Made by a program: the position numbers and the translations under genes
Shown here: in pieces, positions 1-64,000 of the stretch
Layout: every line of letters starts with the position of its first letter
How positions within the stretch are numbered: position 1 is the stretch's first letter
The notes under the pieces: model-generated
The model's input: the letters and a program-made list of their open reading frames with translations, nothing else
Told to the model about the DNA's origin: nothing
Database searches by the model: none
Assembly: GCA_958295805.1 (NCBI GenBank)
Contig: OY282373.1
Location: forward strand, 1,273,001 to 1,337,000
Source: an uncultured Nitrospirales bacterium
Lineage (GTDB): Bacteria; Nitrospirota; Nitrospiria; Nitrospirales; UBA8639
Direction of reading: 5' to 3'
Length of the DNA stretch: 64,000 nt

Positions 1-1
1 G

Positions 2-1546
2 TCACACCAGTCGCCACGTGCGGCCGTCGGATTCGATCAATTTATCCGCTTCAACCGGCCCCCAGGTGCCTGCGGAGTATTCGGGCAGCCATCGGCTTCC
101 ATGAGCCTTCCATCCTTCCAGGATGTCCGTGACCCACGTCCATGAGGCTTCCACGGCGTCGCGTCGCATAAAGAGCGAAGCGTCTCCGGCCATGACGTCC
201 AGCAGCAACCGTTCATAGGCTTCCGGTGACGGAGCGGAAAAGGCATCCCCATAATTGAAGTTCATTTCAACGGGGTGGGTTCTGGCCCGACTCCTGGGAA
301 TCTTCGACATGATCCGCAAGGCCATGCCTTCCTGGGGTTGAATCCGAAGCGTGAGCAGGTTGGGTGCCTGCCGCGCTGCCGGGTCGGCGTTGAAGAGAAT
401 TTCCGGAATGTCTTTGAATTGCACGGCAATTTCCGATGCCCGGCGCGGCATGGCTTTTCCCGTTCGCAGGTAAAAAGGAACGCCGGACCATCGCCAATTT
501 TCGACGCGACACTTCAGTGCCACGTACGTCTCGATTGTTGAATCCGGTCGGACGCCCTCCTCTCGCCGGTATCCTGGGACGTCTTGGTCGTTAAGAGTGC
601 CGTGTGAATATTGCGCACGAACGGTGGTCTGCTCCACGTCTTTCCCCCGGATAGGGTGGAGACAACGCAGCACTTCCATGCGGGCGTCGCGGACCACGTC
701 GGAGTCCAATGAATACGGCGGTTCCATGGCAATGAGGCTCAAGAGCTGAAGAATGTGGTTCTGCACCATGTCACGGAGTGCGCCCGCCTCCTCGTAATAG
801 GGAGCCCGCGTGCCGATGCCTTCTTCTTCGCTGACGGTAATCTGGACGTGATCAATGTATTTATGATTCCAGATGGGTTCAAAAATGCTGTTGGCGAATC
901 GGAGCACCATAATGTTTTGCACGGTCTCTTTTCCGAGATAATGATCAATACGGTAGATCTGAGATTCATCGAAGACCTCGGCAATCGTCGCATTCACGGC
1001 TTTTGCCGACGCCAGGTCATGACCGATGGGTTTTTCGACGATGACGCGGGAGGCGCGATCTGCACGGTCAGGCGGAACGATCAATCCTGCCTGCTCTAAT
1101 CCCTGACATGCGGTCGCAAAGGAAGTCGGGGGAATGGCCAAGTAGAAGATGCGATGGCCTGGTAAATCGAATTGGGTTTCGACGTTTTCGATTCGGCTGC
1201 GGAGTTCCTGATACAGAGTAGAATCATTAATGGACCCGCGAACGTAATGCAGCCGGCGTGCAAATTCCTCCCATGGTCCCTGCTGGAAGGCCTGTCGAGA
1301 AAATTTCTCAATGCTTTCTTTGGCCACGTGGCGAAAATCCTCGTGGCTCCACGTTTTTCGGCCAATCCCCACGACGGCGTAGTTTTCAGGGAGCAGTCCG
1401 TCCAGGATGAGATTGTAAACGGCCGGAAACAGCTTCCGGCGCGTGAGATCTCCGGACCCCCCAAAAATGACAAGCGTACACGGTTGAATGGAAGAGTCGG
1501 ACGTTCTCTTCACGTTCGAAGGTCGTTCACGTTCAAGCGTCGTCAT
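2..1546 (-). CDS. zwf: Glucose-6-phosphate 1-dehydrogenase
   Basis: This 514-residue protein is the usual length for the family and oxidises glucose-6-phosphate to 6-phosphogluconolactone with NAD(P)+ in the cytoplasm, the entry step of the oxidative pentose-phosphate pathway. The N-terminal nucleotide-binding motif GGSGDLTRRKLFPA and the substrate/catalytic motif RIDHYLGKE are both intact. The ATG at 1546 is preceded by an AGGGTGA-like site. It lies 18 bp after gnd on the same strand, so the two are probably one transcript. The TGA stop is at the very edge of the window, so the gene is complete. No 6-phosphogluconolactonase gene is visible here. Confidence 0.96.
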   Translation of the reverse strand: MTTLERERPSNVKRTSDSSIQPCTLVIFGGSGDLTRRKLFPAVYNLILDGLLPENYAVVGIGRKTWSHEDFRHVAKESIEKFSRQAFQQGPWEEFARRLHYVRGSINDSTLYQELRSRIENVETQFDLPGHRIFYLAIPPTSFATACQGLEQAGLIVPPDRADRASRVIVEKPIGHDLASAKAVNATIAEVFDESQIYRIDHYLGKETVQNIMVLRFANSIFEPIWNHKYIDHVQITVSEEEGIGTRAPYYEEAGALRDMVQNHILQLLSLIAMEPPYSLDSDVVRDARMEVLRCLHPIRGKDVEQTTVRAQYSHGTLNDQDVPGYRREEGVRPDSTIETYVALKCRVENWRWSGVPFYLRTGKAMPRRASEIAVQFKDIPEILFNADPAARQAPNLLTLRIQPQEGMALRIMSKIPRSRARTHPVEMNFNYGDAFSAPSPEAYERLLLDVMAGDASLFMRRDAVEASWTWVTDILEGWKAHGSRWLPEYSAGTWGPVEADKLIESDGRTWRLV

Positions 1547-1564
1547 GACAGCGTCACCCTGAGG

Positions 1565-2461
1565 TTACGTTCGTCGCACGCCATGCCCGCCAAATGCGTT
1601 GCGGAGCGCCGCGAGCAGTTTCTCGGAGAAGGATTCCGTTTGTCTGGAACGGAATCGTGTAAACAAGGCCGTGGACAGCGTGGGGACCGGAACGTCCTTG
1701 TCAAGGGCATCCATCAGCATCCATCGACCTTCCCCTGAATCTTGCACGTATCCTTTGAGATTGTCCAGGCGCGGATCGTTTTTGAGTGCGCCGGCGGCTA
1801 ATTCCAACAACCATGAACGGACCACGCTTCCGTGCATCCACAAGTCCGCCACTTTCGCCAAGTCCAAATGATACTCACTTTTCGACATGAGTTCGAAGCC
1901 TTCGGCATAGCCCTGCATCATGCTGTACTCAATGCCGTTATGAACCATTTTGACGTAGTGGCCGGCCCCATGTCCCCCAACGTGGGCCCACCCGTCTTCC
2001 GGGGCGAGTGTGGTGAACACCGGTTTCAGGCGATTCACGACGTCGCGTTCTCCCCCGATCATCAGACAATACCCGATCTGTAATCCCCAGATGCCGCCGC
2101 TCGTCCCCGCGTCCACGTAATGAATCCGTTGACGTTTCAATTCCTCGGCGCGCCGGACGTCGTCGGAGAATCTGGTATTGCCGCCGTCGATGACGACGTC
2201 ATCGGCTTCCAACAGGTCCGCCAGGGTGTGAAGAGTGTCTTCCGTGGGCTTCCCGGAGGGGACCATCACCCACACGGCGCACGGCTTGACAAGCTTCGAA
2301 ACGAGGTCTTCAAGCGAAGCGGCTCCGATTGCCCCCGTCCCTTCCGCCTGTCTGACAAGGTCCTGCTGCCGGTCAAACACCACCACCCGATGATGCCCCT
2401 GCCGAAGCCGGGTCACCATGTTCATCCCCATCTTGCCAAGTCCGATAAATCCGATTTCCAT
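1565..2461 (-). CDS. gnd: 6-phosphogluconate dehydrogenase, short (GndA/YqeC-like) type
   Basis: The 298-residue product decarboxylates 6-phosphogluconate to ribulose-5-phosphate. Visible motifs are the Rossmann GLGKMG at the N-terminus, the substrate-binding DAGTSGGIWG and the catalytic HNGIEYSMMQ. The length is that of the short, often NAD-preferring class rather than the ~470-residue class. The ATG at 2461 was chosen because it starts directly at MEIGFIGLGKMG and has a GAGAGGGGGATC ribosome-binding site. A longer reading upstream adds 39 residues with no family resemblance that run through a repeat. It pairs with zwf 18 bp downstream. Confidence 0.95.
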   Translation of the reverse strand: MEIGFIGLGKMGMNMVTRLRQGHHRVVVFDRQQDLVRQAEGTGAIGAASLEDLVSKLVKPCAVWVMVPSGKPTEDTLHTLADLLEADDVVIDGGNTRFSDDVRRAEELKRQRIHYVDAGTSGGIWGLQIGYCLMIGGERDVVNRLKPVFTTLAPEDGWAHVGGHGAGHYVKMVHNGIEYSMMQGYAEGFELMSKSEYHLDLAKVADLWMHGSVVRSWLLELAAGALKNDPRLDNLKGYVQDSGEGRWMLMDALDKDVPVPTLSTALFTRFRSRQTESFSEKLLAALRNAFGGHGVRRT

Positions 2462-2565
2462 GATCCCCCTCTCTCTCCTCTCATCATTTGTTTGTGCAAG
2501 TTTTATGCAAAGGTGTTCAGCGATTCCGATAATGAAAAAAGTTCCGTCTCTCTCTTGGAGACTGT

Positions 2566-2702
2566 TTCGCAACGTCACCCTAAGCGAAGCGAAGGGTCTA
2601 AGGCGACGTCATGGGGCAAAGATGGGCAGGAGATTCTTTCCTTCGCGTCCCTTCGAGGCTCAGAGAACCTCAGGGCAAGCGTCGCTTCGCTCCTCAGAAT
2701 AA
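2566..2702. repeat. Interspersed palindromic repeat (AGCGAAGCGAAG family)
   Basis: The 368-bp gap between gnd and the GH15 gene holds a copy of a dispersed repeat. One arm reads CCCTAAGCGAAGCGAAGGGTCT near 2577 in part, and the other arm GTCGCTTCGCTCCTCAG lies near 2680. Related arms (TTCGCTTCGCTCAG) occur near 34656-34753, 51173-51290, 53770-53880 and 58300. No gene is visible in the gap. Confidence 0.7.
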
Positions 2703-2829
2703 CAGGTTTGCAACGGTCTCTCTTCGGACGACGGAAAGATTGGTCATTTCCTCCCACCATACCGCAAACGGACCTAAGCGTAAAGCATGGAATGATACGG
2801 GAACGCAGAGAGAATGGATTTCGGACGGA

Positions 2830-4719
2830 TCACGGTTGGGTCGGTTTGGGAGAAGGGGGCGTCCGACGAGTCATCGTGAAGGTGCCCTGCCGACTATTGA
2901 GGGCGAGGTCGAGGTGGATTGCGGCGTTGATCAGCCCAAAATGCGTAAAAGCCTGAGGGAAGTTACCCAACTGCTCACCAGTCTGCGAGATTTCTTCTGC
3001 GTAAAGACGGAGGTGATTCGCATAGCTGAGCATCTTTTCGAAGATCAGACGAGCCTCCTGCAAGCGTCCGGCGCGAGTCAGGGCTTCAACCAGCCAGAAG
3101 GTACACATGCTGAAGGTGCCTTCGTCTCCTTCCAATCCGTCGGGAGCGGCCTCTCCGACCCGATAGCGATAGACCAGGCTTCCCACGCTCAGCTTTTCGA
3201 GCGTACGATTCAGGGTCGAGATCATGCGAGGGTCAGTGGGGGAGACAAAGGAGACCAGCGGCATCACGAGGTTCGCGGCGTCTAAGGCCGCCGTCTCATA
3301 ATGTTGCACAAACGCGCCGATCCGGTTGTTGTACCCGCGTTCCATCACGTCCATGTAAATACGATCGCGTTCGTGCATCCATCGGACGCGATTCCCGGGA
3401 AACCCTCGTTGATCGGCTAACCGGATGCCGCGATCCAAAGCGACCCAGCACATGACTTTGGAATACACAAAATGCCGACGTCCCCCACGGACTTCCCAGA
3501 TGCCTTCGTCGGGGAGCTGCCAATGTTGACACACGTAATCCAGCAGTCGGCAAAGGTTCATCCAGAGATCAAAAGAAATGGAAGTGCCGTGCGTGTCGTA
3601 GAGGTACACCGCGTCCATCAGTGCTCCATACATGTCGAGTTGCTGCTGATGGGACGCGGCGTTGCCGATGCGGACGGGTTTCGACGACGAGTACCCATCC
3701 AGATGCCGCAGTTCTTCTTCGGGAAGATCACGACGCCCATCAATGCCGTACACTAACTGCAACGAGCCGTCGGGATTGAGATCCTGAAAGCGAGCATTTA
3801 ACCAATCCATGAATCGATTCGCTTCCACGGTGAAGCCCAGACGCAACAGCCCATAGATCGTGAACGCGGCGTCACGCATCCAGGTAAAGCGATAGTCCCA
3901 ATTTCGCCGTCCGCCGATAGCCTCCGGCAGGCTGGTAGTCGGAGCGGCCACGATGGCCCCGGTGGGAGCATAGGTGAGCAGTTTCAGCGTCAGCGCCGAG
4001 CGGTGAACGGTTTCCCGCCATCGGCCGGAATATTGGCATTGAGAAAGCCAGCGTTGCCAGAACGCCGAAGTGTTTTGAAACGCCATCTCGCCGGATTCAG
4101 GGGTATTGAATAAAGCCTCGGGCGCCCCGACTTCGAGATATTCGACGACGAAGGTGAGTTGTTGCCCTTCGGTCACGGTAAAGTCCGCCACTGTCCTGCC
4201 TTCTCTCGCTTCGAGTTGAATGGGGCTGACCAGACCGAGGATGGCGCGTGGAGAACGAAAGACGGCGTTCGTGCCTGCCTGTGCCTCGGCGTTCGTGCCT
4301 TTCATGCTCACGGTGTGAAGATCACGACCGTAGTCGAACGACGGAGCGCATTCCAGGTGAAATCGGACGTGACCGCGCGTGACCGACACGATACGAATGA
4401 TCTGATGACGTTTCGGAATGTACCCGGGCGCATCGGATTCCACGGGCATGAAATCCGTGATCTCGCCGACACCGTCGTCCTGGAAAAAGCGGGTGAGCAG
4501 AATGTTGGTTTCCGGCAGATACATCTGCCGCCGACTGCCTTCGTGAACGGGAGAAATTCTGAAATGGCCGCCCTGCTTGTGATCGAGTAAAGCCGCAAAC
4601 ACGCTGGGAGAATCGAAGTGGGGCAGGCAACACCAATCAATGGAGCCATCCATCCCGACTAAAGCGACCGTGTGCAAGTCGCCGATGATGCCGTAATCCC
4701 CGATACTTTTATACGCCAT
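2830..4719 (-). CDS. Glycoside hydrolase family 15 (glucoamylase/trehalase-like)
   Basis: The 629-residue protein has the architecture of bacterial GH15 enzymes: an N-terminal beta-sandwich domain, here the first ~200 residues starting SIGDYGIIGDLHTVALVGMDGSIDW, followed by an (alpha/alpha)6 barrel. The family motif WDYRFTWMRDAAFTIYGL, the EGIWEVRGGRRHF segment that carries a catalytic carboxylate, and the C-terminal EGTFSMCTFWLVEAL segment are all present. No signal peptide is seen, so it is likely cytoplasmic. The substrate (trehalose, maltodextrin or glucan ends) cannot be told from sequence. Its position upstream of gnd-zwf suggests that released glucose feeds the pentose-phosphate pathway. 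Confidence 0.9.
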   Translation of the reverse strand: MAYKSIGDYGIIGDLHTVALVGMDGSIDWCCLPHFDSPSVFAALLDHKQGGHFRISPVHEGSRRQMYLPETNILLTRFFQDDGVGEITDFMPVESDAPGYIPKRHQIIRIVSVTRGHVRFHLECAPSFDYGRDLHTVSMKGTNAEAQAGTNAVFRSPRAILGLVSPIQLEAREGRTVADFTVTEGQQLTFVVEYLEVGAPEALFNTPESGEMAFQNTSAFWQRWLSQCQYSGRWRETVHRSALTLKLLTYAPTGAIVAAPTTSLPEAIGGRRNWDYRFTWMRDAAFTIYGLLRLGFTVEANRFMDWLNARFQDLNPDGSLQLVYGIDGRRDLPEEELRHLDGYSSSKPVRIGNAASHQQQLDMYGALMDAVYLYDTHGTSISFDLWMNLCRLLDYVCQHWQLPDEGIWEVRGGRRHFVYSKVMCWVALDRGIRLADQRGFPGNRVRWMHERDRIYMDVMERGYNNRIGAFVQHYETAALDAANLVMPLVSFVSPTDPRMISTLNRTLEKLSVGSLVYRYRVGEAAPDGLEGDEGTFSMCTFWLVEALTRAGRLQEARLIFEKMLSYANHLRLYAEEISQTGEQLGNFPQAFTHFGLINAAIHLDLALNSRQGTFTMTRRTPPSPKPTQP

Positions 4720-4973
4720 GAACGCTCATCTCTTCATAGAACGCAACACCAAAGGGAAACCGGACACCCGGGCAAAGTTGAGGCCGGAGAGAAACGGCAG
4801 GAAAGTCAGCGTCGGCAAATCGAACGTGTGTCAAGATAACGCGGTGAAAATCTGGATAACCGTTGAAAAAATAGCCTGAAGTAAAAAAACCGGCGGACTC
4901 TACCATACCAATCAACCATGGTCAATCCAGGACAAGATTCCGTCCCGCCCCCTCTGTCATTCCCTTTCCCCCC

Positions 4974-5091
4974 TCTGTCATTCCTGCGAAGCCTGTCCCC
5001 GACATTTGTTATCGGGGAGCGGGAATCCAGGAAAGCCCTCACGGTGTGCAGACCTGCCGGCGGCGCCTAGGCTTTCCCCTGGATTCTCTAA
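4974..5091. repeat. Dispersed repeat, copy interrupted by IS30
   Basis: This block (GTCATTCCTGCGAAGCCTG, a CCCCGACATTTGTTATCGGGG hairpin, GGGAATCCAGGAAAGCC and so on) is repeated nearly exactly at 6230-6350, with a shorter copy at 6588-6640. The intact copy continues as GGATTCCCGCTAAAGACTGCGGGAATGAC. Here it is cut at GGATTC by the IS30 element, and its tail reappears after the element as ATTCCCG...CGGGAATGAC. Confidence 0.85.
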
Positions 5092-6112
5092 ATTCACAAA
5101 CGAAGTGCAACACCTTGCTAAGGTGTTGGCATGGGAACCCACTATCACCACCTCACCCTGGAAGACCGATGTGACTTGGCCCGCTTACACGCCGACGGGC
5201 GCTCGCTCCGGCAAATCGCGGCAACTCTGGATCGCCCGCCATCAACCGTGGCTCGCGAAATGAAGCGCAATCGCTCCCGCACCGAGGGCTACCAGCCCCG
5301 CTATGCCGAGCAGCAGGCCCGCGCCCGCCGGTGGCGCGGCGCCAAGTTGGATCGCGATGCCCCCCTCCGCACCACAGTCCTCACCCGCCTGCAACAGGGC
5401 TGGACCCCCGAGCAAGTCGCAGGCCGCCTCGCCCGCGACGCCGGGCGCCCCGTCCTCTCGCACGAAACCATCTACCGCTTCCTCTACGCTCAGATCGCCC
5501 GGACGAAAACCTATGCCTGGCGCCACTCTCTCCCTCACGCCAAAGCCACCCGCGGCCGCCGGCGCAAACGTCGCAGCCCCGCCGCCTTGATGGCTCACCG
5601 CCGCCCCCTCGCCGACCGCCCCGCCGCAGCCGCCGACCGCCAGACCCCGGGCCATTGGGAAGCCGATCTGATGCTCTTCCGCACCTACGGCCAAGCCGTC
5701 CTCACTCTCCACGAACGCACCTCCCGCCTCCTCCTGGCCGTGCGCCCCCCGGGCAAAGCCGCCGCCCCCATCGCCCACGCCCTCACCCACCTCCTCACCC
5801 CGATGCCCCCTCACGGCCGCCAGACCGTCACCTTCGACAATGGGACGGAGTTCGCCTCTCATCATCGCCTCCATGCCCTCGGCATTGAGACCTTCTTCTG
5901 TGACTTTTACGCCCCCGGGCAGAAAGGCGGCGTCGAGAACGCCATCGGCCGCCTGCGCCGCACCCTCCCCCGCAAAACCGACCTGGCCACCCTGTCTGAC
6001 CAGCGGTTTCATCACCTGGTTCATGCGTACAACCACACCCCGCGGAAGTGCCTCGGGTATGCCACGCCCGCGGAGGTTTTTATCCACCAAGTGTTGCACT
6101 TGAAATGTGAAT
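5092..6112 (+). mobile_element. IS30-family insertion sequence (~1.02 kb)
   Basis: Imperfect terminal inverted repeats bound the element. The left end reads ATTCACAAACGAAGTGCAACAC from 5092; the right end, read on the minus strand from 6112, is ATTCACATTTCAAGTGCAACAC. They share ATTCACA and AAGTGCAACAC. A single transposase gene fills the inside. The flanks are two halves of a dispersed repeat. A target-site duplication could not be defined with confidence because the two flanks differ for a few bases. Confidence 0.88.
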
Positions 6113-6138
6113 CCACATTCCCGTTGACACGGGAATGA
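5131..6138 (+). CDS. IS30-family transposase
   Basis: The 335-residue protein has the IS30 N-terminal helix-turn-helix (LTLEDRCDLARLHADGRSLRQIA, about residues 8-40) and a C-terminal DDE domain. The catalytic triad is D179 (HWEADLM), D236 (TFDNGTE) and E269 (GGVENAIGRLRR), with the 33-residue D-E spacing usual for this family. The base composition is strikingly C-rich and unlike its neighbours, which supports recent arrival. The reading frame has no stop before the right inverted repeat; the TGA used at 6136-6138 lies in host repeat sequence about 24 bp beyond it. The copy looks intact and possibly active. Confidence 0.95.
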   Translation: MGTHYHHLTLEDRCDLARLHADGRSLRQIAATLDRPPSTVAREMKRNRSRTEGYQPRYAEQQARARRWRGAKLDRDAPLRTTVLTRLQQGWTPEQVAGRLARDAGRPVLSHETIYRFLYAQIARTKTYAWRHSLPHAKATRGRRRKRRSPAALMAHRRPLADRPAAAADRQTPGHWEADLMLFRTYGQAVLTLHERTSRLLLAVRPPGKAAAPIAHALTHLLTPMPPHGRQTVTFDNGTEFASHHRLHALGIETFFCDFYAPGQKGGVENAIGRLRRTLPRKTDLATLSDQRFHHLVHAYNHTPRKCLGYATPAEVFIHQVLHLKCESTFPLTRE

Positions 6139-6830
6139 CAATAGGGTAACCGGAATGCCCGTAGCATCCCGCCCCCGCTCCCGGTCCTTCCCGCCCCCGG
6201 TCCTCGTCCTTCCCCCCTCTCTATCATTCCTGCCCTCCCTCTGTCCTTCCCGCGAAGCCTGTCCCCGACATTTGTTATCGGGGAGCGGGAATCCAGGAAA
6301 GCCCTCACGGTGTGCAGACCTGCCGGAGGCGCCTAGGCCTTCCCCTGGATTCCCGCTAAAGACTGCGGGAATGACAATAGGGGGGGCTGGAATGTCAAGG
6401 GGGAGGCCGGAATGCCAAGGGGGGCCGGAATGCCAGTAGCATCCCGTCCTCGCTTCCTGGCCATCCCGCCCTTTCTCCCGGGCCTTCCCGTCCTCGCTCC
6501 TCGTCCTGCCCGGCCCCTCTCCCGGGCCTTCCCGCTCTTTCTCCTGGGCCTTCCCGGCCTTGCTCTTCGTCCTTCCCTGCCCTCTCTGTCATTCCCGCGA
6601 AGCCTGTCCCCGACATTTGTTATCGGGGAGCGGGAATCCAAGGTTTTTTCTTTTCTGCAACGCGGGCGGGGGTGGGCAGGGTCGGTTGTCAGACTGGCTG
6701 GGGTTTTGCACCCTTTTTTTGGATTCCCGCTAAAGGCTGCGGGAATGACAGTGGGGCTGTGGGAATGACAGTGGGGGTGCGGGAATGACGGTGGGGGTGG
6801 GGGAGACAGAATTTGCCCTAGTGAATGCGG
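6139..6830. repeat. Repeat-rich, pyrimidine-biased intergenic region
   Basis: No gene is supported in this ~690-bp stretch. It holds a full copy of the IS-interrupted repeat (6230-6385), a partial copy (6588-6640), low-complexity runs of the type TTCCCGCCCTTTCTCCCGGGCC (6430-6590), and several GGGAATGACA units near 6735-6790. Open frames across it in all directions are products of the repeat composition. Confidence 0.75.
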
Positions 6831-6868
6831 GGAGTGAGGGGTGTCGGAGGGTTTTGAACGTATCTGAA

Positions 6869-6897
6869 GTGACAGAACAGATGAGACTCCTTATAAT
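6869..6897 (+). promoter_or_regulatory. Sigma-70-type promoter of amgK-murU
   Basis: A -35 hexamer GTGACA (6869-6874, one mismatch to TTGACA) and a perfect -10 TATAAT (6892-6897) are separated by exactly 17 bp. The expected transcription start (about 6903-6906) coincides with the ATG at 6906. No Shine-Dalgarno sequence is present, so the transcript is predicted to be leaderless or nearly so. Confidence 0.75.
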
Positions 6898-6905
6898 TCG
6901 GCTCC

Positions 6906-8021
6906 ATGAGCACTGAAGCTGTTTCGACTTCTTCCGGGCCGGATCCGATGCTGTTGGAGACGACGTTGCGCACGAGGTTGCCGTTTCGGGCTGAGTTGGC
7001 AACGGTGGTGCCGTTGTCCGGGGATGCGTCGAATCGGCGCTATTACCGGCTGGAGTTGAAGACTGGGCCGGTTTCGTCGTTGATTCTGATGCAGTTGGCG
7101 GATCCGGAAGACTTCAAGTCCTCCGAGGAGGCGATGGGAGGAACGTCCGCGGACGTTCAAGAACTTGCGTTTTTGAACGTCCGTAGACCGCTCGATCAAG
7201 CCGGCATTCCGGTCCCGGCCCTTTATTTTTACGATGAAGCCGCGGGGCTCCTGTATCTGCAAGATTTTGGCGACGTCACCTTATGGTATGCGTGTGCCGA
7301 AGGCGGCACGTCCGCCGTTCGGCGGTACTATCCTGCGGCCGTTGATACCCTGGTTCGGATCCATCTGCATTTGACCGCGTCAAAGGCTGACGGGTGCCAA
7401 GCCTTCTCCCGATCGTTTGATGTGCCGCTGCTGACGTGGGAGTTTGAGCATTTTCTGGAATATGGCGTCTGGGTCAGGCGTGACAAGAGGCCGATGTGTG
7501 CGGATCACGAAAAGCGCATTCGTGACGCCTTTTCCACCATAGCCGAATGGATGGCGTGCCAACCTCGGGTGTTTACGCACCGTGACTTCCATTCCCGGAA
7601 TCTTATGGTGGATGGCGATCGGCTGGGGGTGCTCGATTTTCAAGATGCGTTGCTCGGGCCGGCCACGTATGATCTGGCGTCTCTTCTTCGGGATTCCTAC
7701 GTCGCGCTGGATGAAGCGTTTGTTGACGAGATGATTGATCGGTATATCACGGGGATGCGTGCCGGGTTGGCTCCCGACGTGCAGGCACGCATGTTATTGA
7801 CGGATCGTGCCGAGTTTCGCAGGCTCTTTGATTTCACAAGCATTCAGCGCAATCTGAAAGCCGCGGGGCGATTCGTGTATATCGACCGGGTCAAGGGCAA
7901 TCCGAAGTTTCTTGCGGACGTTCCTCGGACCTTGGGCTACGTGCGAACGAATTTGGAAAAATATCCTGAGTTCTCGTCTCTGCTCCGGCATCTCACTCCC
8001 TATATCCCCGAATGGCAATGA
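6906..8021 (+). CDS. amgK: AmgK-like N-acetylmuramate/N-acetylglucosamine kinase (APH fold)
   Basis: The 371-residue protein has the aminoglycoside-phosphotransferase fold. The catalytic loop THRDFHSRNLM and the metal-binding segment GVLDFQDALLGPATYDLASLLRD are clear. The family phosphorylates MurNAc or GlcNAc at the anomeric position in the cytoplasm during peptidoglycan recycling. The assignment to AmgK rather than a generic APH rests mainly on the MurU-type nucleotidyltransferase that follows 10 bp later, the known AmgK-MurU pair. It starts at ATG 6906, directly behind a strong promoter. Confidence 0.87.
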   Translation: MSTEAVSTSSGPDPMLLETTLRTRLPFRAELATVVPLSGDASNRRYYRLELKTGPVSSLILMQLADPEDFKSSEEAMGGTSADVQELAFLNVRRPLDQAGIPVPALYFYDEAAGLLYLQDFGDVTLWYACAEGGTSAVRRYYPAAVDTLVRIHLHLTASKADGCQAFSRSFDVPLLTWEFEHFLEYGVWVRRDKRPMCADHEKRIRDAFSTIAEWMACQPRVFTHRDFHSRNLMVDGDRLGVLDFQDALLGPATYDLASLLRDSYVALDEAFVDEMIDRYITGMRAGLAPDVQARMLLTDRAEFRRLFDFTSIQRNLKAAGRFVYIDRVKGNPKFLADVPRTLGYVRTNLEKYPEFSSLLRHLTPYIPEWQ

Positions 8022-8031
8022 AGACGGGTCG

Positions 8032-8766
8032 ATGAAAGCCATGGTCTTGGCAGCGGGTCTCGGGTCCCGGCTTCGTCCGCTGACGGAGTCAACGCCGAAG
8101 CCGCTCTTGCCCCTGGGTCCCTATCCGCTGATGGTCTGGAATCTTCTCTTGCTGCGGAAACACGGCATTTCGGAGGTGATGATTAATCTTTCTTATCTTG
8201 GAGAGCAAATCCGGCAAACCTTGGGGACTGGGGCGCAGTGGCACATGCACCTGTCGTATTCTCACGAACCGTCGTTGCTCGGAACCGGAGGGGCGCTCAA
8301 ACGAGTCGAGTCCTTTTTTGAGGACGAACCGTTTCTGGTCTTGAATGGCGACACCGTCGCGGACGTGGACGTCTCCCACGTGGTTGCCCATCATCGGAGA
8401 GAGGCGGCATTGGCCACCATGGCGCTGCGTGATGATCCCGACATCGAACAATGGGGCGTGATTGAGACTGATCGGGAAAATCGCGTCTTGCGGATTAAAG
8501 GAAAAGGCCGCAGGGCCGAGGCCACGGACGGCCCGCCGCTACGGCGGATGTTCGCCGGCATCCAGGTCGTTGACCCGCGTCTGTTGCAACCCGTTCCGCC
8601 CGGTGTGTGTGCTTCGATTCTTGACGCCTACGTGTTCTGGCTGGAACAAGGCGCCACCATAGCCGGGTACGTCTTTTCGGGTTACTGGTCCGATGTCGGC
8701 ACGGTCGAACGCTATCGACAAGTCCAACGAGACGTGGCGTCCGGTCTTGTCAGAATGCCTGAATGA
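8032..8766 (+). CDS. murU: MurU-like N-acetylmuramate-1-phosphate uridylyltransferase
   Basis: The 244-residue protein starts at ATG 8032, where the nucleotidyltransferase signature MVLAAGLGSRLRPLTESTPKP begins almost at once (G-L-G-S-R motif and KP). LNGDTV supplies the metal-binding aspartate. The family makes UDP-MurNAc from MurNAc-1-P and UTP, bypassing de novo synthesis and fosfomycin-sensitive MurA. A longer reading starts 120 bp upstream inside amgK and lacks homology there. It is translationally close to amgK upstream and ends 1 bp before the next gene. Confidence 0.87.
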   Translation: MKAMVLAAGLGSRLRPLTESTPKPLLPLGPYPLMVWNLLLLRKHGISEVMINLSYLGEQIRQTLGTGAQWHMHLSYSHEPSLLGTGGALKRVESFFEDEPFLVLNGDTVADVDVSHVVAHHRREAALATMALRDDPDIEQWGVIETDRENRVLRIKGKGRRAEATDGPPLRRMFAGIQVVDPRLLQPVPPGVCASILDAYVFWLEQGATIAGYVFSGYWSDVGTVERYRQVQRDVASGLVRMPE

Positions 8767-8767
8767 G

Positions 8768-11299
8768 ATGAGTGATCGTTCAACATCCCGCGGCACGGTT
8801 GATGAGGGTCTCCCACCGGACGGCCACTTTGTCACCGACTCCAAAGGAATCATTCAGTTGGCCGATGCGTCGGCGACGCACATGGTGAACCGTTCTCAAC
8901 GGGCGCTGCTCGGGCAACCGTTGCCGGACGTGCTGGTTCCCGACGGTCCCGGTGCGATTGAGACCCAACTTCGAAAACTTGAGGATGAACCTGGTCTTGA
9001 ATGGACCATGGTGCTTGCGCCGAAGGACCGGCGTCGTTTTTCAGCACGACTGACCGTTTCCGCTGTACGGGAACCATCGGGCGCGATTACGGCCCTTCAT
9101 TGGGTGATTCGTGACGGGTCCGCCCAGGAGCGAGTGGCCACCGGCGACCAGTTGCTCCAGACCTTGGGCGAAGACGTTCTCCACGGACGTTCTTTGACGC
9201 AGATTCTGTCGCATGTGTGTGAGCAGTTGATCCGACTCTTTCCCTATCCGTTTGTGTGCGTGGCGACGCGAGAGGCCGGCGACATTTCCATTTGTGCGCA
9301 GGCCGGCGAATCTTCTCTGACCCCGGACCAGCCGTCTCATGCTCTCACGGCCGAGGAACGGTGCTGGGTGGAATCGGTGTTGGAAACGCACACGACCGTT
9401 CACCTTCAAGAGGAGCGTGAGCAGAAGGGCGCGCCGACTCTTCCCAGCGGGGTCAGGCACTATCTTTCGCGGCTGTTGCTTCCTTTAGGCACCCGGCATC
9501 GGACGTTGGGCGTGCTGGTCGTCTTCGGCACGCGTCGGACGGCGTTCGATGCCGTCACGATTCAATGGTTTGAAAAACTTACGGGGCAGATCACCGTTTA
9601 TTTGGCGTTGAGCAAACATTTGGAACACTTGCGGGTACCGGGAGCGGCTATGGCCTCCGCGGAACATCCGGTCTTTATCACGGATACGGATGGCCGTATC
9701 GAATGGGTGAACGACGCGTACATGCGGCTCACGGGTTATGCGGCCGCTGACCTCATCGGCACGATTCCACAGTCTTTCAAAGTCGGAAAGTTCCGCTCTG
9801 CCCTTCAGCAAGCCCATCGATCAAACGTGCAAGGGCAATACTGGCGGTATGAATTGCTGGGGCAGCGAAAAAATGGACGATCCTACATGGTCGAGCTGGT
9901 CGTCACGCCCTTACGCAACGATCGCGGCGACGTGACGCATTTTGTCGCGATCCATCAGGACATTACGGTTCGGAAAGAAGCAGAAGCCCGAATCTTCCAC
10001 TTGGCCCACCACGATCCTTTGACCGATTTGCCCAACCGGACCATGTTTTATGACCGACTCAAGCAGGCGTTGGGTCAAGCCAAGCGGCACGATCGCATCG
10101 TCGGCGTGCTCTTTTCAGACCTGGATCGATTCAAGCCGATCAATGATTCCCTCGGACATGAAATGGGGGATGAGTTGCTGAAAAACGTGGCGGATCGTCT
10201 GACCCGTTGCGTGCGGGCCACGGATACGGTCGCGCGGTTGAGCGGCGATGAGTTTACGATCATTCTTCAAGATTTGGAACGAGGGCAGGATGCCGGGCAC
10301 GTGGCACAGAAAGTCCTGGAAGCCGTCACCCAACCCGTGACCTTGGGCAATCAGACGATACAGGCCACGATCAGCATGGGGATTGCGTTGTATCCCTTCG
10401 ACGCGACCGATCCTGACGTCTTGCTTGCTCAGGCCGACCGCGCGATGTATCGCGCCAAAGAAAAAGGTGGGCATTGCTATCAATTCGTCTCCGATGACAT
10501 GAACGCGCAGGCGTTTGAACGACTCATGCTGGAAAAGAGCCTCGTCAGTGCCTGGGAACGGCGTGATTTTTTCCTGCACTATCAGCCTGAAATTGAGACG
10601 CGCTCGGGACGGATTATCGGGATTGAAGCCCTCCTTCGATGGCAACACGCTGAGTTGGGGATGATCTTTCCTTCTCAGCTTTTGCCCTTGGCCGAAGCCG
10701 TTGATTGTTTCGATGAGATTCAGGAATGGGTGCTCAGGACGGCCTGTGAGCAACGTCGTGCCTGGTCAACACAAGGGTTGCGGGTCGTGCCGATATCCGT
10801 GAACGTGTCGTGTCTGGGCTGGGAGCCCAAGCAAGCGGTGACGATGGTGGAGCGAGTCCTGAAGGAAACGGGGCTGGCCCCTCAGACCCTTCGTCTTGAA
10901 ATTTCCCAATCCGCTGTACGCTTGCAGCGGCGGACCGTGGGGGCAATCGTCAAAAAGTTGTTGGATGCCGGGGTGGAAACCGCGTTGGATGACGTGGCGG
11001 ACGAAGACCTGCTGTCCTCATTGCTCCAACGGATTCCTTTTCGGCGATTGAAGTTGGCCTCTTCATTGGTGTTTGCCGCTCCCGACAATCCGGATGCCGT
11101 GAAAGCTATCGATCACTGTCTGGCCATTGGTGGAACATTGCAGGTGCCCGTCGTTGCAAAAGGGGTTGAATCTCCCAGCCAGCTCAAATTTCTCCAGGAG
11201 CGCGGATGTCGTGAGATGCAAGGATATTTGTGTTCTCGACCATTACCTGACGAGGAAATGACGACGTTGTTGGATGAGCGGTGGGCCTTGGAATTGTAG
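8768..11299 (+). CDS. PAS-GAF-PAS-GGDEF-EAL cyclic-di-GMP protein with degenerate EAL
   Basis: This 843-residue protein has, in order, an N-terminal PAS-like region (~10-130), a GAF-like region (~150-300), a PAS/PAC (~305-430: EHPVFITDTDGRIEWVN and DITVRKEAEARI), GGDEF (~435-590) and EAL (~600-843). The GGDEF active site is SGDEF at 492-496, a variant known in active cyclases. An RATD inhibitory site (483-486) lies five residues upstream. In the EAL domain E620-A-L is kept, but DDFG is DDV (741-743), KxD is KLA, and the usual E of AEGVE is lysine (K798). The likely net role is a regulated diguanylate cyclase. No membrane segment is seen. Start ATG 8768 follows murU's stop by 1 bp; the longer frame overlaps murU. 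Confidence 0.9.
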   Translation: MSDRSTSRGTVDEGLPPDGHFVTDSKGIIQLADASATHMVNRSQRALLGQPLPDVLVPDGPGAIETQLRKLEDEPGLEWTMVLAPKDRRRFSARLTVSAVREPSGAITALHWVIRDGSAQERVATGDQLLQTLGEDVLHGRSLTQILSHVCEQLIRLFPYPFVCVATREAGDISICAQAGESSLTPDQPSHALTAEERCWVESVLETHTTVHLQEEREQKGAPTLPSGVRHYLSRLLLPLGTRHRTLGVLVVFGTRRTAFDAVTIQWFEKLTGQITVYLALSKHLEHLRVPGAAMASAEHPVFITDTDGRIEWVNDAYMRLTGYAAADLIGTIPQSFKVGKFRSALQQAHRSNVQGQYWRYELLGQRKNGRSYMVELVVTPLRNDRGDVTHFVAIHQDITVRKEAEARIFHLAHHDPLTDLPNRTMFYDRLKQALGQAKRHDRIVGVLFSDLDRFKPINDSLGHEMGDELLKNVADRLTRCVRATDTVARLSGDEFTIILQDLERGQDAGHVAQKVLEAVTQPVTLGNQTIQATISMGIALYPFDATDPDVLLAQADRAMYRAKEKGGHCYQFVSDDMNAQAFERLMLEKSLVSAWERRDFFLHYQPEIETRSGRIIGIEALLRWQHAELGMIFPSQLLPLAEAVDCFDEIQEWVLRTACEQRRAWSTQGLRVVPISVNVSCLGWEPKQAVTMVERVLKETGLAPQTLRLEISQSAVRLQRRTVGAIVKKLLDAGVETALDDVADEDLLSSLLQRIPFRRLKLASSLVFAAPDNPDAVKAIDHCLAIGGTLQVPVVAKGVESPSQLKFLQERGCREMQGYLCSRPLPDEEMTTLLDERWALEL

Positions 11300-11545
11300 T
11301 CTCCATCTGGAAAGACAGAATCCCAAGCATTGGATAAATGCCACGCGTGTTGAAAAAAGACACCAGGTCAACCCCACGCCATAGACGGTTCCTCCTTCCG
11401 TAAGTTCCCGATTCTTCGAGGTATTTTCGCTTTCCCAGTCCCGTGTTTTGCACGTTGGCCTTATTTTTGCATCATCATGAGTTGGTTCCGTTTTTTTAAG
11501 AAGGATCAAAGAATCTGAAATAATCTGAACCCAAGGAGGTGTACG

Positions 11546-12304
11546 GTGAACACACGGAAACCAACCATCGGGCTATTCGTGCTCTTGTTTTGCGTGCTCG
11601 TCACGACTGCCGGTTGTGGAAAGAAATTCATTCGCGGCGCGAGTGAATCCAGTGAATCCGTAGATGGATCCGTCGGTACGTTCGCTCAGGAGAGGGCAGG
11701 CGAGGGTTACGGTGACGCGGGGAATCCAAGCGTTCTCGGTGAATCATTGGAGCCTTTGGAAAACGTTCTGCCACTGGGAGAGGATACGAATTCGGCTTAT
11801 GCCTCGTCCTTATCAGACGATGAACGCGCAAGGATGAATGGGGAAACCGGAATTCACGCGGCTGCACTCGGGCAGGCCGCCGACGATTCCGGGAATGGGA
11901 ATTCCGGGAACGGGGCGAACAATCAGGCCGCTTCGCAAAAAGGCGTGAGTTTTTCTCACGATCTCCAGGACGTCTATTTTACGTTCAACAGTTGGCGGCT
12001 CTCTGAAGAATCTCGCCGGGCTTTGGAAGCCAACGCCGAGTGGCTGAAGTCACACCCCCATGAACGCCTGACCATTGAAGGGCATTGCGACGAACGGGGA
12101 ACGCGGGCTTACAATTACGTGCTCGGCGAAAAACGGGCCACGATGGTCAAGCAGTACTTGTCCTTTTTAGGCGTGCCTTCTCAGCAAATGATGGTGGCCT
12201 CGTTCGGGAAGGATCAGCCGACGTGCAGCATGTTCTCGGAGAAGTGTTTCCGGATGAATCGCCGCGCGCATTTCGCCTCGGACGTGAACGTGGCGGCCCG
12301 ATAG
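11546..12304 (+). CDS. Pal/OmpA-family outer-membrane lipoprotein
   Basis: The 252-residue protein begins with a lipoprotein signal (hydrophobic stretch then TTAGC, cysteine at about residue 24). A low-complexity linker of about 100 residues, rich in S/G/N/E, follows. The C-terminal OmpA domain (~135-250) contains the peptidoglycan-binding segments GHCDERGTRAYN and ALGEKRA-like LGEKRATMVKQYL. It should anchor the outer membrane to peptidoglycan, as Pal does. Start is GTG 11546, chosen because a perfect AAGGAGGT lies at 11533-11540. No tolB is adjacent. The linker is longer than in enterobacterial Pal. Confidence 0.9.
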   Translation: MNTRKPTIGLFVLLFCVLVTTAGCGKKFIRGASESSESVDGSVGTFAQERAGEGYGDAGNPSVLGESLEPLENVLPLGEDTNSAYASSLSDDERARMNGETGIHAAALGQAADDSGNGNSGNGANNQAASQKGVSFSHDLQDVYFTFNSWRLSEESRRALEANAEWLKSHPHERLTIEGHCDERGTRAYNYVLGEKRATMVKQYLSFLGVPSQQMMVASFGKDQPTCSMFSEKCFRMNRRAHFASDVNVAAR

Positions 12305-12400
12305 TTCGTGGTTCGTGGTCAGTGGCCTGTGGTCAGTGGCCAGCAGAAAAAGCTACGCCACTGGCCACCGGCCACGGGACACCGGTCACCGGCGTTGTCG
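12305..12400. repeat. Inverted-repeat segment between pal and yihY
   Basis: The spacer has direct repeats of GTGGTCAGTGGCC (12317-12343) and an inverted partner GCCACTGGCCACCGGCCAC (12356-12374), giving a possible hairpin. It is not followed by a T-run, so it is not called a terminator. No gene is seen. Confidence 0.5.
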
Positions 12401-12515
12401 GTCTCCTGAATGAGTTGACCTTCCGCCGTTGACTGGACTTTTGGGAAGGAATTGTAGCCTACTTCACGCTCAGGAACTCACCGTGGGATGGGCGGAACAA
12501 GACCCGAGGGTACGG

Positions 12516-13901
12516 ATGGGTCGATCAATGAACCCGTTGAATCACGTCAAGAAATTTTTGCGTCGGGACCTCTGGCTTCCGGATTCAGCGACGCTCAAAG
12601 GTTGGGCGGCGTTTTATATCAAGACGCTGCGGTTGGTCGTCGTGGCCGTCTCAGATTTCCGCGACGGCGCGCTCAGCATACGCGCGACCAGTCTTGTTTC
12701 CACGACGTTGCTCTCATTGGTCCCGTTCCTGGCCGTCACGTTTTCCGTGCTCAAGGCGTTCGGCGTGCATCAACAAATCGAACCCGTGCTGGACCAGGCA
12801 CTCGAACCGTTGGGGCAAAAAGGAGAAGAGATCACCACTCGCGTCATCGAGTTTGTCAACGATCTCCAAGTCGGGGCTCTTGGCGCCGTCGGCGTGGCAG
12901 GCTTGTTTTACACCACGTTTTCTTTGATCGATAAAATTGAGGAAGCCCTGAATCACATTTGGCGGGTGCGGAACGCGCGCCCTCTGGCCAGGAAATTTAC
13001 CGACTACTTGAGCGTGGTTCTGGTAGGGCCGGTGCTGGTCTTCACCGCCTTTGCCGCCGTTGCCTCGGCCCAAAGTCATTGGCTGGTTCAAACCCTATTA
13101 CAGATAGAGCCGTTGGGGGCGGCGGTCATCTGGTCAACCGCCCTCATGCCGTTTGTGTTGATCTGCATCGGGTTTACCTTTCTCTACAAGTTTATTCCCC
13201 ATACCCAGGTGAATCTCGTCTCCGCGTTCGTCGGAGGGGTCGTGGCAGGAGTGCTGTGGCAATTAGCGGGAATGCTTTTTACCTGGTTCGTGGCCGGGTC
13301 GGTTCGCTATAGCGCGATCTATTCCAGTTTTGCGATTTTGATTCTGTTCCTCATCTGGCTCTACGTCGCGTGGCTGATTGTCCTGGTCGGCGCCCAAGTG
13401 GCCTACTATCATCAGCATCCCACGGCTTACCTGACTCGACTCCACTGGAAGCACAATGCCGCGTCGTTTCGAGAATACTTGGCCCTGAACGTGCTGGTCC
13501 TTATCATACGGCGATACACGGCCGGTGAACCGCCCATTCCGCCGCAAGAGCTGTCGGCCAAATTAAGCGTCCCGCTTTCGGCCGTCGAAGATATCCTCGA
13601 AGATTTCATGGAACACCATCTCCTGTATCGAACGACGGATCCGAAAGGGATAACACTCGGGCGTCCTCCCGAGCGCGTCACGGTGTTGGAAGTGCTTCAG
13701 ATCGTGTCTCGTAAAGAATGGCCGCGTCCTGACGTCGCGCAGAAAGGCCATGACCCGGTGGAAACACTGTTGCGTCAACGTGACCAAGCCGTCCACGACG
13801 CCCTCCAAGGCATCACGCTTGCCATGCTGGCCGCCGAAGAACCGGCTGCTCTACTTTCTCCTGAACCGTCTTCCTTCTTCGTCAAGCAACCGGCGTTGTA
13901 A
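12516..13901 (+). CDS. YihY/BrkB-family inner-membrane protein
   Basis: About 461 residues with six predicted membrane segments in the first ~310 residues, including the conserved ATSLVSTTLLSLVPFLAV, IWRVRNARPLARKFTDY and YSAIYSSFAILILFLIWLYVAW stretches of the YihY/BrkB family. The C-terminal ~130 residues form a soluble winged-helix-like tail (LSAKLSVPLSAVEDILEDFM). The old name RNase BN for this family is known to be wrong, and the transport function remains undefined. The start ATG 12516 is preceded by GAGGG at 5-nt spacing; ATG 12528 is an alternative, and an upstream in-frame extension lacks support. Confidence 0.88.
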   Translation: MGRSMNPLNHVKKFLRRDLWLPDSATLKGWAAFYIKTLRLVVVAVSDFRDGALSIRATSLVSTTLLSLVPFLAVTFSVLKAFGVHQQIEPVLDQALEPLGQKGEEITTRVIEFVNDLQVGALGAVGVAGLFYTTFSLIDKIEEALNHIWRVRNARPLARKFTDYLSVVLVGPVLVFTAFAAVASAQSHWLVQTLLQIEPLGAAVIWSTALMPFVLICIGFTFLYKFIPHTQVNLVSAFVGGVVAGVLWQLAGMLFTWFVAGSVRYSAIYSSFAILILFLIWLYVAWLIVLVGAQVAYYHQHPTAYLTRLHWKHNAASFREYLALNVLVLIIRRYTAGEPPIPPQELSAKLSVPLSAVEDILEDFMEHHLLYRTTDPKGITLGRPPERVTVLEVLQIVSRKEWPRPDVAQKGHDPVETLLRQRDQAVHDALQGITLAMLAAEEPAALLSPEPSSFFVKQPAL

Positions 13902-13955
13902 AGGCGTTTTTTGCGTCGGCGTTTATCTCGATTATCGTCTATACGTAACAAGATT

Positions 13956-14783
13956 CTACTTATTACTATTTTCTACCAAGTACAATACCCTTTCATACGA
14001 ATCACGTTTTATCCGGTCCATTTCGTCCGGATCTGATAACTCCAGAAATTCTGCGATATGCGAAGGCCCCACGTGTTCCGGAGAGTCGAATTTCTCTTTG
14101 AGAATTTTTAGTGCTTCCTTGACCAGCTTATTTTCTTTTAGCAATTTCACGTGCTCCACAATTTTTTCTATTCCACCCGGGAAATATTTCAGGCAATAAT
14201 AAACGTCGTAAGGATCTTTCTGTTTGAGGCGATCGCGCATGGACATGGCCTTCATCACAATGAAAGGCACAATGCCGGCAATAGGAATCGTCACTGTATC
14301 TTTTGTGCCATCGGGGAGCTCTCCCGTTATCTTGACGCGAACGGGTTCATCAAACGCAATGTCGGCGCCTCGTGCTTTACGAGGACGTACATCCTGTACC
14401 ATTTGCGTTCTATGATCTTTACCCGTGCCGCCGTATTCACCTGAAAGCAGATCCACTTGAACGGTGATTTGACGACCATCACGTACAATTGTACGTCGAT
14501 AAATAAATGGCTGATTGCCGTCTACGTGATAATGGTGATCAGTCAGCAACGTATGTAACGTTTGATAACCCGGTTCAGCAAACCGGTTATGATCCAAAGC
14601 GAGGTCAACGTCAGTCGTTCCGACGTGGGGTTCCTCCGTTTCCGTGATCAGATATTTCGGTACCATGCCTCCTATGACGACAATGCCGTCGAGATATTCC
14701 CCGAGGATGTGAACGAGTTCCAGAAGCACCGACTCGGCGGCCTTCACCGCTAATTTCGGATAATCAACTTTCGTTACTGCCAT
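13956..14783 (-). CDS. abiEii: AbiEii/AbiGii-type nucleotidyltransferase toxin
   Basis: The 275-residue protein has a nucleotidyltransferase core: IGGM (G38-G39) followed by the metal-binding D58-V-D60 in TTDVDLALD. A helical C-terminal half fits AbiEii. In the type IV AbiE system the toxin is a nucleotidyltransferase, reported for relatives to modify tRNA acceptor ends, whose activity is countered by AbiEi through transcriptional control. Its start overlaps the end of the upstream AbiEi-like gene by 10 bp, the usual antitoxin-first order. Base composition is AT-richer than the backbone. An exact biochemical target cannot be assigned from sequence. Confidence 0.82.
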   Translation of the reverse strand: MAVTKVDYPKLAVKAAESVLLELVHILGEYLDGIVVIGGMVPKYLITETEEPHVGTTDVDLALDHNRFAEPGYQTLHTLLTDHHYHVDGNQPFIYRRTIVRDGRQITVQVDLLSGEYGGTGKDHRTQMVQDVRPRKARGADIAFDEPVRVKITGELPDGTKDTVTIPIAGIVPFIVMKAMSMRDRLKQKDPYDVYYCLKYFPGGIEKIVEHVKLLKENKLVKEALKILKEKFDSPEHVGPSHIAEFLELSDPDEMDRIKRDSYERVLYLVENSNK

Positions 14784-15829
14784 GACGGTTTTATCACCTG
14801 TTCCAACAAAGCCCCGGCCGCTTCTTCACCCCGTGCCTTTTCATTTTTCAAGTCAAGATAACACTGTATGGCCGACGCGACGTTTTGCCCTCGTATAGTG
14901 CGTGCTCCATAATAAACTCCTTCATCATGGGGAGAAATAATTCTGACGTTTGCACCGGATGTCACGGGTTTAAAAGGCAGGTCCCCGAGATTGTTTGCAC
15001 CCACGGTATTCATGTAAACCGTCACGGTTTTGTACGTTGTATGCGGAGCATAACGCGACGCGCCTGAAAAACTGGTGAAGACGTACCTGGTCTGCATGTG
15101 ATGACAAATGGTCGCGATTGTTGATTCAATTTCCCCTACCGAGCCCATGTCATAAAACTCGTAGACGGTATTCCGATTTGATTGATAGTTGGCCAGCCAG
15201 GAATCAAGAAGTTGCAGAGGTTCGGTCACCTTGATTCTCCGTTTTTGATCCTGTATCCACTCACGCCCTAGGAGTAGCTTACGAACATTGGAAACTTGAC
15301 CTGGGCTGACAACCACTGATTCGGCGAGTTCCGTTGTCAACCACTGGCGTCCTGGTTCATGTAACAAGGCACGCAATATCCGCTCGGCTTTGGGTTTGAA
15401 CAACGATTTCAATTCACTTTTTTTACTAAAACGATTGGGGTTTCCCTTTATCTCTATAAAGATCGAGTCGAAGTGCAACCAACAATTTCCAACGAAATCT
15501 ATATAACCAATTCTGTTATCCTTGCAAATCTTTGCAGAGGCATCGGAAACATACGGCGCGACAAATACACCATAGGTGCCAGGCCGGTTTAATCGAAGCG
15601 TCATTAATGAGTTCACTGCAGCACGTGCCAGACGCGGCTGGCCGGACGAACTGACTTCAACCAATAAGGTTTTCCTATCGTTCTGCTTTCGAAACGAGAC
15701 AAGGAGGTCAGCTCTATGTTTTTCTGTCCAGGTTTCCGGGTCGACCTGAATATCCGCTAACTCAGGGATTCTCCGTAATGTGGAGAAAATTGCCTGTCTC
15801 GATTCTTCAATTTCAATATGTTTGTTCAT
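14774..15829 (-). CDS. abiEi: AbiEi-family antitoxin/repressor
   Basis: About 351 residues. The N-terminal ~140 residues resemble a restriction-endonuclease-like fold (RADLLVSFRK and LLVEVSSSGQPR), as found in large AbiEi-type antitoxins. A winged helix (~155-215: WLTTELAESVVVSPGQVSNVRKLLL) and a C-terminal domain follow. It should repress its own operon and neutralise the AbiEii protein. ATG 15829 (MNKHIEI) was preferred to the TTG at 15847. The promoter must lie in the 213-bp AT-rich region shared with the divergent gene at 16043. Confidence 0.78.
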   Translation of the reverse strand: MNKHIEIEESRQAIFSTLRRIPELADIQVDPETWTEKHRADLLVSFRKQNDRKTLLVEVSSSGQPRLARAAVNSLMTLRLNRPGTYGVFVAPYVSDASAKICKDNRIGYIDFVGNCWLHFDSIFIEIKGNPNRFSKKSELKSLFKPKAERILRALLHEPGRQWLTTELAESVVVSPGQVSNVRKLLLGREWIQDQKRRIKVTEPLQLLDSWLANYQSNRNTVYEFYDMGSVGEIESTIATICHHMQTRYVFTSFSGASRYAPHTTYKTVTVYMNTVGANNLGDLPFKPVTSGANVRIISPHDEGVYYGARTIRGQNVASAIQCYLDLKNEKARGEEAAGALLEQVIKPSWQ

Positions 15830-16009
15830 TAAAATAGCTATATTCAATAAATGTTGAAAGCATTATAAATGGTGAAATTATGACATAAGAACATCTTCAT
15901 GTTTTACGGAAATATAATTATAACTTGTTGTTTAATAATATATAGTATAAGAAAATCGAATATGATGAACAACAATTTTCACCAGGGAAGTTTCACTTCG
16001 TGTATTGTC

Positions 16010-16037
16010 ATATTTATATCAAAACTGATATAAATAT
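16010..16037. promoter_or_regulatory. Perfect 11-bp palindromic operator before the STAND gene
   Basis: ATATTTATATC (16010-16020), a 6-bp spacer AAAACT and the exact inverse GATATAAATAT (16027-16037) end 5 bp before the ATG at 16043. The position would block transcription or initiation of the divergent HTH-containing gene. That gene's own N-terminal HTH is the obvious candidate regulator, which is inference. No Shine-Dalgarno sequence is visible between the palindrome and the start. Confidence 0.7.
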
Positions 16038-16042
16038 CAAAT

Positions 16043-19000
16043 ATGGAAAGAAAGACAACTGTAAAGAAGCAACGCCCCGCCAGAACCAAACGTGAATCGT
16101 CCGCTGATATCCAGGAACGGGCTGTGTTGATGATGGCCTTACGGAAGCACGTGCAACAACGTAGCGGGACACAGGCCCAAAAGTCCAAATCACTTGGCAT
16201 TACCCAGCCTCGTCTGAACGATTTGCTCAAGGACCGAATCGATAAATTCAGTCTTAATGCCCTTGTGTCACTGGCAAAAAAAGCCGGTCTGCGCGTAAAC
16301 GTAACCGTACAACCCGTGCAAATCCATTCAGGACGAGGATCGATAAATTCAAAGCTTGCCCCCGTATCCTCGACATTTGCCCCTCACCCGAGCCAACTGG
16401 GCCAGTTGGACTCGAAGCAAGGCACCAGCCTGTTTCTCAGGTTATTACGATGTGAAGCCATCGCCAACGGGCTTAGCCCAAAAGACGTGATGTTGTCATT
16501 AAACAGCAACGCCCCGGACGGCGGTATCGATGCAAAGGTAGACAATTCACCGATGTCCAATTCCTTATTAGCCAAAGGCAGCACCTATTATCAAATCAAA
16601 ACAGGAGCAGGATTCAAACCCTGGCAACCCAGCGTCTTGAGAAAAGAATTATTCGGCAAATCGAATGCCACCCCCTCAAGGAAACGCCTGGGTAATGAAA
16701 TAAAAACCTGCCTTGACCGGAATGAGACTTATATCATCGTCACGTTGGGCCATGATTTGCTGCCCCTTCAACACACGGATGCAGTCACTCACTTGACCAA
16801 CGTGTTTCAGGCCTGTGGTTATACGGACCCAAAAGTCGCCGTGTATGGGCAAGGTCAGATAGCCGGTGAATTGGACAAATATCCTTCTCTTTGCCTTGAC
16901 CTGGTTGGTCTTGACGACGGTGGTTTTCTGTCGATTGAGGGTTGGAAAAACAACGCTCGAATGCAGGTTGCGTTGCAACTTGGCAGCGAACAGGAGAAAT
17001 TAATCAAGGAAATAAGAGCGGCACTCCATGAAAACGCCGTTCAACACATCCGAGTCATCGGTGAACCGGGTATCGGAAAAACCCGTCTTGTACTTGAATC
17101 AGTGTCGATCGATGATATCGCACCATCGGTTGTCTATGTGCCAAGTGGGGAAGAATTTCAAAAAAGGAAATTGTTTAATGAACTGCTCAAACCTGACCGC
17201 TATTATTCCGTCACGTTAGTGATTGATGACTGTAATAATCGTGACAGAACCTCCATCTGGTCAGTCTTGAAAGGTCGTAGCGGGATCAAATTGGTCACGA
17301 TCGATCATGGCCCGGACGAAACCTGCGATAGCGCCATGCGGACGTATCACTGCCCACCACTTGCAGACGAGCAGATCAAAAATATCCTGTTCGGCTATCT
17401 TCAACAAAATGCCGATCTGCATAATTGGGCAGAGTGGTGCAGCGGTTCCCCACGCGTTGCTCACCTCGTTGGCGAAAATCTGAAAAGTAATCCCGACCAC
17501 GTCCTGAAATCTCCAGCCGACGTTCCCATCTGGGATCGTTTTATCATCGGACATAAAGAAATGGACGGCCTGGAGGCCGAGCAACGCCGGATCGTCTTAC
17601 GCCACATAGCCCTTTTTCAACGGTTCGGCTTTGAATGGCCGGTCAGTGATGAGGGCGAATTTATATGCGATCTCGTCAAAGAAATCGACCCGACCATGAC
17701 CTGGGGCAGATTTCAAACGATCGTTCAAGACTACCGGGATAAGCGGATATTACAGGGTAGCCATACGTTATTTATCGTGCCAAAGGCCTTGCATGTCCAT
17801 CTATGGGTTGATTTTTGGAACAATCACGGCCACGGATTTCAATTTCAGGCATTCATGGAACGAATTCCCACCGGCATGAAACGCTGGTTTTTACAACTGT
17901 TTATTTATGCCCATGGGGCACCGTCGGCGCAGCACGTGGTAAAAGACATATTATCCACGACAGGCCCCTTCTCCGATTACGATTTTCTGGTATCGGAAAC
18001 CGGCTTGCGATTTCTGAACTACCTGTCAGAGGCAGATCCATCGGCTACATTGGCGTTGCTGGAACGAACCATCAAAACATGGTCGCATGAACAACGTTAT
18101 GCGTGGCATACAGGTCGTCAGGATGTTGTCTGGACATTGGAAAAAATAGTCGTATGGGATGAGTTCTTTACGCGTGCGGTACACGTTTTAATACCGATGG
18201 CGCTGGCAGAGAATGCAGGGAATTCGAATGACTCCAAAGAGCTCTTACTCAGCCTATTCAACTTCGGGCTGGGGTGGGCAGCGACCCAGGCATCGCCGTC
18301 CAACCGGTTCCCTATCCTGCAAGACTTGGTGATGAGCAACGATGCCAGTCGCCGCGCCCTTGGATTGGAAATGTGTCAACAATGGCTGAAAACCGAAGGG
18401 GATTTCAGGATAATCGGCGCCGAGTATCAGGGATTAAAGCCACCTGTCGAATTCTGGCGTCCGAAGACATACGGTGAGGTATATGATTATTGGCGCCAGG
18501 TATTACGCTTTCTGCGCGTTGAAATGAAGGGGTTTAATGCAACCGATCGGAATCGGGTTGCTGATGTACTCGTTATCGCCGCTCAGGATTTTTTAGAAGT
18601 CGAAGCGATGGCAGGTGAAGTCATAGATATGCTCTTTGAACTTACTGAGGACAGGGAGATAAATCGAGAACCGATTACCCTGTTTGTTATCCGTACGCTC
18701 CACGGGAATACTGATAACTTGGATGAAACAATACTTGCCAGAGTCCGGCAATTGGATAAGGTGTTGACGGGCACGTCACTCTGGGAGCGAACCGAGCGTT
18801 ATGTCCTGTACAGCACTTGGCAAGAGGGTCATGTATTTCATGGAGGAAAACATAGGGAATCAAACCTGCCCGGCAAACGAGTGCGGGATTTGGCAGGGGA
18901 ATACATGAGAGACTGTACGGCATTTTCAGAACACCTGCCGAAACTGGTCAGAGCATCCGGGTATCGACTGCCGGAGTTGGGCATGGAATGCGGGAAATTG

Positions 19001-20110
19001 GCGGAATCAAAATTTGATGAGGAGCTATTAAAACATATCGAATCGGGTCATACCGATATCAATGGGTTCTTCGTGAGTGGGTACTTTAGTGGCCTGCGTA
19101 GTCAGGACGAAAAACGTTGGGAAACGTTATTACACCGTTTGTTACATAATCACGAGACACGGAAAATTGCCATTGATTGTATGGGGCGTTCCGATTTCAC
19201 CGAATCGCTGTTACGCGACATGTTGATTCTGCTCAAGGAAGAGGAAATTGATTCTACAGCTTTTGACGGATTTACATTCAGGCAAGTCAGGGACACGATC
19301 TCGGACCACCTGTTTCAGGAGATCATTACCACCCTGCTGCGACGTCCTGATAAGACTTCGGTCAACGTCTGCACGCGGCTTGTATATGATTATTACTTTG
19401 CCGAAGGGGGTTCTGAAGATTTTCCTGAAGCACTGGTGTTTGATGTACTGACTATGCTTACCGAGACTGACGGCCTTATGGTTATGTCTAAAATAGCAAG
19501 GGGATTTCTTCAAAAGTATCCCAACCGGAAGATGGATTTGTTCAAGGAAATAACGAGAAATATGAGGAGAATTTCTCGTTATAGAAATACTGATATTGCC
19601 AACGTCGCTGATGATATCGTGAAGGACCATCCACGTGAAACATGGGAAATCGTATCCGAACTTCTGTTATCTGAGTCAGAGAATAGTTATAGACTCATTG
19701 GCTGGTTGGGCGATACCGGATTCGAAGATAGCCCAAAACGCGGCGCCATCAACCACATGCCGGCAGAGGATATTATCGACTGGATTCAAGCAGACGTTGA
19801 TGATCGACGCTGGTTAATTCAAAGAGTCTTACCCAAAACTTTGAATGAAAATGCAGGTGGCCGGCTGATGCATTTATTTATCGAAGAATTTTGTGATGAT
19901 GATCGCGTGGCATCCAGTCTGTTTGGGCATTTTTATATGGGTGGATGGAACGGACCTGAAAGCAATTACTTGTCAAGAAAACGTGATGCTGCAAGACAAT
20001 GGTTGACAGAAATTCCATCGGTGAAGATCCAATTGTGGCTGGGAAAATATATCGATTATTTGAATGGTAAAATTGAGGCTGCAAAAATTCTGGAAGAGCG
20101 GGAATTTTAG
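16043..20110 (+). CDS. HTH - PD-(D/E)xK nuclease - STAND NTPase fusion (Avs-like defence protein)
   Basis: This 1355-residue protein has three readable modules. Residues ~30-95 form an antitoxin-type XRE helix-turn-helix (LGITQPRLNDLLKDRIDKFS). Residues ~120-290 look like an Mrr/PD-(D/E)xK nuclease with G-G-I-D163 and Q184-I-K186. From ~325 a P-loop NTPase follows, with Walker A GEPGIGKT (340-347) and Walker B TLVIDD (391-396). The remaining ~800 residues are helical, repeat-like and without recognised motifs. Nuclease-STAND-helical repeat is the layout of antiviral Avs proteins, in which the C-terminus senses a phage protein and triggers the nuclease. The fused HTH is unusual. It is divergent from abiE and followed 34 bp later by an R-M gene. 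Assignment to any named Avs family is not possible by eye. Confidence 0.72.
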   Translation: MERKTTVKKQRPARTKRESSADIQERAVLMMALRKHVQQRSGTQAQKSKSLGITQPRLNDLLKDRIDKFSLNALVSLAKKAGLRVNVTVQPVQIHSGRGSINSKLAPVSSTFAPHPSQLGQLDSKQGTSLFLRLLRCEAIANGLSPKDVMLSLNSNAPDGGIDAKVDNSPMSNSLLAKGSTYYQIKTGAGFKPWQPSVLRKELFGKSNATPSRKRLGNEIKTCLDRNETYIIVTLGHDLLPLQHTDAVTHLTNVFQACGYTDPKVAVYGQGQIAGELDKYPSLCLDLVGLDDGGFLSIEGWKNNARMQVALQLGSEQEKLIKEIRAALHENAVQHIRVIGEPGIGKTRLVLESVSIDDIAPSVVYVPSGEEFQKRKLFNELLKPDRYYSVTLVIDDCNNRDRTSIWSVLKGRSGIKLVTIDHGPDETCDSAMRTYHCPPLADEQIKNILFGYLQQNADLHNWAEWCSGSPRVAHLVGENLKSNPDHVLKSPADVPIWDRFIIGHKEMDGLEAEQRRIVLRHIALFQRFGFEWPVSDEGEFICDLVKEIDPTMTWGRFQTIVQDYRDKRILQGSHTLFIVPKALHVHLWVDFWNNHGHGFQFQAFMERIPTGMKRWFLQLFIYAHGAPSAQHVVKDILSTTGPFSDYDFLVSETGLRFLNYLSEADPSATLALLERTIKTWSHEQRYAWHTGRQDVVWTLEKIVVWDEFFTRAVHVLIPMALAENAGNSNDSKELLLSLFNFGLGWAATQASPSNRFPILQDLVMSNDASRRALGLEMCQQWLKTEGDFRIIGAEYQGLKPPVEFWRPKTYGEVYDYWRQVLRFLRVEMKGFNATDRNRVADVLVIAAQDFLEVEAMAGEVIDMLFELTEDREINREPITLFVIRTLHGNTDNLDETILARVRQLDKVLTGTSLWERTERYVLYSTWQEGHVFHGGKHRESNLPGKRVRDLAGEYMRDCTAFSEHLPKLVRASGYRLPELGMECGKLAESKFDEELLKHIESGHTDINGFFVSGYFSGLRSQDEKRWETLLHRLLHNHETRKIAIDCMGRSDFTESLLRDMLILLKEEEIDSTAFDGFTFRQVRDTISDHLFQEIITTLLRRPDKTSVNVCTRLVYDYYFAEGGSEDFPEALVFDVLTMLTETDGLMVMSKIARGFLQKYPNRKMDLFKEITRNMRRISRYRNTDIANVADDIVKDHPRETWEIVSELLLSESENSYRLIGWLGDTGFEDSPKRGAINHMPAEDIIDWIQADVDDRRWLIQRVLPKTLNENAGGRLMHLFIEEFCDDDRVASSLFGHFYMGGWNGPESNYLSRKRDAARQWLTEIPSVKIQLWLGKYIDYLNGKIEAAKILEEREF

Positions 20111-20144
20111 TTCAACGGTGCTTTGAGAACTGAGCGGAGAATCG

Positions 20145-22244
20145 ATGACACAGCCGGACATCATCCAGTCGATACTGAAAGACAGCAATTACCATCTTGG
20201 CCTGTTTACGGATGATGAAATTGCATCCTTGCAGGAAAAAATCTTTACCAAAACCACCAGAGGCAAGGAAACCGCTTTTGTCACCTGTGTCGTTCGGGAT
20301 AAGAAGATTCAGTTAAAGCCGGAAGAAATCGTCCGGCAGCTTTATGCTGCACGACTTATCAAGGAGTACGGCTATACAAAGAAACGTGTTGCCTTTGAAT
20401 ATCCGGTCAATTTCGGCAGGGAAAAGAAAAGCGCCGACGTTGTCATTTTTGACAAAGACCGTCCGGACGCCGCCTATATCATCGTCGAGCTAAAGAAGCC
20501 CAAACTCAAAGACGGGAAAAACCAGCTTCGTTCCTATTGTAACGCCACCGGCGCCCCTATCGGTGTATGGACAAACGGTGAGAAGATTTCCCATTACCAT
20601 CGTAAAGACCCGAACTATTTTGAAGATATCACCGACGTCCCCAAGGCAACACAAAGCCTCAAAGACGTACTCAGCGAACGCTTTACCCTGAAAGATTTGG
20701 TTATCAAGGACAAACTCGCCAATGAGCGAAAATCCCTGAAAGACATCATCCTGGAAATGGAAGATGAAGTGCTGGCAAATGCCGGTGTTGATGTATTCGA
20801 GGAAGTATTCAAGCTCATCTTTACCAAGCTCTATGATGAATATCTAAGCCGGGATGACAAAGGCATTCTCAATTACTTTCTGAAACAGGTCACCAAAACC
20901 ACCGTACATGAACCTGGGCCTCCCGGTTATCTCCACGGCCGGGATTATGACGCGCTCAAGGAAGCGGTCAGTGGTATTGGCGATGATGGTTTTAGAGTCA
21001 TGGAGTTCAGAAACACCGGACAGACCGACACCGAACTGAAAAACAAGATTCAAGACCTGTTCAATAAGGCCAAAGAGCAATGGGGCGGCGTGTTTCCCGA
21101 AGGTGCCACCTTCGAGCTTTCTGATAGTCATTTAGCCGTCTGCGTCTCCAGCTTGCAGGACGTGAAGTTGTTTAACTCCAATCTGTTGGTCGTGGACGAA
21201 GCCTTTGAATATCTGGTCAACAAATCAGCCAAAGGCGAAAAAGGGCAATATTTCACGCCGCGTCACGTCATTGATATGTGCGTGCAAATGCTGAACCCCA
21301 AACGGGGTGAATACATGATTGATACGGCCTCCGGCAGTTGCGGATTTCCCGTGCATACCATTTTCAAACTGACGGGCCATCTCTTCACCAACGAAGAAAT
21401 ACCGGAAGATGATAAACAGAACGTCTTGAAGGTATTCGGCATCGACTTCGACGAAAGGACGGTCAGGGTAGCCCGAACCTTGAACCTGATTGCCGGAGAT
21501 GGGGAAACCAATGTGCTGCATTTGAACACGCTGGATTTCGACCGATGGGGCGATAAAACCGAAAAAGACAGGAAGTGGATCAACACGTATGGTAATGGCT
21601 TTCAACGGCTGGAAAAACTGAGGGCTGAAAAGGACGAAAACAAGCAGTTCAACTTCGATATTCTGATGGCCAATCCCCCCTTTGCCGGAGATATCAAGGA
21701 AAGTCGTATCTTGCATCAATACGAACTTGGGTTCAAAGCGGATGGTAAAAATGCCCAAAGTAAAGTCGGACGTGATATTTTATTTATCGAGCGGAATCTG
21801 GATTTTCTGAAGTCCGGTGGACGCATGGCAATCGTGCTCCCGCAAGGCCGCTTCAACAACACGTCAGACAAACATATCCGTGAATTTATCGCAGATCGGT
21901 GCCGTATCCTTGCGGTGGTCGGGTTACACGGCAACACCTTCAAGCCCCACACCGGCACCAAAACCAGCGTCCTGTTTGTGCAGAAGTGGGATGAGAAGCT
22001 TTGCCCCAAAGTTGATGACTACCCGATTTTTTTCGCTGTCTCCGAAAAAGGCGGCAAAGATAATTCCGGCGATTACGTCTATGTGAAAAACGACAATGGT
22101 CAAGACAAGCTGGATGCGAACGGGCATCTGATTGTTGACCATGATTTACATAACCACGCTGGTGAATTACCGAACGGCATTGCCGAAGCTTTTGTTGAAT
22201 GGGCAAAGGGTGAAAATTTGAGCTTTTGGGAGGATGAACCATGA
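20145..22244 (+). CDS. BcgI-like restriction enzyme: nuclease fused to N6-adenine methylase
   Basis: The 699-residue protein joins an N-terminal HSDR_N/PD-(D/E)xK nuclease domain (~20-190; D98, E115-L-K117 in SADVVIFDKDRP...VELKKPK) to a HsdM-like methylase. The methylase part shows GQYFTPRHVIDMCV, the SAM motif DTASGSCGFP and the catalytic NPPF (MANPPFAGD). No helicase/translocase domain is present, so this is not a type I system. It matches the A subunit of BcgI-type (IIB) enzymes, which work with a separate S subunit such as the one at 22800. Its stop overlaps the next gene by 4 bp (ATGA). Confidence 0.84.
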   Translation: MTQPDIIQSILKDSNYHLGLFTDDEIASLQEKIFTKTTRGKETAFVTCVVRDKKIQLKPEEIVRQLYAARLIKEYGYTKKRVAFEYPVNFGREKKSADVVIFDKDRPDAAYIIVELKKPKLKDGKNQLRSYCNATGAPIGVWTNGEKISHYHRKDPNYFEDITDVPKATQSLKDVLSERFTLKDLVIKDKLANERKSLKDIILEMEDEVLANAGVDVFEEVFKLIFTKLYDEYLSRDDKGILNYFLKQVTKTTVHEPGPPGYLHGRDYDALKEAVSGIGDDGFRVMEFRNTGQTDTELKNKIQDLFNKAKEQWGGVFPEGATFELSDSHLAVCVSSLQDVKLFNSNLLVVDEAFEYLVNKSAKGEKGQYFTPRHVIDMCVQMLNPKRGEYMIDTASGSCGFPVHTIFKLTGHLFTNEEIPEDDKQNVLKVFGIDFDERTVRVARTLNLIAGDGETNVLHLNTLDFDRWGDKTEKDRKWINTYGNGFQRLEKLRAEKDENKQFNFDILMANPPFAGDIKESRILHQYELGFKADGKNAQSKVGRDILFIERNLDFLKSGGRMAIVLPQGRFNNTSDKHIREFIADRCRILAVVGLHGNTFKPHTGTKTSVLFVQKWDEKLCPKVDDYPIFFAVSEKGGKDNSGDYVYVKNDNGQDKLDANGHLIVDHDLHNHAGELPNGIAEAFVEWAKGENLSFWEDEP

Positions 22245-22447
22245 AATCAATACAATCAATTGATGTCTCTGTCTTACCGGAATGGGCGCGACGGGAAGTC
22301 TATGATTTCTTTCTGTTTGTGAAACAGCGTATCGAGCATCAACAGGCATTAGTAAATGCCGACGAATGTGCTTTGCTTAGCGAAGACAGTCTGGCGGAAG
22401 ATTGGAATAAATCAGAGGAAGACCAAGCATGGCAAAATTTTCAGTAG
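22241..22447 (+). CDS. Small DUF2281-like antitoxin
   Basis: The 68-residue protein resembles DUF2281 proteins (LPEWARREVYDFFLFVKQR, and a C-terminal EDWNKSEEDQAWQ) that precede MazF- or PIN-type toxins. It overlaps both the methylase upstream (ATGA) and the MazF-like toxin downstream (19 bp), so all three are translationally coupled. It probably neutralises that toxin. The family name is from pattern memory; the pairing is seen in the sequence. Confidence 0.75.
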   Translation: MKSIQSIDVSVLPEWARREVYDFFLFVKQRIEHQQALVNADECALLSEDSLAEDWNKSEEDQAWQNFQ

Positions 22448-22767
22448 GAGATATTGTGCTTGTCCGTTTTCCTTTCTCGGACCTGAGCCAGCAGAAGTTA
22501 AGACCGGCGCTGGTACTTGCCGATGTGAAAAGAGGAGATTGCATATTGTGCCAGATTACCAGCCAGCCATACCATGACCAACGAGCCATTCGATTGGAGC
22601 AGAACAGCTTTACCCATGGACATTTAATCAAAACAAGCTACGTCAGACCCGCCAAATTATTTACGGCGAATACTAGCATTATCGAGAGAGCGGTTGCGCA
22701 TCTCGAACCAGAGATTAGACAGAACGTGGTTTGTCACATCGTGGAACTGCTACATCATGAGAATTAG
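22429..22767 (+). CDS. MazF/PemK-family endoribonuclease toxin
   Basis: The 112-residue protein has the PemK/MazF barrel signature: FSVGDIVLVRFPFSDLSQQK at the start, RPALVL at 25-30, and ITSQPY in the middle. The family cleaves mRNA at short sequence motifs. It sits between the nuclease-methylase and its S subunit, an unusual place that ties the toxin to the R-M operon. Loss or shut-off of the operon would release toxin, which could stabilise the R-M genes; this is inference. Confidence 0.88.
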   Translation: MAKFSVGDIVLVRFPFSDLSQQKLRPALVLADVKRGDCILCQITSQPYHDQRAIRLEQNSFTHGHLIKTSYVRPAKLFTANTSIIERAVAHLEPEIRQNVVCHIVELLHHEN

Positions 22768-22799
22768 ATGACTGGGGTTTTTGATTAGAGAGTTGGTCG

Positions 22800-24236
22800 G
22801 TGCAATCTTCAGTTGTTCATGCAACAAAGCTTGATAGTACCGCGTTACGCCTTGATGCAGAGTACTATCATCCAGATTGCCTATCTCTGGAAAGGCAATT
22901 GTCGAAATTGTCCTTTATTACTATACGCAAGGCCGGTGCCGAACTTGATTGTAGTGCCTTTTACCCTTCAATAGCTCCATACTACAACTTTGAAGGAAAC
23001 GGGGTTCCGTTCCTCAGAGTCAATGAAATTCAAAATGGTTTGTTGCATATTTCAGACGACACGGCTTTTCTTCCTCAATCAATTTTAGATGAGAACCGAA
23101 ATACTGTTGCAAGATGTATCCCAGGTGATTTGATCATGGCTAAAGGTGGTAATTCTCTTGCAAAGGTAGCCCTTTTGACTGAAGATTTCGAAAAATACTC
23201 GATTTGCAGAGATGTTATAGTCCTGCGAACACATGGCTTATCAAAGGTCAACTGCCACTACTTTTGGATGTTTCTGCATTCATCGGTTGGTCAACAATTA
23301 TTGCTCCGAATAGCGAGTCAAACAGGACAACCCCACTTAACGCTTGAGGCTATAAGCCAAATTAAAATCCCTTTGTTTACAGATGACTTCCAGAACAGTT
23401 TTGAATGGCTATATAAAGGATCTCAACGACTAAAGAGCAAAGCAGAGGTAAAATATAAAGAAACTCAAACCTTCCTTCTTGCCGAACTCGGCTTAACCGA
23501 CTGGCGACCCGAACACCGGCTAACCTTTGTCAAGAATTATTCCGATACTGAACAAGCTGGACGCATTGACGCCGAATACTTCCAACCGAAATATGAGGAA
23601 ATTGTAGACGCCATAAAAGGCTATCCCGGCGGTTGGGATACGTTGGAGAATCTGGTCACAGTCAGAAAATGTGTAGAAGTCGGCAGTGGAGAATATCTTG
23701 AAGAAGGCATTCCGTTTGTTCGCGTCAGCAATCTAAGCCCGTTTGAGATTACAGAAGAAAAATACATCTCTGAAAATCTGTATGCAGCGATCAAACAGCA
23801 TCAACCAAATAGGGGTGAGATCCTTTTCAGCAAGGACGCAACCCCTGGAATTGCTTATTACTTGAATGAACAACCACGAAAAATGATCCCGTCAGGCGGA
23901 ATCCTTCGACTGAAAAACAAAACAGATAAAGTCAACAACGAATATTTAACGCTGGCACTGAATTCAATACTGACAAAGGAACAGGTAAACCGAGATGGCG
24001 GCGGTTCCGTGATACTTCATTGGCGACCCGACCAAGTAAAAGGAACGGTGCTTCCCATTCTGTCAGAAGAAAAACAAACCCAAATTCAGCAAAAAGTCGT
24101 CGAATCTTTTACGCTGCGCAAACAATCTAAACACCTGCTGGAGTGTGCAAAACAAGCGGTAGAAATGGCAATCGAACAAGACGAGAAAACAGCTATCAAC
24201 TGGCTGGAAAGTGCAACCAAGGAAATAGAAACCTAA
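22800..24236 (+). CDS. Restriction-modification specificity (S) subunit
   Basis: The 478-residue protein has two target-recognition domains of the HsdS type. The first half contains GVPFLRVNEIQ, GDLIMAKGG and GQPHLTLEAISQIKIP. The second half repeats the pattern with GIPFVRVSNLS, GEILFSKDA and LHWRPDQVKGTVLPI. Each half ends in a helical segment (about residues 200-225 and 425-460). Two half-sites imply a bipartite DNA target. It should direct the BcgI-like nuclease-methylase. The start is a GTG at 22800 with a weak upstream site; composition is AT-rich like the rest of the island. Confidence 0.85.
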   Translation: MQSSVVHATKLDSTALRLDAEYYHPDCLSLERQLSKLSFITIRKAGAELDCSAFYPSIAPYYNFEGNGVPFLRVNEIQNGLLHISDDTAFLPQSILDENRNTVARCIPGDLIMAKGGNSLAKVALLTEDFEKYSICRDVIVLRTHGLSKVNCHYFWMFLHSSVGQQLLLRIASQTGQPHLTLEAISQIKIPLFTDDFQNSFEWLYKGSQRLKSKAEVKYKETQTFLLAELGLTDWRPEHRLTFVKNYSDTEQAGRIDAEYFQPKYEEIVDAIKGYPGGWDTLENLVTVRKCVEVGSGEYLEEGIPFVRVSNLSPFEITEEKYISENLYAAIKQHQPNRGEILFSKDATPGIAYYLNEQPRKMIPSGGILRLKNKTDKVNNEYLTLALNSILTKEQVNRDGGGSVILHWRPDQVKGTVLPILSEEKQTQIQQKVVESFTLRKQSKHLLECAKQAVEMAIEQDEKTAINWLESATKEIET

Positions 24237-24368
24237 CGAGACACTCCACTTGCCGCCAACTGCTACGTGCCTGATAGCCAGTGAACTTCTACAAGGATCC
24301 AGCAGATGGACCAATGGATCTGCTAAATTTGGTCGTTATGTGATCTAGTCGGACGAAGGAGAGCATCA

Positions 24369-25442
24369 ATGTTTTTTGCGAATGAAGAAAATCGAAAGGT
24401 GCTTGCTGACTTTCTCCATGTGGCTGAACTAATGTCCATTGCTGATGAAGTCAGAAAGGAGCGTTTACATAGCACTGGAATAATAGTTGATTCTATCCGG
24501 AAATCCCCTGAAGACTGGGATGAACGCTGTAGCTTTAATATCGAGCATATTGGTGATAGCTTTTTGGGAGACCTTAAAAATTTTAATGCTTCAAAACCGG
24601 ACTCTATAGATTTACTCTATATCATGTCGTATCGATTCCTTTGCGAATTCGATTTTTTCATGGGTGCGGGGAAAGAACTCACCTGGGAGCTCAGGCAGAT
24701 AAAAAATGCCATTCAGTACGGTGGTGCTGAAATGAACGATCTTGAGCGTTCGCAGATTATTTATGCCTCGTATGTGATGCCAGCGAATATCATTAAAGAT
24801 TTCCTTAATAATCCCAATGTTGCAGCATTTAAAGATTTCGAACAGAAAAAATCTGAAGTCGAAAAGCTTAAAGAGCAATGGGACAAAGAACTAGAAGCCA
24901 AAAAGACGGAGACAGATAACCTAAAGGATAAACTAGAAGAATACAAAACAGGTTTTAACTTTGTTGGTCTGTACCAAGGCTTTTCAAGCTTGGTCGAAAA
25001 AAAGAAGAACGAATCTCGGTGGTTGCTTGGGTCGTTAATTGTAATGGGATTCTTGATATTGGCACCTGTAAGTCTCAAAGTCTTCTATCCAGATTTTCCA
25101 CGAATCGACCAAGAAGGGCTTTCAGGGTTAGACGGTTTTATAGGGTCCGCTTCCCTAATTTCCATTGAAATTATCCTCATCTACTTTTTCAGAGTGATTT
25201 TGTTAAATCATAGGTCAGTAAAAACTCAAATTATGCAAATTGAGTTAAGACAAACGCTTTGCCAATTTATACAAAGCTATGCAGACTATTCCGCAAAGAT
25301 CAAAGAACAAGATGCGGTTGCGCTAGAAAAATTTGAAAATCTAGTCTTCAGCGGGTTGTTATCTGATCCAGAAAAGCTACCAAGTACTTTCGATGGGTTG
25401 AAGCAAATAGGAGACTTCATCAAGACCATGAAAGGTTCATAA
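24369..25442 (+). CDS. Unknown coiled-coil protein with two membrane segments
   Basis: Not recognised as a known family. The 357-residue protein has a helical N-terminal half, a charged coiled coil at about 155-200 (KKSEVEKLKEQWDKELEAKK), then two hydrophobic segments (WLLGSLIVMGFLILAPVSL at ~222-242 and SASLISIEIILIYFFRVILL at ~262-282) and a soluble helical C-terminus. AAGGAG lies 6-8 bp before the ATG. It has the same AT-rich composition as the R-M genes upstream and closes the defence island before the agu genes. A membrane effector role in defence is possible but unproven. Confidence 0.6.
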   Translation: MFFANEENRKVLADFLHVAELMSIADEVRKERLHSTGIIVDSIRKSPEDWDERCSFNIEHIGDSFLGDLKNFNASKPDSIDLLYIMSYRFLCEFDFFMGAGKELTWELRQIKNAIQYGGAEMNDLERSQIIYASYVMPANIIKDFLNNPNVAAFKDFEQKKSEVEKLKEQWDKELEAKKTETDNLKDKLEEYKTGFNFVGLYQGFSSLVEKKKNESRWLLGSLIVMGFLILAPVSLKVFYPDFPRIDQEGLSGLDGFIGSASLISIEIILIYFFRVILLNHRSVKTQIMQIELRQTLCQFIQSYADYSAKIKEQDAVALEKFENLVFSGLLSDPEKLPSTFDGLKQIGDFIKTMKGS

Positions 25443-25568
25443 TCCCTGCTACGTACACCTTCGCCTCTTGCAAAACCGAAGTCGCCCTGCGCACCTTGAT
25501 TATTCCCCATTCGATCCGGTCCGGCCAGAAGAAATACAAATATAATAAGGATAACAAGGCGTTGTAGG

Positions 25569-26504
25569 ATGGTGGATAGTTCAGTAGACTCGTCTTCCAT
25601 GAACCCGCAGAAAAATCTTGTCGTTGCTCTGGTGCAGATGTCTTGTGGGGCTATTCCCCAAGCGAATCTCAATGATGCACTTGCAAAGGTTGAGGAAGCC
25701 GCACGGCGCGGGGCCAAGGTCATTTGTCTGCCGGAACTGTTTCGTTCGCAGTATTTTTGTCAGCGGGAAGATTCGGCGTGGTTTGATTTGGCGGAGTCGG
25801 TCCCCGGGCCATCGACTGAAGCCTTGAGCAAAGTTGCGAAACAACACAACGTCGTCATCATGGTTCCGATTTTTGAACGACGAACTGCCGGGTTGTACCA
25901 CAACTCGGTTGTGGTGCTTGACGGCGATGGATCGATTGCCGGTCTCTATCGTAAGATGCACGTGCCCGATGATCCGGGCTACTATGAGAAGTTTTATTTT
26001 ACTCCCGGCGATACAGGCTTTCGCGCGATTTCAACGAGTGTGGGGAAACTCGGCGTGCTGATCTGTTGGGATCAATGGTATCCTGAAGCCGCTCGTTTAA
26101 CGACGCTCCACGGTGCGGACGTCCTGTTTTATCCCACGGCCATTGGGTGGCATCCATCGGAAAAAGCGCAAGAAGGTGAGACGCAACGAAGCGCGTGGCA
26201 GACCATTCAGCGCAGTCACGCGATTGCGAACGGCGTGTTCGTGGCCGCGGTGAATCGCGTGGGCCATGAGAAACCGGCCGAAGGTGGGGACGGCATCGAA
26301 TTCTGGGGGAGTTCGTTTATCTGTGATCCGTTGGGCGTCGTCCTCGCGGAAGCTTCGACGGACCAGGAAGAGATTCTTGTTGCCGAAGTGAATCTGAGTC
26401 GAGTTGAAGACATCCGGCGTAATTGGCCGTTCCTTCGAGATCGCCGAGTGGATGCGTATGCCGGCCTCACGAAGCGGTTCTTTGACGAAGACTTCAAATT
26501 GTAG
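25569..26504 (+). CDS. aguB: N-carbamoylputrescine amidase
   Basis: The 311-residue nitrilase-superfamily enzyme hydrolyses N-carbamoylputrescine to putrescine, CO2 and ammonia. The E-K-C triad is visible: E in ICLPELFRSQYF, K in YRKMHVPDDPGYYEKF, and C in GVLICWDQWYPEAARL. These match AguB more closely than other nitrilases. ATG 25569 is used; ATG 25599 (MNPQKNLVV) is a possible alternative. Agmatine deiminase follows about 600 bp downstream, so the two make the agmatine-to-putrescine route, with a repeat array between them. Confidence 0.92.
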   Translation: MVDSSVDSSSMNPQKNLVVALVQMSCGAIPQANLNDALAKVEEAARRGAKVICLPELFRSQYFCQREDSAWFDLAESVPGPSTEALSKVAKQHNVVIMVPIFERRTAGLYHNSVVVLDGDGSIAGLYRKMHVPDDPGYYEKFYFTPGDTGFRAISTSVGKLGVLICWDQWYPEAARLTTLHGADVLFYPTAIGWHPSEKAQEGETQRSAWQTIQRSHAIANGVFVAAVNRVGHEKPAEGGDGIEFWGSSFICDPLGVVLAEASTDQEEILVAEVNLSRVEDIRRNWPFLRDRRVDAYAGLTKRFFDEDFKL

Positions 26505-26527
26505 CTGCGCCATCTCATGGCGCCTAT

Positions 26528-27045
26528 GTTCAATGACTTTGTCGCAGCGCGAGCGTATCGCGCCTGGCAGCAGGCCGATTTGCTGAGTCGTTGTTGGCCG
26601 CATGAGATGCGGCCGCGACAGAGAGCTGATGTTCAATGGCGTTGTCGCGGCGCGATCTCATCGCGCCTGTCGGCACGCGAATGTGGTGAGTTGTTATTGG
26701 CCGGATGAGATGCGGCCGCGACAGAGAGCTGATGTTCAATGGCGTTTGTCGCGGCGCGATCTCATCGCGCCTGTCGGCACGCGAATGTGGTGAGTTGTTA
26801 TTGGCCGGATGAGATGCGGCCGCGACAGAGAGCTGATGTTCAATGGCGTTTGTCGCGGCGCGATCTCATCGCGCCGGGCAGCACGCGAATGTGGTGAGTT
26901 GTTATTGGCCGGATGAGATGCGGCGGCGACAGAGAACTGATGTTCAATGACTTTGTCGCGGCGCGATCTCATCGCGCCTGTCGGCACGCGACTTTGCTGA
27001 GTCGTTGTTGGCCGCATGAGATGCGGCGGCTACAGAAGGCTGATT
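26528..27045. repeat. Five-copy ~104-bp tandem repeat with paired palindromes
   Basis: Units begin with GTTCAATG at 26528, 26631, 26734, 26838 and 26942, a period of 103-104 bp. Each unit carries two palindromes: GGCGCGATCTCATCGCGCC and a GGCCGGATGAGATGCGGCC-type arm. The first is the reverse complement of the 19-bp palindrome found near 39841, 50989 and 53364-53701. The inner copies (2-4) are nearly identical and the outer ones diverge. No gene is present, though open frames run through in every direction. Confidence 0.92.
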
Positions 27046-27108
27046 CTCACGGTGCCATCCGGGGACGTGCTTTATGGCGCCGATGTTTAATGATTGTGGT
27101 TTTCTTCA

Positions 27109-28260
27109 ATGGGAAAAAATACGCATCAGGGGAAAACGTTCCTGCAGGGGGCGACCCCTGCTCAATCAGGATTTCGCATGCCTGCGGAATGGGAGGACCA
27201 TGAGGCCACGTGGCTGGCGTGGCCGCACAACGCCTCGGATTGGCCGGGAAAACTGGCGGCTATTTATTGGGTGTATGCGGAGATCGTTCGGAAATTGGCA
27301 GCGTCGGAACACGTTCGCCTCCTCATCAATTCCAAAACGCCTGAAGACCGTGTCCGACGGTGTTTATCACGGGCTGAAGCCGACCCGTCGCACGTTGAGG
27401 TTTTTCGGATTTCGACCGACCGCGGCTGGACGCGGGACTTTGGCCCGATCTTTCTTACGCGCGGTCACCCTGCGTCGGAAACGGCAATCGCCAAGTTTCA
27501 ATTTACGGCCTGGGCCCGCTATCCCGATTGGAAAAAGGACAATTGCGTCTCCGTGACCGTCGCGTCCCTGTTAGCCTGCCGATCCTTTCCCATTACGCAT
27601 AAAGGGCGAGCGGTGGTCCTGGAAGGCGGGAGCATTGACGTGAACGGGGTCGGTACGGTCATGACCACGGAAGAATGTTTGCTTGATCCGGCGGTGCAAG
27701 TACGCAATCCGGGATTTTCGCGTGCAGATTATGAGATCGTGCTCAAAGAGTCGTTGGGCGTGACCCACGTGGTATGGTTGAAGAGAGGCATTGCCGGCGA
27801 TGACACCCATGGACACGTGGATGACGTCTGTCGGTTCGTGAATCCTCAGACCGTGGTGCTGTGTCAGGAACGAAACCCCCGTGATGAAAATCATGAGGCG
27901 TTGGCTGAAAATCGAGAACGATTGGAAAGCGCCGTCCTGGAAAATGGATCAAAAATCGAGATCGTGTCACTGCCCATGCCCGCACCGCTCTCTTTTGACG
28001 GGCAACGGCTTCCGGCCAGTTATGCCAATTTTTACATTAGCAACGCGGTGGTTCTGGTCCCGACCTTTAATGATCCCAAGGATCGGGTGGCTTTGGGCAT
28101 TTTGAGCGAAGTGTTTCCCGATCGTTCGGTGATAGGGATTCACGCGGTCGATCTTCTATTGGGATTCGGTACGCTGCACTGTCTGACGCAACAGCAGCCC
28201 CTGGCCAAGGGCGACGGGACGCTGACCACTGACCAAGGTTGTTCCTATGTTGCACGTTGA
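27109..28260 (+). CDS. aguA: Agmatine deiminase
   Basis: About 383 residues, the usual size, converting agmatine to N-carbamoylputrescine. Family signatures include MPAEWEDHEATWLAWPHN near the N-terminus, TRDFGPIFL, EGGSIDVNG, GDDTHGHVDDVCRFV and the C-terminal catalytic cysteine in GTLHCLTQQQP. The ATG at 27109 (MGKNTHQ) is preferred to the upstream TTG at 27094. It overlaps the next gene by 14 bp. Confidence 0.93.
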   Translation: MGKNTHQGKTFLQGATPAQSGFRMPAEWEDHEATWLAWPHNASDWPGKLAAIYWVYAEIVRKLAASEHVRLLINSKTPEDRVRRCLSRAEADPSHVEVFRISTDRGWTRDFGPIFLTRGHPASETAIAKFQFTAWARYPDWKKDNCVSVTVASLLACRSFPITHKGRAVVLEGGSIDVNGVGTVMTTEECLLDPAVQVRNPGFSRADYEIVLKESLGVTHVVWLKRGIAGDDTHGHVDDVCRFVNPQTVVLCQERNPRDENHEALAENRERLESAVLENGSKIEIVSLPMPAPLSFDGQRLPASYANFYISNAVVLVPTFNDPKDRVALGILSEVFPDRSVIGIHAVDLLLGFGTLHCLTQQQPLAKGDGTLTTDQGCSYVAR

Positions 28261-29998
28261 CGATCTCCGAAAAACCTTGGCCCGGATTGACGGGCGAGGG
28301 TACAAAGCCTACAAGGATCTGCAAGGCTCCTACGCCTACCCTCAATTCACCTTGTTCATCGATTACGTGCAAGGCGACCCGTTTGCGTCACCTTCAAAAA
28401 TTCGAGTGCGGGTTCCAAGTACCGTAGCGCAGATTCCACCCGACCTTTTTTCCAGTCGCGTTCGCCGAATCGCCTTGCAGGACTTTTTCATTCGCGGCGT
28501 GCATCAGACAATTCGACAAGTGTGTCAGGGGAGCCGAGGCATCGGAAAAAGCGGAATGATGGCGATCGACGTGGGTGGACAAGAGGTCTTGGAACGAACG
28601 GCCATGGTGGTGACGGCCCAATGGATCGAGGCTCGATTATCGCTCGGCCTGCCGGCCCAAGGGCGCACCGTCCTTGGCCGACAAGCGGAGGTCATGTTGT
28701 GTCAGGAAGTGCCCAAGATTGCCGAGCGAGCCTTGCAATGGACACACGTCGATCAGGACCGGGCGTTGGCCTTTGTTGATTGTGTGGACAATCAGGAGGC
28801 CGTTCGCGCCCAACTCGATGCTTTGGGGCTGGTGGCCTTCATCGCCGATGAAGCGATGCTGCCGAGAGTCAGCGGCGCATCAGATCGTCCGCTGTCGGGT
28901 GAGAACGCAAAGCCTTTTACCGTGCCCGATTCCCTGCGCGTGTCGCTGCCGATTCCTCATCCGGTTTCTCAGAACGGCATGACCACGCAATCCTTAACCG
29001 GTTTGGGAATCCCCAAAGGGATCACCTTGATCGTCGGCGGAGGCTATCACGGCAAGTCCACGGTGCTCCGGGCATTGGAGCGAGGGGTGTATGCGCACGT
29101 CCCGGACGATGGACGGGAATACGTGGTGACGACGGAACACGCCGCCAAAATCCGCGCGGAAGACGGCCGACGCATTGAACGAGTCAACATCAGCGGATTC
29201 ATCGACAATCTTCCCTATGGGCAGGAGACCGTGCGGTTTTCCACGGACAACGCGAGTGGGAGCACCAGTCAGGCCGCTTCGATTCTTGAAGCCGTTGAAG
29301 CAGGTGCCACGACGCTGTTGCTTGATGAAGATACCAGTGCCACGAATTTCATGGTCAGAGACGCCCGAATGCAGGCGTTGGTTCATAAAGAGCATGAACC
29401 CATCACGCCGTTCGTGGACCGCGTGCGTGAACTGTATGAACAACGGGGCGTGTCCACGGTGTTGGTGATGGGCGGCTGTGGGGATTATTTCGACGTGGCC
29501 GATACGGTCATCATGATGCAGGAATATCAGCCCGTTGACGTGACGGAACGCGCCCGGCGGGTCGCACGAGAGTTTCAGACGCAACGAACAATCGAAAGAA
29601 CGGCGTCGTTAGCGGAACCCGACCCCCGAATTCCCCTGCGTGACGGTCTCGATCCATCCCGTGGACACCGTGAAGTAAAAATTGACGCCAAGTCCGTGGA
29701 TACCATTGTCTTCGGGTATGAAGTCATTGACGTGAGCGGGATCGAACAACTGGTGGACGTCAGTCAAACCCGGGCCGTGGGTTTTGCCCTCCATCTGGCT
29801 TCACGTCGTTTCCTGGACGGACAAATGGGCGTGAAAGCGGTGGTCCAAAGCCTGGTGCGGCTGTTGACGGAGGCAGGCTTGGACGTCCTCGATCCTTTTT
29901 GCAAGGACGGGCACCATCCTGGAAATTTCGCGCGCCCTCGCACATTAGAAATCGCCGCGGCCCTGAACCGGTTACGCACCCTTCGCGTCAAACACTAG
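28247..29998 (+). CDS. Predicted ATPase of the ABC class (COG3044-type)
   Basis: The 583-residue protein belongs to the soluble ABC_ATPase family of unknown function. It has a Walker A-like GGGYHGKST at about residue 263, a signature-like SGSTSQAASILEA region, and Walker B TTLLLDEDTSATNFM. A further conserved stretch, VLVMGGCGDYFDVADTVIMM, follows. There are no membrane segments, so it is not a transporter component. It is translationally coupled to aguA by a 14-bp overlap; a link to polyamines is not established. Confidence 0.85.
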   Translation: MLHVDDLRKTLARIDGRGYKAYKDLQGSYAYPQFTLFIDYVQGDPFASPSKIRVRVPSTVAQIPPDLFSSRVRRIALQDFFIRGVHQTIRQVCQGSRGIGKSGMMAIDVGGQEVLERTAMVVTAQWIEARLSLGLPAQGRTVLGRQAEVMLCQEVPKIAERALQWTHVDQDRALAFVDCVDNQEAVRAQLDALGLVAFIADEAMLPRVSGASDRPLSGENAKPFTVPDSLRVSLPIPHPVSQNGMTTQSLTGLGIPKGITLIVGGGYHGKSTVLRALERGVYAHVPDDGREYVVTTEHAAKIRAEDGRRIERVNISGFIDNLPYGQETVRFSTDNASGSTSQAASILEAVEAGATTLLLDEDTSATNFMVRDARMQALVHKEHEPITPFVDRVRELYEQRGVSTVLVMGGCGDYFDVADTVIMMQEYQPVDVTERARRVAREFQTQRTIERTASLAEPDPRIPLRDGLDPSRGHREVKIDAKSVDTIVFGYEVIDVSGIEQLVDVSQTRAVGFALHLASRRFLDGQMGVKAVVQSLVRLLTEAGLDVLDPFCKDGHHPGNFARPRTLEIAAALNRLRTLRVKH

Positions 29999-30046
29999 GC
30001 GTCATTCCTGTTCAGAGCACGTTAAACGAGGGCTGAGGTGACATCA

Positions 30047-30604
30047 ATGCGACCGGGTTTTGCCGTTGATATCGACAACGTGTTGGCTCAGGCGGAACAC
30101 GAAGTCCAACGAATTTTTCGTGAATTGACCGGTGAGCCGTGGCCGTCCCAGAGGCACGCCAGCGCGGGCGGGCTTGACGGCAGTGATTTGGACCCTGATC
30201 TGATTGACCGGATTTTCGATTATTTTTATGAGCGGAGCATTCCGAGGCTGCCGGTGGTTCCCGGTGCTCGACCGGCGTTGCAGCGGCTTCAGAAAGACTA
30301 TCGGATCGTTCTCATTACGGCGCGCCGCCCCAGTGCTCGCCCATGCACGCTGGGTTGGTTGGACGAGCACGGCATTCCGTTTGACGAACTCCATCACACC
30401 GGAGAGAAAACCGAAGCGTCGAACGACATTGTCCTGGCCGTCGATGACCATCCCGACCACGTGAAGGAGTATCTGGCACTGGGCATCCGGGTCTTTCTGA
30501 TGGATCAACCTTGGAATCGAACGTTTTCCGACCCGGGCGCGACCAGGGTTTCCGACTGGGATGAGTTGCACCGGAAGATCGACGTGAGTTCGAAGCCGGC
30601 CTGA
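30047..30604 (+). CDS. HAD-superfamily 5'-nucleotidase-like phosphatase
   Basis: About 185 residues. The N-terminal FAVDIDNVLA gives the HAD motif I (DxD), LITARRP motif II, and LAVDDHPDHVKEY motif III/IV; a short helical cap lies between. The pattern resembles bacterial 5'(3')-deoxyribonucleotidase-like proteins, but the substrate is unknown. The ATG at 30047 is used because GAGG at 30034-30037 has suitable spacing; GTG 30038 is in frame three codons earlier. Confidence 0.75.
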   Translation: MRPGFAVDIDNVLAQAEHEVQRIFRELTGEPWPSQRHASAGGLDGSDLDPDLIDRIFDYFYERSIPRLPVVPGARPALQRLQKDYRIVLITARRPSARPCTLGWLDEHGIPFDELHHTGEKTEASNDIVLAVDDHPDHVKEYLALGIRVFLMDQPWNRTFSDPGATRVSDWDELHRKIDVSSKPA

Positions 30605-30653
30605 TTTGGCCGGCATGGGCGTCTGCTTTTTTCCAACCCGTGCGGGCTATTCC

Positions 30654-31034
30654 ATGGCGATTGCCACCGTCACGTTTCGTCAATGTCTCGTGAATGCTCC
30701 GGAGTATGGGAGTGACGACAAGCACGTCGGGTCACGGGTCTTTTTTGATCTCCATCGTGAAGGGCGGGAGTTCGTGAACGTGTACGTGGACGTGAAGCAG
30801 GCGACTGGAGAAGGAGCCGAACGTGAGCCGTTAGTCGTCACGCCTCCGCACGGCTATGACGGCCCGTTGAACGTCCCCGTTTTTCACAGTCTGGTGGAGT
30901 TTTATTATCGGCAGGCCGTGGGCGGAGCGTCAGGACTGTCCGGCATCCAGGGGCTTGGCATGAGACTCACGGACTGGGTGATTGAACGGGACATGCGTGT
31001 CCAGTTTGAAATCTCCGGTTCGGAAACGGACTGA
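30654..31034 (+). CDS. Conserved-looking hypothetical protein
   Basis: Not recognised. The 126-residue protein beginning MAIATVTFRQ is soluble, of mixed alpha/beta character, with codon use like its neighbours and no signal peptide or known motif. It follows the HAD gene by 49 bp and may share its transcript. The Shine-Dalgarno sequence is weak. An upstream in-frame start at 30606 would add 16 residues. Confidence 0.6.
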   Translation: MAIATVTFRQCLVNAPEYGSDDKHVGSRVFFDLHREGREFVNVYVDVKQATGEGAEREPLVVTPPHGYDGPLNVPVFHSLVEFYYRQAVGGASGLSGIQGLGMRLTDWVIERDMRVQFEISGSETD

Positions 31035-31098
31035 AGACGAATCTTCTTTGCGGCACGCCAAGTGTTCTCGCGGCCTTCATCGGGCGACCCTTCACCCT

Positions 31099-32175
31099 TC
31101 ACGCCGTGCTTTCCATCGTGATGACGAGTTTGCCGATGAAGTTCTTCTCCACGAAATCGGCCTGAGCGCGGGCAAGGTCCTTGAGCGGATAGGTGCCGGC
31201 GAGCATTGGCTTGATCTTCCCCGACGTTGCGTAGTCGCGGACGCGGGCGAAATCCTCCCGCGTGCCCTGCGTCGAGCCGATGAGGTCAAGGTGCTTGAGA
31301 TACACGGTGCGCAGATCGAGTTCGACGACCGGCCCCCCGATGGCGCCCGCGGTAACGTAGCGCCCTTCTGGACGCAGAACGTTGAGCAGCGTCTTGAACA
31401 GTGGTCCGCCGACCACGTCGGCGACGACGTCAACTTGGCGCGTGCCCAACGCCGAGCGGATAGCCTGGTCCAGGTTCTCAGATTCACGCGCAACGACCGC
31501 CTGCGCGCCGAGATCGAGCAGGGCATCCGTCCATCCGGCGCTTGCGACGGCGATCGGCACCGCGCCCCTGACCCTTGCAAGCTGGATGAGCCCGGTCCCT
31601 ACGCCGCCTGATGCGCCGCTGATGAGCACGACCTCACCGCCGGTGAGACTGGCGCGGTTGAGCATCCGCTCCGCGGTGACGTACGCACAGCAGAACGTCG
31701 CAAGCTCCGCGTCGGAAAGCGGCATCCTGACGACGTGCGCGTTTTCCGCGGGCACCGCGCAATACTCCGCAAACCCGCCGTTGCGGCCGTGACCGATGTA
31801 ATCGACGTTCGCAAGACTGGTCCCCGCGTCGTTGTAGATCCCGAAGTCCACCATCACCCGCTTGCCGATGATTCCGCCGTCCACGTTCTCGCCGACCGCG
31901 GCGATGCGCCCCACGACGTCGGCGCCCTGGATCAATGGGAATTCGAGAGGCTGTCCCCTCCGCCACGATGACACCTCGCCCGGGTCGTCGTCGGTGCCGT
32001 AGGCGCCTTCGCGCACCCAGACGTCGGTGTTGTTCACGCCGCATGCCGTCACCCGCACCAACACCTCACCTGGGGCGGGCACGGGCACCGGGACGTCCTC
32101 TCGGTATTCGAGCCTCTCCGGGCCACCGTGCCCGGTCAGCAGCACTGCGCGCATGGTCGCCGGTAGGTCAGGCAT
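31099..32175 (-). CDS. MDR-superfamily zinc-type alcohol dehydrogenase / quinone reductase-like
   Basis: The 358-residue medium-chain reductase has the GroES-like N-terminal half (VRVTACGVNNTDVWVREG, GADVVGRIAAVGENV) and a Rossmann half with SGASGGVGTGLIQLA (NAD(P)-binding). Catalytic zinc ligands are not convincingly complete, which favours a quinone-oxidoreductase-like enzyme. The gene is clearly richer in G+C, with GCG/CGC-type codons, than genes on either side and faces the opposite way, which suggests transfer. Substrate unknown. Confidence 0.85.
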   Translation of the reverse strand: MPDLPATMRAVLLTGHGGPERLEYREDVPVPVPAPGEVLVRVTACGVNNTDVWVREGAYGTDDDPGEVSSWRRGQPLEFPLIQGADVVGRIAAVGENVDGGIIGKRVMVDFGIYNDAGTSLANVDYIGHGRNGGFAEYCAVPAENAHVVRMPLSDAELATFCCAYVTAERMLNRASLTGGEVVLISGASGGVGTGLIQLARVRGAVPIAVASAGWTDALLDLGAQAVVARESENLDQAIRSALGTRQVDVVADVVGGPLFKTLLNVLRPEGRYVTAGAIGGPVVELDLRTVYLKHLDLIGSTQGTREDFARVRDYATSGKIKPMLAGTYPLKDLARAQADFVEKNFIGKLVITMESTA

Positions 32176-32251
32176 CGCGTCCGAGCCTCGGTGGCCAACC
32201 CGGGAGGCGGGTCTTTCTGCCGTGTCTCCCTTTCATTGTTCAGCAGGCTGC

Positions 32252-32857
32252 TTATCCCTTCTTGCCGAGTGCGCGTTCAATGTCTTGAACGATTTGGGGA
32301 GAGAGGGGCTTCAGGCCGGGTCGATATCGGGCAATGACCTGCCCGTGGCGATCCACCAGAAATTTCTGAAAATTCCACTCGATTTCGCCGGGAAACGGGC
32401 TTTGGGTGGTGAGGTAGTGGTACAGGGCATGGATACCCTCTCCCTTGACGCTTATTTTGCTGAACAAGGGAAATTCCAAGGCATACTTGGTGTAGCAGAA
32501 AGATTTGATTTCTTCGTCGTTGCCCGGTTCCTGTTGGCCGAAGTTATTGGCCGGGAACGCCAGAATTTCCAGACCCTGGTTGCGATACTGTTCGTACAAC
32601 GTCTGTAATCCCTCGTATTGCGGCGTGTTGCCGCAAAAACTGGCAGTATTGACGAGGAGCAACACTTTTCCTTGAAAAGTGCTCAGAGAGAGCGGACTCC
32701 CGTCAATGTCGTTCAACGTAAACGAATACACGGGTGCCGTGCCCGCTGCACGGGCGATCTCGGCTGAATACCCTTGTTTGCACGCTCCGACAATGAGCGC
32801 CAATGCGACGCAACCGGTGAAACCAATCAGCAAAGTGAGTCGAGAGAATCGTTTCAT
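32252..32857 (-). CDS. Glutathione peroxidase-family lipoprotein
   Basis: The 201-residue protein starts with a lipoprotein signal (LALIVGAC, cysteine about residue 26). The thiol-peroxidase domain has the peroxidatic cysteine in NTASFCGNTPQYEGL, the conserved NFGQQEPG and WNFQKFLVDRHGQ. Cysteine rather than selenocysteine occupies the active site, so thioredoxin-type donors are more likely than glutathione. The lipobox places it in the periplasm, membrane-anchored, where it would detoxify peroxides. Confidence 0.92.
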   Translation of the reverse strand: MKRFSRLTLLIGFTGCVALALIVGACKQGYSAEIARAAGTAPVYSFTLNDIDGSPLSLSTFQGKVLLLVNTASFCGNTPQYEGLQTLYEQYRNQGLEILAFPANNFGQQEPGNDEEIKSFCYTKYALEFPLFSKISVKGEGIHALYHYLTTQSPFPGEIEWNFQKFLVDRHGQVIARYRPGLKPLSPQIVQDIERALGKKG

Positions 32858-33142
32858 GAGCCACTCCTTTTCAGGTTATCGTGGGGTGTTCTGAATCAGG
32901 AAGATTGCCGACATTTTACTCCATAAAGAAGACGGTTTGCCAAGTCTGCTCGTGAGAGGGGCCGGATGAGGGTGATGCGTAGAGCGAGTGGCTGCGGAGC
33001 AGGTACGAGACAATCGTATCGCTGAACGAGCCAAAGTTGACCGGCGGCGCCGTTGGCCAAGCAGGGAGATATTGTTGGTTTGGTGCGTTGATGTTATGAT
33101 GCTCAGGTCATTGAATAGTCACCACGAACAGGAGTGGATGCC

Positions 33143-33388
33143 ATGCCTCGTCTGACAATCAGTTTGGCTGACCGGACACATCAGGCACTGAAGGAAACCG
33201 CGGCCCGGCAAAATCGTTCCATGGGTTCCATCATTCAGGAGAGCCTGGAATTGAGAGGTATCCGACCCTACGACACCGCCCGGGAGATCGTCGCCAAGGC
33301 GCGGGCGAAGTCTGGGTTGCACGCAGATGATGCGATGGTACTGGCAGTCAAGGAAACACGACGTTTCCGCGACGAGCAAGGGCACTGA
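33143..33388 (+). CDS. Ribbon-helix-helix antitoxin
   Basis: The 81-residue protein begins MPRLTISLADRTHQALKE, the short beta strand and first helix of a ribbon-helix-helix DNA-binding fold, and ends in a charged tail that would bind the toxin. ATG 33143 is preferred over GTG 33134 because AGGAG at 33129-33134 has proper spacing only for it. A PIN-domain gene follows 17 bp downstream, so this is the antitoxin of a VapBC-like pair. Confidence 0.82.
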   Translation: MPRLTISLADRTHQALKETAARQNRSMGSIIQESLELRGIRPYDTAREIVAKARAKSGLHADDAMVLAVKETRRFRDEQGH

Positions 33389-33405
33389 ACGGCGCCGGCG
33401 GTCAA

Positions 33406-33903
33406 GTGCCGGAGACGCGGGATAGAGCGCCGGTGACGCCCAAGGCTTGTATCGTCGATACCAATGTCATCGTTTCGGGTTTGATCGGCGCGGACCCGAA
33501 CGGCCCCCCGGCGCGAATCCTGGACGCCATGCTTGATGGTGACCTCCTGTACCTCATGTCAGCCGACTTGCTCACCGAGTATTCGTCCGTGTTGCGCCGT
33601 CCGCGTCTCGTCCGATTCCATGGACGGACGGACGACGAAATCGACCGGCTACTTACCGATTTGATCGCCAATGCCCTATGGCGCGAGCCTATCACCAGCG
33701 TCGATGCCCCCGATACCGGCGACACCCACCTGTGGACGCTGCTCGCCAGCCATCCGCAAGGACAACTCGTCACGGGTGACCGGCTTCTTCTCAATAATCC
33801 TCTGAGAGGTGCGTCTGTGATTTCCCCTCGTCGTTTCGTGGATACATTTTTATCGCCGAAAGAGACCCCTTCCCGTAGTATTGGGCCAGACACGGTAGGG
33901 TAG
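33406..33903 (+). CDS. PIN-domain toxin (COG1569-like)
   Basis: The 165-residue protein has the PIN nuclease pattern: D in CIVDTNVIVSG, E in LTEYSSVLRRPR, D in DTGDTHLWTLL and D in LVTGDRLLL. These acidic residues bind the metal for RNA cleavage. GTG 33406 or GTG 33433 could be the start; both keep the domain whole. The last ~25 residues extend beyond the usual domain end. It is paired with the RHH antitoxin just upstream. Confidence 0.82.
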   Translation: MPETRDRAPVTPKACIVDTNVIVSGLIGADPNGPPARILDAMLDGDLLYLMSADLLTEYSSVLRRPRLVRFHGRTDDEIDRLLTDLIANALWREPITSVDAPDTGDTHLWTLLASHPQGQLVTGDRLLLNNPLRGASVISPRRFVDTFLSPKETPSRSIGPDTVG

Positions 33904-33965
33904 GTTATCGTTGGGGTAGGCGGACAGAAAGTGTCGGATTTCGCCAGTCTCATCCAACCCACCGG

Positions 33966-34286
33966 CTAGGCCACCTTCGTTTCCTGGGGCTTGGCCTGTA
34001 CCGTCAGTTTCAACCCAACGCTCTCCAACATCGCCTCAAGGGTAGAAAAGCGAGGATTGCCCTTGCGGGACAACGTGCGGTACAGGCTCTCACGGCTCAG
34101 TTGCGTCTCCCGGGCGAGCCGTCCGATGCCGCGAGCCTTGGCGACGTCACGGAGGGCCAACAGAAAGGTCTCAGTCCCTTTTTCGGATTCGTCCTCCAGT
34201 GCCGCGTTCAAATACGCCGCGGCTTCTTCGGGGTCTTGGAGGTCCTGATAGAGGATGTCTTCATACGGAACGGTTCGCTTTGGCAT
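33966..34286 (-). CDS. HigA-like (COG3636) antitoxin
   Basis: The 106-residue protein starting MPKRTVPYEDIL has a C-terminal HTH typical of putative addiction-module antidotes (IGRLARETQLSRESLYRTLSRKGNPRFSTLEAML). ATG 34286 has a GGGAGAT site and starts 4 bp after the toxin stop; the longer frame from 34322 overlaps the toxin. It is likely both repressor and antitoxin of the pair. Confidence 0.88.
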   Translation of the reverse strand: MPKRTVPYEDILYQDLQDPEEAAAYLNAALEDESEKGTETFLLALRDVAKARGIGRLARETQLSRESLYRTLSRKGNPRFSTLEAMLESVGLKLTVQAKPQETKVA

Positions 34287-34290
34287 AGGC

Positions 34291-34584
34291 TTATCTCCCG
34301 TTATAGTCGGCCCAATACTCATGAGCCTTTTTGATATCCGTTGCTTGTGTTCGCTTCGTTCCCCCGTACAAAAGGAGAATGCAACGGTCGTCTTGTCCGA
34401 TGTACACGCGGTATCCTGGGCCGATGTCTATCCGCAACTCCACCACCCCGTGCCCGACTGATCGATGATCTCCCGGATTTCCCAAACGGAGCCGCGCGAT
34501 CCTGACGCGAATGCCGTTTCGCACTTTCTGGTCCGTCAGTTTGCGCAGCCAATCCGCAAACGGGGTATGCCCATCGGCTGCCAC
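34291..34584 (-). CDS. RelE/HigB-type toxin, possibly short at the N-terminus
   Basis: The 97-residue protein has the family core PFADWLRKLTDQKVRNGIRVRIARL, ELRIDIGPGYRVYIGQDD and ILLLYGGTKRTQATDIKKAHEY. The only in-frame start is GTG 34584. Family-like residues (VAAYV) continue upstream with no start codon before an in-frame stop, so the natural N-terminus may be damaged. A dispersed repeat begins about 70 bp upstream. Antitoxin follows 4 bp later. Confidence 0.8.
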   Translation of the reverse strand: MAADGHTPFADWLRKLTDQKVRNGIRVRIARLRLGNPGDHRSVGHGVVELRIDIGPGYRVYIGQDDRCILLLYGGTKRTQATDIKKAHEYWADYNGR

Positions 34585-34654
34585 GTATGCGGCTACCCGC
34601 CGCGTCCGCGGGCCCGTGATTCATTCTGCCCTGCTCTGTCATGCTTCCCTTCTC

Positions 34655-34753
34655 TGTCATTCTGAGCGAAGCGAAGAATCTGGTTCGTTCCCGAACCGGG
34701 TCCGCCCATGAGGATAGGGAGACAAGCAGATCCTTCGCTTCGCTCAGGATGAC
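34655..34753. repeat. AGCGAAGCGAAG-family inverted repeat
   Basis: Arms TTCTGAGCGAAGCGAAGAAT (34659-34678) and TCCTTCGCTTCGCTCAGGA (34731-34749) face each other across ~50 bp. This is the main identifiable structure in the 469-bp gap before the Cas13a gene. The rest of the gap (34760-35053) is AT-richer and must hold the Cas13a promoter, but no hexamer pair with good spacing was found. Confidence 0.8.
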
Positions 34754-35053
34754 AAGGGAGGGAGGAGAACAGGGGAGGACCAGAGGGTAAAGGAGGATCG
34801 TGAACACGCTCCTTGTTTGGTTGTCTTCGGTGTCTAAGTATGCTGCTAACAATGGAGGATCGTGTCTAGGATTGTATATAAGTCCGAGCGTAAGAATGGA
34901 GGTATAAAGGTATTAAATGAGAGCGAAGATGACAAGTTCCTTACCGATCCTGTAGGTGTCCTATTGGCTGATGTAGCCATCCGTATTCAACTTATCGGCA
35001 AACGAACTTGACGAAAGCCTTTCACAAAGGACCAGATATAACTGGAGGCCGAC

Positions 35054-38000
35054 ATGCTGATTATCAAGCCGTATGGTAGAAGTCACACGGAGTTTGACGA
35101 CGGGAAAACTCCCAGAAGGAAAATTCGCAGAAACCAGACTCCCGATGTCCTGCAAAACACCCTCGTTGACGTTAAAGAGTTTGCAAAAACCCATCCCGAA
35201 CTCATCATCGCGCAATGGATTTCTGCCATTGACAAAATTGCGACCAAGCCTCACGGCAACAAGAACCCGACACCCAAACAGCGACGCTTCCGTGAGAAAA
35301 TCGGTAAAGCCGCATTTAACCTCATGACTCAGAAGGAGTTTCCCGACGTGTCCGGCAGGAAAGAGGAACTCGAAAGGTTGTGGCAATCAAAGCTTCATCC
35401 ATACGAGGCCAATGAAAAGACAAATAAAAATCCAAATCCAAACAAACCCCCGTCGCCAAAAGGTCGTTGGTACGAAAGGTTTGCAGGTGACGTGAAACCC
35501 TATGAGGTTGATGCCGCGGAAATTGCTAAGAAAATTGAACGCCATCTTTACGAAAAGGAATACCGGATCAAACCGGACAGACCAGACAAAGGCCAAGGCC
35601 GAATAGCGGCCAGGGCCGAGAGCATTGCCAAGAGCGTACCGGCGCAGTTGTCGCAGTTCCCGGACGGAAGCCACCCCTGGTCGGAATGCCACAAGGAAGA
35701 GTACAAAAAGGCCGGTGACGTTGCGACCGAGATACATCGAAAGGCCTTGGAAGTGGAGAAAGATCAGCATGGCCGAGGCATGTTTTCGGTACGGGACGTT
35801 GCGCCGATTCTGTACGACCAGTACGGCAAACTATTCAGAGATGGAGAGAAGCCTCTTCCTGTTGCCGACGCCTGCGAGAGGTTTCCCGGATTATTCAAGC
35901 TTCATCGTGCCGTCAAGGACACCTACACCCGCATCCTCAAGAATCACAGAACCCTCAAGAGCAAGAAAAAGCGGTCCGTGTCCCATGCCCTTCCAGCCAG
36001 CATGGAGAGCCTGTTCCGTCTGGTCGAAGCCAAATCGGACAATCGCGATCTCAATGCCCTCGTGCGTCTTGGCAAGATCATCCACTACGAGACCACCCCC
36101 GAGTCCGGCGAGGATACGCCAAGCAACGTCGTCGCCGACAGGCCAGATGACCTCGAAGGCAGCCGATACCGAACCAGCGAGGGCCAAGCGGAGATCAAGC
36201 GCACCGAAGCCTTCGTGCGCGTGTGGCGCAATACCATCGCGCTTGCCGCACGGACGCTAACGGACTGGGCGGACCCCGACGGAAAGATCGGCGGCGACAT
36301 CTTGTTGAAAGTCGAGAAGGCGACTGGCGAGAAATTCGACACAACCGCCTACGGCAAAAAGCTCCCCTTCCTGTTTGGCAAGCAGTCCGGTCCGTTTGCG
36401 AGGGAGGACGACTGTTTCAGAAAATCGGTGCTGCGCTTGGCCCTGAAGGGATGGGCCGAACTGCGCCACTCATCGTTTCATTTCAAGGGACGTGGTGCTT
36501 TCGTCAAGGCATTGAAGGAGAGTTTCACAAGCGCCGAAGACGACGCTGTTGGCGTTGTGCGTGGACTCCTGAAAGACGACCTTGATGGACGACGAGACCG
36601 ATTGATCGCAGTCCTTCAGGCCGCACACGTCGAACATTATTTCGCTCAAGAGCATCTCAAGGCGGTCGTTGATGCCGTCGTCAACGCAGAGTTGCGGCAA
36701 TCGCCTCTACCTCGATTCCGCCGCGTCCTGGACCGCGCAAAGAACGCTTGGAACCGCCAACTCTACATCCTGCGTCTACCGCCGCCCGACAATCGGGCCG
36801 AACTCGAAAAACCGGGACGTCAGTGTCGATACGTGACCGTAAAGACCCTGTACGAACGGGCCTTTCCGGCGTGGTTGGAAAGACAATCCGCCGCAACGTT
36901 GAACAGATGGATCAAGCGTGCGGTTGAACGCACAACTGCGGCCGCAAAATCCATCAACGAATTGGCCATCGCTAGGGCGGCCAGCCTGATCCGACTGGGC
37001 GACGGAGAAGGCATTGCGCATTTCTTCGATCATCTGTCCGCGGCGACGGCAACCGAACTTCGCGTCCAACGCGGCTACGACAGTGACGCGGACAATGCAC
37101 GAAAACAGTCCAAATACATTGATGACCTGCGGTGCGACGTGGTGGGGCAGGCGTTCGAGGAGTACTTGAAGACGGCCAAATTGTCTTGGGTACTGGACGA
37201 TCTGGGCGATGGATCGCTCCCGGAGAAGAAGCGCAGCAATCTGGATGACGTTTCGCAGCCGGCATCGAACCCGACCCAAGAGAAGATGAAAGATTGGGAG
37301 GCCGTTCTGTACTTCCTGCTTCATCTCGTGCCGGTGGATGCGGTCGGCCGTTTGCAGCACCAGCTTCATAAGTGGTCCATCCTTGAAAAGAAGAGTGCTG
37401 TGGCAGTCAAAGAACGGACATCCAGCTTGGCAGACTCTACAGGACGAATCTTCGAACTCTACCTTGACATGCACGACGCCAAGTTCGAGGGCGGCGAAGG
37501 CATGATCGGCGCCGAGGCACTCAAGAGTCTGTTCAAGTCTAAGGAGGTGTTTTCCCGGGCCTGTCCTGGTCAGCCGGGCCAGGACGCCGACCGATACGTG
37601 CCCTGGCGCGGTCTGCGGGAGATTCTGCGGTTCGGTTGTCTCAGACCGTTGATGCCGATTTTTCAGGAACATGTCATTAAGGCCGAGAAAGTGGACGAAT
37701 TGACTAACTGGGAAAACGTGTCGGACGGCGACTCTCGCATTGCTAAACAGCAGAAGGAACGGGAAGAACTTCATACGAAATTGGTCAAGAAGAATAGGAC
37801 TTCCGAGGAAGACAAGACAGCCTATTGCAAGGCCCTTGCCGACGTGGTCCGACATCGGCATCTCGTTGCTCACGTTCGTCTCAACAATCATGCGCGTCTG
37901 CATGGCCTGTTGATGGGGGTTCTTGGACGCTTGGTCGATTATGCCGGGTTGTGGGAGCGCGATCTGTATTTCACCACGCAGGCACTTGTCTGGCTTCGGA

Positions 38001-38641
38001 AAAAAAGTCAGGGGGATGTTTTTCAAGACAAGGGACTTGAATTTCCGAAGAATGGTCAAATCGTCAAGGCGCTCAGAAAACTTGAGAATCCAGGCGACGA
38101 CGGGAAGGCGATTGTTGAGCAACTGAAAAGACTGTTCGGAGAGAATTTTCTGGATGGCAAATGCGGTGCTGCTTCCGTTCGCAACAACCTGATGCACTTC
38201 AACATGTTGCAAGACAAGAAACCGATTCTCAACCTGACCGAAACCGTCAACGACACGCGAAGGCTCATGGCCTACGACCGTAAACTGAAGAACGCGGTCT
38301 CCCAATCAATCAAGGAAATGCTGGCGCGGGAAGGACTTGACCTGACGTGGGAGATGAGGGGGCATCGGCTCGAATGTGCGAAAATCAAGGTGCGGCAGGC
38401 CATTCACCTGAAGAACGAGAGAATCAAGGAAAATTTGCACGGCGAGCCGTTCGTCAAGATGGCGGCGTCCTTGTTCGGCGGCGAGCAAGAGCCGTCGAAT
38501 GATGACGTTCTTTCGGTTGACCTGGACAAGATCCAATGGGACCGGCAGCCCGGACAGAATCCAAAAGGCGAGTGGAAAACTCATCGGAATCGGAGCGAAA
38601 ATCGTGGAAATAAGGGCAATTCTTCGCCGAGGAAAAGATAA
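35054..38641 (+). CDS. cas13a: Cas13a (type VI-A CRISPR RNA-guided RNase)
   Basis: The 1195-residue protein carries two HEPN R-x4-H motifs: RHSSFH (R471-H476) mid-protein and RNNLMH (R1043-H1048) near the C-terminus. This is the spacing of Cas13a; Cas13b has HEPN motifs near both ends. Segments resemble my recollection of Rhodobacter capsulatus Cas13a: IAQWISAIDKI (52-62), YDSDADNARKQ (675-685), GRLVDYAGLWERD (958-970) and AYDRKLKNAV (1073 on). No alignment was run. It should process crRNA, bind complementary RNA, then cut target and bystander RNA. TGGAGG lies 5 nt before ATG 35054. The array starts 35 bp after the stop, same direction. No cas1/cas2 or accessory gene is nearby. Confidence 0.93.
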   Translation: MLIIKPYGRSHTEFDDGKTPRRKIRRNQTPDVLQNTLVDVKEFAKTHPELIIAQWISAIDKIATKPHGNKNPTPKQRRFREKIGKAAFNLMTQKEFPDVSGRKEELERLWQSKLHPYEANEKTNKNPNPNKPPSPKGRWYERFAGDVKPYEVDAAEIAKKIERHLYEKEYRIKPDRPDKGQGRIAARAESIAKSVPAQLSQFPDGSHPWSECHKEEYKKAGDVATEIHRKALEVEKDQHGRGMFSVRDVAPILYDQYGKLFRDGEKPLPVADACERFPGLFKLHRAVKDTYTRILKNHRTLKSKKKRSVSHALPASMESLFRLVEAKSDNRDLNALVRLGKIIHYETTPESGEDTPSNVVADRPDDLEGSRYRTSEGQAEIKRTEAFVRVWRNTIALAARTLTDWADPDGKIGGDILLKVEKATGEKFDTTAYGKKLPFLFGKQSGPFAREDDCFRKSVLRLALKGWAELRHSSFHFKGRGAFVKALKESFTSAEDDAVGVVRGLLKDDLDGRRDRLIAVLQAAHVEHYFAQEHLKAVVDAVVNAELRQSPLPRFRRVLDRAKNAWNRQLYILRLPPPDNRAELEKPGRQCRYVTVKTLYERAFPAWLERQSAATLNRWIKRAVERTTAAAKSINELAIARAASLIRLGDGEGIAHFFDHLSAATATELRVQRGYDSDADNARKQSKYIDDLRCDVVGQAFEEYLKTAKLSWVLDDLGDGSLPEKKRSNLDDVSQPASNPTQEKMKDWEAVLYFLLHLVPVDAVGRLQHQLHKWSILEKKSAVAVKERTSSLADSTGRIFELYLDMHDAKFEGGEGMIGAEALKSLFKSKEVFSRACPGQPGQDADRYVPWRGLREILRFGCLRPLMPIFQEHVIKAEKVDELTNWENVSDGDSRIAKQQKEREELHTKLVKKNRTSEEDKTAYCKALADVVRHRHLVAHVRLNNHARLHGLLMGVLGRLVDYAGLWERDLYFTTQALVWLRKKSQGDVFQDKGLEFPKNGQIVKALRKLENPGDDGKAIVEQLKRLFGENFLDGKCGAASVRNNLMHFNMLQDKKPILNLTETVNDTRRLMAYDRKLKNAVSQSIKEMLAREGLDLTWEMRGHRLECAKIKVRQAIHLKNERIKENLHGEPFVKMAASLFGGEQEPSNDDVLSVDLDKIQWDRQPGQNPKGEWKTHRNRSENRGNKGNSSPRKR

Positions 38642-38676
38642 TTTCTTGCATGATGACAAGCACTTATGCCATAGCG

Positions 38677-39900
38677 GTTCGAGATGACCCCCAAATGAAG
38701 GGGGACTACACCATGAAACATTCGCTCAACCGCGCCAAAGACGGTTCGAGATGACCCCCAAATGAAGGGGGACTACACCTCTCGATCAGGTTGCCCATGC
38801 GTCTGGGTGGTTCGAGATGACCCCCAAATGAAGGGGGACTACACCCCCACCAATCACTTCAACACCCACCGATAGGTTCGAGATGACCCCCAAATGAAGG
38901 GGGACTACACCACCGAAAACGGTGCCGTGCTCATCGTCGGCGTTCGAGATGACCCCCAAATGAAGGGGGACTACACCCCTGGCCGCCTTTGTCCATGCGC
39001 ATGGCCCAGTTCGAGATGACCCCCAAATGAAGGGGGACTACACCCTAATTCATTGAGCGTATCGAGTGCGCCTGGTTCGAGATGACCCCCAAATGAAGGG
39101 GGACTACACCTCCTTTTCTTTCGATTGTTGACGGCGCATTGTTCGAGATGACCCCCAAATGAAGGGGGACTACACCCCTTTGGATCGCAACGCCGAGGGA
39201 TTGGATGTTCGAGATGACCCCCAAATGAAGGGGGACTACACCATGAGACCTTTACCGGTGAAAGGATTTAGCGTTCGAGATGACCCCCAAATGAAGGGGG
39301 ACTACACCTTTGCTCGACTGTAGGCATAGCAATTCTCCGTTCGAGATGACCCCCAAATGAAGGGGGACTACACCCGCGGGCGATGGCTCGGCACTTGTTG
39401 ATGTGTTCGAGATGACCCCCAAATGAAGGGGGACTACACCAGCGTGAGACTCGCCACTGTGCCAGGCTCTGTTCGAGATGACCCCCAAATGAAGGGGGAC
39501 TACACCAAAATCAGCCATGAGAATTACCTCCCTATAGTTCGAGATGACCCCCAGATGAAGGGGGACTACACCTCCAATAGCGAATGAGGTAACTGGTCTT
39601 TTGTTCGAGATGACCCCCAGATGAAGGGGGACTACACCTTGACCAGCGTACACAGCGACCAATCGTCTGTTCGAGATGACCCCCACATGAAGGGGGACTA
39701 CACCTGCAAAACGATTTTGGCTGCCGCACGACCAAGTTCGAGATGACCCCCAATGAAGGGGGACTACACCGTCAAGATCGACAAAGGCATCTTGCAGCCG
39801 AGTTCGAGATGACCCCCAAATGAAGGGATTACACCCGTTCGGCGCGATGAGATCGCGCCCTACAAGTTCGAGATTCCCAAATGAAGGGGGATCTGAACCA
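38677..39900 (+). CRISPR. Type VI-A CRISPR array, 18 repeats plus a degenerate 19th
   Basis: The 36-nt repeat is GTTCGAGATGA, then stem CCCCC, loop AAATGAA, stem GGGGG, then ACTACACC. Repeats 1-13 (38677 to 39506) are identical. Repeats 14 and 15 (39537, 39603) and 16 (39669) differ by one loop base; 17 (39736) lacks one A; 18 (39802) is short; a remnant lies at 39866-39900. Eighteen spacers are 30-31 nt. Decay at the far end puts the leader side next to cas13a. The hairpin position and the GGACTACACC-like 3' end resemble Cas13a repeats, so crRNA should be read on the plus strand with the repeat 5' of the spacer. No cas adaptation genes flank it. Confidence 0.97.
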
Positions 39901-40065
39901 TCTCAGGGATAATCCGATTGCAGAACGACGGTGCTTGGTGTGGTGGATTGAGGTTGTAGGTAAAAAGTGAGGAGGGAACGCAGATCAAGCGGGTCGGTAG
40001 ACCCCTAAGACGTACCGACCACCGTCACTCTCTCCGGGTAGACTGTTCTTTCGGAGGGAAACGAA

Positions 40066-40359
40066 TTAAGCAAGAGGCTGGACAGTCAATTTGAATCCAA
40101 GTGCTTTTGCTACTTTGGCTACGGTGGAAAAAGAGGGATTTCCTTCGCTTGACAAGGCCTTATACAAGCCTTCACGGGTCAGGCCGCTATCGCTGGCGAG
40201 TTGGCTCATATTGCGGGCGCGGGCGATCACTCCTAATGCGTGGACAATGAATGCAGGATCATCTCCCGCCTCTTCCAGGCAGGCTTCGAGGTAAAGCTGA
40301 ATATCTTCGTCGGTTTTGAGATATTCCGCTGAGTCCCAGCGGGTTGTTGTAACAGGCAT
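40066..40359 (-). CDS. HigA-like antitoxin, orphan
   Basis: The 97-residue protein has the same family core as the antitoxin at 33966 (MSQLASDSGLTREGLYKALSSEGNPSFSTVAKVAKALG). It is intact, with ATG 40359 just after the stop of a toxin remnant, so the pair has lost its toxin. The GGAGAT preceding the start is retained. It may still act as a repressor or protect against related toxins. Confidence 0.85.
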   Translation of the reverse strand: MPVTTTRWDSAEYLKTDEDIQLYLEACLEEAGDDPAFIVHALGVIARARNMSQLASDSGLTREGLYKALSSEGNPSFSTVAKVAKALGFKLTVQPLA

Positions 40360-40362
40360 AGT

Positions 40363-40446
40363 TTAATCTCCTAATTTGCTGGCTAGTTCTTGGGCCTTTG
40401 AGACGTCGGCCTGTTTTTCACCGTCACAGAGTAGTACGACAACGCG
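40363..40446 (-). pseudogene. C-terminal remnant of a RelE-family toxin
   Basis: Read on the minus strand the segment gives VVVLLCDGEKQADVSKAQEL and then ASKLGD-stop, the end of a RelE/HigB-like toxin directly before its antitoxin. All upstream parts are missing; the sequence joins the 3' end of hsdS in another frame near 40440. This marks a deletion or recombination joint. Confidence 0.75.
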
Positions 40447-41299
40447 GCCCGTTCGGCTCCAGGGCCTCATGCAGCAGCACGTCAAGCAGCCGCTCCTGCA
40501 CATCATCCCCAGTAGCCAAGTTCCCTTCCAGCCGGTCGCAGACGGTCATCAGTTCATCGACCTTGGTAACGATGCGGCGTTGTTCGGGAAGGGGCGGGAG
40601 GGGGACTTGCCAATTCTGAGCAAGACCAGCGGTCAATTCGACTTGTTTCGTAGAGCCTGCTGCCCGGTCTTCAATGATGCCGTAAACATGGTCGGACCGA
40701 AGCCAAGTCCGAATATATTCTTGAACAACATGAGGGCATCGAACGAGTGTTACATGGCTATCGCAAACCAGTTTGACAGGCGGACAGGTAACGCGAACAA
40801 CTCTCCCAATTGTTCCTGTTCCAGTCGAATTCCATAGCAAATCTCCGTCACGCAAGAATCTGTAGGCTTCATAATCTTCCAGTGATGCTGATGTAATTTC
40901 TTTTGCAACGCTTAAGTCGAGTCCGCTCCATTGTACACATTTCTGAGAAACGACCGGAATTCCTGTACCTGTTGCATACATGGGAGATTTTCCCCTTTGC
41001 ATGTACGTTACGATATTCCCAATGCGTGCCCAGCACCAACCTTCGGGTATGGCAAAAATTTCTTCATCTTTGTTCAATTCTTTAAGAACCGCCACTCTCT
41101 TAATCTTCCCCGTTTTCTCCAACCGTGCCTTTTCCTTCGCAATCCGCTTCAGCAACTCCGTCGCCGGCTCATCCTTCGGGTCCTGCGGCACCAACTTCCC
41201 TCGCACGGCCAGGTCCAGAATGAACCGCCGCAGCCGTTGCACGGACTCCGGCGACTGAATCAGCCGGTCGAAGTTGCTGAACAGCGTCTTGATGCTCAT
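40424..41299 (-). CDS. hsdS: Half-length HsdS specificity subunit
   Basis: The 291-residue protein has a conserved HsdS N-terminus (SVQRLRRFILDLAVRGKLVP and DEPATELLKRIAKEKARLEK), one target-recognition domain (~90-225), and the usual C-terminal conserved block (PPLPEQRRIVTKVDELMTVC, LLDVLLHEALEP). Full S subunits of this family have two recognition domains and are about twice as long. The last residues (after ALEP) read into the toxin remnant. Its ATG overlaps the small RHH gene by 4 bp. It may dimerise as a half subunit, or be a deletion product. Confidence 0.83.
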   Translation of the reverse strand: MSIKTLFSNFDRLIQSPESVQRLRRFILDLAVRGKLVPQDPKDEPATELLKRIAKEKARLEKTGKIKRVAVLKELNKDEEIFAIPEGWCWARIGNIVTYMQRGKSPMYATGTGIPVVSQKCVQWSGLDLSVAKEITSASLEDYEAYRFLRDGDLLWNSTGTGTIGRVVRVTCPPVKLVCDSHVTLVRCPHVVQEYIRTWLRSDHVYGIIEDRAAGSTKQVELTAGLAQNWQVPLPPLPEQRRIVTKVDELMTVCDRLEGNLATGDDVQERLLDVLLHEALEPNGPRCRTTL

Positions 41300-41517
41300 A
41301 TCTTCAGTGTTTCGCGTACTTCGGTAGCCGAATAGACCGGCTCCGTCCCGGTGAGGACACGCTCCAGAACGTCTATCGCAAGATAGTAATCTTCCAGGTC
41401 TTCAATGCCGCGTTCGATAAGTTCACGCAGGTAGAACGCTTTGCTGCGGCCGGTCTGTGACATTGGAAAGTTGATCTGCTGTTTGGTGTCGGGAGTGAGT
41501 TGAATCGCGGTTGGCAT
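41296..41517 (-). CDS. RelB-type ribbon-helix-helix antitoxin
   Basis: The 73-residue protein contains MSQTGRSKAFYLRELIERGI followed by EDLEDYYLAIDVLERV, the ribbon-helix-helix and toxin-binding tail of RelB/DinJ-like antitoxins. A relE would normally follow; here hsdS follows with a 4-bp overlap instead. It may be a leftover antitoxin that now serves as a leader gene or regulator of hsdS. Confidence 0.78.
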   Translation of the reverse strand: MPTAIQLTPDTKQQINFPMSQTGRSKAFYLRELIERGIEDLEDYYLAIDVLERVLTGTEPVYSATEVRETLKI

Positions 41518-41629
41518 GTTGTCTTTTCTGGTTTTGTGCTTGGCTGTACTTTTTTATCATATATTTTCTCGGAGGGTCGGGGTCGGGAGTATTGTAGGTT
41601 GCTTGGTTCTTCACGGTCCTGCCGCATCT

Positions 41630-41702
41630 GGAACCCCCCACCGGCTCGCCGGCGGGCTTCGCCCTTGGCTTGCCGACTCCCCCTCAAGGGGGGAGTGATA
41701 GG
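41630..41702. repeat. Single copy of the 149-bp repeat core
   Basis: CCCCCCACCGGCTCGCCGG, a TTGGCTTGCCGACTCCCCCT stretch and the hairpin CTCCCCCTCAAGGGGGGAG match the core of the five-copy repeat at 46649-47312. It lies in the 271-bp gap between the RHH gene and the hsdM relic. Confidence 0.85.
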
Positions 41703-41788
41703 CATCGGGTTTGCCGACTTTCTGAGGGGATGGCAAAGGGGTACGGCCATGCGGGGAAGTTGGGGTATGTCTTACTGGGGTTGCTCAT

Positions 41789-41930
41789 TTATCGTGTCAG
41801 TGCCTTCGTTAATATTGTCTTCAGTCGGTTGCGTAAGGTGCGGTCTTGGCCTCGGCGGTGGTCAGTCTGGCCAGCAACTCTTTGGGGTTGCCGTGGTTGG
41901 TCTCTGCGGTGTGCGGGTTTTTGACGTTTA
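41789..41930 (-). pseudogene. 3'-end relic of a second hsdM
   Basis: On the minus strand the segment reads VKNPHTAETNHGNPKELLAR and then LTTAEAKTA, and after a frameshift TLRNRLKTILTKALTR followed by a TAA. The intact hsdM at 42436 ends with IKNPHTAQADHGNPEELLAK and TLRERLKTILGEALGR. The relic is similar but not identical, so it came from a different allele, and the rest of that gene is gone. Confidence 0.85.
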
Positions 41931-41961
41931 TGACAGCCTGTCCGCGCGTTGAAGCGCCGTA

Positions 41962-42147
41962 TCAGGTTGCTGCGGGGTCCTCGTCCGCGGATCTCTTTGC
42001 GGTCTCAATCAATCGATTCTGGTACTGCTTCTGCATTTCCATGTAATAGAGTACCAACTGTGTAGGGTCATGACCAAAGTGCGCGGAGATGCGGTGCCGC
42101 ACTTCTCGAATCTCGTCAATGACCGTGTCACTCAAGTTCTGTTTCAT
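41962..42147 (-). CDS. Small protein coupled to a PIN gene
   Basis: The 61-residue protein starts EIREVRHRISAHFGHDP near residue 12 and resembles short partners encoded just downstream of some PIN toxins, although I cannot name a family. It has a good GGAGGGACCG site and overlaps the truncated PIN frame by 4 bp. Intact in itself. Confidence 0.6.
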   Translation of the reverse strand: MKQNLSDTVIDEIREVRHRISAHFGHDPTQLVLYYMEMQKQYQNRLIETAKRSADEDPAAT

Positions 42148-42338
42148 CGGTCCCTCCTAAGAGTTCCAGCGGGGTTACTCACGCAGGCACAAAAAGAGGT
42201 GACGAGTTCGTAGTTCTCCGGCGCAGTGTCCCACCATCGCCGGGTCCATTCCCTGCGCGCCACGATGTCGGGGGCAGAACGCTTTTCATGGTAAAAGCTG
42301 GGGATTGAGGTCTCAACATAGACGCGTGGTTTTGTCAT
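42144..42338 (-). pseudogene. PIN-domain protein, truncated after ~49 residues
   Basis: The first part (MTKPRVYVETSIPSFYHEKR and DIVARREWTRRWWDTAPENY) is a normal PIN N-terminus. After ELVTS the frame turns into unrelated residues and stops, so two-thirds of the domain and later catalytic acids are missing. An internal deletion that kept the next gene's ribosome-binding site is the simplest reading. Confidence 0.75.
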
Positions 42339-42435
42339 ATCGGGAAGATACCACCCTCAGCCTTTGAACAACAATCATGACTAAAGCGAGCCATCCCAAA
42401 AACAGCTTCGCCGGTTTTAGCAGTGTACTTGGTGC

Positions 42436-43893
42436 TCATCGCCCCAGCGCCTCCCCCAGTATCGTCTTCAACCGTTCCCGTAAGGTTGCGGTCTCTGCCT
42501 CGGCCGCGGCCAGCTTCGCCAGCAACTCCTCCGGGTTGCCGTGGTCGGCTTGTGCGGTGTGCGGGTTTTTGATGTCGAGGTTGTAGCCGCGTGCTTTGAT
42601 GTCGTCCGCGGTCACTTTCCAGGCGCGGTCGGTTGTTTTGCGGCCTTTGCGTTGTGGGCCGCCCCACCAGTTGATGCAGGGTTGCAGGTGTTCCAGCCGG
42701 ATGGGTTTGGTCATGGAATAGGCTTTTTGGCCTTCGGGGACGTGGTGTTCGTAGAACCAGATTTTTCGGGTCGGCTCGCCTTTCTCGAAGAACAGCAGGT
42801 TGGTGCCGATGGAGGCGTAGGGTTTGAAGACGGAGTTGGGCAGGCGGACGATGGTGTGGAGGTTGCACTCTTCCAACAGGTGTTCTTTGAGGCGGGTCTT
42901 GACGCCTTCGCCGAACAGGGAGCCGTCGGGGAGGACGACCGCGGCGCGCCCGCTCGGTTTCAACAGTCGGACGATGAGGGCCAGGAACAGGTCTGCGGTT
43001 TCCTTGGTGCGGAAGTGCTGGGGGAAGTTGCTTTCGATGCCGTCTTCTTCTTTGCCGCCGAAGGGCGGATTGGTCAGCACAATATTGACCCGGTCTTTCT
43101 TTTCCCAGCCGACGTAGGGGCGGGCCAGGGTGTTGTCGTGACGCACGAAGCTGGGATCCTCAATGCCGTGCAGGAGCATGTTGGTGACGCACAGCATGTG
43201 CGGAAGTTGTTTTTTCTCAACGGCGCGCAGGCCGGCTTGCATTTTCCGTTCGTCCCCGGGCCGCTTGACGTAATGCTCGCGCATGTGGGCCAGCGCGCAG
43301 GTCAGGAACCCGCCGGTGCCGCAGGCCGGGTCGAACAGGGTTTCGCCGGGCTTGGGGTCGATGCGGTCGGCCATGAACGCGGTGACCGCGCGCGGGGTGT
43401 AGTATTCGCCGGCGTTGCCCGCGGATTGCAGATCGTTCAAAAGCTGTTCGTAGATGTCGCCGAAATGCTGGCGTTGGGTCAGGTTATTGAAGTCAACGGC
43501 GTTGATTTTGTTCACCACTTGGCGCATGAGTTGGCCGGATTTCATGTAGTTGTAGGCGTCCTCGAACACGTCGCGCACGACGCGGCCGCGATTGTCCGGC
43601 CGGCCGGTGGTCCGGAGGTTTTTCAAGGCGGGGAAGAGGTCGTCGTCAATGAAGGTGAGCAGTGCTTCACCGGTGATGCCTTCGGGGTTTGCGGCCCAGG
43701 TATGCCACTGGAACCGTTCCGGGATGGGGGAGGTGTAGTCTGCCTTCATCAGTGCCAGTTCCTGGTCCTGATCGTCGATGATCTTGAGGAAGAACATCCA
43801 GCACAATTGGCTGATGCGCTGGGCGTCGCCGTCCACGCCGGTGTCCTGGCGCATGACGTTCTGGATGGATTTGACCAGGGTGCGGACGGACAT
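42436..43893 (-). CDS. hsdM: Type I restriction-modification methylase
   Basis: The 485-residue N6-adenine methylase has the HsdM N-terminal helical domain (to ~150), GEYYTPRAVTAFM, SAM motif I FDPACGTGGFL (187-197) and catalytic NPPF (275-278). It methylates the target site as M2S and protects host DNA. Start ATG 43893 is 3 bp after the hsdR stop. The C-terminal helix would contact HsdS. Its usual hsdS partner is separated from it by a PIN relic, a small gene and an hsdM relic. Confidence 0.95.
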   Translation of the reverse strand: MSVRTLVKSIQNVMRQDTGVDGDAQRISQLCWMFFLKIIDDQDQELALMKADYTSPIPERFQWHTWAANPEGITGEALLTFIDDDLFPALKNLRTTGRPDNRGRVVRDVFEDAYNYMKSGQLMRQVVNKINAVDFNNLTQRQHFGDIYEQLLNDLQSAGNAGEYYTPRAVTAFMADRIDPKPGETLFDPACGTGGFLTCALAHMREHYVKRPGDERKMQAGLRAVEKKQLPHMLCVTNMLLHGIEDPSFVRHDNTLARPYVGWEKKDRVNIVLTNPPFGGKEEDGIESNFPQHFRTKETADLFLALIVRLLKPSGRAAVVLPDGSLFGEGVKTRLKEHLLEECNLHTIVRLPNSVFKPYASIGTNLLFFEKGEPTRKIWFYEHHVPEGQKAYSMTKPIRLEHLQPCINWWGGPQRKGRKTTDRAWKVTADDIKARGYNLDIKNPHTAQADHGNPEELLAKLAAAEAETATLRERLKTILGEALGR

Positions 43894-43896
43894 GAC

Positions 43897-46338
43897 TCAG
43901 GCGGTCTCCTGGTAGAGAGCGGATTGCAGGTCGCGGACGGCTTCTATGAATTGATCCTTGCCGCCGAAGGCTTTGAGCAACTGTACCGGCGTGCCGAGGG
44001 TGTTCAACGGCGGGATGCGCAGCACGTTGGCGTCGTCGAGGTTGAGCACGCCTTCGTCGGCGTACTTGTCGAGCAGCGCGTTGAGCACGGTGCGGGCCTG
44101 GTATCCGTACTTTCTGAACACGTTGCGTTTTTGGACGTTCGCGGCGCGCTCGCGGCGTGTCAGCGGCTTGGCGTCAAAGGCCACGTGGCAGATGAGATCG
44201 AAGGGGTCGAGATTCTTGCCGAGTTCCTCGGCGATGGTATCGAGTGCCAAGCCTTCGGCCGCAAGTTCGTCAATGACGGCTTGTTTGCGTTCGGCGGCCT
44301 TCCATCGCTTGAGAAAGTCATCAAGGCTGGCGAAGCGTTTCTTCAGCGCCTTCTTGGTGAAGTCGCGCAAGGACTCGGTGACGAGTTTGCCGTGTTCGTC
44401 AAGGTATTGCACGCGCTGGGCAATGATTGTCGCGTCGATGCCGTCAACGTAAACCTTGCTCTTGATCGCGGCGTCAGGCTGGAGCCCTGGTGAAATTTCG
44501 ACAATGGTTTCGTCGTCGGCCGGTTCAGGCGGGAGAGGGGCTTCGCCGTCCTCCGTGCGCGGCGCGTGGTCGGGCGGAGTGATGGGATCGCCTGTTCCCG
44601 GTTCGTATATCTGCACCGGCTCGCCGTCGAAGTCCGGGTCGGCAAAATGGCTGGTTGCGCCCCGGAAGTCCATCAAGGTGAAGTAGAATTTGTGGGTGTC
44701 CTCGTGGACGCGGGTGCCGCGTCCGACGATCTGTTTGAATTCGGTCATGGACCCGACTTCGCGGTCCAGCACGATCAGCCGGCAGGTCTGGGCATCGACG
44801 CCGGTGGAGAGCAGCCGCGAGGTGGTGACCAGCACGGGGTATTTGGATTCCGGGTCAATGAAGTTACCGAGTTGCGCTTGCCCTTCGGCATCGTTGCCGG
44901 TGACGCGCATGACGTAGCGGTGGTTGTCGCCGGCCAGGTCGGCGTTCTCGTTGATGAGCGCCTGTCTTATGCGGGCGGCGTGTTCCTGGTCGACGCAGAA
45001 GATGATCGTTTTCTGAAAGCGGTCGCCGCTTTCTTTCAGGAATCCGGTGACGTTGCGGGCAACGGCCCGTGTGCGGCCGTCCAGCACCAGGGTTTTGTCG
45101 AAATCCTTGGGGTTGTAGACGCGGTCTTCTACCGGTTCGCCTTCCCGTGACAGTTGACCTTTTTCCGGGCGGTAGCCTTCCACGTCCCGGTCGATGTGAA
45201 CTTTGATGACTTTGTAGGGGGCGAGGAAGCCGTCGCGGATGCCTTGTTTCAGGGAGTAGGAATAGACCGGCTCGCCGAAGTAGTCGATGTTGGAGACGTA
45301 TCGGGTTTCCTTGGGCGTGGCGGTCAGGCCGATCTGCGTGGCCGTGGAGAAGTATTCCAGAATTTCCCGCCAAGCCGAATCCTCCTTGGCGCTGCCGCGG
45401 TGACACTCGTCAATCACGATCAGGTCAAAAAAGTCAGGTGAAAACTCACGGAAAATCTTCTGGTCTTCCTCCGGGCCGGTGATGGCCTGATAGAGACCCA
45501 GATAGATTTCATAGGCGGCGTCGATGCGGCGTTTTTTGCCGGCGGCGGTCAAGTCCTCCGTGGACCCGTCCCGGCGTTCGATGGTTTTGGCGTTGGTCGA
45601 GAGCTTGGCCATGGCCGCACCAAAGGGACGGAAGTCGTTGACCATGGTCTGATCCACCAGCACGTTGCGGTCGGCCAGGAACAGAATCCGCTTCTTGCGG
45701 CCCGCCTTCCACAGCCGCCAGATGATCTGAAAGGCGGTGTAGGTTTTGCCGGTTCCCGTGGCCATGACGAGCAGGATGCGGTCGCGGCCTTTGGCTATGG
45801 CCTCTATCGCGGTGTTGACGGCGTTGATCTGGTAATAACGGGGGGCTTTGTCGCTGCCGTCTTCGTAATAATCCTGAAGCACGATGGCTTCGGCTTCGGG
45901 TGTCAACCCTTTCCACGTCCGGTAGCGTGCCCACAGGTCGTTTGGTGATGGGAAGGCATCGAGGGCAAGCGTCGTTTCTTTTTCGGCGCCTCCGCCGGTT
46001 CGGTCGTGGAACACGAAGCCGTCGCCGTTGGAGGAGAAGACGAAGGGAATCCCCAGCGTCTCGGCGTAGTCAAGTGCCTGTTGCATCCCGTCGCCGACGG
46101 CGTGGGCGTTGTCCTTGGCCTCAATCAGCGCGATGGGGACGTTGGGCTTGTAGGACAGCACGTAGTCGGCTCGCTTGGCCTTGCCCCGGCTGACCAGCTT
46201 GCCGCGTACGATGATGCGGCCTTTGGTGAAGCTGACTTCTTCGCGGATTTGCCCCATCTCATCCCACCCGGCTTTGCGCAGGGCCGGGGTGATGAACTTG
46301 GTGCAGACGTCGCGTTCGCTCAGGCTTTTCTTCTCCAT
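43897..46338 (-). CDS. hsdR: Type I restriction endonuclease, EcoEI-like R subunit
   Basis: The 813-residue protein has an N-terminal nuclease domain (D58, E73-A-K75 in LIEAKDNAH), an SF2 helicase/translocase with Walker A ATGTGKT (193-199) and DECH (310-313), then motif VI-like QIVGRGTRVHED and an EcoEI-type C-terminal region. The length matches the EcoEI (type IB-like) class. It cuts unmethylated DNA after translocation in an R2M2S complex. All catalytic motifs look intact, so the R-M system's weak point is the short HsdS. Confidence 0.95.
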   Translation of the reverse strand: MEKKSLSERDVCTKFITPALRKAGWDEMGQIREEVSFTKGRIIVRGKLVSRGKAKRADYVLSYKPNVPIALIEAKDNAHAVGDGMQQALDYAETLGIPFVFSSNGDGFVFHDRTGGGAEKETTLALDAFPSPNDLWARYRTWKGLTPEAEAIVLQDYYEDGSDKAPRYYQINAVNTAIEAIAKGRDRILLVMATGTGKTYTAFQIIWRLWKAGRKKRILFLADRNVLVDQTMVNDFRPFGAAMAKLSTNAKTIERRDGSTEDLTAAGKKRRIDAAYEIYLGLYQAITGPEEDQKIFREFSPDFFDLIVIDECHRGSAKEDSAWREILEYFSTATQIGLTATPKETRYVSNIDYFGEPVYSYSLKQGIRDGFLAPYKVIKVHIDRDVEGYRPEKGQLSREGEPVEDRVYNPKDFDKTLVLDGRTRAVARNVTGFLKESGDRFQKTIIFCVDQEHAARIRQALINENADLAGDNHRYVMRVTGNDAEGQAQLGNFIDPESKYPVLVTTSRLLSTGVDAQTCRLIVLDREVGSMTEFKQIVGRGTRVHEDTHKFYFTLMDFRGATSHFADPDFDGEPVQIYEPGTGDPITPPDHAPRTEDGEAPLPPEPADDETIVEISPGLQPDAAIKSKVYVDGIDATIIAQRVQYLDEHGKLVTESLRDFTKKALKKRFASLDDFLKRWKAAERKQAVIDELAAEGLALDTIAEELGKNLDPFDLICHVAFDAKPLTRRERAANVQKRNVFRKYGYQARTVLNALLDKYADEGVLNLDDANVLRIPPLNTLGTPVQLLKAFGGKDQFIEAVRDLQSALYQETA

Positions 46339-46648
46339 GCGCGCACAACTTTATCTGTTGGGTTCATTGTGTGCAATGCACGGGTCGTGTCTCAGCCTGA
46401 AAATTTTCCGGTGGATTCATCGCTGCGGGTTGGGGACTCACTCCCTTATCCTAGTCCCTCTCACACTGGGGGAGGGCTAGGGTGAGGGACATGCTTAAAC
46501 TGAGACACTGCCGGTGTACGTGACGGTGAGGTGATAATCAGAAGGCTAACATTATCCGGGTTTCTCCGGTCGGGAAAGGGGTTTGAGCTTGGTTTGACCG
46601 CTCTTTCTCTTAAGGGGATGTTTCTTTTGGGTCCGGCTGCTGGGAGAA
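46339..46648. other. Intergenic region upstream of hsdR
   Basis: No gene is seen in these 310 bp. The first ~100 bp must hold the hsdR promoter (minus strand). A short inverted sequence, CCCTCTCACACTGGGGGAGG and AGGGTGAGGGA, lies near 46456-46490. The rest leads into the 149-bp repeat array. Confidence 0.5.
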
Positions 46649-47312
46649 CCCCCCACCGGCTCGCCGGCGGGCTTTGCCCTTGGCTTGCCGACTCCCCCTC
46701 AAGGGGGGAGTGATGGGGGAGGGAGCGTCTGGTCGTCGGAGGGATGGCTGGCGGGTTCTTGCTCAAGGGGGTGTTTTTTCTGGGGCCCGGGTGCCGGCCC
46801 CCCACCGGCTCGCCGGCGGGCTTTGCCCTTGGCTTGCCGACTCCCCCTCAAGGGGGGAGTGATGGGGGAGGGAGCGTCTGGTCGTCGGAGGGGTGGCTGG
46901 CTGGTTCTTACTCAAGGGGGCTGTTTTTTCTGGGGCCGGGTGCCGGCCCCCCACCGGCTCGCCGGCGGGCTTTGCCCTTGGCTTGCCGACTCCCCCTCAA
47001 GGGGGGAGTGATGGGGGAGGGAGCGTCTGGTCGTCGGAGGGATGGCTGGCGGGTTCTTGCTCAAGGGGGTGTTTTTTCTGGGGCCGGGTGCCGGCCCCCC
47101 ACCGGCTCGCCGGCGGGCTTTGCCCTTGGCTTGCCGACTCCCCCTCAAGGGGGGAGTGATGGGGGAGGGAGCGTCGGGCTGTCAGAGGGGTGGGTGGCGG
47201 GTTCTTGCTCAAGGGGGCTGTTTTTTCTGGGGCCCGGGGGGCGGCCCCCCACCGGCTCGCTGGCGGGCTTTGCCTTTGGCTTGCTGACTCCCCCTCAAGG
47301 GGGGAGTGATGA
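46649..47312. repeat. Five-copy ~149-bp tandem repeat
   Basis: Copies begin with CCCCCCACCGG at 46649, 46798, 46947, 47095 and 47245, a period of 148-150 bp. Each has CGGCTCGCCGGCGGGCTTT, a CTCCCCCTCAAGGGGGGAG hairpin (in part), GGGAGGGAGCGTCTGGTCG and a GCTCAAGGGGG-TGTTTTTTCTGGGG-type end. The fifth copy is the most divergent and ends about 75 bp before copA. Open frames in several directions are due to the repeat; none is called a gene. Confidence 0.93.
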
Positions 47313-47343
47313 TTTTTGATCTGAGAAAAATGGTGGAAATCGT

Positions 47344-47376
47344 TATAATGTTGGGGTTCAGTCTTTATCGCGGAGG
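47344..47376 (+). promoter_or_regulatory. Likely -10 element and ribosome-binding site for copA
   Basis: A perfect TATAAT lies at 47344-47349, and GGAGGG at 47372-47376 precedes ATG 47388. No good -35 hexamer is found at 16-18 bp, so an activator such as a CueR-type regulator could be needed; that is inference and no CueR-type palindrome was confirmed. Confidence 0.45.
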
Positions 47377-47387
47377 GTCTAATCACG

Positions 47388-49763
47388 ATGAACTCTGGTG
47401 AATCCTCTCAGAAATCTCGACGTCGGGAACTCATGATGGCGGCGGTCCCCAAGGTTCGGGATCCGGTCTGCGGCATGATGGTTGATCCGCTCTCTGCTGC
47501 GGGTCACTACGACCACGCGGGAACGACGTACTACTTCTGTCACCCTCGTTGTGAGGAACGATTTCGCGGCGACCCTGACGGGTATCTGAACGGAACGGTC
47601 AAGCCGTCCATGGACGAGGTGCCGGCCGCGCCGGGGACGATGTACATCTGCCCGATGTGCCCCGATGTCGCGTCGGAGAAGCCCGCGGCGTGTCCATCCT
47701 GCGGCATGGCTCTTGAGCCGGCAACGGTTACGGTCGAAGAAGCGGTCAACCCCGAACTGGTGCAGATGACCCGTCGGTTCTGGATCGGGTTGGTGCTGAC
47801 GTTCCCCGTGCTCGCGTCGGCCATGGTTGAAATGATCTCCGGTCAGTCGTTGATGGACGTTGTTTCACCGACCGCGTTCAAGTGGATGCCGTTCATCCTT
47901 GTGACGCCGGTGGTGGGATGGGTCGGGTTGCCGTTCTTTCAACGAGGATGGGCCTCGGTCGTCAATCGTCGTCTCAACATGTTTACCTTGATTGCGCTGG
48001 GGACCGGGACTGCCTATCTCTACAGTGTGGCGGCCATGCTCGTTCCGGGGATGTTTCCGCAATCCTTCCGCACCGCCGGTGGCGACGTGCCGGTGTATTT
48101 TGAATCGGCCGCGGTCATCATCGTCTTGGTGGCATTGGGTCAGGTCTTGGAAATTCGTGCACGGACTCGGACTACCGGCGCCCTTAAAGCGTTGCTTGGG
48201 TTGGCGCCCAAAACCGCACGGGTTGTACGAACGGAAAACCGCGAAGAGGACGTCTTCATTGACCAGGTGAGAGTCGGGGATCGGTTGCGCATTCGTCCCG
48301 GTGAAAAAGTGCCGGTTGACGGCCGAGTCGTGGAAGGCTCCACGTCGATTGATGAATCGATGCTCACGGGCGAATCGATTCCAGTTGAAAAACAGGCGGG
48401 GAGTCGAGTGACGGGGGGCACCATCAACGGCAACGGCACCGTGTTGATGGAAGCCGAACGCGTCGGCCGGGAGACGATGCTGGCGCAGATCGTCAAGATG
48501 GTCGGGGATGCTCAACGGAGCAGGGCGCCCATCCAGCGGGTGGCCGACGTCGTGGCAGCCTGGTTTGTCCCCATCGTGGTGCTGGTGGCAGCCGTGACCT
48601 TTGCCGCGTGGGCGAGCCTTGGTCCCGAGCCTCGACTGGCGTATGCCCTGGTCAATGCCGTGGCCGTGCTTATTATTGCCTGTCCCTGTGCCTTGGGACT
48701 CGCGACTCCCACGTCGATCATGGTGGGCACGGGACGCGGGGCCATGGCCGGCGTGCTCATCAAGAACGCCGAAACGCTTGAACGACTGGAAAAGGTGAAG
48801 ACGCTGGTCATCGATAAAACCGGCACGTTGACCGAGGGCAAGCCGGTCTTGCAGTCGATTGTTCCGGCGTCGGGATTCACCGAGACGACGTTGCTTCAAC
48901 TTGCGGCCAGCGTTGAGCGAGCCAGTGAACATCCATTGGCTTCCGCCGTTGAATCGGGGGCGAGGCAACGCGGTGTGTCTCTTCGGGAAGTCAGGGAGTT
49001 TCGTTCGCACACCGGCGGGGGAGTCGAAGGCACCGTGGAGGGGAAAGCCGTGGCCGTGGGCAATCGACTCTTTCTTGAACGGAAGATCGGCGTGCCCGCG
49101 AATCTCTTATCCGAATGGGACGCCGTGAGTGACGCCTTGGGTACGCAAGGGCAAACCGTCACGTTCGTGGCGATTGACGGGCAGCCCGCGGGCCTCATCG
49201 GCGTGATGGATCCGATCAAAGCCTCGGCTTCAGAAGCCATTCAGTCCCTCACGCGCGAGGGGCTGACCATTGTCATGGTTACGGGCGATAATCGGCAGAC
49301 TGCCGAGGTAATAGGCCGACGCCTGGGGCTGCATCACGTTCATGCCGAGGTTCTTCCCGAGCATAAACGTCACGTGGTGCAACGGTTGCAGAAAGAGGGG
49401 CACGTGGTGGCAATGGCCGGTGACGGCATCAACGACGCCCCGGCGTTGGCAGAAGCCGACGTCGGAATCGCGATGGGCACGGGGACCGACGTCGCCATCG
49501 ACAGTGCAGGGATGACGTTGGTGAAAGGCGATCTTCTCGGCGTGGTCCGTGCCCGGAACCTGAGCAAAGCCACGATGACCAACATCCGCCAGAATCTTTT
49601 CTTTGCCTTTGTCTACAATGCCCTCGGCGTTCCCGTTGCGGCCGGTCTCCTCTATCCGTTCTTCGGACTGCTCCTGAGCCCGATCATGGCCAGTGTCGCC
49701 ATGACCTTCAGCTCCGTGTCGGTCATTGCGAACGCGCTGCGGTTGCGAAGCGCGAAGCTATGA
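47388..49763 (+). CDS. copA: Copper-exporting P1B-type ATPase
   Basis: The 791-residue protein pumps Cu+ out of the cytoplasm. In place of an HMA domain it has a YHS domain ([10 protein letters not shown], ~25-67) and a metal-binding zinc-ribbon-like segment ([10 protein letters not shown] and [10 protein letters not shown], ~85-112). Eight membrane helices follow, with the ion-binding C432-P-C434, TGES actuator motif, phosphorylated D476 in DKTGT and [10 protein letters not shown] hinge. These match CopA. Downstream lies a duplicated toxin-antitoxin/hpnN block that begins inside this gene's last ~85 bp. Confidence 0.94.
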
Positions 49764-49870
49764 CTGGCTTACGCTCCGCTCCGTCTTTTAACTTCGCTTT
49801 GCGACGTGGAAGGAAGGGTTGGGGAGGTAGAGAAAACCTCAGAAGTGGCAAGAGAAAGGCGCCCATGACT

Positions 49871-50200
49871 TCAGGCAAAGATGACCTCTTGGGGATTTTC
49901 TCCTTTACGGATGGGAGCGATGTTCACCGTCACTTTCCGATCAAGTTTATTGAGAAACCCAAACAACCGTTCCTGAGAAAACAGCGTATAGCGCCCATTC
50001 ATCAGGTTGGAAACTTCCGGTTGTTTGATCTCCAACAATTGGCAGATCTCGCGTTGTTTGAGCTTCCTGCTGTCAAGGATCATCCGCACGGAATATCCAA
50101 GCTTGGCCCGGACCAGTAATTCCGCGGCATCTTCCAGTCCCAAATCTGCAAACACATTGCCGGAACTTTCCTCAAACGCCGGTTTCGTTTTTTTGCCCAT
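49871..50200 (-). CDS. HigA2-like (COG5606-type) XRE antitoxin, copy 1
   Basis: The 109-residue protein has an XRE HTH (KLKQREICQLLEIKQPEVSNL) and a beta-rich C-terminus (RKVTVNIAPI). It is the same HTH type as the N-terminus of the STAND protein at 16043. It overlaps the toxin stop by 1 bp and should repress and neutralise it. Confidence 0.88.
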   Translation of the reverse strand: MGKKTKPAFEESSGNVFADLGLEDAAELLVRAKLGYSVRMILDSRKLKQREICQLLEIKQPEVSNLMNGRYTLFSQERLFGFLNKLDRKVTVNIAPIRKGENPQEVIFA

Positions 50201-50559
50201 TACGTCATCTCCTTTTCCAGTTCCACTGCCTCCTTATAGCGTTGGCCAATTATCTCCACGTCCGGTTTGGCTGTTTTCTGCCCTTTAGGGGATTTCTTTT
50301 GAAAGGCATGGAGCACATAGACCCGTTCCCCAATTTGCACAGCATACACGGTGCGATAGGTATTGGTATCAAATCGAGTGACAATCTCAAACACTCCATG
50401 GCCTACCCCCTTAAAAGGTTTGGCTTGTGGAGGAGTTGCGCCTTTCTGTACGTCGTACAGCGCCGTCCCAACGTCGGCTTTTACCTCTTTCGGAAATTTT
50501 TGTACGTGTTTCCGCGAGTTCCCCATCCATATCAGTGTTTTTACACGATGCAGACCCAT
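50200..50559 (-). CDS. Gp49/HigB-like RelE-superfamily toxin
   Basis: The 119-residue protein contains KTLIWMGNSRKHVQKFPKEV, GVGHGVFEIVTRFDTNTYR, and VLHAFQKKSPKGQKT, the pattern of phage-derived Gp49-like (HigB) toxins, which cleave mRNA on the ribosome. ATG or a nearby alternative near 50559 is used. The cognate antitoxin follows with a 1-bp overlap. The second copy of this block has lost the gene. Confidence 0.87.
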   Translation of the reverse strand: MGLHRVKTLIWMGNSRKHVQKFPKEVKADVGTALYDVQKGATPPQAKPFKGVGHGVFEIVTRFDTNTYRTVYAVQIGERVYVLHAFQKKSPKGQKTAKPDVEIIGQRYKEAVELEKEMT

Positions 50560-51391
50560 CTGCTTTGAAATTATAAGTAATGACTTATCTAAAGTCTATG
50601 CTGACAATTTACAATCGGAGTACACCTTAATCAAATCCTCAGACTGTCCAGAGGACCAGAACCACGTCACTGACGGCATTCAATTGAAAACTGAACGATG
50701 GCTGATTCTTGACGATACCATCCTGCCCCATCCTAGCCGTGGGCTGCAATCTTTGGTACGATTCCTCATCCTGTCTTTCACACTCTGTAGTTCTTTCTGA
50801 TTCACAATAAGAAGATGAGCCTCATTTCAGATATAGACGGAGAGGAATCCCTATTCTTTGGGATCGTTGTGGCTCTCTTTTTCTTCGTTCCTCCGTAGCT
50901 GCGCCATCTCATGGCGCATTGTCATGAGATTCGAGACTCGTCGTGAGATTCGAAACGGTCCCACATTTTGTGTGAATGTTGAGGGGGGAGGCGCGATGAG
51001 ATCGCGCCGCTACGAATTCGTCATGAGATTCGAGACGGTCCTAAATCTTGTGTGAACGTTGAGGAGGGAGGCGCGATAAGATCGCGCCGCTACGAACGAT
51101 GGGGCGGGAATCGAGTACATTCAATAAATCAGGATGCCAGTCAAAGCTACTTGAGAGCGAGGCGACGCTTGCCCTGAGCTTGCCCTGAGTCTCGAAGGGG
51201 TTCCCCTGTGAGTCTCGAAGGGAAGAATCTTCAGTGTGCCGGCCTGTCCTACGACAGGGCACTTAGATTCTTCGCTTCGCTCAGAATGACATTTGGAGGA
51301 TGACATTTTCCCCGTAATTCGGCGTCTGACGGTAATTTTTGCAGTCTCCGGTGGCCGGCTGGAAGGGGGATGAAACGTCTGGTGAATTTCT
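50560..51391. repeat. Intergenic palindromic-repeat region, copy 1
   Basis: No gene is supported in these 832 bp. The block has two units containing the palindrome GGCGCGATgAGATCGCGCC (50989-51007) or its T-to-A variant (51070-51088), flanked by GAGATTCGAGACGGTCC-like sequence, and then an AGCGAAGCGAAG-family inverted repeat (about 51173-51290). Confidence 0.85.
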
Positions 51392-52531
51392 ATGCTTGAT
51401 CGGATTGGGCAAGGGTATCGGGCTTTTTTAGTCAGGGTGGTGGATTTCTGCCGGCGTGCCGCTCTTTGGGTGGTGCTCGCGGGGCTGGCGGCTGCGGGGC
51501 TTTCTTTGGGGTACGCCGTGAACTACCTGACGCTTGATACGGATCCGATGAATCTCCTGGACCCCGATCTTCCCTTCAGGCGGGTGAGTCTGGACTTCGA
51601 CGCGGCGTTTCCACAGCTTGACGGTCTGATCGTCGTGGTCGTGGATCAAGGGTCTCCTGAACGACGGCGCGATGCGGTTCACGAGTTGGCACGGCTTCTT
51701 GAACGACAATCCTCGCTCATCTCCTCGGTGTATCAACCGCAGCAGGATGATTTTTTCGATCAATATGGATTGCTGTACTTCGACGTTGATGAACTCTGGC
51801 GGTTGGATGAACGTTTGACCAAGTGGGAGCCGTTCTTGGGGACGCTGGCGCACGATCCGAGTCTTCGCGGACTGTTTTCCATGCTCACGCAGGCCCTGAA
51901 AGAAAATCCGACGCCTGAGCAACGGGCGTTGTTGGCCAAAGTGTTTGACGGATTGAACGAGGCAATCGAGGCGCAACGACTTGGAAGACCGCACGTCTCG
52001 TCTTGGCGGCAGACCATGCTCGAAGACGTGACGGACAGGGGCGATCCATTGCACGGGTTTCTTTTGGTCAAGCCCAAACTGGATTATTCGAGTTTGGAAG
52101 CGGCGGTGGGTCCCATCGACTTTCTGCGCCAACGGCGCGGTGAGCTTGAAGATCGCTTCGGCGTTCGGATCCGATTGACCGGTCCCGTTCCGATTGAAGC
52201 GGAAGAGCGAGAAACGATAGCCCAAGGCGCCGGCCTGACGGCGGGGTTGTCCTTGGGGTTGGTGGCCGTCGTGTTGATCGTGGGGCTTCGGTCTCTCCGG
52301 CTCGTGGCCACGATGGTGGCGACGCTTGTGGTGGGGTTATTGTGGACGGCCGGGTTTGTGGCGGCGGCCATCGGCTCGTTGAATCTGATTACCGCGTCCG
52401 CGCCGGTCTTGTTCATCGGGCTGGGCGTGGATTTCGGTATTCAGTTCGGGATGCGGTACCGGGAAGAGTTCTCCCGGATTGGCGACCATGAGTCGGCTTT
52501 GCGACGTGCAGCCGCCGGGGTCGGCGGGGCC
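51392..52531 (+). pseudogene. Truncated hpnN copy
   Basis: The ~380-codon fragment is almost identical to the first part of the intact hpnN at 53971. At 52531 it runs into a duplicate of the copA end and stops at 52555. It lacks the whole second half of the RND transporter and cannot be functional as a transporter, though the first periplasmic loop and four or five membrane segments could still be made. Confidence 0.93.
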
Positions 52532-52722
52532 CGATCATGGCCAGTGTCGCCATGACCTTCAGCTCCGTGTCGGTGATTGCGAACGCGCTGCGGTTGCGAA
52601 GCGCGAAGCTATGACTGGCTTACGCTCCGGTCCGTCTTTTGACTTCGCTTTGCGACGTGGAAGGAAGGCTCAGGGGAGGTAGAGAAAACCTCAGAAGTGG
52701 CAAGAGAAAGGCGCCCACGACT

Positions 52723-53052
52723 TCAGGCAAAGATGACCTCTTGGGGGTTTTCTCCTTTACGGATGGGAGCGATGTTCACCGTCACTTTCCGATCAAGTTT
52801 ATTGAGAAACCCAAACAACCGTTCCTGAGAAAACAGCGTATAGCGCCCATTCATCAGGTTGGAAACTTCCGGTTGTTTGATCTCCAACAATTGGCATATC
52901 TCGCGTTGTTTGAGCTTCCTGCTTTCAAGGATCATCCGCACGGAATATCCAAGCTTGGCCCGGACCAGTAATTCCGCGGCATCTTCCAGTCCCAAATCTA
53001 CAAACACATTGCCGGAACTTTCCTCAAACGCCAGTTTCGTTTTTTTGCCCAT
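52723..53052 (-). CDS. HigA2-like antitoxin, copy 2, orphan
   Basis: The 109-residue protein differs from copy 1 at only a few residues (for example A19V-type and G-to-S-like changes). The toxin that should precede it is deleted: sequence joins from CCAGTTCCACTGCC straight to GATACCATCCTGCC. It could still cross-neutralise the copy 1 toxin. Confidence 0.87.
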   Translation of the reverse strand: MGKKTKLAFEESSGNVFVDLGLEDAAELLVRAKLGYSVRMILESRKLKQREICQLLEIKQPEVSNLMNGRYTLFSQERLFGFLNKLDRKVTVNIAPIRKGENPQEVIFA

Positions 53053-53970
53053 TACGTCATCTCCTTTTCCAGTTCCACTGCCCCGATGATACCATCCTGC
53101 CCCATCCTAGCCGTGGGCTGCAATCTTTGGTACGATTCCTCATCCTGTCTTTCACACTCTGTAGTTCTTTCTGATTCACAATAAGAAGATGAGCCTCATT
53201 TCAGATATAGACGGAGAGGAATCCCTATTCTTTGGGATCGTTGTGGCTCTCTTTTTCTTCGTTCCTCCGTAGCTGCGCCATCTCATGGCGCATTGTCATG
53301 AGATTCGAGACTCGTCATGAGATTCGAAACGGTCCTACATTTTGTGTGAATGTTGAGGGGGGAGGCGCGATAAGATCGCGCCGCTACGGACTTGGCGTGA
53401 GATTCGAAACGGTCCCGAATTTTGTGTGAATGTTGGGGGGGAGGCGCGATAAGATCGCGCCGCTACGAATTTGTCATGAGATTCGAAACGGTCCCTAATT
53501 TTGTGTGAACGTTGAGGGGGGAGGCGCGATGAGATCGCGCCGCTACGGATTTGTCGTGAGATTCGAGACGGTCCTAAATCTTGTGTGAACGTTGAGGGGG
53601 GAGGCGCGATAAGATCGCGCCGCTACGGACTTGGCGTGAGATTCGAGACGGTCCTAAATCTTGTCTGAATGTTGGGGAGGGAGGCGCGATGAGATCGTGC
53701 CGCTACGAACGATGGGGCGGGAATCGAGTACATTCAATAAATCAGGATGCCAGTCAAAGCTACTTGAGAGCGAGGCGACGCTTGCCCTGAGTCTCGAAGG
53801 GAAGAATCTTCAGTGTGTCGGCCTGTCCTACGACAGGGGACTTAGATTCTTCGCTTCGCTCAGAATGACATTTGGAGGATGACATTTTCCCCGTAATTCG
53901 GCGTCTGGCGGTAATTTTTGCAGTCTCCGGTGGCCGACTGGAAGGGGGATGAAACGTCTGGTGAATTTCT
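53053..53970. repeat. Intergenic palindromic-repeat region, copy 2 (five units)
   Basis: No gene is supported here. Five units with the GGCGCGAT(A/G)AGATCGCGCC-type palindrome start at 53364, 53443, 53523, 53603 and 53683, a period of ~80 bp. The fifth has CGTGCC in place of CGCGCC. Copy 1 has only two. An AGCGAAGCGAAG-family arm (TTCGCTTCGCTCAGAATGAC) closes the block near 53850. Confidence 0.92.
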
Positions 53971-56625
53971 ATGCTTGATCGGATTGGGCAAGGGTATCGG
54001 GCTTTTTTAGTCAGGGTGGTGGATTTCTGCCGGCGCGCCGCTCTTTGGGTGGTGCTCGCGGGGCTGGCGGCTGCGGGACTTTCTCTGGGGTACGCCGTGA
54101 ACTCCCTGACGCTTGATACGGATCCGATGAATCTCCTGGACCCCGATCTTCCCTTCAGAGAGGTGAGCTTGGACTTCGACGCGGCGTTTCCACAGCTTGA
54201 CGGTCTGATCGTCGTGGTCGTGGATCAAGGGTCTCCTGAACGACGGCGCGACGCGGTTCACGAACTGGCACGGCTTCTTGAACGACAATCCTCGCTCATC
54301 TCCTCGGTGTATCAACCGCAGCAGGATGATTTTTTCGATCAATATGGATTGCTGTACTTCGACGTTGATGAACTCTGGCGGTTGGATGAACGTTTGACCA
54401 GGTGGGAGCCGTTCTTGGGGACATTGGCGCACGATCCGAGTCTTCGCGGACTGTTTTCCATGCTCACGCAGGCCCTGGAAGAAAATCCGACGCCTGAGCA
54501 ACGGGCGTTGTTGGCCAAAGTGTTTGACGGATTGAATGAGGCAATCGAGGCGCAACGACTTGGAAGACCGCACGTCTCGTCTTGGCGGCAGACCATGCTC
54601 GAAGACGTGACGGACAGGGGCGATCCATTGCACGGGTTTCTTTTGGTCAAGCCCAAACTGGATTATTCGAGTTTGGAAGCGGCGGTGGGCCCCATCGACT
54701 TTCTGCGCCAACGGCGCGGTGAGCTTGAAGATCGCTTCGGCGTTCGGATCCGATTGACCGGTCCCGTTCCGATTGAAGCGGAAGAGCGGGAAACGATAGC
54801 CCAAGGCGCCGGCCTGACGGCGGGGTTGTCCTTGGGGTTGGTGGCCGTCGTGTTGATCGTGGGGCTTCGGTCTCTCCGGCTCGTGGCCACGATGGTGGCG
54901 ACGCTCGTGGTGGGGTTATTGTGGACGGCCGGGTTTGTGGCGGCGGCCATCGGCTCGTTGAATCTGATTACCGCGTCCGCGCCGGTCTTGTTCATCGGGC
55001 TGGGCGTGGATTTCGGCATTCAGTTCGGGATGCGGTATCGGGAAGAGTTCTCCCGGATTGGCGACCATGAGTTGGCTTTGCGACGTGCAGCCGCCGGGGT
55101 CGGCGGGGCGTTGACTCTTGCGGCTGTCGCCGCGGCCCTGAGTTTTTTTTCTTTTCTTCCAACGTCATATCGAGGGTTTGCCGAACTGGGGCTGATTGCC
55201 GGCGGCGGCATGTTTATTGCGTTGGTTGCCAACGCGACGTTTTTTCCGGCCCTGCTCACTCTGTTTCCGCTTACTCGCGCCGTCGTTCCCGCCAGTAACG
55301 TGAAAGGTGATTCGACGACTTCGACGGTTCCAATTCTTCGCTATCGACGGGTGATTCTCGGTGCCTTGGTTCCGGTGGTGATCGGGGCGATTGCCGTGTT
55401 GCCGACGTTCCAGTTTGATTTTAATCCGCTCCATCTTCGTGACCCATCGAGCGAAAGCGTCTCGACTTTTCAAGAATTATTGGCGGACCCGGACACGTCT
55501 CCTTACATCATTCAGGTTTTGGCCGATGGGTTGCCGGAGGCGGATGCGTTGGCGAACCGTCTGGAGTCCGTGCCTGAGGTTGACCGCGTCGTGACGCTTG
55601 TCAGTTTTGTGCCGAGTGCGCAAGAAGAAAAGTTGGCCATGATTGATGAACTGGCGTTGGTGCTTGATCCGATCCTGACGCCTCAGGACCCGGTCGCGGC
55701 TCCAAGTGCAGCGGAAGAGGTGCAGGCTCTGACGGACTTTCGGACGACTCTGGCCGTGTATGAAGGCAAGCCCCGTCTGGGTCATTTGAACGATCATCTG
55801 AAAACTTTGAGGGGATCGATCGAGACCCTGTTCGCCGATTCTCGTGAGCCGACGGATTTTGTGCATGATTTGCGTGCCAGGTTGATCGGAGACTTTCCCA
55901 CGTGGCTTGATCGGCTCCGAGCGTTGATGTCCGCTGACGCAATCAGCTTGGAGACGTTGCCGGACAGCCTGAGAAACCATTACCTGTCTCAGGACGGCAG
56001 GACCAGGGTTGAGATTTTTCCTGCTCACAACGTCAATGACAATCAGGCGTTGCGTCGATTTGTTGCTCGCGTGCAGGAGGTTGTTCCCAGGGCGAGCGGT
56101 TCGCCGGTGGGTATTCTGGAAGGCGGGAGAGCGATTGTGACCGCCTGTGTTCAAGCGACGCTGTTGGCCATTGCGGCGTCGGCCGCGTTGCTCTTCGTGG
56201 TCCTTCGGCGTTATCGAGAAGTCCTTTTCGTCCTTCTGCCGTTGGTCCTCACCATGATCCTGACGGTGGCCGCCTGTTTAGCGTTGGGCGTTCCTCTGAA
56301 TCTGGCAAACGTGATTGCGGTGCCGTTAGTTCTGGGTCTGGGAATTGCGTTCGGCATTTATCTTGTCTTGCGGACACGGGAACAGGGGTCCCTTGTTCAC
56401 GTCATACGGAGCAGCACCTCTCAAGCCGTGCTCTTCAGTGCCTTGACCTCGATGGCCTCCTTTGGAGCCTTGAGTTTTTCCCGACATCCCGGCATGGCCA
56501 GTTTGGGGCTGTTGCTGGTGGTGGCGTTGACCCTGGCCCTGGTGTGTGCGTTGGTGGTTCTCCCTGCTCTTATGGCTGAATTAGAGCAGAGGGGATGGTG
56601 GGCAGCATCCACGAATCAGGACTAA
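53971..56625 (+). CDS. hpnN: Hopanoid-associated RND transporter HpnN (MMPL family)
   Basis: The 884-residue protein has the MMPL/RND layout: one N-terminal helix, a large periplasmic domain (DTDPMNLLDPDLPFREVSLDF, ~45-260), a six-helix bundle with GLGVDFGIQFGMRYREE, a second periplasmic domain and a second bundle ending near residue 870. The N-terminus and the sequence around LPF/FDAAFPQLD match HpnN, which moves hopanoids to the outer membrane. Convergent mlaA/mlaC genes follow, consistent with lipid traffic. The start ATG 53971 has a weak upstream site. Confidence 0.87.
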   Translation: MLDRIGQGYRAFLVRVVDFCRRAALWVVLAGLAAAGLSLGYAVNSLTLDTDPMNLLDPDLPFREVSLDFDAAFPQLDGLIVVVVDQGSPERRRDAVHELARLLERQSSLISSVYQPQQDDFFDQYGLLYFDVDELWRLDERLTRWEPFLGTLAHDPSLRGLFSMLTQALEENPTPEQRALLAKVFDGLNEAIEAQRLGRPHVSSWRQTMLEDVTDRGDPLHGFLLVKPKLDYSSLEAAVGPIDFLRQRRGELEDRFGVRIRLTGPVPIEAEERETIAQGAGLTAGLSLGLVAVVLIVGLRSLRLVATMVATLVVGLLWTAGFVAAAIGSLNLITASAPVLFIGLGVDFGIQFGMRYREEFSRIGDHELALRRAAAGVGGALTLAAVAAALSFFSFLPTSYRGFAELGLIAGGGMFIALVANATFFPALLTLFPLTRAVVPASNVKGDSTTSTVPILRYRRVILGALVPVVIGAIAVLPTFQFDFNPLHLRDPSSESVSTFQELLADPDTSPYIIQVLADGLPEADALANRLESVPEVDRVVTLVSFVPSAQEEKLAMIDELALVLDPILTPQDPVAAPSAAEEVQALTDFRTTLAVYEGKPRLGHLNDHLKTLRGSIETLFADSREPTDFVHDLRARLIGDFPTWLDRLRALMSADAISLETLPDSLRNHYLSQDGRTRVEIFPAHNVNDNQALRRFVARVQEVVPRASGSPVGILEGGRAIVTACVQATLLAIAASAALLFVVLRRYREVLFVLLPLVLTMILTVAACLALGVPLNLANVIAVPLVLGLGIAFGIYLVLRTREQGSLVHVIRSSTSQAVLFSALTSMASFGALSFSRHPGMASLGLLLVVALTLALVCALVVLPALMAELEQRGWWAASTNQD

Positions 56626-56648
56626 CGGCTGAACGGAAGGCGAAGCGA

Positions 56649-57539
56649 TTACTGAAACGACGTGGGAACGGACGCCGGTTCCGACGTGAGCGTGGTGTAG
56701 GCGTGATCGGCAGATTGGGACTTGCGTTTATCAGAAACGGGAAGGCCCGCGGTTTCTTCTTGAGGAGACGGCGCGTCCGTCCTCTCAAGATCGTCAAAGA
56801 TTTCATCCAGAAATTCATCATCTTCAACCGGAGGATTGCCGTCGTGGATCAGAAAATTCCGACGTTGAAGATACGCTTCTCGTGTAAAGAGATAAGGCTC
56901 GACCGCGGCTTCGTTACGAAAATTGACGGCACCCGCCACTCTCGCTCGCCTGTCAACCAGGCCTAACACGGTGATGGGTATTGCCACGGGATTGCTCACG
57001 TAGAAGAGAAGGTTGGTGAGGGTGCTGACTCCTAAATCCGGCGCATCTCTCAAGGAGTTGGGTCCGATCAGAGGAAGCACCAGGTAGGTCGTGTCGTCTA
57101 GACCCCATACGCCCAGGGTCTGGCCGAAGTCTTCATCATGGGCTTCGAGACCAAGGTGCGTGGCCATGTCCCAAATGCCGAACAACCCGAACGTGGAATT
57201 CACCACAAACCGACCTGAATCCTCGAGTCCTTGTTTGCCCTTGCCTTGAAGAAAGTCATTGAGGATGACGTTTGGATACGTCACGTTGTCAAGAAAATTG
57301 GAGATACTGTTCCGAATCGGCTTCGGCATGTATTCGAGGTAGACGTCGGCGATTGGTTCGGCAACCGTCTGATCCAGAAAGTCGTTGACCTGGTACATTG
57401 GTCGATTCATCGACTCCAGCACGTCGTCGTCGGAGGTCTCAACGTCAGCCGACTGGACCGTGGCGCATCCGGCGCCCCAGATGATGACCGAAAGGTAGAC
57501 GGCCAGCCGTAATCGTTTGTCAATGCCGTGTTTCATCAT
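56649..57539 (-). CDS. mlaA: MlaA-family outer-membrane lipoprotein
   Basis: The 296-residue lipoprotein has a lipobox (IWGAGC) and the MlaA core: ESMNRPMYQVNDFLDQTVAEP, ISNFLDNVTYPN, NSTFGLFGIWDMA, and WGLDDTTYLVLPLIGPNSLRD. It would remove misplaced phospholipid from the outer leaflet or, here, work with hopanoid traffic. The ATG at 57539 (MMKHGIDK) was chosen because it puts the signal peptide at the N-terminus; the frame extends to 57569. It ends 24 bp from hpnN, tail to tail. Confidence 0.92.
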   Translation of the reverse strand: MMKHGIDKRLRLAVYLSVIIWGAGCATVQSADVETSDDDVLESMNRPMYQVNDFLDQTVAEPIADVYLEYMPKPIRNSISNFLDNVTYPNVILNDFLQGKGKQGLEDSGRFVVNSTFGLFGIWDMATHLGLEAHDEDFGQTLGVWGLDDTTYLVLPLIGPNSLRDAPDLGVSTLTNLLFYVSNPVAIPITVLGLVDRRARVAGAVNFRNEAAVEPYLFTREAYLQRRNFLIHDGNPPVEDDEFLDEIFDDLERTDAPSPQEETAGLPVSDKRKSQSADHAYTTLTSEPASVPTSFQ

Positions 57540-57596
57540 GTTCTCAGACTCTCCGGCGGGTTGCGGCACGGGATCAGATTCTAGCAGGTGAATGTT

Positions 57597-58223
57597 TCAG
57601 AGTCCATTCGCATTGTCCCGAATCTGAGTTTGCAGTCGTTCAATCAACGTCGAAAATCCCTCGTTTTTCAAGATTCCCCCATATTCCGCACGTTTCAAGG
57701 CCAGATCGCTCACGCCGTTTACGGTGACGCTGATAATTTTCCACTGGTCGTTGACCCGGTGCAGAATGTAATGAAATTGAATGGTTTCCCCATCGGATTT
57801 GACAAAGTGCGTCATGACGAGTTTGCGCTTTCCCCGTTTCAGCGATTGTTCGGAACGAACGTTGAGCTGCTCTCCGTTATAATCCTTGAATCGTCCGGCG
57901 TACAGGGAAATGCTCAGGTTTCGGAAGGTCCGGACAAAGGTGGATCGTTGGGCGGCCGTCAGTTTTTTCCAATGTCTTCCCACGACCAGGCGCGCGACGT
58001 TGTCGAGATCGTGCGTTTGGTCAACAATGGGAGCCATGGTCCGGTAGCGGCCGGTGTAGCCGAGAGCGGTTCCTTCCCGCATGATGGTGATGATCGACTT
58101 CTGAAGTTCGGTCACGACGTCCGAGGCTTCGCCGGCGAATGCGTGGACGTTGTATCCCCAAGCGATTCCGCACACCGCGGCTCCCACCAGGTATTTTGTC
58201 AAGATGGGCTTCACGTTGGTCAT
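57597..58223 (-). CDS. mlaC: MlaC/HpnM-family periplasmic lipid-binding protein
   Basis: The 208-residue protein has a signal peptide (to about residue 30, FAGEA) and the MlaC fold with RYRTMAPIVDQTHDLDNVAR, GRHWKKLTAAQRSTFVRTF and VNDQWKIISVTVNGVSDLAL. It shuttles lipid between the membranes. It precedes mlaA on the same strand by 57 bp, and its role next to hpnN points to the HpnM-type variant, which is inference. Confidence 0.88.
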   Translation of the reverse strand: MTNVKPILTKYLVGAAVCGIAWGYNVHAFAGEASDVVTELQKSIITIMREGTALGYTGRYRTMAPIVDQTHDLDNVARLVVGRHWKKLTAAQRSTFVRTFRNLSISLYAGRFKDYNGEQLNVRSEQSLKRGKRKLVMTHFVKSDGETIQFHYILHRVNDQWKIISVTVNGVSDLALKRAEYGGILKNEGFSTLIERLQTQIRDNANGL

Positions 58224-58279
58224 GCTATACCAGGACTCAAAATGTGGAGGCGGCCACGCCGACGGAGACGCACTGGATC

Positions 58280-58345
58280 TGCTGTTCCCTGCGAGATTCT
58301 TCCCTTCGAGGCTCAGGGCAAGCGCGTTGCTCAGAATGACGGAAC
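58280..58345. repeat. Short AGCGAAG-family repeat copy
   Basis: CTTCCCTTCGAGGCTCAGGG and AGCGCGTTGCTCAGAATGAC repeat the arms seen at 51190 and 53800. It lies between mlaC and the next gene. Confidence 0.6.
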
Positions 58346-58417
58346 TCTCAGAATTGTGACGTCAAAGGAACGATCACTGGTCCAGGTGATTAGTAGCCCT
58401 TGGTTTCCGCGTGCAGA

Positions 58418-58729
58418 TTATTGCGATTTGGACGAAGAAAATCGGATTGTCTTCGCGACTAATGAATCGCCGTCTTCCTCTGCTTCTGCCACCATCCGAT
58501 TTCCCACTTCCGGCCGAGCGTCCTTGGTCGTCATGCCGTCGCGTTGAAAAATCGTGTCCGCGTTGATGACGAGCGTGACTGATTTTCCCTGACGCGTTTG
58601 GACGACGATGTGATCCTGGGCGGTTTCCGTGACCGTACCCAGGACGTGGGTCGCATCGCCGTGGGCGCTCACGAAAAGGGGAAACGAGAGAATGAAGGCC
58701 ATGATCGTGAGGACGCAATATCGTTTCAT
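58418..58729 (-). CDS. Small secreted protein of unknown function
   Basis: The 103-residue protein begins MKRYCVLTIMAFILSFPLFV and then SAHGDA, a clear signal peptide. The mature part (HVLGTVTETAQDHIVVQTRQ and GKSVTLVINADTIF) looks like the small beta-barrel seen in DUF5666-like periplasmic proteins. A histidine-containing mature N-terminus (HGDATH) could bind metal. ATG 58729 has AAGGAA upstream; the longer frame starts outside the signal peptide. It follows the cytochrome gene by 16 bp. Confidence 0.7.
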   Translation of the reverse strand: MKRYCVLTIMAFILSFPLFVSAHGDATHVLGTVTETAQDHIVVQTRQGKSVTLVINADTIFQRDGMTTKDARPEVGNRMVAEAEEDGDSLVAKTIRFSSSKSQ

Positions 58730-58745
58730 GCAAGTTCCTTTCCGG

Positions 58746-59345
58746 TTAATGACCATGTTTGAGCGATGGTTCGAAGTCTTCTCCCGCCAGGAAACGGTCC
58801 AGGGCCTCCTGTTCCGCACGCGCTTCGGTCGTCATCGGGTTCAGCCGTTTCATTCTGGCGATTTCTTCGGACGTGAGATCGGGTAAATGCCGGATGAAAT
58901 GGACCAGTTGCCAACTCTCAAGGTCTTTCTCCGGGTCCCCGTCCCCCCAGGCCGGCATACCCGTAAATCGAATGCCGAAATGGATTACGTAGAACAACTC
59001 TCCGTCCGACATGGCTTGAACCGGTTCGGCACGAAGATCGAGAATCGGCGGATAAAACTTTGGTCCCATTTGAGTATGACCGCTGCCGTCGTTGGCGTGG
59101 CAGGTCGCACAATGATCGGCAAAGTGATGAAGAGCTTCGTCTAAGGCTTCCGGGGTGGCTTCCACGGGATTCTCGGCCTCGCGCCATTGCCGCGGGGTCG
59201 CCAGGTATCGAGCGAATCTGGCCATCGAGATTTCCCACGCCGGCGGTTTTCTCTTGGCGCTAAAGGCTCCGGGCAGTATCCACGCCACGGAAACCACGAC
59301 GAGAACCGCGATGACGCCGAGACCAAGTAGGATTTTTTTCTTCAT
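58746..59345 (-). CDS. Membrane-anchored class I cytochrome c
   Basis: The 199-residue protein has an N-terminal anchor (ILLGLGVIAVLVVVSVAWIL) and one haem site CATCH (near residue 80), with a probable axial methionine in GMPAWGDGD (~125). Its later helical part (IRHLPDLTSEEIARMKRL) is rich in charge. It probably carries electrons in the periplasm. The start ATG 59345 has a weak site; it leads the operon with the small secreted gene. Confidence 0.9.
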   Translation of the reverse strand: MKKKILLGLGVIAVLVVVSVAWILPGAFSAKRKPPAWEISMARFARYLATPRQWREAENPVEATPEALDEALHHFADHCATCHANDGSGHTQMGPKFYPPILDLRAEPVQAMSDGELFYVIHFGIRFTGMPAWGDGDPEKDLESWQLVHFIRHLPDLTSEEIARMKRLNPMTTEARAEQEALDRFLAGEDFEPSLKHGH

Positions 59346-59453
59346 GGGTCCCCCGGATATTTCCAGCCCTCAACAAGGTGATAAGAACATTATGCCTCAG
59401 TTCAAGGCGCGAAGGCTACCCTCCAACGAGCGAATTCCGATTTCCCCGACGAT

Positions 59454-59819
59454 CTACACGTCAAGGATGGTGAAGCGGATCGATCCTTCGGTGATGTGAC
59501 CATCGCGAGCGAGCACTTTGTAGAGAATGGTATACACCCCGGGTGGGAGCTTGGGTGGGTGAACCACAATTTCATTGGGTTTGGATTCATCGACGTCGGC
59601 AAGAGGCGTTCGGGTCTTTTGGTGGTCAACCAGGTACACCTGGATAATCATGCGCTCGAGTGCCGCGTTAAAACGAAGTAACACGGTTTGTGGTGACGCG
59701 GTCAGGGTGGCTTTGTGCGGTGGAATCGATTCGACGAGAACGGCGTGTCCCCAAGAAGAAGCGGGCACGGCCGCGACAACAACCAAGACGACGGCCCGTA
59801 ACGTTGCAGACGGGATCAT
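59454..59819 (-). CDS. copC: CopC-like periplasmic copper-binding protein
   Basis: The 121-residue protein has a signal peptide ending at WG, so the mature chain would begin with histidine (HAVLVESIPP), the N-terminal Cu(II) ligand known in CopC. Other marks are LRFNAALERM and the C-terminal DGHITEGSIRFTI, whose histidine is a second ligand. No copD is fused or adjacent. It could buffer copper that CopA exports. Confidence 0.9.
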   Translation of the reverse strand: MIPSATLRAVVLVVVAAVPASSWGHAVLVESIPPHKATLTASPQTVLLRFNAALERMIIQVYLVDHQKTRTPLADVDESKPNEIVVHPPKLPPGVYTILYKVLARDGHITEGSIRFTILDV

Positions 59820-59849
59820 GGGTGTTCTCGGACGTTCATACGCTTCTCG

Positions 59850-59879
59850 AAAAAAGCGGGCAGGAAGGCCCGCCCGCTT
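59850..59879 (-). terminator. Rho-independent terminator after the TPR gene
   Basis: On the minus strand the hairpin AGCGGGC-GGGCCTTCCT-GCCCGCT is followed by a run of six T. It sits 64 bp after the stop of the small TPR gene and ends that transcript before copC. Confidence 0.82.
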
Positions 59880-59943
59880 GAACCAACTCGCGTGACGCTT
59901 ACGAAGCCGTTAACGGATGGACGCCGGAAGGCTGCTACATCAG

Positions 59944-60324
59944 TTATTCCAGCATCCCGACGTGGCCTTTCAGAATTTCGGAATTCTGAATGTCGGGATT
60001 GTCCTTCCCGAGGTCCTGGGCCTTTTTGAACTCCAGGGCTGCCTCCTTGTGTTGCCCCATCTTGTCCAGGACAAGCGCCAAGTTGTAGTGCGCTTCCGCC
60101 GACGCCGGGTCAGCCTCAACGGCTTGGGTGAAGGAGCCGTGGGCCTTTTCCATATCTTCACCCGTATACGCTTCAATGCCCTGATTGTTCGGCTCATTGG
60201 CTTTGGAATCAGCCGCAGTCGCGAGCGGCGACGCCGCAACGGCCGTTCCAACTCCGAGTCCCCCCATGACCAGACACGTCACGGCGAACGTACACAAGAC
60301 CAATCTGCTCAACTTCTTCATCAC
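59944..60324 (-). CDS. Small secreted TPR protein
   Basis: The 126-residue protein has a signal peptide (LVLCTFAVTCLVMGGLGV, cut after AVAA) and about two TPR units (AHGSFTQAVEADPASAEAHY and NLALVLDKMGQHKEAALEFK). It probably acts as a periplasmic scaffold. The partner is unknown. It follows the slp-type gene by about 65 bp and ends in a terminator. Confidence 0.8.
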   Translation of the reverse strand: MMKKLSRLVLCTFAVTCLVMGGLGVGTAVAASPLATAADSKANEPNNQGIEAYTGEDMEKAHGSFTQAVEADPASAEAHYNLALVLDKMGQHKEAALEFKKAQDLGKDNPDIQNSEILKGHVGMLE

Positions 60325-60388
60325 TCAACCTCCTTCGTGAAACATTGATAATGGAAACCTTCTGACTTCCGTCGAACGTTTGAGACAT

Positions 60389-60961
60389 CTACCAATACCC
60401 GAATCGGAACGGTCCATACATCCCGTAATACGGCCCCCAGTACGGGCCCGCGTACCAGGATGGATACCTATAATAGTAGGGAGGGGCGTAGCGGCCGTAC
60501 CGGTAAGGGGGGTGCATGGCCTCGGGCCAGACTTTGAGGTATTTGATCGTGACCATCGGATACGTATATTCCATTTCGTCAAGTAGCTCGGTGGTGGAGC
60601 CGGACACTTCCCCGACGATCGTCACTCGGGTTCCGGTCGGCACCGTGGCCGGGTCAAGAAACTCGGTTTGAAACGCAAGAAACCGTCCCTGGGACTGCGT
60701 GCGATCCATGGTCGGTTCGTAACGTCTGACAATGGGAAGCTGGAGCATGGTCAGGCGAGTGCGATCTTTGAGCCGCGTGGCGTCCAGCACTTCACCGCCC
60801 AGAACGATGACGGTTCCCACGTGAGTCGTGGGTGCCTCTTTGACCTGGGCAAATGAAACCGTGTGGTCAATCCGGCTTTCAATCTCCATCGGGATAACGG
60901 ACGGCCCGGCACAGGCCGGAAGTACGAAAAACGCGGCATGGAGCATTCCGAAACGCATCAT
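60389..60961 (-). CDS. Slp-family outer-membrane lipoprotein
   Basis: About 190 residues, with a lipobox (FVLPAC) near residue 17 and the Slp domain (GTVIVLGGEVLDATRLKDRT and TMLQLPIVRRYEPT). The C-terminal ~35 residues are an unusual tail rich in tyrosine, proline and glycine (PPYYYRYPSWYAGPY). The ATG at 60961 gives a proper signal peptide; the frame opens at 61042, next to the exbD stop. It probably shares the exb/tonB transcript. Confidence 0.82.
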   Translation of the reverse strand: MMRFGMLHAAFFVLPACAGPSVIPMEIESRIDHTVSFAQVKEAPTTHVGTVIVLGGEVLDATRLKDRTRLTMLQLPIVRRYEPTMDRTQSQGRFLAFQTEFLDPATVPTGTRVTIVGEVSGSTTELLDEMEYTYPMVTIKYLKVWPEAMHPPYRYGRYAPPYYYRYPSWYAGPYWGPYYGMYGPFRFGYW

Positions 60962-61042
60962 CAAGGATGACGCCTCATTCCTATGGGGCTCGGGCGTGAG
61001 GGGAGTCACGAGCGGTCCGGGCATCAGGTCAACGCTCATCAT

Positions 61043-61450
61043 CTACTCCGATTCCGGTTCGGTGGCGATGGCCATGTTGAGAATGCCGGTTTTTCTGACG
61101 GAATCCATGACCTTGACCACGTGACCATGGGAGGCTGCTTTATCGGCGTTGATCACCACCGCGGGTTCCTCCCCATAGTACAACAGACCATCCAGTCGCG
61201 CTTCAAGCTCCTCAAGCGTCACGGGGTCTTTATTAAAATGTACGTCACCATTCTTGGAGATCGAGAGGGTGACTTGTTCAGGAAGGTCGTCCGTCGTCGA
61301 ACTTGCTGTCGGCAGGTTGACGGGCATGCCTTTCTGCAGCGTCATGGACAGGGTGGCGATCATGAAAAACACCAACAGGAAAAACATGGTGTCGATCATG
61401 GGAATAATTTCAATGCGGGCTTTTTTCTTGACTGCGGCTGGAAGTCTCAT
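61043..61450 (-). CDS. exbD: ExbD/TolR-family energy-transduction protein
   Basis: The 135-residue protein has one membrane helix (MIDTMFFLLVFFMIATLSM), with the conserved aspartate of the proton path in PMIDTMF, and a periplasmic domain ending NMAIATEPES. It uses proton motive force with ExbB to drive TonB. It overlaps exbB by 4 bp. Confidence 0.94.
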   Translation of the reverse strand: MRLPAAVKKKARIEIIPMIDTMFFLLVFFMIATLSMTLQKGMPVNLPTASSTTDDLPEQVTLSISKNGDVHFNKDPVTLEELEARLDGLLYYGEEPAVVINADKAASHGHVVKVMDSVRKTGILNMAIATEPESE

Positions 61451-62073
61451 GAGGGCAATCCCGCCGTCGCTACTTGTAAGGCACGTTCGGTCTGCGTGGC
61501 GTAGCGTTCAATGGATTCGGTCACGATTTCCGTGCGAGTCAGGAAATAGTTGTAGGGGATGAGCGTCATCACGGCCACGAAGATGCCGGCGGCCGTGCAG
61601 ATGAGCGCCTCGGCGACGCCGCCCGTGACGGCGTGGGGCTGGCCGATGCCTTGAATGGCCATGATGCCGAAGGAATCGATCATGCCGACGATGGTGCCCA
61701 ATAGTCCCAATAAGGGTGCCAGCGTCACGACGGTGTCCATCGCGGGCAGCCCTCGTTTCATGTGGCTGATTTCGACGATGCCCGCGACTTCCATGGCTTT
61801 GTCCGGCATGAAATCGCGGGCGTGAATCCCCGCGGCCAGGACGCGCAGGACGGGGTGCGAGTTGCCGTTGTTCAGCGACAGGGCCTCGGTGAATTTTCCT
61901 TGGGCGACGAGTGTGACCATCTGATCGGCGTCTTTGATCCCGGACATGCGGCGGAAATACCATATCCGTTCCAGCATGATGGCAAACGCCACGAAGGAAC
62001 AGATGAGAATGGGAACGATCAGCCATCCGCCGGCGATGAGAATTTCGACAAAAGCCAGTGGTACGTCCATCAT
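61447..62073 (-). CDS. exbB: ExbB/TolQ-family proton channel protein
   Basis: The 208-residue protein has three membrane helices: near the N-terminus (GGWLIVPILICSFVAFAIML), and two in the C-terminal half (TVVTLAPLLGLLGTIVGMID and the following AEALICTAAGIFVAVMTLIP). The GLLGTIVGM segment is the family hallmark. It forms the proton channel with ExbD. Confidence 0.94.
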   Translation of the reverse strand: MMDVPLAFVEILIAGGWLIVPILICSFVAFAIMLERIWYFRRMSGIKDADQMVTLVAQGKFTEALSLNNGNSHPVLRVLAAGIHARDFMPDKAMEVAGIVEISHMKRGLPAMDTVVTLAPLLGLLGTIVGMIDSFGIMAIQGIGQPHAVTGGVAEALICTAAGIFVAVMTLIPYNYFLTRTEIVTESIERYATQTERALQVATAGLPS

Positions 62074-62104
62074 GGGAAGCGCGTCCTTGTCTGGTGAAAG
62101 ATGA

Positions 62105-62995
62105 TTAGCTTTGTTTGGTGAGTGAAAACTTGATGGGAATTTTGACGATGCTGTGAATCGGAATGTTGCCGTCTTTTGCCGGGGAAAAAGTCCATCGCGT
62201 CACCGTGTCAATCGCGGCTTTATCCAATACCTCATGCCCGCTGGTCCGTTCAACGGTAATCTCATCTGCCCTGCCGGACGGCGTCACGGACACGAGAAGG
62301 AGCACCGTCCCTTCCCAGCCTTCCTTCCTGGCGATTCGTGGATAGACGAGCGGCGTGCGTCGTCTCAGACTGACGCCCGTCTGAAGAGACCCTTCGGACG
62401 TCGGGGCTGACCGGAGAGTCCGTGACCGCCGGGCGGATGAACCGACGCGGGACGAGGCAGGCAACGTCGAGACTTTGGTCGAGATTCCCCGGAGGGTCGC
62501 GATGGTCGAAAAGGCCGGGATAGCCATTGCTGAACCGTCCGTCTTGGTTTTGGTGCTTGTCGTGGGGCGGTGGCTGCGGGCTGTTTTCGTGAAATCTTTC
62601 AGTTTCAACGTGTCGCTGGCGCGAGAATCTTGAAGGATGCGTCGTTTCAACGGCTGAGGGGATTGGGGGCGGGTCGGTTCGGGTGTGACCTGGGCGACCT
62701 GGACCCGTTCAGGAAGCGGGACCGGTTGCTGGGACGGCATCATCCGTTGCGGTTCGACGGCCCGCCGTTGTCGTTGGGTCTGGAGCATCGGAGGAGGCTC
62801 CAGTTCCACTTTCTTCGGCTGTGGCTGGGTTTTCACGAGGGAGACCTTGACCACGGGTTTGGGTTTTTCCACGGTGTGAGAAAATTGGAGGATGTTCAAG
62901 ATCGCGATGCCCACGACGTGGATCAGAACGGACTGCGTGCCGAATCGCAGAAAAGACGGCGTCGGTTGAGGCATAAGCAAGGCGTCGTTCGTCAT
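62105..62995 (-). CDS. tonB: TonB-like energy transducer
   Basis: The 296-residue protein has an N-terminal helix (LIHVVGIAILNILQF), a long proline/lysine-rich periplasmic linker, and the TonB C-terminal domain (PLVYPRIARKEGWEGTVLLL and LDKAAIDTVTRWTFSPA). It transmits energy to outer-membrane receptors; none is in the window. It overlaps the TPR gene upstream by 4 bp and is followed by exbB 31 bp later. Confidence 0.92.
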   Translation of the reverse strand: MTNDALLMPQPTPSFLRFGTQSVLIHVVGIAILNILQFSHTVEKPKPVVKVSLVKTQPQPKKVELEPPPMLQTQRQRRAVEPQRMMPSQQPVPLPERVQVAQVTPEPTRPQSPQPLKRRILQDSRASDTLKLKDFTKTARSHRPTTSTKTKTDGSAMAIPAFSTIATLRGISTKVSTLPASSRVGSSARRSRTLRSAPTSEGSLQTGVSLRRRTPLVYPRIARKEGWEGTVLLLVSVTPSGRADEITVERTSGHEVLDKAAIDTVTRWTFSPAKDGNIPIHSIVKIPIKFSLTKQS

Positions 62996-64000
62996 GAGCC
63001 GGTCTTCTCAAGCAGGTTTCGGATTCGTTCGTCTTTCCCGCCAAGCTCAACGTATTTCCGGTACTGCTCTAAGGCGCGAGTCGTGTCTCTGAGGTGAAAC
63101 TCATAAAAGACCCCCAGGTTGTAATACGCTTCCACCAGTTTCGGATTCAACCGGATGGCTTCCTGGTATTCCTTCTCGGCCTGGTCAAGCTTCTCAAGGT
63201 TGGCAAACAACACGCCCAGGTTGAGGTGAGCTTCGGCGTGCTTCGGGTTGAGGCGAATCACGTCCTGGAAGTGGCCCGCGGCTTGTTGCGTCTGGCTTTC
63301 CTCTTGCAACAGAAACCCTAACGCATAATGCGCGTCAAGCAAGTCGGGGTTTGATTTCAAGGCCGTCTGATACGCCTGAACGGCCTCCTTCAGGTCATTG
63401 TCTTTTTCGGCCAACTGAGCCGACAGCAGCCAAGCCTCGGTGTCATCCGGTTTCAGGTTCGTCAACGCCTGCAACTGTTTTCTCGCTTGCGCCGTGTCTC
63501 CCTCGAGATCATAGAGGGCCGCCAGATTATACATGGCGGTCGTTTGTTGGGGAATCAGGTTGATCGTGGCCTCGTAGGCGGTGATTGCTCCCTTCCGGTC
63601 ACCCAGTTGGTCGTAGGCAAGCGCCAGATTCAGTTGGGCCTCACCGAATTTGGGGTAGACGTCCAGGGCCTTTCGGAAAGCGCCTTTCGCCGCTTCCAGG
63701 TCTTTCTGATGTTGATAGACGAACCCCAAATCCAGGTACGCCCGAGCGAGATTGGGGTGCAGGGCCACGGCTTTTTTCAGGTGGGTGACGGCCTGCTGGG
63801 CTTGCTGCAATCCCGTAAAGGAGACGACGCCCAACAGATGGTGCGCGGCCGCAAAGTTGGGAAACACCTTCAAGGCTTTTTGCAGTGATTGGGCCGCTTC
63901 CTTGAACTTTTGCTGGTTGTAGAGGGTTGCCCCCTGGTTATATAGGGTCTGAGCCTCATCCGCCCGGCTTGTGAGAGGAAGGCCGAAGCCCAGGGTAAGA
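62992..64000 (-). CDS. Secreted multi-TPR protein, 5' end outside window
   Basis: The frame runs off the right edge. Within the window it encodes about eight TPR units with the usual W/L-G-Y/A-F-A-P pattern (for example NLALAYDQLGDRKGAITAYE). Near the edge the frame reads LTLGFGLPLTSRADEAQTLY, the end of a signal peptide, so the true start is just beyond 64000. The TTG near 63873 is internal. It leads the tonB-exbB-exbD operon with a 4-bp overlap and probably organises a periplasmic complex for it. Confidence 0.87.
   Translation of the reverse strand, partial: LTLGFGLPLTSRADEAQTLYNQGATLYNQQKFKEAAQSLQKALKVFPNFAAAHHLLGVVSFTGLQQAQQAVTHLKKAVALHPNLARAYLDLGFVYQHQKDLEAAKGAFRKALDVYPKFGEAQLNLALAYDQLGDRKGAITAYEATINLIPQQTTAMYNLAALYDLEGDTAQARKQLQALTNLKPDDTEAWLLSAQLAEKDNDLKEAVQAYQTALKSNPDLLDAHYALGFLLQEESQTQQAAGHFQDVIRLNPKHAEAHLNLGVLFANLEKLDQAEKEYQEAIRLNPKLVEAYYNLGVFYEFHLRDTTRALEQYRKYVELGGKDERIRNLLEKTGS

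Follow-up and report, generated by a model that had tools for sequence, protein, structure and literature searches.

An open reading frame for a large protein, followed almost directly by a CRISPR array, in the chromosome of a Nitrospira-like bacterium raises three questions: whether it is a complete type VI-A (Cas13a) locus, how it came to be in such a host, and where its array obtains spacers when no cas1 or cas2 gene lies nearby. We addressed these in a 64-kb stretch of DNA (hereafter the window) that is part of a 2.90-Mb single-contig chromosome. Our results favor, with a probability of roughly 0.93, a horizontally acquired and apparently complete VI-A locus that uses the mechanism of its family and receives spacers through Cas1–Cas2 encoded elsewhere in the chromosome.

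The effector gene, its array and its leader

The 1195-residue protein is Cas13a. Its gene (35054–38641, plus strand) is an intact frame of 1195 codons starting with ATG, and an initial annotation, made from the sequence without database searches, had proposed this identity. The curated Cas13a profile of NCBIfam, NF038188, matches the protein along the whole profile (positions 1–1192 of 1192, 789.9 bits with a cut-off of 150 bits, E = 5e-237), and the PADLOC Cas13a profile scores 753.1 bits. A Pfam profile search returned no Cas13a match, which we take to be a gap in the Pfam library. The two HEPN motifs, R471-HSSF-H476 and R1043-NNLM-H1048, lie exactly where they had first been placed, and both R-x4-H motifs are unchanged in 10/10 aligned relatives. 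The early impression of likeness to Rhodobacter capsulatus Cas13a was also borne out: that protein (PDB 7os0) is the best solved relative by sequence (E = 1.3e-101) and the best structural match to an AlphaFold2 model whose alignment input came only from loci gathered in the present analysis (pLDDT 73.7; Z = 32.0 across 998 residues, sequence identity about 27–29%), followed by other Cas13a chains (Z = 15–27) and then by Cas13d and Cas13b. The significant profile match, the Cas13a fold of the predicted structure and the HEPN motifs thus agree and confirm the assignment. Cas13a is a well-known family, and a member this far from its nearest solved relative could be worth comparing with others as a possible RNA tool.

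The array (38677–39899, plus strand) comprises 19 repeats of 34–36 nt and 18 spacers of 30–31 nt, and is separated from the cas13a stop codon by 35 bp (38642–38676), the same spacer count and gap that the initial annotation had given. Repeats 1–13 are identical, repeats 14–16 carry one change each, and repeats 17–19 are shortened and degenerate. By the usual rule, this gradient means that new spacers enter on the cas13a side and that the far end is oldest, in agreement with the orientation first assigned. The repeat ends in GGACTACACC and can fold into a CCCCC/GGGGG stem with a 7-nt loop (−9.8 kcal/mol), as had been proposed. Across 10 loci the 5-bp stem is present in all sequences, with 100% of cells paired and six cells altered on both sides (compensatory changes), and its covariation score was matched by 0/500 shuffles and by no slid register. 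This pattern of covariation supports the view that the VI-A repeat forms an RNA hairpin. In VI-A crRNAs the guide lies 3′ of the repeat, and VI-A systems are reported to be without the leader-repeat hairpin seen in VI-B (PMC13187072).

The 35 bp between gene and array (plus strand) are non-coding and probably act as the leader. Their alignment to the leaders of two Binatia loci (G396 and G403) was reached by 0/1000 shuffles, and they are also conserved, less strongly, with the leader of a Sphingomonadales metagenome-assembled genome (MAG), G400. Such conservation fits a functional leader and agrees with a joint transfer of the gene and its array. A search for sigma-70-type promoters around the locus gave no match, a result of little weight in a host of this kind. 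Our data show the cas13a gene with its two catalytic motifs and its fold, and the array with its repeat stem and polarity; crRNA processing, target cleavage, collateral activity and antiviral activity we infer from the family. The array would be transcribed from the cas13a side and the transcript cut by Cas13a within the repeats, giving crRNAs that consist of a 5′ repeat hairpin and a guide. RNA complementary to the guide would then activate the paired HEPN site, which would cut both target and bystander RNA and so stop the phage or the infected cell.

Host, distribution and genomic setting

The proposed Nitrospira-like identity of the host holds up. Against Kuenenia nitrite oxidoreductase A, its NxrA scores 1561 bits, and the two ends of the contig (1–602 and 2903652–2904372) break an nxrB-like gene for an iron-sulphur subunit beside NxrA, the pattern that a circular chromosome would give if opened within this gene. 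The start of the host NxrB presumably resembles the Nitrospira protein, and a 16S search of the host genome gave no match. Together, these data support a Nitrospira-like nitrite oxidizer with Nitrospira-type NxrAB.

Cas13a is exceptional in this lineage, being found in 1/236 genomes examined of the host's order and 1/396 sampled in its phylum, and absent from the other 13 genomes examined of the host genus. The nearest Cas13a proteins belong to two Binatia MAGs (61–63% identity) and then to an alphaproteobacterial MAG (53%), and a tree groups the present protein with the Binatia and alphaproteobacterial proteins with support of 96/97 (the Binatia grouping) and 100/100. Because only one of the 236 genomes of the order carries Cas13a and its nearest proteins are in Binatia MAGs, the locus was probably acquired horizontally, which is the simplest reading. 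No report of Cas13a in nitrite-oxidizing bacteria was found in the literature searched; our data extend the range of Cas13a to these organisms and document the same locus in three phyla.

More distant Cas13a genes also occur in viral sequence collections. Two IMG/VR entries, 3300002334_000361 (L013:1–6551) and 3300002334_000353 (L014), each hold a Cas13a gene, 43–44% identical, and an array. There the gene and array adjoin two phage genes, one for a portal protein (PF04860) and one for a large terminase subunit that has a gpP-like domain (PF03237, PF17289, PF06056), and the VI-A locus of these entries is apparently carried by a P2-like prophage.

Toxin-antitoxin and restriction genes flank the cas13a locus on both sides. 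Upstream lie a PIN-family toxin gene (33406–33903) and an intact RelE/ParE-type toxin-antitoxin pair with an HI1420-family antitoxin (33966–34584); downstream lie a second HI1420-family antitoxin (40066–40359) and a type I restriction system (40424–46338). Of the RelE-type partner of the second antitoxin, only the final two dozen codons seem to be left (about 40372–40445, minus strand), and this remnant lies at the start of the type I restriction operon. No cas1 or cas2 gene is found near cas13a, all four cas1 genes of the genome lying elsewhere. The initial description of the system as stand-alone is therefore right for the locus but does not hold for the chromosome, where four further CRISPR-Cas loci (at 146–165k, 258–277k, 2309–2328k and 2838–2857k) each have a cas1 gene: II-C (with Cas9 and a type II Cas1), I-G, I-B (of the MYXAN kind) and III-A. 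With VI-A, this makes five CRISPR systems in 2.9 Mb. A further repeat flagged by the array finder at 53.3 kb of the window is an 80-nt tandem repeat and not a CRISPR array.

Spacers and their source

The leader-proximal spacer, by position the newest of the array, is informative. Spacer 1 (38713–38743, plus strand) matches the sense strand of the host's own icd gene at 31/31 positions (chromosome 2171864–2171894, codon 611 of the frame), which encodes a monomeric NADP isocitrate dehydrogenase (TIGR00178, 1239.9 bits). Since genus relatives differ from spacer 1 by 3–5 bases at this site, the source of the spacer was this strain or one very near to it, a sign of recent acquisition within the present host lineage. 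Spacer and gene have the same sense and the array is read from the leader, so the crRNA would equal the mRNA and could not pair with it. Copied from icd, spacer 1 would be tolerated owing to this orientation, in which there is no mRNA target, and the same spacer reversed would be expected to trigger Cas13a; as a single spacer, it cannot show a strand bias.

Matches for the remaining spacers are few. A search across the host-genus genomes gave credible matches only for spacers 1 and 18, both in the host itself, and one full protospacer in all. Within spacer 18, at the leader-distal end (39836–39865, plus strand), lies a palindrome, GGCGCGATGAGATCGCGCC, that is scattered over the host genome and occurs at 12 places in the window with at most 2 mismatches, one of them spacer 18 (others at 26649–26978, 50990–51088 and 53293–53760, partly inside the 80-nt tandem repeat at 53.3–53.8 kb). 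This spacer may yield no crRNA, because the repeats that flank it are degenerate. Searches by blastn found no credible phage or plasmid target, a single 28-nt plasmid match (93%, E = 0.7) being taken as chance, and five 20-nt spacer cores had no phage match in IMG/VR. No spacer is common to any of the five host arrays, which have only 12-nt chance overlaps.

New spacers would probably be taken from DNA by Cas1–Cas2 encoded elsewhere in the chromosome, with the II-C pair as the likeliest source. Among the other host arrays, only II-C shares the 30-nt spacer length of VI-A: VI-A spacers measure 30–31 nt and II-C spacers exactly 30 nt (21/21), with I-G at 36–38, I-B at 34–37 and III-A at 34–36 nt. 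In the relative G400, the VI-A and II-C leaders (L006:12130–12207 and L050:10510–10590) have in common an element of about 31 nt that ends 42 nt before the first repeat, and each of these two loci has its core, CGAGTCAGAA, a single time (0/1000 shuffles). Spacer length and this relative together suggest, tentatively and at somewhat short of even odds, that II-C Cas1–Cas2 supplies the VI-A array. Cas9 is present in 6/12 carriers of this Cas13a group, compared with 19/392 genomes of the host phylum and 26/189 of the class of G401, and in 4/9 of the carriers counted as alphaproteobacterial (P = 0.03), a small and partly non-independent set of which the tree tool assigns one member, L004 (Micavibrio), to a different phylum. 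Within the host's own genus, 5/14 genomes have Cas9. We regard the co-occurrence of Cas9 and Cas13a as suggestive only. One possibility, again held tentatively, is that a cas1-less branch of VI-A systems is fed by II-C Cas1–Cas2 acting strand-blind on DNA, such that host-derived spacers enter and only those in the sense orientation persist.

Supply by the Cas1–Cas2 of another resident system (I-B, I-G or III-A), or arrival of the spacers inside an array already filled in a previous host, is possible if doubtful. The chromosome has four cas1 loci to choose from, the host VI-A leader has no significant likeness to the host's other leaders, that of II-C included, and half of the carriers of this Cas13a group are without Cas9; Rhodovulum VI-A arrays, which have 29–30-nt spacers in a genome that lacks Cas9, likewise count against II-C supply. 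Yet spacers measure 34–38 nt in the I-B, I-G and III-A arrays and exactly 30 nt in that of II-C, and the match of spacer 1 to a gene of the present host means that at least one spacer was gained in this lineage.

An array that is a relic beside an intact effector, with acquisition ended and little immunity conferred, is unlikely. Degenerate repeats at positions 17–19, spacers that found no phage match where searched, and the distance to any cas1 or cas2 gene would all be expected of such a relic, but the first 13 repeats are identical, the leader is conserved, the 1195-codon frame is intact with all catalytic residues, and spacer 1 matches this strain's version of icd and not those of its relatives, which speaks for recent acquisition. 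Finally, with all 31 nt identical to part of a conserved host gene, spacer 1 might be read as a regulatory guide directed against an antisense RNA of icd, but guide and icd mRNA have the same sense and no antisense transcript is known here, making this highly improbable.

Comparison with known systems

The present locus belongs to a known subtype, VI-A, without adjacent cas1 and cas2 and in an unusual host, and is not a new kind of system. Compared with the VI-A effector of R. capsulatus (7os0), its Cas13a is a full-length homologue with the same fold and both HEPN motifs, but at about 27–29% identity and from a host of a different phylum. The closest counterparts are the loci of the Binatia MAGs (L002 and L009) and the alphaproteobacterial MAG (L007), which likewise have the array directly downstream and a 36-nt repeat of the same design; the leader is common to the present locus and the two Binatia loci, while spacers and host phyla differ throughout. 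Cas13a clade 1 of Toro et al. (2019) is mostly alphaproteobacterial and comprises loci with RT-Cas1 and Cas2 as well as loci without an adaptation module (PMC6753606). Relatives of the present Cas13a are of that kind. The present locus differs from the VI-A/RT variant in lacking RT-Cas1 and Cas2, and its host is Nitrospira-like where the paper gives Alphaproteobacteria and one Spirochaetia sequence (PMC6753606).

The nearest precedent for the proposed spacer supply comes from Flavobacterium columnare, in which a VI-B array without cas1 was shown by experiment to be supplied by the II-C Cas1, and takes up host spacers, many of the gained spacers not targeting mRNA (PMC8092290). Here too, a cas1-less type VI array resides with a II-C locus that has its own Cas1 and a matching spacer length, but the effector is VI-A rather than VI-B, and cross-supply, experimental in F. 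columnare, is a reading of genomic evidence in our case. If this reading is true, cross-type adaptation would extend from VI-B to VI-A. The sense self-spacer and the shared G400 leader make the spacer source of cas1-less Cas13 systems testable in VI-A.

Follow-up and report, generated by a model that had tools for sequence, protein, structure and literature searches.

The window, which is the whole 64,000-nucleotide stretch of DNA analysed here, comes from an uncultured Nitrospirales bacterium whose genome is a single contig of 2.9 Mb. It carries a cas13a gene that is followed, after a short interval, by a CRISPR array. The features discussed below are the following:

35054..38641, + strand: cas13a, an open reading frame of 1195 aa with a TAA stop codon at 38639-38641
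38642..38676, + strand: compact leader of 35 bp between the stop codon and repeat 1, conserved in register
38677..39899, + strand: CRISPR array of 19 repeats and 18 spacers of 30-31 nt, with decaying repeats at its 3' end
38677..38712, + strand: first direct repeat, 36 nt, GTTCGAGATGACCCCCAAATGAAGGGGGACTACACC
38713..38743, + strand: newest spacer (spacer 1), matching the coding strand of the host icd gene at 31/31 positions
39802-39835 and 39866-39899, + strand: degenerate terminal repeats around spacer 18 (39836-39865)

The product of the reading frame at 35054-38641 was identified as Cas13a by the NCBIfam model NF038188, which matched over its whole length with 790 bits (cut-off 150), and PADLOC gave the same call. 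The best PDB match was the Cas13a of R. capsulatus (7os0, E 1e-101). Both HEPN motifs were intact, with RHSSFH of HEPN1 (R471/H476) aligned to R464/H469 of 7os0 and RNNLMH of HEPN2 (R1043/H1048) aligned to R1052/H1057. The residues responsible for pre-crRNA cutting in the R. capsulatus enzyme are R1085, N1089 and H1113 (PMC8776769), and these aligned without gaps to R1076, N1080 and H1104. With its processing residues kept, the Cas13a of the window looks able to cut pre-crRNA. The effector score, the two HEPN RxxxxH motifs, the processing residues and the adjacent array are all those of a member of type VI-A.

The array lies on the same strand as cas13a and displays the short repeat stem, the GGGGACTAMAC-like 3' end and the ~30-nt spacers of VI-A arrays; its repeat has the 3' end GGGGGACTACACC, as VI-A 5'-handle repeats do. 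Near-identical copies of the repeat occur 16 times in the genome, all of them in this array. The repeats are identical close to cas13a, carry one change each from 39537 onwards and then show deletions at 39736, 39802 and 39866. This decay at the far end indicates that the growing end of the array faces cas13a. From the processing described for the R. capsulatus enzyme (PMC8776769), Cas13a would be expected to cut repeat 1 near 38683-38684, 4-5 nt before the CCCCC/GGGGG stem. A comparison of the spacers with phage records gave no match, and the repeat pattern was not found in viral contigs. The oldest spacer, spacer 18 (39836-39865), holds the palindrome GGCGCGATGAGATCGCGCC, which is present exactly or nearly so at more than 12 places in the genome. 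Within the window, it also occurs at 26649, 26753, 26857, 26960, 50990 and 53523, where the copies sit within tandem arrays of 104-bp units (26526-27044) and 80-bp units (53318-53707). The locus is most likely an ordinary type VI-A CRISPR-Cas13a system with a very compact leader.

Cas13a was not found in 58 relatives, and of 395 sampled genomes from the phylum this genome was the only one to have it; plasmid and phage records contained none. Given the lack of a counterpart in the relatives and in the other sampled genomes, the locus was probably acquired horizontally, and for the same reason the phylum sample offers no close alleles for comparison. The gene and its array are situated in a defence island, flanked by toxin-antitoxin genes (a PIN toxin, a HigB/HigA-like pair and a second HigA-like gene) and by a type I restriction-modification system (33406-34584, 40066-46338).

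The preliminary description of this DNA placed the first repeat 35 bp after the cas13a stop codon, and this distance was confirmed, as the stop codon ends at 38641 and repeat 1 starts at 38677. When species genomes were searched with the C-terminal part of Cas13a, 46 loci were obtained, to which viral contigs added two; the gap statistics cover the 33 loci in which the stop codon and the first repeat could both be placed. The gaps ranged from 2 to 636 bp with a median of 89 bp, and 9 of the 33 were 40 bp or shorter. Gaps close to that of the window were observed in L016 and L017 (35 bp each), L022 and L027 (36 bp each) and L025 (38 bp). A gap of 35 bp is, therefore, not unusual among VI-A loci. 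In three loci the first repeat almost adjoins the cas13a stop codon, namely L055 (gap 2), L058 (gap 5) and L028 (gap 7); this first repeat is degenerate in both L028 and L055.

Transcription of the array was considered in terms of terminators and promoters. No intrinsic terminator was detected between the cas13a stop codon and repeat 1, and a terminator was found in the gap of one of the 33 VI-A loci, against 0.6 expected. A consensus promoter scan over 34500-40450 returned no site (2.6 expected), and a sigma70 scan of 22 leaders with E. coli weights did not place the window gap above chance (p 0.50). When the sigma70 weights were calibrated on the regions upstream of 30 host tRNA genes (TTGACA, TAgAAT), the scan gave p 0.69 for the gap, p 0.74 for the last 500 bp of cas13a and p 0.77 for the region upstream of cas13a. 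As no promoter was seen before cas13a, which must be transcribed, the negative result is a weak one. For the 3' end of cas13a, where the preliminary description had considered a promoter, none was recognised in the last 500 bp, by a scan that was equally blind before the gene.

In other VI-A loci, signals were identified within the gap. Of eight Bacteroidota loci, six (L047, L049, L053, L054, L056 and L057) have one copy of the motif TAnnTTTG at a distance of 59-63 bp from repeat 1 within the gap, where 0.85 were expected. We take this motif to be the Bacteroidota -7 element, and in these gaps it is the likely promoter of the array. Immediately ahead of the repeat, L026, L034 and L040 have a TTGACA or TTGTAA site with matching spacing (p 0.002-0.03). 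The R. capsulatus array that directly follows cas13a is served by a reporter-tested promoter of its own, which is co-regulated with that of cas13a (PMC11089165). A promoter of its own in the gap is a habit of the VI-A family elsewhere.

These results bear on the proposal that the array is promoterless and depends for its transcription entirely on the cas13a mRNA, whose 3' tail it would form, with Cas13a cutting its own transcript and thereby freeing the crRNAs. The crRNA supply would then be tied to the effector mRNA, which the cutting could destabilise. The proposal agrees with the rarity of terminators in VI-A gaps and their absence here, with the absence of a recognised sigma70-like promoter both from the gap and from the final 500 bp of cas13a, with the conserved processing residues and with the occurrence of VI-A gaps of 2-7 bp. 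However, the promoter scan was also blank before cas13a, in other VI-A loci the equivalent gap contains a promoter for the array (the Bacteroidota loci; PMC11089165), and in L021 a related leader block is found beside the repeat even at a gap of 636 bp. We consider it rather unlikely that the array is transcribed in this way only. Read-through as such is plausible and is not needed for explaining the short distance: with no terminator in the gap and the processing residues conserved, read-through followed by cutting in repeat 1 is mechanically plausible. A leader promoter and read-through may operate together. The suggested regulatory coupling of crRNA supply to the level of the effector is purely inferential. 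If read-through does take place, it would offer a simple natural means by which the quantity of a toxic RNase is coupled to that of its guides. L055, L058 and L028 are better test cases of read-through than the window.

A natural self-limiting circuit can also be envisaged, with the promoterless array in the cas13a 3' UTR and Cas13a cutting repeat 1 of its own mRNA. Each cut would release crRNAs and remove the 3' end of the message, thus holding effector and guide in a fixed proportion and allowing Cas13a to cap its own level. We regard such a circuit as improbable.

A CRISPR leader can be recognised by sequence conservation at the growing end of its array, and such conservation was found here. 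Across seven loci, the 35 nt before repeat 1 had a mean in-register identity of 42%, compared with 26 +/- 1.7% in shuffles, none of which (0/500) reached the observed value. The conservation was strongest with L016, L017, L019 and L022 and was lower with the others. The leaders of the window and L017 were identical at 26 of 35 positions (74%) with no indel, against 55% at the four-fold degenerate sites of cas13a; the corresponding values were 63 and 50% for the window and L019, and 69 and 58% for L016 and L017. The remaining close pairs lay at or above the four-fold value by less (57 vs 49% and 57 vs 56%), and the excess appears modest in any single pair. In L019, which has a gap of 50 bp, the block keeps its position relative to the repeat and not to the stop codon. 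In L021, a related ATGACAAG..TTATG block adjoins repeat 1 with partial conservation (p 0.007 for window-L021 and p 0.003 for L017-L021, uncorrected for the number of pairs). When the leader block was sought with up to three mismatches elsewhere in this and related genomes, scattered chance-level matches were obtained besides the cas13a loci. A motif common to the leader and the region upstream of cas13a, GATGACAAG, was dropped as it had p 0.19 and was absent in the relatives.

The newest spacer provides insight into how the array has grown. Spacer 1 matches G000:C1:2171864-2171894, within the monomeric isocitrate dehydrogenase gene icd, in the sense orientation. A chance match of 31 nt is out of the question, and the identity at 31 of 31 positions places the origin of the spacer in this chromosome or one very close to it. 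As the spacer is in sense, its crRNA cannot pair with the icd mRNA, and this would account for the tolerance of the spacer. The leader-repeat junction thus appears to have taken up a spacer in this lineage. A similar picture emerged from L014 and L015, which have seven trailer-end spacers in common and private spacers (3 and 6) at the cas13a end, and whose gaps are identical at 62 of 63 bp. By their sequences, these are sister alleles in which new spacers appear to have entered right behind the common 63-bp gap, with the same polarity as in the window. L014 and L015 (IMG/VR 3300002334) directly adjoin phage portal and terminase genes, and their Cas13a may sit in or beside a prophage.

No cas1 gene is present at the cas13a locus, and none was found near cas13a in the 11 relatives searched. 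The genome has cas1 at four other loci (L009-L012 in G000), each of which adjoins an array with an unrelated repeat; the leaders and repeats of these other CRISPR loci were, by eye, not similar to those of the window. Spacer acquisition in trans, with partly host-derived spacers, has been demonstrated for a VI-B system (PMC8092290). The host-derived newest spacer is the most useful by-product of this analysis, as it makes in-trans acquisition testable for VI-A.

It could be argued that this stretch of 35 bp is neutral spacer DNA, resembling its relatives through common descent only, and the modest excess over four-fold sites in single pairs would fit this. The 74% identity with L017 over 35 bp without an indel, the anchoring of the block to the repeat across differing gap lengths and the apparent uptake of a host-derived spacer at the junction stand against it, and we regard neutrality as very unlikely. 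As judged by its conservation, the gap is a short leader of a kind common to related systems. The preliminary description had held that the array has almost no leader and that 35 bp are too short for one, and this is contradicted by the repeat-anchored block, which also appears to act as an acquisition junction; the 63-bp gap of L014 and L015 appears to show the same behaviour. Requirements for integration are comparably short in other types, namely the initial 41-43 leader nucleotides in the I-E system of E. coli and ~10 nt on either side of the junction in the II-A system of S. thermophilus (both reviewed in PMC8092290), so that 35 bp, alone or extended by a few bases into the gene, can suffice. 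The conservation of the leader could stem from acquisition alone. A VI-B-like mode of action, in which the leader would form an RNA hairpin with repeat 1, is almost certainly wrong here, since the somewhat better folding of the gap region than of shuffles (z -2.3) comes mostly from the repeats' own stems, whereas the consensus fold of five leaders reached -0.4 kcal/mol without a compensatory pair and leader-repeat hairpins are absent in VI-A (p 0.92; PMC13187072). With no conserved RNA structure among these five leaders, the leader looks like a DNA element.

With moderate confidence, we favour the explanation that the compact leader is a spacer-insertion junction and probably the start of array transcription, to which read-through is added. 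The 35 bp after the stop codon, possibly together with the final few nucleotides of cas13a, would form the leader-repeat junction that receives new spacers, with Cas1 presumably supplied in trans from one of the other genomic loci. Transcription of the array would probably begin at the leader block, with a start near or inside repeat 1, as in other VI-A systems. With no recognisable barrier in its way, RNA polymerase that has transcribed cas13a may also continue into the array, and the resulting read-through transcript would be cut by Cas13a inside repeat 1. Such a cut would leave the cas13a reading frame intact with a 3' tail of ~41 nt. VI-A arrays often begin no more than 40 bp from cas13a, and even so little sequence bears a conserved leader beside which a spacer appears to have been added.

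Among known systems, the VI-A locus of R. capsulatus SB1003 resembles that of the window in the branch of its Cas13a, in the array directly downstream and in the three processing residues (PMC11089165, PMC8776769). It differs in that its locus includes cas1 and a second array, both arrays having reporter-tested promoters, whereas the window has one array with no cas1 nearby. In engineered Cas12a tools, effector and array are placed on a single transcript, in which the array in the effector 3' UTR is cut by the effector's own product. The window would have this principle in common with them, although such a transcript is hypothetical here. The Flavobacterium columnare system is unlike the window in being of type VI-B, with guide-repeat crRNAs and with acquisition tested by experiment (PMC8092290). 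The same leader block is found in L016 (an Alphaproteobacteria MAG; Cas13a 58% identical, gap 35 bp), L017 (a Binatia MAG; 60%, 35 bp), L019 (a Binatia MAG; 63%, 50 bp) and L022 (Chelativorans alearense; 46%, 36 bp), which differ in their hosts and have 36-nt repeats similar to those of the window.
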